Source: Pseudomonadota bacterium (lineage in GTDB: Bacteria > Pseudomonadota > Gammaproteobacteria > Burkholderiales > JAJZUU01). Taken from it: a stretch of 37,652 bases of DNA. The stretch lies in the NCBI GenBank assembly GCA_021848325.1, contig JAJZUU010000025.1, positions 1-37,652 on the forward strand, read 5' to 3'. The position numbers were made by a program, and so were the translations under genes. Position 1 is the stretch's first letter. Each line of letters begins with the position of its first letter. Shown here piece by piece: positions 1 to 37,652 of the stretch. Under the pieces are notes generated by a model that was not told the origin of the DNA, made no database searches, and was given only the letters and a program-made list of their open reading frames with translations.

Positions 1-95
1 ATGAACTGAAAACACGCATCCTGAAGGGCATCGACGAGATCAACGCTTCACCAGTTGTGTTTCGCTGGAACAAGTTTGACCTCGGAGTAGCTTAA
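1..95 (+). CDS. IS630-family transposase, C-terminal fragment (partial)
   Basis: Reading from base 3, the frame runs for 30 codons to TAA at 93-95 and ends in VVFRWNKFDLGVA, a typical tail of IS630-family DDE transposases. The rest of the protein lies outside the window. Being cut by the window edge rather than by an internal stop, the copy may be complete in the genome. A transposase of the same family begins at 37607 at the other end of the window. Confidence 0.7.
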   Translation, partial: ELKTRILKGIDEINASPVVFRWNKFDLGVA

Positions 96-126
96 TGTGT
101 AATCATTTTATTGGAACGAACTACTA
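1..126 (+). mobile_element. IS630-family element, right (3') end, cut by window edge
   Basis: The 3' end of a transposase frame is followed about 17 bases later by a terminal inverted repeat, TGGAACGAACTAC (112-124), then TA (125-126), the dinucleotide duplicated by IS630/Tc1-type elements. The reverse complement of this repeat, GTAGTTCGTTCCA, matches the element start at the other end of the window (GTAGTACGTTCCA at 37529) at 12 of 13 bases. The two edges therefore carry the two ends of the same kind of element, in the same orientation. Confidence 0.75.
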
Positions 127-127
127 G

Positions 128-157
128 AGCCCGCCTCGCGCGGGCTAGTGCTTTTTT
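128..157 (+). terminator. Rho-independent terminator after the IS630 transposase
   Basis: A 7-bp stem, AGCCCGC (128-134) and GCGGGCT (140-146), encloses a 5-base loop and is followed by a T-rich tract (151-157). It lies just outside the IS end, so it belongs to the target locus rather than to the element. Confidence 0.6.
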
Positions 158-217
158 GGGCGGTGTCTTACACAACAAACAAGTGAGGCAGAAATTACCA
201 ATGGCTTTCGAGACGCC

Positions 218-388
218 ATGGAGTCGTTCAAGGCAACCTACCTTTGGCGCTATATGCCGAGGCCCTACGACAAGATGAGGGCGATCCTATTGCCAAAGGA
301 TGAGCCGCGCTCGACGCGCGTTTCCAGAGCGCTGCGTGAGTCTGGCGTAGCCGACCTTGGACAGTATCTGGCCACGCTGTGCGCTTGA
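218..388 (+). CDS. Hypothetical 56-residue protein, possibly a remnant
   Basis: ATG at 218 opens a 56-codon frame ending in TGA at 386-388. The product begins MESFKATYLWRYMPRPYDKM, and its composition (aromatics and charged residues early, a short hydrophobic end) looks more protein-like than the alternative frames here. No clear ribosome-binding site precedes it. An earlier ATG at 201 is in a different frame and stops soon. I do not recognise a family. It sits between an IS end and a toxin-antitoxin pair, so it may be the truncated tail of a larger accessory gene. Confidence 0.3.
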   Translation: MESFKATYLWRYMPRPYDKMRAILLPKDEPRSTRVSRALRESGVADLGQYLATLCA

Positions 389-473
389 CAACCCGAGCAA
401 ATAGCGTGAGCCGATTCCGTGTGCTTGCCCGTCGCCCTTTAGTGAGTGAGTCGCGCGAGGTAATGAAATCGTA

Positions 474-489
474 TATACTACGTTAGTAT
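474..489 (+). promoter_or_regulatory. Promoter -10 box with overlapping palindromic operator of the toxin-antitoxin operon
   Basis: TATACT (474-479) resembles a -10 box. It overlaps a perfect inverted repeat, ATACTA-CGT-TAGTAT (475-489). The -35 region is not obvious. A palindrome over the -10 box upstream of a ribbon-helix-helix antitoxin is the usual layout for autorepression by the antitoxin or the complex. That role is inferred here. Confidence 0.55.
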
Positions 490-510
490 CTTGTTGCAGG
501 AGATTGTGCC

Positions 511-789
511 ATGTCGAAAGAAGCTGTTTTCACAATGAAGCTGGAACCCGAGCTGCGTGCCGAGTTCATGGCCGAAGCCGAGGCCGCCCACCGGCCAGCG
601 TCCCAGGTTCTCCGCGAACTGATGCGTGAGTTTGTCCAGCGGCAACGAGAAGCGCGGGAGTATGACGAATTCCTGCGCCGTAAGATCGAAGCTAGCCGGG
701 CATCAATGCGCGCCGGTCTGGGCCGGTCGAACGATGAGGTTGAAGCCGAATTTGCCGCACGGCGTGCCAGTGTGGCAAGCGGAGCATGA
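511..789 (+). CDS. Ribbon-helix-helix antitoxin (ParD/RelB-like)
   Basis: This 92-residue protein begins with a short strand (EAVFTMKL, residues 4-11). A helix-turn-helix rich in Ala, Glu and Arg follows (residues 12-45), then a charged helical tail, as in ribbon-helix-helix antitoxins that bind DNA as dimers and neutralise a partner toxin through their C-terminus. The start is supported by AGGAG at 498-502, eight bases upstream of the ATG. The stop overlaps the toxin start by four bases (ATGA), so the two are translationally coupled. It probably represses its own promoter through the palindrome at 475-489. The family is clear from length, fold pattern and partner, but the exact subfamily is not. 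Confidence 0.8.
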   Translation: MSKEAVFTMKLEPELRAEFMAEAEAAHRPASQVLRELMREFVQRQREAREYDEFLRRKIEASRASMRAGLGRSNDEVEAEFAARRASVASGA

Positions 790-1070
790 GGGTTGTTTGG
801 ACGCCAGAGGCGCAGCAAGACCGCGCCGACGTGTGGGACTATATTGCGGCCGACAACCCGCGCGCGGCTGTTCGGATGGATGCGCTTTTCAGCGACACGG
901 CGGCCAGGCTGGCCGAGCATCCCGAATTAGGCAAACCGGGAAAGATTCCCGGCACCCGCGATCTGATCCCACATGAAAGCTATCGCCTGGTGTACGAGAT
1001 CAACGGCGATACGGTTTGGATATTGACGCTGGTTCATAACGCCCGCCAGTGGCCGCCCGTGCGTGATTAG
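786..1070 (+). CDS. RelE/ParE-superfamily toxin
   Basis: The 94-residue product begins MRVVWTPEAQQDRADVWDYI, the usual opening of ParE/RelE toxins: a beta strand, then an amphipathic helix containing W and DYI. It continues with helix two (NPRAAVRMDALF), the RLAEHPELGKPG loop, and the strand sequence YRLVYEINGDTVWILTLVHNARQWP. Family members either poison DNA gyrase or cleave mRNA on the ribosome, and sequence alone does not decide which here. It follows the antitoxin with a four-base overlap. Length is normal and no key segment appears lost, so the module may be active. Confidence 0.82.
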   Translation: MRVVWTPEAQQDRADVWDYIAADNPRAAVRMDALFSDTAARLAEHPELGKPGKIPGTRDLIPHESYRLVYEINGDTVWILTLVHNARQWPPVRD

Positions 1071-1327
1071 TTTTCGTGGGCACGATGAATGAAGAAGAGT
1101 GCCTGCACAAGAACGTCGAGACCACCGACTGCAGCGCGTTTTATTTTCCGTTTTCTGAGACGGCTTCTATGTAGCAAGGCAAGCTTTTCGGTACAGCAGC
1201 GGTACACACATCAGTTTTTGCCGGCTTCGGAAGACTACGCTAACTTACTGTTCCATAGCTACTTTTACATTCCACACACTACGCCAGCTTTCGCCATCAT
1301 ATCAATAACTTATTGTTTTATAATGTA
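1071..1327. other. Non-coding, AT-richer end of the integrated segment
   Basis: I see no convincing gene here. The stretch is visibly more AT-rich than the rest of the window, especially at 1250-1327. It contains two similar short words (GGTACAGCAG and GGTACACACA, about 1190-1210) and ends directly at the tRNA-Phe 3' half. This would fit the recombination end of an integrated element, but no integrase gene is in view. Confidence 0.4.
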
Positions 1328-1373
1328 ACTGAAAATCCTTGTGTCGGTGGCTCGATTCCGCCCTTGGCCACCA
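1328..1373 (+). other. 3' half of tRNA-Phe (attachment-site scar)
   Basis: The sequence from ACTGAAAATCC (1328-1338) to CCA (1371-1373) matches the 3' half of proteobacterial tRNA-Phe. It has the anticodon loop with GAA and a GTGTC variable loop. The T-arm follows (GGTGG / CTCGATT / CCGCC), then acceptor strand CTTGGCC, discriminator A and an encoded CCA. The 5' half is absent: the bases just upstream do not pair with the anticodon stem and no D-arm is present. Integrases that use tRNA genes leave exactly such a 3' copy at the far end of the element. The inserted DNA would then lie to the left. Confidence 0.75.
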
Positions 1374-1378
1374 TCCCA

Positions 1379-1406
1379 CGCCCAACCCTCATCGGTTGGG
1401 CGTTTT
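1379..1406 (+). terminator. Rho-independent terminator of the tRNA-Phe locus
   Basis: Perfect 9-bp stem, CGCCCAACC (1379-1387) and GGTTGGGCG (1394-1402), with loop CTCATC and followed by TTTT. It begins five bases after the tRNA CCA end, so the downstream chromosomal half of the original tRNA locus is preserved. Confidence 0.85.
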
Positions 1407-1555
1407 CATTTCGGCAGTCCACGACGCCACGCGTGGTTCTTGGCCGTTTTACCTGTGCAATGGGTCAGGACATCGCGCTAAACCGGCTTCGGAAATGCGG
1501 ACAAAGCGATAGAGGGAGAACTGCTCCATAATGATGACGAAAGCAAGGAGCAAAC

Positions 1556-1609
1556 ATGACTGGAAAGAGAAGGAATCACGGAACGGCATTCAAGGCGAAG
1601 GTCGCATTC
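1556..1609 (+). pseudogene. IS3-family OrfA N-terminal fragment
   Basis: ATG at 1556, preceded by AAGGAG (1545-1550), starts MTGKRRNHGTAFKAKVAF, the typical opening of the small OrfA transposase subunit of IS3-family elements. The similarity stops after 18 codons, and the frame then runs into an unrelated IS701-type transposase. Only the start of OrfA remains, so it cannot be functional. Confidence 0.6.
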
Positions 1610-2567
1610 CCAGCACGAAGAGCCGCCTAATCTTACGACGACACGGGCTTCCCGAAGAAGGGCAAGCACTCGGTGGGCGTGGCCCGGCAGTACTGCGGCC
1701 AACTGGGCAAGCAGGATAATTGCCAAGTGGCGGTCAGTTTGTCGCTGGCAAGCGAGCAAGGCAGCATTCCGATCGCGTACCAACTCTACCTTCCCAAGGA
1801 TTGGGCGGCCTACCCGGTGCGTCGCAAGACGGCGGGCGTTCCGGCCGACATTGCGTTCGCCACCAAGCCCGAAATCGCTCTGGCGCAGATGCGTCAGGCC
1901 ATCGCCGCGGGCGTGCTCCCGGGCATCGTGCTGGCAGACGCCGGCTATGGTGACGAAACCGCCTTTCGTGACGGCATCACTGAATTGGGCATGCGCTACG
2001 CGGTCGGTATCCGGCCGGACACCACGGTATGGGCGCCGGGACGCTCGCCGCTGCCGCCCAAGCCCTGGATTGGCCGCGGCATACGGCCGACACGGCTGCG
2101 TCGGGCGCCCGGTCACGAACCGGTTGCGGTGAAGGCACTGGCGCTGGCATTGCCACCGCAAGCCTACCGCACGGTCGCCTGGCGGGAAGGCACCCATACC
2201 GAACTCTCCTCCCGTTTCGCCGCGGTGCGTGTTCGTCCCGCGCACCGGGACTACCAGGAACTCAAGCAGGAGTTCGGCCTCTCGCACTACGAGGGGCGAG
2301 GATGGCGGGGCTTCCACCACCACGCCACTCCGTGTATTGCGGCCTACGGCTTTCTCGTTGCTCAGCGCCTTGAGCGTGGCGGCTCCAAAAAAAACGGCGC
2401 TCGACCAGAAATGCCTTCCTTACCCCACAATTACGTCCCTCGCGGCAGTCGGGCGAGCGCAGCGACATGTGCCGGACTCGATTCCGACACTGCGATTCCT
2501 CATCGCGCAAGCCATCGCCCGCAGCCTTCAGCGATGCACTTGCTGTGGCGGGGGTGGATATGTTTAG
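1610..2567 (+). pseudogene. IS701-family transposase, degraded
   Basis: From about 1637 the frame reads DDTGFPKKGKHSVGVARQYC and continues through ADAGYGDETAFRDGI and AWREGTHTELSSRFAAVRVRP, characteristic of IS701-family DDE transposases. At least three lesions are visible. The N-terminal third is missing and replaced by an IS3 OrfA start with a TAA at 1628-1630. An internal deletion joins RPAHRDY directly to RDYQELKQEFGL (about 2245-2260), where family members normally have several dozen residues between the two RDY words. Near 2447-2455 the frame shifts, so the conserved tail (RHVPDSIPTLRFLIAQAIARSL) is read in another frame. It is surely inactive. Confidence 0.75.
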
Positions 2568-2621
2568 TGACACAGTAAGACTAATGAGTTATCCGGCTTG
2601 AATTCACGCATCCGGGGAAGA

Positions 2622-4610
2622 TCAGCCCCCCGCCGACACCGAAATCCACCGCTTCCACATCTCCCGGTATGCCTGTTCCAGGGCGCGGGTAAAACCGGCA
2701 GCATCGCACAGCGGGGAACCGGCCATGCGCTCCCGCAAGCCGGCGCGCAGGCGCGCGAGTTGCGGCAGGTTCCCCGCCAGGGCGACCGCCTTTTCCAGGT
2801 AGGTTTGCGGCGTGTCGACGGCCAACTCGGCAAGGCCGACCCGGGTGAGCAGGCTCGCTCCCACCCGTGACGCGTGGAGATTTCCCGCCAGAGTGACGAC
2901 AGGCACCCCCATCCACAATGCCTCGCAGGTGGTGGTCGTGCCGTTGTAGGGAAAAGGGTCGAGGGCGATATCGACCTGGTTGTACAGATCCAGATGGCCC
3001 GCCACCTGCGGGATTTTCCCGCTCAGGGTGAGCCGCTCGGGCCCGATGCCATGGGCCGCGAACAGGGCCAGATAGCGCTGCCGCGTCACTTGCGCGGCGA
3101 GAAGGCCGGATTTCAGCAACAGGCGCGCACCCGGCGTTTGCCGCAGGATTTCGGCCCACAGGGCGATCACTTCCGGCGTAACCTTGGGCAGATGGTTGAA
3201 CGAAGCGAAGGTGACGCGACCCACCGTCGCCGCCGGCAATTCGCCAACCGGCGGGCTTTCTGGGTCCGGCCGGTAACACAGGAATCCTTGTGCCAGGCGC
3301 ACCAGGGACTCGCTGTGCAAAGCGTCGGCACTGCCCGGCGGATCGGCAATGCCGTCGGTGATGCGGTAATCCATCGCATCCAGCCCGGTGGTGTCGGGGT
3401 AGCCCAGCCAAGTCACCTGCACCGGGGCGGGCTTTCTGGCCATGGCCAGCAGCCGGTTCCCCGCGGTGTGGCCGGACAGGTCTACCAGGATGTCGATTCG
3501 GTCATCGCGGATCAATTGCGCCAGGGCCGGGTCCGGCAGCCCCACCGTGCTGCGCCACCGGTCTCCATAGCCCTGCAGGCGCGTGGTGACCGCATCCGGC
3601 TGGGCAACCCCGGAATAACAGTAGGTGGTAAACCGCTGCCGGTCGTGGGCGGCAAGCACCGGTTCAAGGAAATAGGCCACCGAATGCTGTTTGAAATCCG
3701 CCGACACGTAGCCGATGCGCAAGGCGCGCTCCGGGGAACGGTCGTTGGCGTACGGCTGGATTTCCCCCTCCAGCGGCGCGGCGTGGCGCGCATTGAACGC
3801 CCGGTGCTCGGCGTACAGCGCTGCGGGCTCCACGCCGGACGGGTAATGGAGGCACAACAACAGATTGCCGCGCGCTTGCGCGAGGCCGGGGTTGAGGGCC
3901 AGGGCACGGCGGTAGCTCGCGACGGCCTCGTTCGAGGACCCCTGCGCGTTGAGCACGTTGCCCAGGTTGACGTGCGCCTCGGCAACGTCGGGATGGGCCT
4001 CTATGGCCTTGCGGTAAAAGCCGGCGGCATCCTCCAGCCGTCCCAGCCGGTCCAGGGCGAGTCCCAGGTTGTATTGCGCACCCGGCTGCCCGGGATCGAG
4101 GGCGAGTCCCTGCTTGTAGGCCGCCACCGCCTCTTCCATGCGCCCCAGGTCATACAGCACGTCCGCCAGGCCGATATGTGCCTGGGCATGGTCGGGCCGG
4201 GCCTCAAGGGCGAGACGGTAACAGGCGGCGGCATCCTCCAGCCGCCCCTGGTCACGCCGCACGTTGCCCAGGTTGAAGCGGGCCGTGGCGAACCCGGGGT
4301 CAAGGGCGATGGCCCGCAGATAGGCGGCGGCCGCGTCTTCCGCCCGCCCCATGGCCTCGTACACCACCCCCAGATTGCTGTGCGCCTCGACGAAATCGGG
4401 GGCAGTCGCCACCGCGCGCTCGATCAGAGCCGCCGCCGCGTCCAGCGCGCCCTGTTGCTGGCGGAGCACGCCCAGAAGGTGCAGGGCATTGTGGTTGTCG
4501 GGCTCCAGGTCCAATGCCTGGCGGTATAGGCGTTCCGCTTGTTCCAGTTCGCCGGCGCCGTGATGCCCCAGGGCGGTGTCCACCAGTTTCTGTGCCGGGG
4601 TGGAGGCCAT
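2622..4610 (-). CDS. TPR-repeat O-GlcNAc transferase-like glycosyltransferase (GT41/SPINDLY type)
   Basis: The 662-residue protein has about seven to eight tetratricopeptide repeats in its first 260 residues (recurring AHSNLGVVYEAMGR / ARFNLGNVRRDQGR / AHVNLGNVLNAQG units). A C-terminal GT41 catalytic region follows, with motifs LRIGYVSADFKQHSVAYFLEP, DILVDLSGHTAGNRL, PVQVTWLGYPDTTGL and DPFPYNGTTTTCEALWMGVPVV. Such enzymes transfer a sugar, often GlcNAc, to proteins in the cytoplasm, and some modify flagellin or adhesins. No target gene lies nearby, and the gene is flanked by IS debris and decayed genes, suggesting accessory origin. The ribosome-binding site (AGGGG) is weak. The C-terminus is intact. 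The acceptor is unknown. Confidence 0.85.
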   Translation of the reverse strand: MASTPAQKLVDTALGHHGAGELEQAERLYRQALDLEPDNHNALHLLGVLRQQQGALDAAAALIERAVATAPDFVEAHSNLGVVYEAMGRAEDAAAAYLRAIALDPGFATARFNLGNVRRDQGRLEDAAACYRLALEARPDHAQAHIGLADVLYDLGRMEEAVAAYKQGLALDPGQPGAQYNLGLALDRLGRLEDAAGFYRKAIEAHPDVAEAHVNLGNVLNAQGSSNEAVASYRRALALNPGLAQARGNLLLCLHYPSGVEPAALYAEHRAFNARHAAPLEGEIQPYANDRSPERALRIGYVSADFKQHSVAYFLEPVLAAHDRQRFTTYCYSGVAQPDAVTTRLQGYGDRWRSTVGLPDPALAQLIRDDRIDILVDLSGHTAGNRLLAMARKPAPVQVTWLGYPDTTGLDAMDYRITDGIADPPGSADALHSESLVRLAQGFLCYRPDPESPPVGELPAATVGRVTFASFNHLPKVTPEVIALWAEILRQTPGARLLLKSGLLAAQVTRQRYLALFAAHGIGPERLTLSGKIPQVAGHLDLYNQVDIALDPFPYNGTTTTCEALWMGVPVVTLAGNLHASRVGASLLTRVGLAELAVDTPQTYLEKAVALAGNLPQLARLRAGLRERMAGSPLCDAAGFTRALEQAYREMWKRWISVSAGG

Positions 4611-5169
4611 GGGCCGCCCCTAGAGGCCGGCCGGGCGCACAGCCCGCGCGGCCGGTGTAACGACGAAAGCTCTCTTCATGTCCATTCCCGAGAGACCTGC
4701 GATCATGGGTTTACAAGGCTATCAATTATGCCATTTCCGGATGGCCGGCATCCAAAAAAACGGTTCGGTTCGTTGCCTCTCCTTCTGTGAGCCTTGCAAC
4801 GCCTTGATCTTGGCCAGTGCCGAGGCGGGATGCCAAGGCCTCTTCCCGGAGAATGAGGGATTTTTCGTAAACGAGATCCTGGTCGAGCAGCGAAATGACG
4901 ACTGTCACGCCGCGATGACCGTCAGCAAGACGAGCCGCAGCGCAAGGCCCATCGGTTTGGCCACGAACGGCCCAGACTTATTTGGCGATCAAGGGCGTTG
5001 CGTTCAACGAAGAGAACGGGCGGGTGCGCATCGTCTGCAACCGGGATCGCCGGCGTCGGCCGGCGGACCACCGCACGGGGCGGCCCAGGCGCGCCAATCG
5101 CCTGCTGTGGCGGATGATATGGGACGTACCCATCGGCGGCTGGTCCTGCGAAGTCGAGACGGAATAGGC
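4611..5169. other. No convincing gene
   Basis: About 560 bases between the GT41 gene and the satP remnant. Short open frames exist on the plus strand (for example a TTG-started frame 4984-5167), but none has a ribosome-binding site or a recognisable family. The first part (about 4660-4800) is less GC-rich. I read it as intergenic or decayed sequence. Confidence 0.4.
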
Positions 5170-5799
5170 CTAAACTTTTAGTAGGGGCCCGTCAGCCAAA
5201 CGCGGGGCGCCCCGGCGAGGCGCTGGCCGCTCAGCCCTGGGCCGGCGTGCCCCGATGGGGAGCACGCTGCGCCCGTAGGCCTCGTTAATCACCTCCGCCG
5301 CGGACAAATAGAAGGCCAACACGGCCGTCACCAGCCCGCCGTAGCCGCCGGCATGATGGATGGCGGCAGAGCCGGTCCATTCGCTCGCCGCCAGCAGGAA
5401 GAAGGTAATCCACAAGGCCAGGAAGACCAACTGCAAAGCGGTATTGGCGCGGAATATCGCCAACCACATGTAAAAGGCGAACACGCCCCACATGAACAGG
5501 TACCAGCCGACGAAGGCGGCAGGCACCTTGTCGTGAAAGAACACCACGAATAGCGCGAACGACCACCAAAAGGCGCCGTAGCTGATGAATGCGGTGGTAC
5601 CGAAGGTATTGCCGCGCGGCAACTCCAGCACGCCGGCAATAATCTGGGCCGTACCGCCGTAGGCGAAGGCCAGAGCCAATACCATGCCCATGCTGTCGCC
5701 GCTGAATCAGCCCGCGTTGATCATGCTGAGCATCCAGGTGGTAAGGGCAAACCCTGCGAGGCCGAGAGGGGCCGGATTGGAGAATTTTATGTTAGTCAT
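5170..5799 (-). pseudogene. satP: Acetate/succinate transporter SatP (GPR1/FUN34/YaaH family), interrupted by an in-frame TGA
   Basis: The start (ATG at 5799, GGAGGG at 5807-5812) opens [20 protein letters not shown], containing the NPAPLGL signature of this six-helix inner-membrane acetate-uptake family. After 30 codons the frame hits TGA (complement of 5707-5709). It then continues uninterrupted as FSGDSMGMVLALAFAYGGTAQ through RGNTFGTTAFISYGAFWW to GRSVLPIG, all family-typical. A single base change (perhaps TGG to TGA) would explain the stop. After GRSVLPIG, where relatives end, there are about 27 extra Arg/Pro-rich residues, so the original stop may also be lost. Either a pseudogene or a sequencing error. 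Selenocysteine is very unlikely. Confidence 0.75.
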
Positions 5800-5955
5800 G
5801 TTTTTTCCCTCCAGTAGCAGAAGAACTCGTTTTCTCTCAGCGGGGCAGCAACCCCATCGCCTATATAACCAACCGAGCAGGCGTGCAAAGTCTACACACC
5901 GGCGGCTTTTTTGGCCAGCCGATTGCGCCTGGATTCGGCAGATCAGGGCAGATAG

Positions 5956-5998
5956 TCCCGTCCGGGTCCACAGCCTGGACGGAGCGGGATTTTTTTTC
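5956..5998 (+). terminator. Possible rho-independent terminator without an upstream gene
   Basis: An imperfect GC-rich hairpin (core GTCCA-CAGCC-TGGAC, 5966-5980, extended by CCCGTCC / GGAGCGGG) runs into eight or more T residues on the plus strand. No plus-strand gene precedes it, so it may be left over from a lost gene. Confidence 0.35.
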
Positions 5999-6099
5999 CG
6001 AAGTCCGTGGCTCATTTTTGCTTCAGGATTTTCCGTGGCCATGGGCATGAAGGAGTTTCTTGACCAGTTCAAGGAAGCCGCGATGCCGGGGTGCCCCCG

Positions 6100-6345
6100 A
6101 TCCATATGCCGGTAGACATGCACCTTGACGACGTCGGTCACAAAGGCCGATGCAATCGAACAGGCCCAGATCAACGCGATCTCCGGCCAGGCGGGGGCGT
6201 CGTTGACCCCGTCGCCGGTCATGCCCACGATATGCCCCCGCGCCTGCAGCCCCTTGACGATGGCGAGCTTGTGCTCGGGAAAGACCTGGGCGAACCCCTC
6301 TGCCCTTTCGATCGCCTCCGCGCCGGCGCCCTCGTGGCCGGCCGC
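6100..6345 (-). pseudogene. P-type ATPase (P3A proton-pump-like) remnant
   Basis: The minus strand encodes [20 protein letters not shown], then the hinge signature [13 protein letters not shown] of P-type ATPases. In intact members about 250 residues, including several membrane helices, follow that point. Here it joins directly to [20 protein letters not shown] and [10 protein letters not shown], which resembles the last membrane helix and C-terminus of proton-pump-type ATPases. The phosphorylation (DKTGT) and transport domains are absent. This is a fragment produced by at least one large in-frame internal deletion plus loss of the N-terminal part. Confidence 0.6.
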
Positions 6346-6473
6346 ATAGACTCCGGAAACGCCGGCAAGGCGACCATGGCGCAGAGCCGCGGGCGAGGTA
6401 TCGGCTACGTGCCGGGCCGTTCCGTCACGCACACACCATCGCCCCTTTTTGGTACGACGGCAATGGCGGCGCG

Positions 6474-6797
6474 TTAATCGTGGATGATGATGCGTCGCGT
6501 ATCGGTTTCGATATCGACAACCTGGCGGGCTTCATGGGCAATCTCGGCCAGTTGCGCCAGTTCCGGCATCCGGTTTGCCTCGGCCAACGCCTTCAGCGCA
6601 TCGGCGGCGCGGCAACCCAGATGATGGTGAGGGTCGGCGGCTGCACTGCAACCGCAGGCATCGGCATCCAGCCCCATTATGAAGCCTTCCGGCATGATCA
6701 GAATGACCGGTTCGGCATGATGGACCTGGGCCATGGCTTTCTTTGCGCTGGTCGGGCCTTCCCATGTCAGAGCGGGCATGTTGCTGTAATCGCGCAT
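6474..6797 (-). CDS. Uncharacterised 107-residue Cys/His-containing protein
   Basis: ATG at 6797 has a strong ribosome-binding site, AAGGAG (6805-6810), so the longer upstream frame is not needed. The protein begins [20 protein letters not shown]. It has a hydrophobic strand ([14 protein letters not shown]), a Cys/His cluster ([19 protein letters not shown], about residues 43-61), a helical segment with several Ala/Leu/Glu, and the ending [13 protein letters not shown]. No signal peptide or membrane helix is seen. I do not recognise the family. The cluster could bind a metal, but that is a guess. It stands alone between decayed genes and a MITE. Confidence 0.6.
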
Positions 6798-6942
6798 GCG
6801 TGGTCTCCTTAGTATTCCGGGGTTACCTATACAGCCTAGCAGAACTTCGTCGTGAACGTCGATTCGTCGCCGGGGCCGGTTTAGTCGAATCCGGCCGGGC
6901 CGTTCCCTCCGATTCAGACGCGGGCGCACGCTGTTCGCTACT

Positions 6943-7110
6943 CTAGGAGCCTGTCGGACTTGAAGAATCGAAGCGAAAATTCGGCTGGTCGAGGACAGAT
7001 TTTGTCGATTTTGCAGGTCAATAGTCGTTCTATTGACCAAAAAAGCGGCGAAATATGGACCGGTCAGGCGGATTTGCAGCCGATTTCCTTTAAGTCCGAC
7101 AGGCTCCTAG
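6943..7110. mobile_element. MITE-like element, copy 1 (CTAG-flanked)
   Basis: A 160-bp element (6947-7106) flanked by CTAG on both sides (6943-6946, 7107-7110), consistent with a 4-bp target duplication. Terminal inverted repeats are GAGCCTGTCGGACTT and its exact complement. Inside is a second perfect 9-bp hairpin, GGTCAATAG / CTATTGACC (7016-7024, 7030-7038). It has no meaningful coding capacity. A copy that appears identical base for base lies at 21837-22004. The parent transposase is not in the window. The left CTAG has no gene running into it. The right CTAG supplies the stop codon of the small gene on the minus strand. Confidence 0.85.
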
Positions 7111-7275
7111 GCCCCCGGCCATGAGACACCCTGATATCCGAGGTGTTCCAAGCCGTTTTCCATGCAGGAGATGCCGCACCAGAACCTCACCCCCCGCCAG
7201 GGCGACCACCTCGCCCTCTTCCAGCGGCTGCCAGGATTCATCGGTCAGCGGCACACTCGCCACGAGAGCAACCAC
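7107..7275 (-). pseudogene. Small gene downstream of trxC, apparently frameshifted in a run of six G
   Basis: From a GTG at 7275 the minus strand reads ALVASVPLTDESWQPLEEGE then VVALAG, with GAGGAG about 12 bases upstream. After the G run (C run at 7190-7195 on the plus strand) this frame becomes uncharacteristic. The frame one base away continues convincingly as VRFWCGISCMENGLEHLGYQ then GVSWPGA, with TAG at 7107-7109. Dropping one G joins the halves into about 55 residues. The stop is formed by the CTAG at the MITE border. The family is unknown to me. It may be an old frameshift, a phase-variable tract or a sequencing error. Confidence 0.45.
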
Positions 7276-7291
7276 CTGCCGTGCCGACTCC

Positions 7292-7723
7292 TCAGCGCCC
7301 CTGTGTCCAACGCACGATATCGGCGGCGCTCATCGCGCCGGCCTGGCGGGCGACCTCGCGTCCGTCGCGGAACAAGACCAGCGTGGGAATGCTGCGAATG
7401 CCAAAGCGGGCGGCGGGCTCCCGTTCTACCTCGGTATTGAGCTTGGCCAGGCGCACCTGCGGCTCCAGTTGGGCCGCCGCCTGCTCGAAGGCGGGCCCCA
7501 TCATCTTGCACGGCCCGCACCAGGGCGCCCAGAAATCCACCAGAACGGGAATGTCGTTGCGCCCGATGTGTTTCTCGAAGTTGCGGGCTGTCAGCTCCAC
7601 GGGACGGGAGTTGAAAAGCGGCTGGTGACATCGGCCGCACCCGGGCCTGTCGGCAAGGCGGGCTGCCGGTATCCGGTTTATGGCATCACAGCGGGGACAG
7701 ACGACTTGTACTGCATCACTCAC
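7292..7723 (-). CDS. trxC: Thioredoxin 2 (zinc-binding thioredoxin TrxC)
   Basis: The 143-residue cytoplasmic disulfide reductase has the N-terminal zinc-finger extension typical of TrxC: cysteine pairs C9/C12 (CPRC) and C29/C32 (CGRC). A thioredoxin fold follows with active site WCGPC (C69, C72), PVLVDFWAPW before it and the cis-proline segment IRSIPTLVLF after it. The start is GTG at 7723, supported by AAGGAG at 7730-7735. It reduces protein disulfides, with a role in oxidative stress in relatives. A small, possibly frameshifted gene follows at once and may share its transcript. Length and motifs are normal. Confidence 0.95.
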   Translation of the reverse strand: MSDAVQVVCPRCDAINRIPAARLADRPGCGRCHQPLFNSRPVELTARNFEKHIGRNDIPVLVDFWAPWCGPCKMMGPAFEQAAAQLEPQVRLAKLNTEVEREPAARFGIRSIPTLVLFRDGREVARQAGAMSAADIVRWTQGR

Positions 7724-8005
7724 GGGCGTCTCCTTAAGTTTTTCGAATCAGGCGGATTCGGGCCTGAAGTGCAACAACGTGTTTTTGTGAGTGTAGCCGT
7801 TTCATCAAGACCTCGGGAAGGGGTCCTAAATCCGGGGCATTTCCCCGGTCGGTGGCCGGGGCCCCATGCGGCGATTCTGCACCAGCCGGACGGCAGCGCC
7901 ATCCGGAAACTGCTATAGTCAGACAAGACCAGCCGCGGCAAAATCGCCGCCGAGAAACCCCGCGCGGCAATATCGTCATGCCGCCATTCACTCCGGCAAG
8001 GTACC

Positions 8006-8656
8006 GTGAAGCCCTTTCAATATCTCCTGTTCGCCATCTTGCTGGTGACTTTGACCAACGTCCGCGGTGCCGAGATCCCGCCGGACCAACTGGTGAAAAC
8101 CACCATCGACGAGGTGTTGACCATCGTCGAGCAGGACAAGGCGATCCAGGGCGGCGATCGGGGCAAGATATTGGCGCTGGTAGAGGCCAAGATCCTGCCC
8201 CACTTCGATTTCACGCGCATGACCCGGCTGGCGCTGGGCAAGTACTGGCGGCAGGCGACGCCGGAACAGCAGCGCACCTTGGAAAAGGAATTCCGCACCT
8301 TGCTGGTGCGCACCTACACCAGTGCAATTTCGCCGGAAACCTACTCGAAATACCAGGGGTACTCGGTGGCCTACCTGCCCCTGCACATGCAACCGGGGGA
8401 CGCGGAGGTCACGGTCAGGACCCGCATATCGCGGCCCGACGCGCAGCCGATACCGGTCGACTACGACCTGGCGAAGGCCCCGGACGGCTGGAAGGTATAC
8501 GATGTGGCGGTGGACGAGGTGAGCCTGGTCATCAACTACCGCAATTCCTTTGCCGTGATCGTACGGGACCAGGGCATCGACGGCCTGATCCGGGTCCTGG
8601 CCGAGAAGAACCGGACGGAAAACCCTGCGCCGGCGGCCGCCCAACAGCCGAAATGA
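8006..8656 (+). CDS. mlaC: MlaC/Ttg2D-family periplasmic phospholipid-binding protein
   Basis: The 216-residue protein starts at GTG 8006 with an N-terminal signal peptide (KPFQYLLFAILLVTLTNVRG then AE). The MlaC fold pattern follows: LVKTTIDEVLTIV, ILPHFDFTRMTRLALGKYW, FRTLLVRTYTSAIS, and the later strands VTVRTRI, IPVDYDL, GWKVYDVAVDEVSLVINYR. MlaC shuttles phospholipids between the outer-membrane MlaA complex and the inner-membrane MlaFEDB transporter. No mlaA, mlaB, mlaD, mlaE or mlaF lies nearby, so this copy is solitary and may serve another MCE-type system. It converges with the mrfB gene, 16 bases apart. Confidence 0.85.
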   Translation: MKPFQYLLFAILLVTLTNVRGAEIPPDQLVKTTIDEVLTIVEQDKAIQGGDRGKILALVEAKILPHFDFTRMTRLALGKYWRQATPEQQRTLEKEFRTLLVRTYTSAISPETYSKYQGYSVAYLPLHMQPGDAEVTVRTRISRPDAQPIPVDYDLAKAPDGWKVYDVAVDEVSLVINYRNSFAVIVRDQGIDGLIRVLAEKNRTENPAPAAAQQPK

Positions 8657-8672
8657 CCCGAGGTATGCCGGA

Positions 8673-9848
8673 TCAGCTTCCAAGCTTGCCGGCCAGGCGC
8701 GACTGGCGGCGCAGGTGCCCGGGCTTGGCGCCCTGGCGCTCCAGCAGCAGCCGGGTCAGGGCCAGCGCCGCCCGGTAGTCCCGGCGCACGTGCTCCTGGT
8801 ACTTGGCCAGGCGTTCCAGGGCCTCGGCCGATCCCCGTTGCGCCAGTTGTTCCCAGATTTTCGCCGCCTCGTCCCACTCCCCGTTGCGCCGGTGCAGCGC
8901 GGCCAGTTCCAGCAGGCCGCCGTCGTCCAGCCGCTGCCGGCGCTCCCGCAGTTGCCGGTAGGCCTGGTGCATGTCGCCGTTGCGGCGGTGGGCCCGGGCG
9001 ATGGCCAGCAGGTCCGCCTCATCGTGTTCCGGCCGGGCGTACAGCCGCGCCAGGGCGGCCGCCAGGGCCGCCAGGGAAACCAGGTCCCAGCGGTTGTGCA
9101 GCAGGATGGCGGGCACCCTGTCGGCCGCCCCCAGGCGCACGAAGTCGAACCAGGCCTGGGGCACCAGATGGCCGGGCAGGTCGTCGCTGCGGACGAACCC
9201 GAGCAGGCGCCGCTCCGCCGTCTGCAGGCGGCAATCGGGCCAGTTGCGGGCGAAGGCGCGGCGGGTGGGGTAGAGCAGGTCGATGTGGCCCAGGGGGCCG
9301 AACGGCTCCGCCCGCCGCGCAAGCCGGTAGCGGGTGACCAGCAAGGGCAGGTCGAAGCACTTGCCGTTGAAGGTCACCAGGTGGCGCGCCTGCCGGTACC
9401 AGGGCAGGGCCTGTTCCAGCAGGGCCGCCTCCCCCTTGAACCCGGTGAGGAAAAACTGGCGCAAGCGCAACACCTCGCCCTCGATCCGCGCCAGTCCCAG
9501 CAGGAATGGGAGCGTCCCGGTACCGCCGGCCAGCCCGGTGGTCTCCGTATCCAGGAACAGCAACCCGCCGCTGTCCACCGGCCCGTCCCCGGCGAGCAGG
9601 GAAAGAGGCGCTTCGCGCACCTCGGAAAGTGGCTGTGCACCATGGCGGGCGGCCAGCGGCAGCATTTGCTCCACCAGGATCAGGCCCCCGGCGATGCACT
9701 CCCCTCCCAGCAGGCGCGCCGTTTCTTCATCGGGCATGGGCCGCCCGGGCGCTGCCCCGCCCAGGCGCCCCAGCCGGTCGGAAAGTGGAGGCGCATGCTG
9801 CCGGGGCGCGTCCCTGCGCAGCAAGGACAGGCGTTGCTTGAGGTCCAC
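8673..9848 (-). CDS. mrfB: MrfB/YprB-like RNase H-fold exonuclease with C-terminal TPR-like helices
   Basis: The 391-residue protein has a DEDD-type exonuclease core: DTE motif (D100, E102) in GLLFLDTETTGL, D166 in TFNGKCFDLPLL, and H251 with D255 in LLHNRWDLVSL. The last 120 residues are helical and TPR-like. In Bacillus subtilis, YprB (MrfB) works with the helicase YprA (MrfA) to remove mitomycin C adducts in a UvrABC-independent pathway. Here the gene begins with GTG three bases after the stop of the mrfA homologue, so the two are co-transcribed and probably translationally coupled. The role in adduct repair is inferred from family and pairing. Confidence 0.85.
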   Translation of the reverse strand: MDLKQRLSLLRRDAPRQHAPPLSDRLGRLGGAAPGRPMPDEETARLLGGECIAGGLILVEQMLPLAARHGAQPLSEVREAPLSLLAGDGPVDSGGLLFLDTETTGLAGGTGTLPFLLGLARIEGEVLRLRQFFLTGFKGEAALLEQALPWYRQARHLVTFNGKCFDLPLLVTRYRLARRAEPFGPLGHIDLLYPTRRAFARNWPDCRLQTAERRLLGFVRSDDLPGHLVPQAWFDFVRLGAADRVPAILLHNRWDLVSLAALAAALARLYARPEHDEADLLAIARAHRRNGDMHQAYRQLRERRQRLDDGGLLELAALHRRNGEWDEAAKIWEQLAQRGSAEALERLAKYQEHVRRDYRAALALTRLLLERQGAKPGHLRRQSRLAGKLGS

Positions 9849-9851
9849 GCT

Positions 9852-12290
9852 TCAGCCCGCCGCCGGCGCGAACAGCGCCAGCACCCGCAGCGCGGCGGCC
9901 TTGGGGGAAAACCCGCGCTGCTCGTCGGAGACCAGGATGGGGCCGATGCAGGCCGGGCAGCCGTGGCTGCACTCGCAGGCCCCCACCAGTTCGGCAGCCC
10001 GGGTCGCCACCTCCCGGCGCAGGTCGTAGAGAGGGGCGGACAGGCCCACGCCCCCGGGATAGTTGTCGTACAGGAAGACGGTGGGGACGAATTCCCGCCC
10101 CGCCTCCAGGTCCGGGGCGTCGCCGCTCAGGGTCTGGGGCCGGCCGCGGCCATCGGGGCCCATGGCGGCGAACCAGGTGGCGTTGCTGTCCCCCACCGCG
10201 CGCCCCAGGTCCTGCCGTTCCGACATGGTGAGCAGGGCCGCCACGAAGTGCATGGCGTAGGCCGCGCCGAGGAAACCGTCCAGGGCCTGCCAGCGGTTGG
10301 GGAAGGCCTCCGCCAGGCGCCGCGGGTCGGCTTGCCACCACACCGCGCTGGTGTGCATCTCCTGGTCCGGCAGATCGATCTTGCCATAGCCCACGTTCTC
10401 GTGGGTGTAATAGCGGATCTTCTTGTAGCCGGCCACCCGCCGCACCAGGTGCACCTCGCCCCGGGCGCAGGCGGCGGCCGGGATGCGCTCCTCCTCGAAG
10501 CGGTCCAGTATCTTGAGCTTGGTGTAGTCGATGGCGTCGGTGTAATAGTCGGCCCGGGTGCGCGTCACGAAGGCTTTGCGCCCCTCCCAGTCCAGCCTTT
10601 CCACCTGCCACGGCTGCGCCTGCACCATGTAGATCGCTCCCTGATAGATCGTCATGGCGGCGCTGGAATAGTCCACCTCGGCAATCACCTCCTTGGCGCC
10701 GCCGGTGGTGTCCACCACCACGAAGTTGCCTTCCGCCACCGAGCGCAGGCTCACCGTGTTGGCGGGATAGCCGTCGGCCATCCAGTGCCACTGGTCGCCC
10801 TCCAGATGCACCAGGCCCTGGCCCTCCAGGTAGGAGAGCATCTCCCCCAGACTTTCCCGGCCGAAGCGCTCAGCTTCCCGGAACGGCAGTTCGAAGGCGG
10901 CGCAGCGCACGTGGTCCATCAGGATCAGCAACTGGTCGGGGTCGATGCGGGCGTGCTCCGGGGAACTGCCCAGGAAGAACTCCGGGTTGCGCACCAGGTA
11001 TTGGTCCAGGGGATCGCTGCTGGCCACCAGCACCCCCAGGGCGGGGCGGTTGCGCCGTCCGGCGCGCCCCAGGCGTTGCCAGGTGCCGGCGATGGTGCCC
11101 GGGTAGCCGTTGAGCAGACACACGTCCAAAGAGCCGATATCCACCCCCAGCTCCAGGGCGGAGGTGGCCACCACGCAGTCCACGCCCCCCGCGCGCAGCC
11201 GCTTTTCGGTGGCGCGGCGCTCGCCGGGCAGGTAGCCGCCGCGGTAGGCGGCCACCCGCGCCGGCCGGCGCGGGTCGTGGTCGAACACGTCCTTCAAGTA
11301 CTTGGTCAGCACTTCCACCATCAGCCGGGAATTGGCGAACACGATGGTCTTGAGGCCCGCCTTGAGGGCGAGCCGGGCCAGCCGGGTGGTCTGGGAACGG
11401 GCCGAGGCGCGGATCCCCAGCTCGGGGTTGATCACCGGCGGGTTCCACAGCAGCAGGTGCCGCTTCCCCTGGGGCGCGCCGCTTTCGGTGATCGCCGCCA
11501 CCAGTTCTCCCACCAGTTGCTGCGCCAGCTCGGCGGGGTTGGCGATGGTGGCGGAGCAGAAGATGAACACCGGGTCGCTGCCGTAGAAGCGGCATATCCG
11601 CCGCAGCCGCCGGATCACGTTGGCCATGTGGGAGCCGAACACCCCGCGGTAGGTGTGCATCTCGTCGATCACCACGTAGCGCAGGGCCTCGAAGAACTGC
11701 GCCCACTTGGTGTGGTGGGGCAGGATCCCCTGGTGCAGCATGTCGGGATTGGACACCACGATGTCGCCCCGGGTACGCACCGCCGCCCGGGCGTCCCCCG
11801 GGGTGTCGCCGTCGAAGGTGTAGGCCCGCACCCCCAAATCACCCGCCTGGTTGAGCTCCAGAATTTCCGCCACCTGGTCCTGAGACAGGGCCTTGGTGGG
11901 AAACAGGTAGAGGGCCTTGGCCCGGTCGCGCAGGACCGCCTGCAGCACCGGCAGGTTGTAGCACAGGGTCTTGCCCGAGGCGGTGGGGGTCACCACCACG
12001 GTGTGCCGCCCGCGGCCCACCGCCTCCCAGGCCTGCCGCTGGTGGCTGTAGAGGCGGGCGATGCCGCGGCCGCGCAGCGCGTGGGCCAGCCGCGGGTCCA
12101 GTTCCCCCGGGAAATCGGCAAAGTCCCCGGGCCGCGCCGGCATCACCAGTTCGCCGGTGACGCGGCCGCCGTACTTGCGCCGCAGGCGCCCGATCAGCCG
12201 TTCTACCCCCCGGCCATCCCGGGCGGGAGCCCCTTCCCGTTCCGCTTCCGCCGGCGGCACGTCGTCCCTTGGTTGCGCGAGGCCCGTCAC
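9852..12290 (-). CDS. mrfA: MrfA/YprA-like DEAD/DEAH-box helicase with C-terminal zinc-binding domain
   Basis: The 812-residue superfamily 2 helicase starts at GTG 12290, with AAAGGAG eight bases upstream. An open frame extends far upstream, but only as antisense of lexA. Walker A is TPTASGKT (about 101-108), the Walker B box is DEMH (209-212), and the motif III region is FIFCSATIANP. The helicase C domain contains ATSALELGVDIGS and GRAGRRNRP. The C-terminus has a DUF1998/MZB-type zinc site, CECSHGCPAC. In Bacillus, MrfA unwinds damaged DNA for the exonuclease MrfB. It is upstream of mrfB in the same operon and divergent from lexA, suggesting damage-regulated repair. Confidence 0.9.
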   Translation of the reverse strand: MTGLAQPRDDVPPAEAEREGAPARDGRGVERLIGRLRRKYGGRVTGELVMPARPGDFADFPGELDPRLAHALRGRGIARLYSHQRQAWEAVGRGRHTVVVTPTASGKTLCYNLPVLQAVLRDRAKALYLFPTKALSQDQVAEILELNQAGDLGVRAYTFDGDTPGDARAAVRTRGDIVVSNPDMLHQGILPHHTKWAQFFEALRYVVIDEMHTYRGVFGSHMANVIRRLRRICRFYGSDPVFIFCSATIANPAELAQQLVGELVAAITESGAPQGKRHLLLWNPPVINPELGIRASARSQTTRLARLALKAGLKTIVFANSRLMVEVLTKYLKDVFDHDPRRPARVAAYRGGYLPGERRATEKRLRAGGVDCVVATSALELGVDIGSLDVCLLNGYPGTIAGTWQRLGRAGRRNRPALGVLVASSDPLDQYLVRNPEFFLGSSPEHARIDPDQLLILMDHVRCAAFELPFREAERFGRESLGEMLSYLEGQGLVHLEGDQWHWMADGYPANTVSLRSVAEGNFVVVDTTGGAKEVIAEVDYSSAAMTIYQGAIYMVQAQPWQVERLDWEGRKAFVTRTRADYYTDAIDYTKLKILDRFEEERIPAAACARGEVHLVRRVAGYKKIRYYTHENVGYGKIDLPDQEMHTSAVWWQADPRRLAEAFPNRWQALDGFLGAAYAMHFVAALLTMSERQDLGRAVGDSNATWFAAMGPDGRGRPQTLSGDAPDLEAGREFVPTVFLYDNYPGGVGLSAPLYDLRREVATRAAELVGACECSHGCPACIGPILVSDEQRGFSPKAAALRVLALFAPAAG

Positions 12291-12362
12291 CGTTGTTCTC
12301 CTTTCGTTCTCTCCGGTGATAATATAAGAGCCCAACCCGAACGGCAAGGAGAGAATAACAAC
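12291..12362. promoter_or_regulatory. Divergent mrfA/lexA control region
   Basis: This 72-bp gap carries both ribosome-binding sites: AAAGGAGA for mrfA on the minus strand, and AAGGAGA near 12347-12353 for lexA. An AT-rich core, GATAATATAAG (12318-12328), could provide -10 boxes in both directions. I find no CTG-N10-CAG SOS box. GTTCTC occurs twice, 11 bp apart (12295-12300 and 12306-12311). That spacing is compatible with one helical turn, but the words overlap the mrfA ribosome-binding region, so their meaning is uncertain. Confidence 0.5.
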
Positions 12363-12965
12363 ATGAAGCCCGCCCTCACCCGCCGCCAGCAAGAGGTCTA
12401 CGACTTCCTGCGCGAGCAGGCCGCCGACCTGCACCCCTCCCCCAGCCTGGAGGAACTGTGCCGGGCCATGGACCTGAATTCCAGGGGCTCGCTGCATAAG
12501 CACATTCGGGCGCTGGTGGAGGCCGGCCTGGTGGAACCCATGAGCCGCGGACGGGGCATCCGCCTCGCCGCCGGTGCGGACGCCCCCGGCCATCTCCCTT
12601 TCCTGGGCTACATCGCCGCGGGCCGCCCGATCGAGGCGGTGGTCGACCCGAGGGAGGTGGAGATCCCGGCCTGGCTGCGCGGTGCTCGGCCCTGCTACGT
12701 GCTGGAGGTGAGAGGGGAGTCCATGGTGGACGAGGGCATCCTGGACGGCGACCGGGTGGTGGTGGAGAGCCGGGACCATGCGCGCAACGGCGAGATCGTG
12801 GTGGCCCTGGTGGACGACCGGGAGGCCACCCTGAAACGCATCGAGCAGCGCCCGGGCAAGACCGTCCTGCATCCGGCAAATGCCGCCATGGCCCCGCTGG
12901 AGTTCGCTCCGGAACGGGTGGCGGTGCAGGGGGTGGTGACCGGCCTGCTCCGGTCCTACCGCTGA
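12363..12965 (+). CDS. lexA: LexA-family self-cleaving SOS repressor
   Basis: The 200-residue protein has an N-terminal winged helix (LTRRQQEVYDFLREQ; helix-turn-helix at about 28-56) and a C-terminal peptidase S24 domain. The self-cleavage site is A86-G87 (GYIAAGRP). The catalytic pair is S120 (RGESMVDEGI) and K158 (ATLKRIE). RecA-stimulated autoproteolysis is therefore expected. The recognition-helix segment SRGSLHKHIRALVEAG differs from the E. coli one, so the operator may differ too. ATG 12363 has AAGGAGA upstream. The long open frame that reaches it from upstream is antisense of mrfAB. It is divergent from mrfAB, which it may regulate. Confidence 0.92.
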   Translation: MKPALTRRQQEVYDFLREQAADLHPSPSLEELCRAMDLNSRGSLHKHIRALVEAGLVEPMSRGRGIRLAAGADAPGHLPFLGYIAAGRPIEAVVDPREVEIPAWLRGARPCYVLEVRGESMVDEGILDGDRVVVESRDHARNGEIVVALVDDREATLKRIEQRPGKTVLHPANAAMAPLEFAPERVAVQGVVTGLLRSYR

Positions 12966-12998
12966 CGGGGCGCGGCGGACCCGCGCCCCGGAGAGGCG

Positions 12999-14270
12999 CT
13001 ACTTTTTGAGCTTCTTTATCCCCAGGGTGGATAGCACGTACTTCTCGTACAGAGGTTCGGTGGTGCCCTTTTTCATCTTGCGGATGAAGTACTTTTCGAA
13101 GGCGATCTTGGCCAGGTGCACCCAGCGCCCCTCCTTGAACCAGCTCACGTTGCGCGGCGGAATCTGGGGCAGCGCCACGAAGGCCGCGCCGGTGTCACCG
13201 AAGTCCGCCAGACACACCGCGTTCCAGGTAGGCTTGACGTAGGGCTCCTTGCCGTCCAGCACGGCGCGGATGTTCTGGGCGGCGGCCGTCACCATGGATT
13301 CGATCATGTAGCCGGTCTTGGGCGCGCCGGTGGGCACCGGGGTGGCCTCCACCGGCGGGATCGCCACGCACACCCCCACCGAATAGATGTTCTGGTACTT
13401 GGGATTGCGCTGGTACTGGTCGATCAGGATAAAGCCCCGGGGATTGGCGAGCCCCTCGATGCCGAACACCGCGTCCACCCCCTTGAAGGCGGGCAGCATC
13501 ATGCTGTACTTGAAAGGCAGTTCGTGCTGTTTCTTTTCCTTGCCCAGGTCGTCGAACTCGGTGACGTACATCTTGCCCGCCTCGATCTTGGTGGTCTTGG
13601 CGTTGGTGATCCACTTGATGTGCCGGTCGCGCATGGCGGACTCCAGCAGCCCCTTGGAATCCCCCACCCCGCCCAGGCCCAGGTGGCCGATGTAGGGCTC
13701 GGCGGTGACGAAGGTCATGGGGACCTTGTCCCGTATCTTGCGCCGACGCAGGTCGGTATCCATGATGAAGGCGAATTCGTAGGCCGGGCCGTAGCAGGAG
13801 GCCCCCTGCACCGCCCCCACCACGATCGGCCCGGGATCCTTGACGAATTCCGCCCAGGCGGCGCCCGATTGCACCGCGTGGTCCACGTGGCAGATGGACT
13901 GGGTGTACGCCTGCGGCCCCAGCCCTTCCACCTCGTCGAAGGCGAGCTTGGGGCCGGTGGCGATGATCAGGAAGTCGTAGTCGAGGAAACGGCCGTCGGC
14001 CAGTTCCACCTGGTTTTTCTCGGGATGCACCCGTTTCGCCCCGGCCGGGTCGAAGCCGATCTTGTGCCGCTCATAGTAGGGTGCGATGGGAAAGGTGATG
14101 TCCTCCCGGCTGCGCCAGTTGACCCCCACCCAGGGGTTGGACGGGACGAACTGAAAATAATCCGCGTTGGAAACGACGGTCACCCGGTCTCCGGGACGGC
14201 ATTGCTCCCGCATTTCATAGGCCATGGGCATGCCGCCGATACCCGCGCCGATAATCACGATATGGGCCAT
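12999..14270 (-). CDS. sqr: Sulfide:quinone oxidoreductase (type I-like)
   Basis: This 423-residue FAD protein oxidises sulfide to sulfane sulfur or polysulfide and reduces membrane quinone. It opens with the FAD-binding MAHIVIIGAGIGGMPMAYEM and has YFQFVPSNPWVGVNW. Three cysteines align with those essential in Acidithiobacillus ferrooxidans SQR: C127 (SICHVDHA), C159 (GASCYGPAYE) and C353 (TWNAVCLADFG). An extra C301 lies in YSVGVCVAIPP. The second FAD contact is VPTGAPKTGYMIESM. The C-terminal amphipathic part (KIAFEKYFIRKMKKG) suits membrane attachment. The start at 14270 has AGGAGGA upstream. It is the second gene of an operon driven by a sigma-54 promoter. Confidence 0.95.
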   Translation of the reverse strand: MAHIVIIGAGIGGMPMAYEMREQCRPGDRVTVVSNADYFQFVPSNPWVGVNWRSREDITFPIAPYYERHKIGFDPAGAKRVHPEKNQVELADGRFLDYDFLIIATGPKLAFDEVEGLGPQAYTQSICHVDHAVQSGAAWAEFVKDPGPIVVGAVQGASCYGPAYEFAFIMDTDLRRRKIRDKVPMTFVTAEPYIGHLGLGGVGDSKGLLESAMRDRHIKWITNAKTTKIEAGKMYVTEFDDLGKEKKQHELPFKYSMMLPAFKGVDAVFGIEGLANPRGFILIDQYQRNPKYQNIYSVGVCVAIPPVEATPVPTGAPKTGYMIESMVTAAAQNIRAVLDGKEPYVKPTWNAVCLADFGDTGAAFVALPQIPPRNVSWFKEGRWVHLAKIAFEKYFIRKMKKGTTEPLYEKYVLSTLGIKKLKK

Positions 14271-14299
14271 TTGTCCTCCTCCTCGATGAATAGTTTTGG

Positions 14300-14500
14300 T
14301 CACCACACGAATATCTTTTTCATCGCTTCCAGCCCTTCGTCCACGATGCCCTCGAGATCCTGCGGCGCGTCCTCCGTCTCGCACGCCAGCCTGGTGTAAG
14401 CAGACAGGGACTGCAAGGCGCAGGCAATCTTCGCCACTTCTTTGGCCAGGTTTTCGTCCATCTTGACGCCCTCGCGCAAAACCCATACTTTTTCCGCCAT
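14300..14500 (-). CDS. Uncharacterised 66-residue helical protein, first gene of the sqr operon
   Basis: ATG at 14500 has AAGGAG at 14508-14513. The product starts MAEKVWVLREGVKMDENLAK and ends GLEAMKKIFVW. It has two cysteines (ACALQ and RLACETED contexts), no signal peptide and an all-helical look. The stop is 29 bases before sqr, and the sigma-54 promoter at 14571-14585 is the only promoter seen, so it is expected to be induced together with sqr. I do not recognise a family. A role as sulfane-sulfur carrier, SQR partner or regulator is possible, but there is no direct evidence. Confidence 0.75.
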   Translation of the reverse strand: MAEKVWVLREGVKMDENLAKEVAKIACALQSLSAYTRLACETEDAPQDLEGIVDEGLEAMKKIFVW

Positions 14501-14570
14501 TTTTCCGCTCCTTATCAATTCAAGACTCGGTCCGCGCCCTGTACCGGCGTTATGCTGCATTGCTAGATAT

Positions 14571-14585
14571 GCAATACCCATGCCA
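14571..14585 (-). promoter_or_regulatory. Sigma-54 (-24/-12) promoter of the sqr operon
   Basis: On the minus strand: TGGCATGGGTATTGC. The GG and GC elements are separated by exactly ten bases, and the sequence is near the consensus TGGCAC-N5-TTGC. Transcription would start around 14559, about 60 bases before the ATG of the 66-residue gene. Such promoters need an AAA+ activator, and one is encoded divergently at 14800. Confidence 0.88.
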
Positions 14586-14637
14586 GATTGCAATAGATTA
14601 TTTTATAGGTATTTTTTAAATATCTACGCCGCATGAC

Positions 14638-14674
14638 TGCCATATTGGCAGTCATGCGGACTGCCAATATGGCA
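14638..14674. promoter_or_regulatory. Upstream activating site for the sigma-54 activator (inverted repeat)
   Basis: A perfect 15-bp inverted repeat, TGCCATATTGGCAGT (14638-14652) and ACTGCCAATATGGCA (14660-14674), has a 7-base spacer. Each arm contains a TGCCA-N3-TGGCA dyad of its own. The left arm also sits in a second repeat, GCATGACTGCC / GGCAGTCATGC (14631-14641, 14647-14657). The position, roughly 80-115 bp upstream of the predicted start, is where activator dimers bind at sigma-54 promoters. It lies between the two divergent genes, so it may also autoregulate fisR. Confidence 0.8.
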
Positions 14675-14734
14675 AAGACCGGCGACGACAGGCCGAACCG
14701 TCTCAGGGGTAGGCAGTCCTTTCGCCGCAGCCTT

Positions 14735-14763
14735 TTGAAATAGCCAAAAAGCTGGACTATACT
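14735..14763 (+). promoter_or_regulatory. Sigma-70 promoter of the fisR-like gene
   Basis: TTGAAA (14735-14740) and TATACT (14758-14763) are separated by the ideal 17 bases, with a start expected near 14770, 30 bases before the ATG. GGAGGT (14790-14795) is the ribosome-binding site. Confidence 0.8.
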
Positions 14764-14799
14764 GGGATAATAAATTGTGATATTCGTCTGGAGGTTGGG

Positions 14800-16134
14800 A
14801 TGAATGGATTGAACGTGGACCTGCAGTCGCTTATAGACATGCAGGAGCGCCCGTTCGTACTGATCGACGGCGATTACCGCATCGTGGCGGCCAACCAGGC
14901 CTACTGCATTACCTACGGGGTGAGCCGGGAAGGAATCGTGGGCCGGCGCTGCCATGAGGTGTCCCACCACTCGCCGGTCCCCTGTCACCAGAAGGGGGAG
15001 CACTGCCCCCATCAACAGGTGTTTTCCACCGGGCGCTGCTGCGAGGTGCTGCACACCCACTTCGACCAGCTTGACCGCCCCGAGCATGTGCGCCTCAAGG
15101 GGCACCCGCTAAGGAGCGCGGACGGCGCGCTGTACCTGGCAGAAATGATCTTCCCCCTCGCCTCCGGGATGGACCTGGATTGCGACGAGATGCGCATGAT
15201 CGGGCGCTCGCCGGCATTCCTCGCCTGCGTCGACAACCTCACCTGCGCCGCGGAATCGGAGGCGCCGGTGCTGCTCTACGGGGAAAGCGGGGTAGGCAAG
15301 GAGTTGGCCGCCCGCTACGTGCACCAGCGCTCCGCCCGAAACGGCAAGCCTTATCTGGCCCTGGACTGCGCCGCCATCTCCGAATCCCTGTTCGAGAGCG
15401 AGCTGTTCGGCCACGAGCGCGGGGCCTTCACCGGCTGCATCGGCCGCAAACAGGGCCTGTTCGAACTGGCCCATGGGGGCACCCTGTTTATGGACGAGAT
15501 CGGCGAGATCCCGCTCCCCCTCCAGGCCAAGCTGCTACGGGTGCTGGAAACCGGGGAGTTCCGCCGGGTGGGCGGCCGGGAAATGCTGCAGGCGGAGGTG
15601 CGCATCGTCTCCGCCACCAATCGCAATCTGCTGGATATGGTGGACCAGGGGCTATTCCGCCAGGACCTGTTCTACCGCATCTCAGGCATCGACATCACCT
15701 TGCCGCCGTTGCGGGAGCGGCGCAGCGACATCCCGGCCCTGGCCGAGGCGATCCTGGCGCGTGTCGGCCAGCGGGGCGCGCCCCGCCGTCGCCTCAGCCC
15801 GGAAGCGTCCGCCCGGCTGATGTCCCATGACTATCCCGGAAACGTGCGCGAACTGCGCAACATCCTGCTGAAGGCGGCGGCCCTGAGCGAAAATGGGGTG
15901 ATAACAGCGAAGGACATCCTGTTTCAGGATCTGCGCAACTCCCAGAAGACGGGCGTTGCGGCCGTGGCCGCACCGTCCCCCGGAAACCGGTTACCACCGT
16001 CCATGGGCCAAGTGGAAGCGCGCTACATCAGCCAGTTGCTGACGCAGCACAATGGTCACCGGCTGACCGTAGCGGAAATCCTGGGAATCAGCGAGCGCAC
16101 CTTGTACCGCAAGCTACGCCGCTACAATCTGTAA
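14800..16134 (+). CDS. fisR: Sigma-54-dependent sulfane-sulfur-sensing activator, FisR-like
   Basis: The 444-residue regulator has three parts. The N-terminal PAS-like sensor (1-125) is rich in cysteine. The AAA+ domain has Walker A GESGVGKE (161-168) and the sigma-54 contact loop GAFTGC (208-213). A C-terminal Fis-type helix-turn-helix ends VAEILGISERTLYRKLRRYNL. Sensor cysteines C51, C62 and C69 have the 11- and 7-residue spacing known from FisR of Cupriavidus, whose C53, C64 and C71 react with sulfane sulfur to switch on sqr. Here the gene is divergent from sqr, with a sigma-54 promoter and paired upstream sites between them. C80-C81 form an extra pair. Confidence 0.9.
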   Translation: MNGLNVDLQSLIDMQERPFVLIDGDYRIVAANQAYCITYGVSREGIVGRRCHEVSHHSPVPCHQKGEHCPHQQVFSTGRCCEVLHTHFDQLDRPEHVRLKGHPLRSADGALYLAEMIFPLASGMDLDCDEMRMIGRSPAFLACVDNLTCAAESEAPVLLYGESGVGKELAARYVHQRSARNGKPYLALDCAAISESLFESELFGHERGAFTGCIGRKQGLFELAHGGTLFMDEIGEIPLPLQAKLLRVLETGEFRRVGGREMLQAEVRIVSATNRNLLDMVDQGLFRQDLFYRISGIDITLPPLRERRSDIPALAEAILARVGQRGAPRRRLSPEASARLMSHDYPGNVRELRNILLKAAALSENGVITAKDILFQDLRNSQKTGVAAVAAPSPGNRLPPSMGQVEARYISQLLTQHNGHRLTVAEILGISERTLYRKLRRYNL

Positions 16135-16229
16135 CCGGCGGCTGCGGCCATGGCGCCGGCAAGTCGGGAGGCCGTTCCGGCCGCCCCGGCATGCCGGCTC
16201 TTGATGTTGATCCACTACTGGAGGGAACT

Positions 16230-16457
16230 ATGAAAGTGAACGTAGGTGGTGTGGACAAAACGGCTCGGATCGTTGGGGGAGTGGTTCTGCTGAGCTTGGT
16301 CTTCCTGCTGGAAGGCAACTTTCGCTGGTTCGGGCTGATCGGGCTGGTCCCCTTGGCGACCGGCCTGCTCGGCTGGTGCCCGCTCTATTCCGTCCTGGGG
16401 ATCGACACCCTCATGGCCCAGCACTCCCAACACACCAAGCACATCCAGCACGAATAG
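16230..16457 (+). CDS. DUF2892-family small membrane protein
   Basis: The 75-residue protein starts at ATG 16230 behind GGAGGG. It begins MKVNVGGVDKTARIVGGVVL and has two hydrophobic segments (about 14-27 and 33-48) around a GNFRWFG turn. A conserved GWCPLYSVLGIDT motif then leads to a His-rich tail. This is the inner-membrane DUF2892/YgaP C-terminal type, often found next to rhodanese or sulfur-oxidation genes. The single cysteine in the CPLY motif is conserved in the family. It lies about 95 bases after fisR on the same strand and may be part of the sulfide response. Its function is not established. Confidence 0.85.
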   Translation: MKVNVGGVDKTARIVGGVVLLSLVFLLEGNFRWFGLIGLVPLATGLLGWCPLYSVLGIDTLMAQHSQHTKHIQHE

Positions 16458-16486
16458 CGCCCGGCGGGCGGCTGGCCGGCCGCGGT

Positions 16487-18745
16487 CTACACCACGGCTT
16501 CGGTATCTTCCTCGAACAGCAGGCGGATCTTGCCCTGCTGGTCCAGGTCCACGGTCACCCGCCCGCCCTCGGCCAGTTTGCCGAACAGCAGTTCATCGGC
16601 CAAGGCGCGCCGGATGGTATCCTGAATCAGCCTTGCCATCGGCCGCGCGCCCATCGCCGGGTCGAAGCCGTGCTCGGCCAGGTAGTCCTTGAGGGCATCG
16701 GTGAAGACGGCCTCCACCTTCTTCTCGTGCAACTGCTCTTCGAGCTGCATCAGGAACTTGTCCACCACCCGCAGGATGACCTCCTGATCCAGCGCGGCGA
16801 AGGAGATGATGGCGTCCAGCCGGTTGCGGAACTCCGGGGTGAAGATGCGCTTGATCTCCCCCATCTCGTCGCCGGGCGCCCGGGAGGCCGTAAAACCGAT
16901 CCCGCCCTTGTTGAGGGACTCGGCACCGGCGTTGGTGGTCATGATGATCACCACATTGCGGAAATCCGCTTTGCGCCCGTTGTTGTCCGTCAACGTGCCG
17001 TAGTCCATCGCCTGCAGCAGCACGTTGAAGATGTCGGGGTGGGCCTTCTCGATCTCGTCCAGCAGCAGCACCGCATAGGGATGCTTGGTGATGGCCTCGG
17101 TCAGCAGCCCCCCCTGGTCGAACCCCACATAGCCCGGAGGCGCCCCGATCAGGCGTGACACCGCGTGCCGCTCCATGTACTCGGACATGTCGAAGCGGAT
17201 CAGCTCGATCCCCATCGCGTAGGCCAACTGCCGCGCCACCTCGGTCTTGCCCACGCCGGTGGGGCCGGAGAACAGGAACGAGCCGATCGGTTTTTGCGGG
17301 TTGCCAAGGCCGCTCCTGGCCATCTTGATCGCCGCCGCCAGCGCATCGATCGCCTTGTCCTGGCCGAACACCACCGTTTTCAGGTCGCGGTCCAGGCATT
17401 TCAGCGCCTCGCGGTCGTCGGTGGACACGGTCTTCGGCGGGATGCGCGCGATCTTGGCGACGATCTCCTCGATCTCCCGCTTGGAGATGACCTTCTTCTG
17501 CCTGGACTTCGGCAGGATGCGCTGGGCCGCCCCCGCCTCGTCGATCACGTCGATCGCCTTGTCCGGCAGGTGGCGGTCGCTGATGTAGCGGGCCGCCAGC
17601 TCGGCCGCGGTGGTCAGGGCCGAGGCGGTGTACTTGACGCCGTGGTGAGCCTCGAAGCGGGACTTCAGCCCGCGCAGGATGGACACCGTCTCGTCGATGC
17701 TCGGCTCGGGCACGTCGATCTTCTGGAAGCGCCGGGACAGGGCGTGGTCCTTCTCGAAGATGCCCCGGTACTCGTTGTAGGTGGTCGCACCGATGCACTT
17801 GAGCGCGCCCGAACTCAATGCCGGCTTGAGCAGGTTGGAGGCGTCAAGCGTCCCCCCGGAGGCAGCCCCCGCGCCGATCAGCGTGTGGATCTCGTCGATG
17901 AACAGAATGGCATTGGGGTTGTCCACCAGTTGTTTGAGCACCGCCTTGAGCCGTTGCTCGAAGTCGCCCCGATACTTGGTGCCGGCCAGCAGCGCCCCCA
18001 TGTCCAGGGCATACACGGTGCCGTCCTTCAGCACCTCCGGCACGCCCTTTTCCACGATGCGCCGCGCCAGGCCCTCGGCGATGGCGGTCTTGCCCACCCC
18101 GGCCTCGCCCACCAGCAAAGGGTTGTTCTTGCGGCGCCGGCATAGGGTCTGGATCACCCGCTCCAGTTCCCGGTCGCGCCCGATCAGGGGATCGATCTTC
18201 CCGGCCAAGGCCTGCACGTTCAGATTCTGGGTGAAGTTCTCCAGGGCGGAAGCCGGGGCAACTTCCTGCTCGGCCTCGGGCTCGCTCTCGGAGCGCGGCA
18301 TGCCGCCCTGGGGCACCTTGCTGATGCCGTGGGAAATGTAGTTGACCACGTCCAGTCGGTTGATCCCCTGCTGCTGCAGAAAATAGACGGCGTGGGAGTC
18401 CTTCTCCCCGAAGATGGCCACCAGCACGTTGGCGCCGGTGACTTCTTTCTTGCCGGAGGATTGAACATGCAGGATGGCGCGCTGGATGACCCTCTGGAAT
18501 CCCAGGGTGGGTTGGGTGTCCACCTCTTCGCTGCCGGCCACCGTCGGGGTGTGCTCGGCCACAAAGTCGGTGAGCGCCTTGCGTATTTCCTCGATGTTCA
18601 CAGCACAGGCGCGCAGCACTTCCGCTGCCGATGGGTTGTCCAACATGGCCAGCAGCAAGTGCTCGACGGTAATGAATTCGTGCCGCTTCTGGCGCGCTTC
18701 CATGAACGCCATGTGTAAGCTTACTTCCAGTTCCTGGGCAATCAT
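16487..18745 (-). CDS. clpA: ATP-dependent Clp protease ATP-binding subunit ClpA
   Basis: The 752-residue AAA+ unfoldase feeds substrates to ClpP. It has the N-terminal Clp_N repeat domain (about 1-145), D1 with Walker A GEAGVGKT (213-220) and FIDEIHTLIGAG, and D2 with GPTGVGKT (near 495) and LLDEIEKAHPD. The ClpP-docking loop IGFTASRAPG follows GAESLNKGG. Length matches E. coli ClpA. It starts with ATG one base after the stop of clpS, so the pair is translated from one transcript. clpP is not in the window. The final EEDTEAVV tail is acidic. Confidence 0.96.
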   Translation of the reverse strand: MIAQELEVSLHMAFMEARQKRHEFITVEHLLLAMLDNPSAAEVLRACAVNIEEIRKALTDFVAEHTPTVAGSEEVDTQPTLGFQRVIQRAILHVQSSGKKEVTGANVLVAIFGEKDSHAVYFLQQQGINRLDVVNYISHGISKVPQGGMPRSESEPEAEQEVAPASALENFTQNLNVQALAGKIDPLIGRDRELERVIQTLCRRRKNNPLLVGEAGVGKTAIAEGLARRIVEKGVPEVLKDGTVYALDMGALLAGTKYRGDFEQRLKAVLKQLVDNPNAILFIDEIHTLIGAGAASGGTLDASNLLKPALSSGALKCIGATTYNEYRGIFEKDHALSRRFQKIDVPEPSIDETVSILRGLKSRFEAHHGVKYTASALTTAAELAARYISDRHLPDKAIDVIDEAGAAQRILPKSRQKKVISKREIEEIVAKIARIPPKTVSTDDREALKCLDRDLKTVVFGQDKAIDALAAAIKMARSGLGNPQKPIGSFLFSGPTGVGKTEVARQLAYAMGIELIRFDMSEYMERHAVSRLIGAPPGYVGFDQGGLLTEAITKHPYAVLLLDEIEKAHPDIFNVLLQAMDYGTLTDNNGRKADFRNVVIIMTTNAGAESLNKGGIGFTASRAPGDEMGEIKRIFTPEFRNRLDAIISFAALDQEVILRVVDKFLMQLEEQLHEKKVEAVFTDALKDYLAEHGFDPAMGARPMARLIQDTIRRALADELLFGKLAEGGRVTVDLDQQGKIRLLFEEDTEAVV

Positions 18746-18746
18746 C

Positions 18747-19055
18747 TCAAGTTTCCTCCATCACGCATTGCAGCGGATGTTGATGCTGCCTGGCGAAGGC
18801 CAGGACTTGTTCCACCTTGGTGACCGCAATATCCTTGGGGAAGACGCCGCATACGCCCATTCCATCCCTATGGACTTTGAGCATGATTTGCGTCGCCCGT
18901 TCGAGGTCCATGGCAAAGAACTTCTGCAGCACCACGACCACGAAATCCATGGGGGTATAATCATCATTCAACAGCATAACCTTGAATAACGGAGGCGGTT
19001 TCAGCTTGCTTTCGAGGGCCTCCAGGACGGTTCCATCCTGACGCTTGGTAGCCAT
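18747..19055 (-). CDS. clpS: ClpA adaptor protein ClpS (N-end rule recognin)
   Basis: The 102-residue adaptor binds N-degron substrates and delivers them to ClpA. Family hallmarks are [20 protein letters not shown], the [17 protein letters not shown] turn and the ending [11 protein letters not shown]. The start is placed at ATG 19055 (MATKRQ). The longer open frame adds 23 residues without family similarity. It lies immediately upstream of clpA, as in most proteobacteria, and is divergent from the cold-shock gene, as clpS is from cspD in E. coli. Confidence 0.95.
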
Positions 19056-19152
19056 ACTGTCAAATATCCTGCAAGAGCGGTCCTTCGTCCCCTTCCATTT
19101 TGAGCAATGCGGCAATTTTTTCAAGCCCCCGTGGCCAAATTTTCCCGAGTGC

Positions 19153-19182
19153 TTGACTGCATCATGGGATTAGGAGTAAAAA
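19153..19182 (+). promoter_or_regulatory. Candidate promoter of the cold-shock gene with long leader
   Basis: TTGACT (19153-19158) and TAAAAA (19177-19182) are 18 bases apart. This would give a leader of about 105 bases before the csp ATG, comparable to the long structured leaders of cold-shock mRNAs. The -10 match is only moderate. Confidence 0.4.
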
Positions 19183-19295
19183 GCTCGTGGGTGTTTGGTT
19201 CAAGTGTTACCGCTTCACTGGCGTGCTGTCGTTTGCGGTCTTGAAATTCAAACAGTGTCCGGGCGCAAGCCCAATGTTTTTAGGAGTCGCAACAG

Positions 19296-19499
19296 ATGGC
19301 AACTGGTACCGTAAAATGGTTCAACGACGCGAAGGGCTTCGGCTTCATCACCCCTGATGATGGCAGTGAAGACCTGTTCGCGCACTTTTCCGCAATCAAC
19401 ATGGGCGGCTTCAAGAGCCTCAAGGAAGGCCAGAAGGTGAGCTTCGACGTCACCCAGGGTCCGAAGGGCAAGCAGGCGTCCAATATCCAGGCCCTCTAG
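19296..19499 (+). CDS. Cold-shock domain protein (CspA family)
   Basis: The 67-residue single cold-shock domain protein starts [20 protein letters not shown] and carries RNP1 (KGFGFI) and RNP2 (LFAHF). It ends with the conserved [13 protein letters not shown]. It binds single-stranded RNA or DNA and acts as an RNA chaperone. The ribosome-binding site TAGGAG lies about 11 bases before the ATG. It is next to clpS-clpA in the order of cspD in E. coli, but lacks a cspD-like tail, so a general CspA-type name is safer. A GC-rich hairpin follows the stop. Confidence 0.95.
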
Positions 19500-19507
19500 C
19501 CTGGCAC

Positions 19508-19529
19508 GGGGCGGGTTTCCACCCGCCCC
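19508..19529 (+). terminator. Hairpin terminator after csp
   Basis: A perfect 9-bp stem, GGGGCGGGT / ACCCGCCCC, with a 4-base loop, nine bases after the csp stop. The following sequence (TCCCCTCTC) is only partly T-rich, so the terminator may be weak. Confidence 0.5.
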
Positions 19530-19753
19530 TCCCCTCTCGGCATGTAGCGCACCGCTCACCGCGGCACTGGAATTATTTTCGCTACGTGCTATACCGTTAG
19601 CTAGAGATTCTCTCGGCTTCCATGACTCCGCGACGAGCCCTGATCTTGCGCGCCCCTTCACATGGCGGCGAAGCGCACGGAGCCGGGGGACTCGGGATGC
19701 ACCCCCTTTGGGCGAAAATCGGAGCGCAAGGCCCCGCAACTGGAGGCAAGCCC

Positions 19754-19927
19754 ATGCCCGGCATCATGTCCACCAAGGAAGCGGTCCTGCTGCTGCAGGG
19801 GCTGGAAAGGCAGCGGGACGACCTGGGGCCGCTGGCGGAGGACCTGATCGCGCTGCTGCGCAGCAGGGGTGTCAAGCCCCTGCAATCGGAGGAAGACCTT
19901 TCCGCCCCGGCCACCCCGGAAGAATAG
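19754..19927 (+). CDS. Hypothetical 57-residue protein
   Basis: ATG at 19754 with TGGAGG (19741-19746) seven bases upstream is the best start. An ATG at 19622 in the same frame adds residues of low-complexity look. The product, MPGIMSTKEAVLLLQGLERQ then RDDLGPLAEDLIALLRSRGV, is amphipathic and helical with an acidic tail. I recognise no family. It converges with icd. Confidence 0.45.
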   Translation: MPGIMSTKEAVLLLQGLERQRDDLGPLAEDLIALLRSRGVKPLQSEEDLSAPATPEE

Positions 19928-19954
19928 CCGTGCCGCGCCCTATTTGCGCCGCCG

Positions 19955-21193
19955 TTACATGCGTTCGACGATAGCCTGGCCGAAGGCCGAGCAGGAAACC
20001 TGGGTCGCCCCCTCCATCATACGGGCGAAGTCATAGGTAACCGTCTTCGCCGCGATAGCGCCCTGCGTCCCCGCGATGATCAGATCCGCCGCCTCCCACC
20101 AGCCCATGTGACGCAGCATCATCTCCGCCGACAGTATCAACGAGCCTGGGTTGACGTAATCCTGGCCGGCATACTTTGGCGCCGTGCCGTGGGTGGCCTC
20201 GAACATGGCCACCGAATCGCTCAGGTTGGCCCCGGGGGCGATGCCTATGCCGCCCACCTCCGCCGCCAGGGCGTCGGAGATGTAGTCGCCGTTCAGATTC
20301 AGGGTGGCGATCACATCGTATTCCTCGGGGCGCAGCAGGATCTGCTGCAGGAACGCGTCGGCAATCACGTCCTTGATCACGATGCCGTTGGGCAGGCTGC
20401 ACCAGGGTCCGCCGTCGATCTCCACCGCGCCGAACTCCCGCCGCGCCAACTGGTAACCCCAGTTCTTGAAGCTGCCCTCGGTGAACTTCATGATATTGCC
20501 CTTGTGCACCAGGGTCACCGATTTGCGTTTATTGTCCACGGCATACTGGATCGCCTTGCGCACCAGGCGTTCCGTGCCCTCCCGCGAGACCGGCTTGACG
20601 CCGATGCCAGAGGTCTCCGGGAAGCGGATCTTCCTGACCTTCATCTCCTGCTGCAGGAACGCGATGACCTTCCGGGCCTCCGGCGAACCCGCCTCCCACT
20701 CGATGCCGGCATAGATGTCCTCGGAATTCTCCCGGAAGATCACCATGTCCACCTTCTCCGGATGCTTCACCGGGCTGGGCACCCCCTGGAAATAGCGCAC
20801 CGGGCGAAGGCAAACGTACAGGTCCAGGTCCTGGCGCAGGGTGACGTTCAGGGAGCGGATGCCGCCGCCCACCGGGGTGGTGAGCGGCCCCTTGATGGAA
20901 ACCACGTAATCGCGTACGGCGTCCAGAGTTTCCTGGGGCAGCCAGGTCCCCCCGCCGTAGACCTTGACCGCCTTTTCGCCGGCAAATACCTCCATCCAGG
21001 CGATTTTGCGCCGCCCCGCGTAGGCCTTCTCCACCGCGGCGTCCACCACCCGGCGCATCACCGGGGTTATATCCACACCGATGCCGTCGCCCTCGATGAA
21101 CGGAATGACGGGCCGATCGGGGACCGCCAGCGAAAAGTCGGGGTTGACGCGAATCGCCTCCCCCTGCGCCGGAACTTTGATCTGCTGGTACAT
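19955..21193 (-). CDS. icd: NADP-dependent isocitrate dehydrogenase
   Basis: This 412-residue TCA-cycle enzyme converts isocitrate to 2-oxoglutarate and CO2 while making NADPH. It shows the substrate loop [20 protein letters not shown], whose S114 corresponds to the regulatory phosphoserine S113 of E. coli. The acidic metal-binding segment is [34 protein letters not shown] has the Lys-Tyr pair of NADP-specific enzymes. AGGAGT precedes the ATG. Length is close to E. coli Icd (416). No aceK kinase/phosphatase is in the window. It is divergent from rluE, as in E. coli. Confidence 0.97.
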
Positions 21194-21273
21194 GATTACT
21201 CCTGACTGAACGAATAGTTGGGCCCGGGCTTATAATGGAGCCTTCTCAAGGCCTGCGCACGCGATTGCCGCCC

Positions 21274-21840
21274 ATGACCCGTATCCTGCTGTTCAACAAA
21301 CCCTGGGGCGTCATCAGCCAGTTCAGCGGCGATGACCGGCATCCGACCCTCAAGGACTTCATCCGGCTCCCCGGCGTCTATCCGGCCGGCCGGTTGGATA
21401 CCGACAGCGAAGGACTGCTTATTCTAACCGATGACGGCCAACTGCAACACCGGATCAGTCATCCCCGCCATAAGCTGCCCAAGACCTACTGGGTCCAGGT
21501 GGAAGGGATCCCGGACCAGGTGGCCCTGAAAAAACTGGGGGCGGGCGTGGACCTGGCGGACTTCGTCACCAGCCCTGCCAAAACACGCGTCATGGAAGAA
21601 CCGGCAGGGCTGTGGCCGCGCACCCCGCCCATCCGCTTCCGCAAAAACATTCCGGCCACATGGCTGGAGTTGACCATCCGGGAGGGAAAGAATCGCCAGG
21701 TGCGGCGCATGACCGCCAAGGTCGGCCACCCCACCCTGCGCTTGATCCGCTACCGGATCGGCGACTGGACCATCGAAGGCCTGCCGCCGGGCGGTTGGCG
21801 CGAAGCGCAGGTTACCCGCTTGCGCGGGCCCGCCGACTAG
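21274..21840 (+). CDS. rluE: Ribosomal large-subunit pseudouridine synthase RluE
   Basis: The 188-residue protein is of the RsuA/RluB/RluE family. It begins [20 protein letters not shown]. The catalytic Asp is in [27 protein letters not shown]-type and [19 protein letters not shown] motifs follow near the C-terminus. RluE modifies U2457 of 23S rRNA in E. coli. I chose ATG 21274 because the earlier ATG (21235) sits inside a TATAAT -10-like box (21231-21236) and the added residues are not family-like. The TAG stop (21838-21840) lies in the CTAG flanking the MITE copy at 21837. The final residues GPAD read normally, so the protein was not damaged. Confidence 0.92.
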
Positions 21841-22004
21841 GAGCCTGTCGGACTTGAAGAATCGAAGCGAAAATTCGGCTGGTCGAGGACAGATTTTGTC
21901 GATTTTGCAGGTCAATAGTCGTTCTATTGACCAAAAAAGCGGCGAAATATGGACCGGTCAGGCGGATTTGCAGCCGATTTCCTTTAAGTCCGACAGGCTC
22001 CTAG
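21837..22004. mobile_element. MITE-like element, copy 2 (CTAG-flanked)
   Basis: This copy appears base-for-base identical to the element at 6943-7110, with the same length, the same CTAG on both flanks and the same terminal repeats AGGAGCCTGTCGGACTT / AAGTCCGACAGGCTCCT. Sequence outside the CTAGs differs, so this is an independent insertion rather than part of a larger duplication. It abuts rluE so that the left CTAG holds the rluE stop codon. Identity of both copies suggests recent spread or strong constraint. Confidence 0.88.
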
Positions 22005-22166
22005 CGCTCCCTCCGGGCGGGCCAGAACCCCGGCCTTGCGCCAACCAAAATATTTTTCGGGCGCGTGTCAACCCCGTATTCCCATCGGGCGTTATTGGGT
22101 GCGACACGCCAGTATTTGTGTCTTAATGTTTCTGACCAACATACTTGTTTTGTAAAAGGAACCAAC

Positions 22167-22412
22167 ATGAGCAAACTACTCTCCGCCCTGATCGCTGCCG
22201 CTTTCGCCGCTGTAACCTTCTCCGCCGTGGCTGCTGACGAAGCCGCTCCCGCCAGCGAACCCGCCAAGGCCGAAGCCGCCAAGCCGGCCGAGAAGCACAT
22301 GAAAAAACATCATGTCGTGAAAAAACATCATGTGAAGAAGCACAAGAAAGCGAAGAAAGAAGAGAAAAAAGAGGAAGGCAAGACCGAGGCTCCCGCTGCT
22401 CCTGCCCAGTAA
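22167..22412 (+). CDS. Exported Lys/His/Ala-rich small protein (acid-shock-protein-like composition)
   Basis: The 81-residue product has a signal peptide (MSKLLSALIAAAFAAVTFSA then VAADEA). An Ala/Pro/Glu segment, a basic stretch with repeated MKKHHVVKKHHVKKHKK, and an EEKKEEGK / APAAPAQ tail follow. ATG 22167 has AAAGGA upstream. The mature, highly charged, low-complexity composition resembles periplasmic Asr-type acid-shock proteins, which buffer or bind metal, but similarity is of composition only. It is closely followed by two terminators, so it is a single-gene unit with strong termination, suggesting high or inducible expression. Confidence 0.7.
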   Translation: MSKLLSALIAAAFAAVTFSAVAADEAAPASEPAKAEAAKPAEKHMKKHHVVKKHHVKKHKKAKKEEKKEEGKTEAPAAPAQ

Positions 22413-22432
22413 TCACGGCTAGGGTTTCGGAA

Positions 22433-22458
22433 GGCAGGGTGCGCCCTGCCTTTTTTTT
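22433..22458 (+). terminator. Strong rho-independent terminator
   Basis: Perfect 7-bp stem GGCAGGG / CCCTGCC with loop TGCG, followed by eight T residues, about 20 bases after the stop of the exported protein. Confidence 0.92.
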
Positions 22459-22475
22459 CGCCCGTCGGCGGCAAG

Positions 22476-22499
22476 GGCAGGCGTCGTCCTGCCTTTTTT
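22476..22499 (+). terminator. Second, tandem rho-independent terminator
   Basis: Stem GGCAGG / CCTGCC with a 6-base loop and six T residues. It shares the word GGCAGG-CCTGCC-TTTTTT with the terminator 40 bases upstream, so it may be a local duplication. Confidence 0.8.
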
Positions 22500-22571
22500 C
22501 TTTCGGCCGGCTATCCGGCCGCTCGCTCGCAGCGTTTTGCCTCGGGGTCGAGGGGACGTTAGAATGGTAAG

Positions 22572-22619
22572 GGCTCGTTAACGGATAACTTGGACGTCCA
22601 AGTTATCCGTTAACGAGCC
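22572..22619. repeat. Perfect 48-bp palindrome upstream of marC
   Basis: Two 24-base arms, starting GGCTCGTTAACGGATAAC, are exact complements with no spacer. The centre is GGAC/GTCC at 22595/22596. With one bulged base the pairing extends into flanking TAA / TTA. It lies 26 bases before the marC start, so a marC transcript beginning upstream would carry a 24-bp hairpin. It has no T-tract. It could be two abutted terminal repeats of an otherwise lost element, or a protein-binding or replication-related site. Confidence 0.9.
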
Positions 22620-22645
22620 TTAGTCCCTAGCACAAGCGAGCCCTC

Positions 22646-23281
22646 ATGCACGACTGGAGCCACCTGTTCAAGATCGCCGTGGGTTTGCTGGCCATCGTCA
22701 ATCCCATCGGCGGCGTCCCCCTGTTCATCAGCGCCACCAGCGGCTGGCCCGCCCGCGAGCGTTCCAAGACTGCGCGCACCGTCGCCGTCACCGTGTTCGC
22801 CGTGCTCGTCACCACGCTTTTTCTGGGCAACCGCATCCTGGATTTCTTCGGCATCAGCACTTCGTCCTTCCTGGTGGGCGGCGGCATATTGGTCCTGCTA
22901 TTGGCGGTATCCATGCTGCAGGCCCGTGAAAGCCCGATCCGGCAGACCCCCGAGGAGGCCAGGGAGGCCAGCGGCAAGGAGGCGGTCGGGGTGGTGCCCT
23001 TGGGTATCCCGCTGCTGGCGGGGCCCGGGGCGATCAGCAGCGTAATCATCGCGGCCCGCCATGCCCACGGGAAGGTGGCGGAACTATTCCTGCTCGTCAT
23101 CCCTATCTCTTTGATTTCGATTGTTGTTTGGGCGACTTTTTTGTTATCCTTGCCAATCGCCAACCGCCTGGGGACTACCGGCATCAACATCGTGACCCGG
23201 CTGATGGGGCTGATTCTGGCGGCCATGGCGGTGGAGTTCATCGCCAGGGGAATCGGCGAGCTGTTTCCCAAGCTGGTCTAG
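22646..23281 (+). CDS. marC: MarC-family integral membrane protein
   Basis: The 211-residue inner-membrane protein has six predicted hydrophobic segments: FKIAVGLLAIVNPIGGVPLF; VAVTVFAVLVTTLFLG; FLVGGGILVLLLAVSML; VVPLGIPLLAGPGAISSVII; LLVIPISLISIVVWATFLL; VTRLMGLILAAMAVEFIARG. The NPIGGVPLF and PLLAGPGAISS motifs are typical of the MarC/YchE/YhgN family. The transported substrate is unknown, and an old link to antibiotic resistance was not upheld in E. coli. The ribosome-binding site is weak, and a 48-bp palindrome lies just upstream, which may affect expression. nudJ follows after ten bases. Confidence 0.93.
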   Translation: MHDWSHLFKIAVGLLAIVNPIGGVPLFISATSGWPARERSKTARTVAVTVFAVLVTTLFLGNRILDFFGISTSSFLVGGGILVLLLAVSMLQARESPIRQTPEEAREASGKEAVGVVPLGIPLLAGPGAISSVIIAARHAHGKVAELFLLVIPISLISIVVWATFLLSLPIANRLGTTGINIVTRLMGLILAAMAVEFIARGIGELFPKLV

Positions 23282-23291
23282 ACGCAACCAA

Positions 23292-23738
23292 ATGATCTGG
23301 AAACCCAACGTCACCGTGGCCGCCGTGCTCGAACAAGACGGCAAGTTCCTGCTGGTGGAGGAGGAAACGGCGGACGGCATCCGTTTCAACCAGCCGGCGG
23401 GACACCTGGAACCCGACGAGTCCCTGCCCCAGGGCGCGGTGCGGGAGACCCTGGAGGAAAGCGGCTACAGCTTCCGCCCGGAATGGCTGGTGGGCATCTA
23501 CCGCTGGCGCCACCCGGAAAAAGACGTCACCTATCTTCGCTTCGCCTTTACCGGCCCGCTGACCGGCCACGACCCGGAGCGGCCGCTGGACAGCGGCATT
23601 CTCCGCGCCGCGTGGTTCAGCCTGGACGAAATCCGCGCCTGCTCGCCACGGCACCGCAGCCCCCTGGTCCTGCGCTGCGTGGAGGATTACCTGGCCGGCA
23701 GTCGCTATCCCCTGGACATCCTCACCCATTACGACTAA
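23292..23738 (+). CDS. nudJ: Nudix phosphatase NudJ
   Basis: The 148-residue Nudix hydrolase starts MIWKPNVTVAAVLEQDGKFL. Its Nudix box is at 37-59 (GHLEPDESLPQGAVRETLEE followed by SGY), containing the metal-binding RE...EE set. In E. coli NudJ hydrolyses thiamin pyrimidine pyrophosphate and nucleoside di- and triphosphates. The gene sits upstream of mnmA as in E. coli, here with one extra gene between them. It probably forms an operon with the exported protein gene and mnmA, the next start being two bases after its stop. Confidence 0.92.
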   Translation: MIWKPNVTVAAVLEQDGKFLLVEEETADGIRFNQPAGHLEPDESLPQGAVRETLEESGYSFRPEWLVGIYRWRHPEKDVTYLRFAFTGPLTGHDPERPLDSGILRAAWFSLDEIRACSPRHRSPLVLRCVEDYLAGSRYPLDILTHYD

Positions 23739-23740
23739 GC

Positions 23741-24307
23741 ATGGAGCCACCGTTTAAGACTACCGCCGCGGCGCTGTGCCTGCTGGGTCTGATATGGTGC
23801 GGCGGCGCCAGGGCCGCGGACCAGGTGACGATCTGCTACAACTACGACTGCGCGGTGCACGCCACGGTCACTTTCACCGATAGCCAGATGAAGCACATCA
23901 AGGAACTGTTCCGGGGCCTGCCCGACGCCGCCGCCGAGCGCGCTGCCATCGGCCGGGCCATCGGCCTGTTCGAGACCTTTGCTGGCGAGCAGACCCCCAC
24001 CTACCGGGACAAGGGGGGGGACGAAAACGACGACGGGGTGGACGGGCGCATGGACTGCATCGACCACGCCCACAACAGCACGGCCTATCTGCGCCTGCTG
24101 GAGCGGGACGGGTACCTGAGGTTCCACCGGGTGCTGGACCCAGTCGAGCGGGCGCCGTGGCTGGTGAACGTACACTGGGCGGCGCTGATCGAGGAGACCG
24201 CCAGCAAACGGGAGTATGTGGTGGATTCCTGGTTCTTCGACAACGGCCATCCGGCGGTGATTTTCGACCTGGACGACTGGAAACGGGGGGCGCGACCCCA
24301 TGCCTAG
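23741..24307 (+). CDS. Conserved-looking exported protein of unknown function, between nudJ and mnmA
   Basis: The 188-residue product starts at ATG 23741, two bases after nudJ, with a signal peptide ([20 protein letters not shown] then GGARA). The mature part has [19 protein letters not shown], a helical middle, and an acidic segment [20 protein letters not shown] that looks like a metal- or calcium-binding loop. [20 protein letters not shown] and [20 protein letters not shown] follow. Cysteines in the CYNYDC and MDCIDH contexts could form disulfides. No known family comes to mind. It overlaps mnmA by eight bases, so it is translationally coupled to a tRNA thiolase, an odd partner for an exported protein. 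Confidence 0.8.
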
Positions 24308-25361
24308 GCAGCGCATCGTGGTCGGGATGTCGGGCGGGGTGGATTCGTCCGTGGCCGTACTTCTGCTGCAGCGGCAGGGCCACGAAGTGATCGGCCTGTT
24401 CATGAAGAACTGGGAGGACGAGGCCGACGAGCACTGCCCGGCCAAGCAGGACTTCCTGGACGTCCTGGCGGTGGCGGACAAGCTGGGGATCGAGGTCGAG
24501 GCGGTGAATTTCGCCCGGGAATACCGGGAACGGGTGTTCAGCTATTTTCTGGAGGAACACCGCAGCGGGCGCACCCCCAACCCGGACGTGCTGTGCAACG
24601 CAGAGATCAAGTTCAAGGCCTTCCTGGACCACGCCCTGGGCCTGGGGGCCGACCGCATCGCCACCGGCCACTACGCCCGCCTGCGGGAAAGGGACGGGCT
24701 GTTCCAGTTGCTCAAGGCGGAAGACGGCACCAAGGACCAGAGCTATTTCCTCTACCGCCTCAACCAGGCGCAGTTGTCCAAGACCCTGTTCCCACTGGGC
24801 GGCCTCTACAAGCGGGAGGTCCGCGCCATCGCCCGGGAGGCCGGCCTGCCCAATTTCGGCAAGAAGGACAGCACCGGCATCTGCTTCATCGGCGAGCGGC
24901 CGTTCCGCGAGTTCCTGAGCCGCTACCTGCCGAAGCAGCCGGGGGAAATGCGCACCCCGGAAGGCAGGACGGTGGGGCGCCACCAGGGCCTGATGTATTA
25001 CACCATCGGGCAGCGGCACGGCCTGGGGATAGGAGGCCAGGGCGAGCCCTGGTTCGTGGCCGGCAAGGATATGGAACACAACGTGCTGCGGGTGGTGCAG
25101 GGCCACCACCATCCCCTGCTCTACCGGGACCGGCTCACGGCGCGGGACCTAAGCTGGATCGGCGGGGCCGCGCCCCGGGCCCGCTGGGTGTACGGCGCCA
25201 AGACCCGCTACCGGCAGGCGGACGCACCGTGCTGCATCTCGAGCCTGGACCGGGACGGCTGCCACGTCGAGTTCGCCCAGCCCCAGTGGGCGGTGACGCC
25301 GGGGCAGTCGGTAGTGCTGTACGAAAGCGAGGTCTGCCTGGGGGGCGGAATCATCCAGTGA
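24300..25361 (+). CDS. mnmA: tRNA-specific 2-thiouridylase MnmA
   Basis: This 353-residue cytoplasmic enzyme makes 2-thiouridine at wobble position 34 of tRNA for Lys, Glu and Gln. It has the ATP-pyrophosphatase loop [12 protein letters not shown] (9-20). The catalytic cysteine pair is C99 ([13 protein letters not shown]) and C195 ([13 protein letters not shown]). Other motifs are [12 protein letters not shown] and the C-terminal barrel with [18 protein letters not shown]. Sulfur comes from a persulfide relay (TusE in E. coli), none of which is in view. It overlaps the upstream exported-protein gene. Length is normal. In E. coli hflD and purB follow, whereas here a GST and acnB intervene and hflD is absent. 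Confidence 0.97.
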
Positions 25362-25370
25362 GCGGCGGGA

Positions 25371-25979
25371 TCAACCCTGGGGCACGGTGTCCTTGAACGA
25401 CTGCCGGGAACCCAGCTTGTCGGCCAGCTTGGCCAGGTTGGGGTGGGCGCGGCGCCATTCGATGGTGGGGAAGCGCAGCTCCAGGTAGCCCAGGGCGCAG
25501 CCCACGGCGACGTCCCCCAGGCTGTAGAATTCCCCTACGGTCCAGTTCCTCTCGCCCAGTTCCTCGGACATGGCCTCCAGGCCACGGAATATCTTCTGTT
25601 CCTGGCGCACGATCCATTCGGCGCTCTGCTGCGCCTCCGGGCGTTTCCTTTCCAGAAAGACCGCGGCGGCGGCATCGCACACCCCGTCCGCCAGGGCTTC
25701 CCAGCGTTTCACCTGAACCCGCTGGCGCGAGTCCTCCGGGATCAGGCGGGTGACCGGAGTGAGGGTATCCAGGTATTCCGCGATGACCCGGGAATCGAAC
25801 AGGGTACCCCCATCGTCCATCACCAGCACCGGCACCTTGCCCAGGGGATTGAACTCCGGGACGTGGCTGTCGGCATTCCATGGCACATCCAGCACCATCT
25901 CGTACTCGATGCGTTTTTCCGCAAACACGATGCGCACCTTGCGCACATAAGGACTGGTAAGCGAGGCGATCAGTTTCAT
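25371..25979 (-). CDS. Glutathione S-transferase-like protein
   Basis: The 202-residue protein has an N-terminal thioredoxin-like domain: MKLIASLTSPYVRKVRIVFA, the cis-Pro element GKVPVLVMDDGG, and the glutathione-binding LFDSRVIAEYLD. An all-helical C-terminal domain includes WTVGEFYSLGDVAVGCALGYLELR. The SPYVRKVRI start places it near YibF-type bacterial GSTs. Substrate unknown. The chosen start (25979) matches family beginnings, since a longer frame adds 18 atypical residues. It is convergent with mnmA and precedes no clear operon partner. Confidence 0.9.
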   Translation of the reverse strand: MKLIASLTSPYVRKVRIVFAEKRIEYEMVLDVPWNADSHVPEFNPLGKVPVLVMDDGGTLFDSRVIAEYLDTLTPVTRLIPEDSRQRVQVKRWEALADGVCDAAAAVFLERKRPEAQQSAEWIVRQEQKIFRGLEAMSEELGERNWTVGEFYSLGDVAVGCALGYLELRFPTIEWRRAHPNLAKLADKLGSRQSFKDTVPQG

Positions 25980-26055
25980 GCTTCTTCCAAGAACAAACGG
26001 CGAAAAATCAACTGGCAAGCGGGGCGCCGCCATTGCCTTCTCCCTACGGCGCCCG

Positions 26056-28623
26056 TCATCCGGCTCGGGCCTGGGCCACCGGGATCACCTTGCCGGGACG
26101 GGCATAGGCCGCCATCTGGTCGAAACTCAGATAGCGGTAGATATTATCCGCCAGGGGCGCGATCTTGTCCTGGACCATGGCCAGGTATTCCTCCATGTCC
26201 GGAATCCTCCCCAGGCGGGCGCATACCGCGGCCAGCTCGGCGGAGCCCAGGTAAACGCGGGCGTTCTTGCCCATGCGGTTGTCGAAGTTGCGGGTGCTGG
26301 TGGAAAACACCGTGGCGCTGTCCGCCACCCGCGCCTGGTTGCCCATGCACAGCGAGCACCCCGGCACCTCGGTGCGTGCCCCCGCCCGGCCGAATACCGA
26401 GTATACCCCTTCCTCCCGCAACTGTACCTCGTCCATGCGGGTGGGCGGGGCGATCCACAGCCGGGTGGGGAGCATGCCGGCGTCCTCCAGGACTTTCGCC
26501 GCCGCACGGTAATGTCCGATATTGGTCATGCAACTGCCGATGAATACCTCGTCTATCCGGTCGCCCGCCACCTGGGACAGGGGTTTCACGTCGTCCGGGT
26601 CGTTGGGGCAGGCCAGCACGGGTTCCTTGACCTGGTCCAGGTCGATCTCCAGCACGTAGGCGTATTCCGCGTCGGCATCCGGCTTCAGCAATTCCGGCCG
26701 GGCCAGCCAGGCGCGCATCTGGTCGACGCGACGCCGCAGGGTGCGGCTGTCCTGGTAGCCCTGGTCGATCAGATTCTCCAGCAACGCCACGTTGGAATTC
26801 AGGTACTCAACGATCGGCCCTCGGTTGAGCCGCACCGTGCACCCGTTGGCGGAGCGCTCCGCCGAGGCATCGGCGAACTCGAAGGCCTGCTCCACTTTCA
26901 GGTCCGGCAACCCTTCTATCTCCATGATGCGCCCGGAGAACACATTCTTCTTTCCCTGCTTGCCGGTGGTGAGCTGGCCCGCCTGCATGGCGGCGTAGGG
27001 AATGGCGTTGACCAGGTCGCGCAGGGTGATGCCGGGCTGCATCCGGCCCTTGAAGCGCACCAGGACGGACTCCGGCATATCCAGCGGCATCACCCCCATG
27101 GCGGCGGCGAAGGCCACCAGGCCGGAACCGGCGGGAAAGGAAATGCCCATCGGAAAGCGGGTGTGGGAGTCGCCGCCGGTACCCACGGTGTCCGGCAGCA
27201 ACATGCGGTTGAGCCAGGAATGGATGATGCCGTCCCCCGGCCTCAGGGCCACCCCGCCCCGGGAGGAGAAGAAGCCCGGCAGTTCGTGCTGCAGCTTGAT
27301 GTCCACCGGCTTGGGATAGGCGGCGGTGTGGCAGAAGCTCTGCATCACCAGGTCGGCGGAGAAGCCCAGGCAGGCCAGTTCCTTCAGCTCGTCCCGGGTC
27401 ATGGCGCCGGTGGTGTCCTGGGAGCCCACGGTGGCCATCCTCGGCTCGCAGTAGGTACCGGGGCGCACCCCCGCCACGCCGCAGGCGCGCCCCACCATCT
27501 TTTGCGCCAGGGTGTAGCCCTTGCCGCTTTCCCTGGGCGGCAACGGCTTGATGAATAGACCGGAGGGCGCCAGCCCCAGCGCCTCCCGCGCCCTGCCGGT
27601 AAGACCCCGGCCGATGATCAGGGGGATGCGCCCGCCGGCCCGCACCTCGTCCGGCAGGGTCACTGGCTCCAGTTTGAAGCGGCTTATCACCTTGCCGGCG
27701 GCGTCGCGGATCTCGCCCTGGTGAGGCAGAATGGTGATCACGTCGCCGCTGTTCAGCGCCGACACGTCGCACTGGATCGGCAGCGCCCCGGAGTCCTCGG
27801 CGGTGTTGAAGAAGATGGGGGCGATCTTGCCGCCCAGCACGATGCCCCCCGTGCGCTTGTTGGGGACATGGGGAATGTCCTGCCCCATGTGCCATTGCAC
27901 CGAGTTGATGGCGGACTTGCGGGAAGACCCGGTGCCCACCACGTCGCCCACGTAGGCCAGCGGCAGTCCCTTTTCCTTGAGCCGTTCGATGGCGGCGGAC
28001 GCCTCCGGCATCTTGTTGACCAGCATCGCCTTGGCGTGCAGCGGGATATCCGGGCGCGACCAGGCCTCCTGGGCGGGGGACAGGTCGTCGGTGTTAGTCT
28101 CGCCCGGCACCTTGAACACCACCGCCTGCAGGCTTTCCGGCAGCGCCGGACGGGAGCTGAACCATTCCGCTTCGGCCCAGGACTGGAGCAGTTCTCGGGC
28201 ATGGACGTTGCCCGCCCGCATCCTGTCCACCACGTCGTGGAAGGCGTCGAACAGCAGGATGGTACGGGACAGGGCCTGGACCGCATCCGGGGCGAGGGGG
28301 CCGTCCAGCAGTTCGATCAAAGTACCCACGTTATAGCCACCCAGCATGGTCCCCAGCAGTTCCACCGCGTGCTGGCGGCAAACCAGGGGGGACTCGACGT
28401 TCCCTTTGGCGACATCCGCCAGGAACCCCGCCTTGACGTAGGCCGCCTGGTCCACCCCGGCGGGGACGCGCTGTTCCAGCAACTCCAGCAACAGGTCTTC
28501 CTTCCCGGCGGGGGGGGCCTTGAGCAGTTCCACCAGGGCGGCGGTCTGCCGGGCATCCAGGGGGAGCGGCGGCAGTCCCTGGGCGGCCCGCTCGGCGGCG
28601 TGCTCACGGTAGGCGTTCAGCAT
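26056..28623 (-). CDS. acnB: Aconitate hydratase B
   Basis: This 855-residue [4Fe-4S] enzyme converts citrate to isocitrate through cis-aconitate. It starts [20 protein letters not shown], like E. coli AcnB, with the N-terminal HEAT-like domain (1-160). The swivelling domain 4 comes early, as is typical of AcnB ([20 protein letters not shown]). The iron-sulfur ligand region [10 protein letters not shown] and [11 protein letters not shown] lies near the C-terminus. It is encoded 5 kb from icd, the next TCA step, but is not in one operon. The ribosome-binding site is weak (GAGAA). Confidence 0.97.
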
Positions 28624-28767
28624 GGCTATTGTTCTCGTAGATCAAAGGCGAGAGATTATAGCACCCGGCGCCCCTGCGGTAGAACTGCCCGCGCCGGCGC
28701 ACCCTCGAAGGGCGCCGGGACGCCTTCCGAGGATATGGTAAAATGGCCGCATTTTTCGGAACCGTGA

Positions 28768-30141
<1,374 letters not shown>

Positions 30142-30142
30142 A

Positions 30143-30172
30143 TTTACTTGAAGCGGCGTCCGTTGCTAGAAT
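30143..30172 (+). promoter_or_regulatory. Candidate promoter of cnoX
   Basis: TTTACT (30143-30148) and TAGAAT (30167-30172) are 18 bases apart, between the purB stop and the cnoX start. The match is moderate. Confidence 0.4.
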
Positions 30173-30207
30173 ATTAGCGGTTGGTGATATGTTAGCGAGG
30201 TGAACCC

Positions 30208-31065
30208 ATGTCTGCATTTTCGTTCGACGTCGGCGCGGAAAATTTTCAGCAGGTGGTCATCGAGGGCTCCAAGGCGGCCCCGGTGATCGTGGATTTCTGG
30301 GCCGAATGGTGCGGCCCCTGCCGCGCCCTGAAACCCATTCTTGAGAAGCTCGCCGCCGAATACCAGGGCAAGTTCGTGCTGGCCAAGGTCAACTCCGACG
30401 AGAACCAGCCCCTGGCGGCCCAGTACGGGGTGCGCGGCATCCCCAACGTCAAGGCCTTCGTCGACGGGCAACTGGTGGACGAATTCTCCGGGGCCCTGCC
30501 GGAAGGCGCGGTGCGGGAATTCATAGACCGGCTGGTGCCGTCCCCGGGGGACGAACTGCGGGTGCAGGCCATGGAATGGCACCGCGACGGGGACCTCAAG
30601 AAGGCCCTGGAACTCCTCGGCCGGGCCTCGGAGGTCGATCCCGGCAACGAGCGGGTGCGCATCGACACCGCCGAGGTGCTGCTGGATGGCGGCCAGGCGG
30701 ACGAGGCCGGGCGTCTGCTGGGCACTCTGAGTCCGGCCACCCTGGGCGAGGCCCGGGTGGCCCAGTTGCTCGCCCGGGCGGAATTCGCCGCCAAGGGCCG
30801 GGGCCTGGCCGACGCGGCCGCCCTGGAGGAGAGGATCGGGGCGAACGAAGGCGACCTGGAGGCGCGGCTGCAACTGGCCACGCTGCTGGCGGCCCAGCAG
30901 CGCTACCAGCCGGCGCTGGACCAGTTGCTGGAGATCATCCGGCGCGACCGTGGCTTCGGCGACGACATCGGGCGCAAGACCCTCCTTTCGGTGTTCGACC
31001 TGATGGGCGGCCAGGGGGAACTGGTGGCCAAGTACCGGAGGCTGCTGGCCAGCGCACTGCACTGA
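30208..31065 (+). CDS. cnoX: CnoX/YbbN-type chaperedoxin (thioredoxin domain plus TPR)
   Basis: The 285-residue protein has an N-terminal thioredoxin domain with an active WCGPC motif (C35, C38) and the cis-Pro segment VRGIPNVKAFVDG. A TPR region from about 120 (AMEWHRDGDLKKALELLGRA, RLLGTLSP) and the C-terminal IGRKTLLSVFDLMGGQGELV follow. E. coli CnoX, which lacks the CxxC, protects proteins from overoxidation and hands them to GroEL and DnaK. Homologues with CGPC are redox active. AGGTGA precedes ATG 30208. A GAF-domain gene follows on the same strand. Confidence 0.92.
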   Translation: MSAFSFDVGAENFQQVVIEGSKAAPVIVDFWAEWCGPCRALKPILEKLAAEYQGKFVLAKVNSDENQPLAAQYGVRGIPNVKAFVDGQLVDEFSGALPEGAVREFIDRLVPSPGDELRVQAMEWHRDGDLKKALELLGRASEVDPGNERVRIDTAEVLLDGGQADEAGRLLGTLSPATLGEARVAQLLARAEFAAKGRGLADAAALEERIGANEGDLEARLQLATLLAAQQRYQPALDQLLEIIRRDRGFGDDIGRKTLLSVFDLMGGQGELVAKYRRLLASALH

Positions 31066-31155
31066 AACGGCTTGTTCGGCCCCAATAATCCAATCCGCAT
31101 ACCCCGCGAACAGCCCCCCTGTCCGCACCCGCTTCCGCACAAGTGGAGAAAGCCC

Positions 31156-31908
31156 ATGGGCGATGCCGACAACCTTCTGGCCAGACTGCAGGACCTGTGC
31201 GGCCTTCCCCAGTCTCAGGGCAGCCTGGACCAGGACCTCTATCAGATCGCGGCCCAGGCGGCCAAGATCCTGCACGCCGACAATTGCTCCGTCATGCTGT
31301 TGAACGAGGGGGAATTCGAGGAGCTGCGCCTTCGGGTGTGCGCCAGTTTCGGCCCCCTCCCGCCCAAGGCGTTCCAGCAGGAGGTGAGCAAGGGAGAGGG
31401 GATTTCCGGCCACGTGCTCGCCAGCGGCAAGTCGCTGCTGGTGGAGGACATCGAGAAATCCCCATTCGCCAAGGCGGCGCGGCGCCCCGACGACCCGCGC
31501 AAGAGCATGATCGCCTCCCCCCTCACGATCAACGGCAACATCATCGGCGTGATCAACGTGAGCGGGCCCAAGCGCCGAGAGCGCTTCACCCTGGACGACC
31601 TCAACCTGCTGGATATCGTGGCCCTGTTCGCGGGCAAGTCGATTCAGGTGATCCAGTTGCAGAATGTGCTGAATTCGCGCTTCGCCCAGATTGCCCTGGC
31701 CCAGGGCGCGGACCAGACCCTCGGCCAGGTGGTGGTGGGGGCGGCCCATAATCCGGACAAACTCGCCAAGATCCTGGCGAAATCCTTCTACCGGGAGATG
31801 ACCAAGGCGGGGTTCGGCTCCAACCAGATCATCGGCGCCGCCTCGGAGATCATCTCGGAACTCAGCAAGGGCCTGCAGAAGCACCGCAAGCGGCTGGATC
31901 GCCGTTAG
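31156..31908 (+). CDS. GAF-domain protein
   Basis: The 250-residue cytoplasmic protein begins at ATG 31156 with GGAGAA upstream (MGDADNLLARLQDLCGLPQS). The open frame upstream of this has no family look. A GAF domain spans about 25-180: ILHADNCSVMLLNEGEFEEL, GEGISGHVLASGKSLLVEDI, IASPLTINGNIIGVINVSGP and FTLDDLNLLDIVALFAGKSI. The last 70 residues are helical. No kinase, GGDEF or helix-turn-helix domain is attached, so it may sense a ligand or redox state for a partner protein. Its stop overlaps the convergent dedA gene by four bases. Confidence 0.85.
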   Translation: MGDADNLLARLQDLCGLPQSQGSLDQDLYQIAAQAAKILHADNCSVMLLNEGEFEELRLRVCASFGPLPPKAFQQEVSKGEGISGHVLASGKSLLVEDIEKSPFAKAARRPDDPRKSMIASPLTINGNIIGVINVSGPKRRERFTLDDLNLLDIVALFAGKSIQVIQLQNVLNSRFAQIALAQGADQTLGQVVVGAAHNPDKLAKILAKSFYREMTKAGFGSNQIIGAASEIISELSKGLQKHRKRLDRR

Positions 31909-32540
31909 CGGGCGCGATGCCGCAGATACTGGACCATCCCCGGCATCACCGAAAGCACGATGATGGCGAGAATGACCAGGGTCAGGTTCTGCTTGACCAG
32001 GGGCAGATTGCCGAACTGATAACCGGCCAGCACGAACGCCCCCACCCACAGCACCCCGCCCGCGACGTTGAAGGCAAGGAAGCGCGGATAGGCCATGCGC
32101 CCGATGCCGGCCACGAACGGCGCGAAGGTGCGAATGATGGGAATGAAGCGGGCGATGATGACGGTCTTGCCGCCGTGCCGCTCATAGAAGCGATGGGTGC
32201 GCTCCAGGTACTCCCGCTTGAAGAAGCGGGCCTCCGGGGCGCAAAATACCCGCGGCCCGACCCGGCTGCCGATCCAGTAGTTGACGGAATCCCCGAGCAC
32301 CGCGGCGACGGCGAGGAGGGCGAACAGCCAGCCCGCGTCCATCCCCCCGGCGGCGGCCAGGGTGCCGGCCACGAACAGCAGCGAATCCCCCGGCAGGAAG
32401 GGGGTGACCACCAGGCCGGTCTCGCAGAACACGATGACGAACAGGATGCCGTACACCCAGGCCCCGTAGTTCTGGACCACCCAGGCCAGGTGCCGGTCCA
32501 CGTGCAGCAGCAGGTCGATGAGATAGCCGATCAGTTCCAA
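31905..32540 (-). CDS. DedA-family membrane protein
   Basis: The 211-residue inner-membrane protein has the DedA/VTT motifs: FCETGLVVTPFLPGDSLLFV, GDSVNYWIGSRVGP, and GGKTVIIARFIPIIRTFAPF followed by VAGIGRM. The last contains the conserved Arg residues and the G-x-x-x-M. Family members help recycle undecaprenyl phosphate or other lipid carriers and maintain membrane potential. Closest in pattern to the E. coli DedA/YqjA group. It shares the strand of secF but is separated from it by 43 bases. Confidence 0.92.
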   Translation of the reverse strand: MELIGYLIDLLLHVDRHLAWVVQNYGAWVYGILFVIVFCETGLVVTPFLPGDSLLFVAGTLAAAGGMDAGWLFALLAVAAVLGDSVNYWIGSRVGPRVFCAPEARFFKREYLERTHRFYERHGGKTVIIARFIPIIRTFAPFVAGIGRMAYPRFLAFNVAGGVLWVGAFVLAGYQFGNLPLVKQNLTLVILAIIVLSVMPGMVQYLRHRAR

Positions 32541-32583
32541 GGTCTCGCCCTTTTCGTCCCGGGCTACGCCGCCGGCGGCGACG

Positions 32584-33513
32584 TCACGGGGCGCTCTCCG
32601 CCGGCTTCTTCTCGGCCCGCGCGAAATCCTCGCGGGAGATGCCCAGCCACATCACGATGGGGCTGGCAACCAGCACCGAGGAATAGGTGCCCACCACGAT
32701 GCCGATGGTCAGGGCCAGGGCAAAGTAGAACAGGATCTCCCCGCCCAGGAACAGCATGGAAAACACCATCAACTGGGTGGTGACGTGGGTCATAATGGTG
32801 CGCGACAGGGTGCGGGTGATGGCGTTGTCGATGACTTCCGGCACCGAGCCCTTGCGCATCTTGCGGAAATTTTCCCGGATCCGGTCGTACACCACCACCG
32901 TGTCGTTCACCGAATAGCCCAGGATGGCCAGTACGGCGGCCAGCACGGTAAGCGTAAACTCCCAGTGGAAAAAGGCGAACAGTCCGAGGATGATCACCAC
33001 GTCGTGGGCGGTGGCGACGATAGCCCCCACCGCGAAGCGCCATTCAAAGCGGATCGCCAGATACAGCATGATGCCGATGGACACCACCAGCAGGGCCAGC
33101 GCACCGTTGTTGAACAGCTCCTGCCCCACCTGCGGCCCGACGAATTCCACCCGCCGCAAATGGACGCCGCTGTCGGATGCGCGCAGCACGGCAAGCACCT
33201 GGTCGCTCACCTTGGCGCTGCTCACCCCCGCGCGCACCGGCAGCCGCAGCAGAACGTCCTGGGCCGTCCCGAAGACCTGCACCGTGGCATCCGTGTAGTG
33301 CGATTTCTCCAGGGTGGCGCGGACTTGGTGCACATCGGCGGCATGAGTGTAATGGAGTTCCATGACGGTGCCGCCGGTAAAATCCACCCCCAGGTTGAGG
33401 CCCTTCACCACCAGAAAGAATACCGCGGCGATGAAGGTCAGCGCGGACACCACTGACGTCACCCTGGCGTAGCGCATGAACGGGATGTCGTGCTTGATCC
33501 TGAAAAATTCCAT
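32584..33513 (-). CDS. secF: Protein translocase subunit SecF
   Basis: This 309-residue inner-membrane subunit of SecDF uses the proton gradient to pull secreted proteins through SecYEG. It shows the SecF start MEFFRIKHDIPFMRYARVTS, the VDFTGGTVMELHY motif after helix 1, and a periplasmic domain. The conserved NGALALLVVSIGIMLYLAIR and GYSVNDTVVVYDRIRENFRK segments and VVGTYSSVLVASPIVMWLG at the end follow. It follows secD by 38 bases in the tgt-yajC-secD-secF operon. Length is normal. Confidence 0.97.
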   Translation of the reverse strand: MEFFRIKHDIPFMRYARVTSVVSALTFIAAVFFLVVKGLNLGVDFTGGTVMELHYTHAADVHQVRATLEKSHYTDATVQVFGTAQDVLLRLPVRAGVSSAKVSDQVLAVLRASDSGVHLRRVEFVGPQVGQELFNNGALALLVVSIGIMLYLAIRFEWRFAVGAIVATAHDVVIILGLFAFFHWEFTLTVLAAVLAILGYSVNDTVVVYDRIRENFRKMRKGSVPEVIDNAITRTLSRTIMTHVTTQLMVFSMLFLGGEILFYFALALTIGIVVGTYSSVLVASPIVMWLGISREDFARAEKKPAESAP

Positions 33514-33551
33514 AATGCCTTTCCTGGTTGATGCCGTTCAGACGGGCGTGA

Positions 33552-35378
33552 CTAGATCGCCAGGCGCTCCAGCTTGCGCTGCCTGCCGTAGATCAAATTG
33601 ACCGCCGCCCGCGCCACCATGACCGCGCTGAACATGGAGGTCAGTATCCCGATGCAGAGGGTCACGGCAAAGCCGCGCACCGGCCCAGAGCCCAGCCAGA
33701 ACATGGCGATGCCGGCGATCAGCGTGGTGATGTTGGAGTCCAGAATGGTATCGAAGGCGCGGTCGAAGCCGGCGTGGATCGCCGCCTGGGGCGAATTGCC
33801 GTTGCGCAGTTCCTCCCGTATCCGTTCGAAGATCAGCACGTTGGCGTCGATGGCCATGCCCACGGTGAGGGCGATACCCGCGATGCCGGGCAGGGTGAGG
33901 GTGGCCTGCAGCATGGACAGGATCGCCACCAGCAGCAGTATGTTGACCCCCAGCGCCAGGCTGGAGATCAGCCCGAACACCCGGTAGTAGACCACCATGA
34001 ACACGGCAATGGCGGCAAAGCCGATCAAGGTGGAGTCGAAGCCCTTCTTGATGTTCTCCGCCCCCAGGCTCGGCCCCACGGTGCGCTCCTCGACGATGTT
34101 CATCGGGGCCGCCAGCGCCCCCGCCCGCAACAGCAAGGCGATATCGCTCGCCTCCTGGGTGTTCATCATGCCGCTGATCTGCACCCGCCCGCCGCCGATC
34201 TCCTCGCGGATCACCGGAGCTGTAATGACCTCGGCCTTACCCTTTTCGACCAGCAGGATGGCCATGCGCTTGCCCACGTTTTCCCGGGTTACCTGCTTGA
34301 AGATGCGCGCACCGCGGCCGTCCAGGCTGACGTGCACCGCCGGCTGGCCGGTTTGCCCGTCGAAGCCGGGGGAGGCATCGGTAATGTAATCGCCCGTGAG
34401 CACCACGGTCTTCCTCACCAGCACGGGGGTGCCGTTGCGCTCACGGTACAGTTCGTCGCCGTAGGGAACCTGGCCGGCAAGGGCCGCCTGCATGGAAGCG
34501 GCGTCGCTATGCTCCTCGTCCACCATGTGGATCTCCAGGGTAGCGGTGCGCCCGAGGATTTCCTTGGCCTTGGCGGTGTCCTGCACGCCGGGGAGCTGGA
34601 CCACGATGCGGTCGGCGCCCTGCTGCTGGATAATGGGCTCCGCCACCCCCAGCTCGTTCACCCGGTTGCGCAGGGTAGTGATGTTCTGCTGCACCGCCAA
34701 CTCCTGTATATGCCGTTGCGCCTCGGTCTTCAGGGTCGCCGTCAGCCCATACTCGCCGCCAGCCGTGTCTTCCTTGAGCAGCAGGTCGCCGAACACCTTC
34801 TGGATCTCGGCTTCGCCCTTGCTCAGGGTGTCGGCATCACGAAATTTCACCACCAGCGACTGCCCCACCCGGTTGATCCCGGCGTAGCGGATGTCCTTTT
34901 CCCGCAAGGTGCTGCGGATATCGTTGTAGTAGCGGTCGATCGCCTTGTCGATGGCGGCCTTCATGTCCACCTGCAGCAGGAAGTGCACCCCGCCCCGCAA
35001 ATCCAGGCCCAGATACATGGGCAAGGCGCCGATATCGGTCAGCCAGGCCGGCGATCGGGACAGCAGGTTAAGCGCCACCACGTAGCCGCTCCCGAGCTTG
35101 GCCTGAAGCAGGTCCTTGGCCTTGAGCTGGGTGTCGGTGTCGGCAAAGCGCACCTTGATGCTGCCCGCCTCGAGCAGCACCCCCTGGTACGGGATCTTCG
35201 CCTCCTGCAGCACCTGCTCCACTTGGCCAAGCGCTGCCTGGTCGATCTTGGTCACGCCCTGCGCAGACGATATCTGCACCGCAGGCGTCTCGCCGTAGAA
35301 ATTCGGCAGGGAATACAGGAGCCCGATCAGCAGCGCCATGGCGATCAGGATGTATTTCCACAGGGGATAACGGTTCAT
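33552..35378 (-). CDS. secD: Protein translocase subunit SecD
   Basis: The 608-residue partner of SecF has an N-terminal helix (YILIAMALLIGLLYSLPNFY), the LGLDLRGGVHFLLQVD motif, and the large periplasmic P1 domain. A transmembrane bundle contains SLGAENIKKGFDSTLIGFAA, LTLPGIAGIALTVGMAIDAN and VLIFERIREELRNG. The conserved DLRGG and D-A-N residues for proton coupling are present. ATG 35378 starts MNRYPLWKYILIAM. It lies between yajC and secF. Confidence 0.97.
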   Translation of the reverse strand: MNRYPLWKYILIAMALLIGLLYSLPNFYGETPAVQISSAQGVTKIDQAALGQVEQVLQEAKIPYQGVLLEAGSIKVRFADTDTQLKAKDLLQAKLGSGYVVALNLLSRSPAWLTDIGALPMYLGLDLRGGVHFLLQVDMKAAIDKAIDRYYNDIRSTLREKDIRYAGINRVGQSLVVKFRDADTLSKGEAEIQKVFGDLLLKEDTAGGEYGLTATLKTEAQRHIQELAVQQNITTLRNRVNELGVAEPIIQQQGADRIVVQLPGVQDTAKAKEILGRTATLEIHMVDEEHSDAASMQAALAGQVPYGDELYRERNGTPVLVRKTVVLTGDYITDASPGFDGQTGQPAVHVSLDGRGARIFKQVTRENVGKRMAILLVEKGKAEVITAPVIREEIGGGRVQISGMMNTQEASDIALLLRAGALAAPMNIVEERTVGPSLGAENIKKGFDSTLIGFAAIAVFMVVYYRVFGLISSLALGVNILLLVAILSMLQATLTLPGIAGIALTVGMAIDANVLIFERIREELRNGNSPQAAIHAGFDRAFDTILDSNITTLIAGIAMFWLGSGPVRGFAVTLCIGILTSMFSAVMVARAAVNLIYGRQRKLERLAI

Positions 35379-35463
35379 GGCCAGCTTCTTTCTCTTATTT
35401 CGCGAATCCGGGGCGCCCGTGCACCGACGCCTTACTCACAACCTTGGGCGTCCGCCGCGGGAT

Positions 35464-35757
35464 TTAGGAACCGATGCCCTTGATGGTGCCTTTGGGCAGC
35501 AGCGTCTGCACCGCCGGCTTCTGCACGTGAATAACCGTGTTGTCCGCCACTTCCAGGCTGACGTAGTTCTCGGTGACCTTGACGACTTTTCCCAGGGTGC
35601 CTCCCGTGGTCACCACCTCGTCGCCTTTCTGCAGCGCGGTCAACATGTTGCGCTGATCCTTGGCGCGCTTCATTTGCGGCCGGATCAGCATGAAGTAGAA
35701 CACCACGAAGATGACGATGAGCGGCAGGAAGTTTTTAATCTCTTGACTGATAAACAC
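35464..35757 (-). CDS. yajC: Sec translocon accessory subunit YajC
   Basis: The 97-residue protein has one N-terminal membrane helix (FLPLIVIFVVFYFMLIRP). A cytoplasmic part carries the family motif RPQMKRAKDQRNMLTALQKG then DEVVTTGGTLGKV. It binds the SecDF complex. The start is GTG at 35757, supported by GGAGGA about ten bases upstream. It has the usual place between tgt and secD. Confidence 0.96.
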   Translation of the reverse strand: MFISQEIKNFLPLIVIFVVFYFMLIRPQMKRAKDQRNMLTALQKGDEVVTTGGTLGKVVKVTENYVSLEVADNTVIHVQKPAVQTLLPKGTIKGIGS

Positions 35758-35849
35758 CCTATTCCTCCAATTGAAAGTGGCGCCATGCTAAAGGCCGCGG
35801 GTTGCAGGCTGATGAATCGTCGGTCCGGAACCAGTAAAAAAGCGTTATT

Positions 35850-37526
<1,677 letters not shown>

Positions 37527-37652
37527 TAGTAGTACGTTCCATCAATAACATTACATATTGATATATAATGGCCGTGGTTTTTGTGCAACTCTTAACGGGG
37601 GCGACCATGGCGGGAAAGACGAAACGTGCGGCACTGGTGTTGACGGAGGATC
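37527..37652 (+). mobile_element. IS630-family element, left (5') end, cut by window edge
   Basis: After TA (37527-37528) the sequence GTAGTACGTTCCA is the inverted partner of the terminal repeat at 112-124. It continues with looser similarity (TAA and ATTACA words in register). A TATAAT box (37564-37569) could drive the transposase starting at 37607. The window ends inside the element. Confidence 0.72.
37607..37652 (+). CDS. IS630-family transposase, N-terminal fragment (partial)
   Basis: ATG at 37607 with a G-rich stretch (GGGGG) upstream starts MAGKTKRAALVLTED, an opening seen in IS630-family transposases. Only 15 codons are inside the window. The matching C-terminal end occurs at the left edge (1-95), which supports the identification more than the short peptide itself does. 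Confidence 0.55.
   Translation, partial: MAGKTKRAALVLTED

Follow-up and report, generated by a model that had tools for sequence, protein, structure and literature searches.

The window, by which we mean the whole 37,652-nucleotide stretch that was analyzed, holds two copies of a short repeat bounded on each side by CTAG (Table 1). As the initial annotation had stated, direct comparison shows no difference between the two over exactly 168 bp (100% identity), and their outer flanks are unrelated. Perfect 15-bp terminal inverted repeats (GAGCCTGTCGGACTT) lie directly inside the CTAGs. Within the window this end matches exactly at four places and, with up to three mismatches allowed, at seven; shuffled sequences predict 1.18 of the latter, and none reached seven, so the matches are not due to chance. 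The 168-bp element forms one long hairpin (predicted fold −94.1 kcal/mol, z = −12.3). The longest frame through it encodes an unremarkable 54 amino acids, and it has no transposase gene of its own. A search of the window against Rfam at gathering thresholds gave no match, and neither did a search of a plasmid collection.

Table 1. Coordinates of the two copies and of neighboring features in the window.
Feature	Position	Strand	Remark
MITE copy 1, including both flanking CTAGs	6943..7110	+	168 bp
Left CTAG, copy 1	6943..6946	.	one copy of the 4-bp target duplication
Left terminal inverted repeat, copy 1	6947..6961	+	GAGCCTGTCGGACTT
Open frame weakly matching the C-terminal region of GATase_4	7090..7275	-	runs into copy 1, stops at the element's TAA
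Right terminal inverted repeat, copy 1	7092..7106	-	
Right CTAG, copy 1	7107..7110	.	second copy of the target duplication
rluE-like pseudouridine synthase gene	21235..21840	+	TAG stop inside left CTAG of copy 2; alternative start 21274
MITE copy 2, including both flanking CTAGs	21837..22004	+	168 bp, identical to copy 1
Left CTAG, copy 2	21837..21840	.	21838-21840 is the TAG stop codon of rluE
Left terminal inverted repeat, copy 2	21841..21855	+	
Right terminal inverted repeat, copy 2	21986..22000	-	
Right CTAG, copy 2	22001..22004	.	
REP-like repeat, MITE-free member (CTGG)	37152..37271	+	MITE-bearing at two other loci

Both copies had been placed on TAG stop codons. For copy 2 this is confirmed: the rluE-like reading frame matches Pfam PseudoU_synth_2, has a codon score of +55.6 and ends at about the same place as its homologues, and the element sits on its TAG. 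For copy 1 the assignment is not supported. The 44-aa minus-strand ORF (7107-7241) that ends in this CTAG has a codon score of −3.9 and no Pfam match. The frame resembling GATase_4 scores 19.2 bits (E = 6e-4), below the 23-bit cut-off, and reads the CTAG as CTA; with the element removed, it would end two codons later (...GLE*). It lies between trxC (7292-7723, minus strand) and copy 1, with no room for the rest of a gene. This frame may be what is left of the C-terminus of a class-II glutamine amidotransferase (GATase_4), in which case copy 1 lies at a gene end but off its stop codon.

The element is abundant in the host assembly (3.0 Mb in 119 contigs), which contains about 102 left and 102 right ends. 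Pairing the first 100 left and first 100 right ends listed gave at least 80 full-length copies, of which 41 measure 168 bp, 38 measure 207 bp and one measures 208 bp, and left 40 single ends, many of them at contig ends. Among these ends, the element occupies about 120 dispersed places in near-identical form. The 207-bp form carries 39 extra bases relative to the 168-bp form, and mean distances to the consensus are 1.4 bases for the longer class and 1.8 for the shorter. Across 300 sampled genomes of the bacterial order, the exact end CTAGGAGCCTGTCGGACTT occurs in 24, the host included. Because the 207-bp class is also present in genomes of other families (L098 in G272; G144:C27:14574-14780; G255:C93:13723-13929), both length classes seem either to be older than the burst in the host genome or to have spread between lineages. 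Minimal hairpins, consisting of the two terminal repeats and an 18-bp loop, were seen in the host (L147:1333-1390, G000:C40) and in a second genome (G043:C1:2578893-2578948); the host example is flanked by CCAG and CAAG, degenerate from CTAG. The name miniature inverted-repeat transposable element (MITE), given in the initial annotation, is borne out by what the family consists of: short elements in many dispersed places, perfect terminal inverted repeats, no transposase or other coding gene, and a CTAG duplication typical of the partner insertion sequence described below.

CTAG was present on both sides in 80 of the 81 host copies readable at both flanks, as expected if the element targets this word; the odd copy has CAAG on one side. 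Beyond the CTAG, the flanks of the 81 copies share no conserved base. A second genome, G061, has CTAG on both sides of 30 of its 40 copies; of the remaining ten, nine have it on one side, a pattern that ageing copies would show. CTAG is also rare in the host, as had been said of many proteobacterial genomes: the window contains 19, where dinucleotide shuffles predict 58.9. In 0.4 Mb of the host genome there are 221 against 416 expected from trinucleotides, about a two-fold deficit.

Sites without the MITE, compared as paralogs within the host genome, show how the second CTAG arises. A second repeat family of 105-283 bp, here called family B, has CTAG at its ends. About 12 of its loci are MITE-free and carry a single CTAG, whereas eight of the 81 MITE copies have landed in ends of family B and are flanked by a CTAG on each side. 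Family B, a repeated landing place for the MITE, has ends AAACGGCAGTTGACCG (loci L303-L332, for example L312, and L129, L186 and L148), with CTAG at both ends in the eight family-B copies listed. Outside the CTAG it has a symmetric TTNAAC/GTTNAA, which suggests that the CTAG lies inside longer inverted repeats. A REP-like repeat, of which the window holds a MITE-free member, is occupied at two other loci (L140 and L185) with CTAG on both sides. Joining their flanks with one CTAG restores the repeat over 116-120 aligned bp at 92.5-93% identity. With a single CTAG in MITE-free sites and one on each side when occupied, the simplest reading is that CTAG is a duplicated 4-bp target; the REP-like members hit by the MITE would on this reading be variants with CTAG. 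Orthologous empty sites could not be read in close relatives: a scan of named genomes for rluE yielded distant relatives alone, none above 76% protein identity, and between G061 and its genus mates identity was about 79-89%, with a synteny break at one copy and intergenic sites not resolved.

The CTAG might instead be part of the element, inserted without duplication or by replacement as in IS1272, with the neighboring genes shortened by an imported TAG. IS1272, which is classed with the IS1182 family, takes the place of an inverted repeat without duplicating its target (PMC5678879), and the diverged REP-like paralog in the window has CTGG, the one exception among MITE-free paralogous sites that otherwise carry a single CTAG. 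We consider an imported CTAG very unlikely, given that empty family-B sites carry one CTAG at the corresponding position, that the joined flanks restore the REP-like repeat, and that the genes which stop at the element are complete. Their products reach the end of their family models: GatB 474/475, PII 112/112, NusG 171/172, ExoIII 254/255, rubredoxin 53/54, ArgJ 377/377, FlgI 343/343, TldD 220/220, COQ7 169/169 and CyaY 106/107. Shortening by the element's TAG is ruled out for these genes and, in the families tested, the stops are natural. Inverted-repeat replacement of the IS1272 type was likewise rejected, on the single and paired CTAGs of empty and occupied sites.

A longer transposon with the same ends does exist. 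In genome G163, a 1586-bp element has at both ends the same 19 terminal bases as the MITE, counting the CTAGs. Two overlapping frames in it contain DUF772 and DDE_Tnp_1 domains, and their best NCBIfam match is IS1182. Two further genomes (G264 and G200) contain IS1182 homologs whose nearly MITE-identical ends adjoin CTAG. The host itself has a single IS1182 transposase gene, which encodes 439 aa and scores 313.8 bits (cut-off 270); its left end, CTAG-CAGCCTGTCGGGCTT, is similar to that of the MITE. Its contig stops close to the gene's 3' end, within sequence that recurs elsewhere in the genome (L179, 99% over 108 bp) and is probably another insertion sequence that breaks the contig. In the last 127 bases of L124/L373 (G000:C100) the IS1182 gene runs into L179-type sequence, and from this junction it looks to be interrupted by another repeat. 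The host assembly yielded no intact IS1182 element. A homolog at E <= 1e-60 occurs in only four of the 300 genomes, though 24 hold MITE ends, which leaves most MITE-bearing genomes without a close partner in their assembly. The ends and CTAG flanks that the MITE has in common with these IS1182 elements indicate that it is a non-autonomous IS1182-type MITE. The same evidence bears on whether it could be a REP-type repeat moved by a RAYT (Y1) transposase. High copy number, a palindromic form and a location mostly outside genes would all suit a REP sequence, but a 4-bp target duplication and ends in common with DDE insertion sequences contradict this origin, and we give it hardly any weight.

We then asked where the copies lie relative to genes. 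Gene calls came from a simple model of codon usage, applied to 0.4 Mb surrounding the copies after the flanks had been joined; free CTAGs were counted over the same DNA once the ends of the element and of family B had been masked. Of 81 copies, 32 (40%) lie on a predicted TAG stop, 45 are intergenic and four are inside genes; for 128 free CTAGs the corresponding numbers are 23 (18%), 64 and 41. Compared with free CTAGs, copies are enriched at stops (odds ratio 3.0, p = 0.0007) and depleted within genes (odds ratio 0.11, p = 1.5e-6). The proposal that copies sit on stop codons and so spare proteins therefore stands in part: many do, and the genes tested are complete, but this is not true of each copy, since about 40% are at stops and most are intergenic. 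Nor do stop codons in the host genome show any special richness in CTAG: among 76 element-free TAG stops of genes of at least 100 codons, C precedes 18 (24%).

The depletion inside genes leaves a narrower question, whether stops are favored over intergenic CTAGs. With family-B copies left out, copies are 2.4 times as frequent at stops (p = 0.012), and pooling three genomes gives an odds ratio of 2.2. Tests in G061 and G043 point in the same direction but are not significant (G061: ratio 1.5, p = 0.56). The preference is weak. It could reflect active steering to gene 3' ends, for example by transcription termination or local DNA structure, beyond CTAG choice and selection. However, selection against insertions in promoters or leaders could yield the same excess, and intergenic copies are found in divergent, co-directional and convergent gaps alike. 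We regard steering as unlikely, and a dedicated stop-codon-sparing transposon, whose IS1182 transposase is guided to gene 3' ends, as improbable. The "strategy" of neutral sites envisaged in the initial annotation is not demonstrated; CTAG choice and the loss of in-gene insertions by selection account for most of the distribution.

A further possibility is that the host retains the hairpins for its own use, as bidirectional terminators or as stabilizers of mRNA 3' ends behind stops. The folds are strong and in 32 copies start at the stop codon. Yet the orientation of element to gene is evenly split (16 agree and 16 disagree), no terminator-like T run follows the hairpin, most copies are away from stops, and their near identity points to recent spread, not long retention. 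Such a function is a doubtful explanation at best, and we put little credence in it.

Very probably, then, the element is a non-autonomous palindromic MITE mobilized in trans by an IS1182-family DDE transposase, with a duplicated CTAG target and selection against insertions in genes. This account builds on things observed: the copies, their ends, the duplicated CTAG, the ends in common with IS1182, the excess at natural stops and the depletion in genes. The transposase would recognize the terminal repeats, cut the MITE at GAGCC and join it to a CTAG, which would be duplicated in the process. As CTAG is its own reverse complement and reads TAG on both strands, the stop would be rebuilt on both sides of the insertion, and a gene ending there on either strand would keep its stop and an unchanged protein. 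Each element end also adds stops in a second frame, through CTA GGA GCC TGT CGG ACT TGA at one end and TAA at the other; the third frame is open. Insertions elsewhere in genes would mostly be lost by selection, leaving the surviving copies at gene ends and between genes, where for most of them harm to the host is small.

Known elements share parts of this picture. The IS1182-family elements compared here (NCBIfam NF033551) carry their transposase genes within 15-bp ends that are identical or nearly identical to those of the MITE and adjoin CTAG, whereas the MITE encodes no protein and has only the terminal 19-20 bases in common with the G163 element. The comparison links a MITE family, seen in 24 of the 300 genomes sampled from one bacterial order, to IS1182-type transposases. 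Palindromic targets are reported for some members of the IS1182 family (PMC5678879), and IS1272 resembles the partner of the host MITE in its family and in the palindromic nature of its targets; its described mechanism replaces an inverted repeat of 22-30 bp without target duplication (PMC5678879), whereas IS1182-type elements here duplicate a 4-bp CTAG. MITEPsy1 of Pseudomonas syringae, a 100-nt element that moved in vivo, is likewise short and duplicates a 4-nt target, CTAG or YTAA (PMC3189936). It differs in its ends, GGAAGGTCTGAAAAAGCC, and in its origin, being tentatively placed under IS5 and derived from ISPsy2; six copies are described, two of them interrupting loci, and the consulted passages of that report mention no stop-codon pattern (PMC3189936). 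A search of the literature on CTAG MITEs and IS1182, with most subscription journals outside its coverage, found no report of a stop-codon preference. MITEs with a CTAG duplication are thus already known, as the consulted passages on MITEPsy1 attest (PMC3189936). What the host MITE adds is an unusually clear and countable case in which the target word of a transposon, an under-represented 4-bp palindrome with TAG on both strands, limits the damage to its host.
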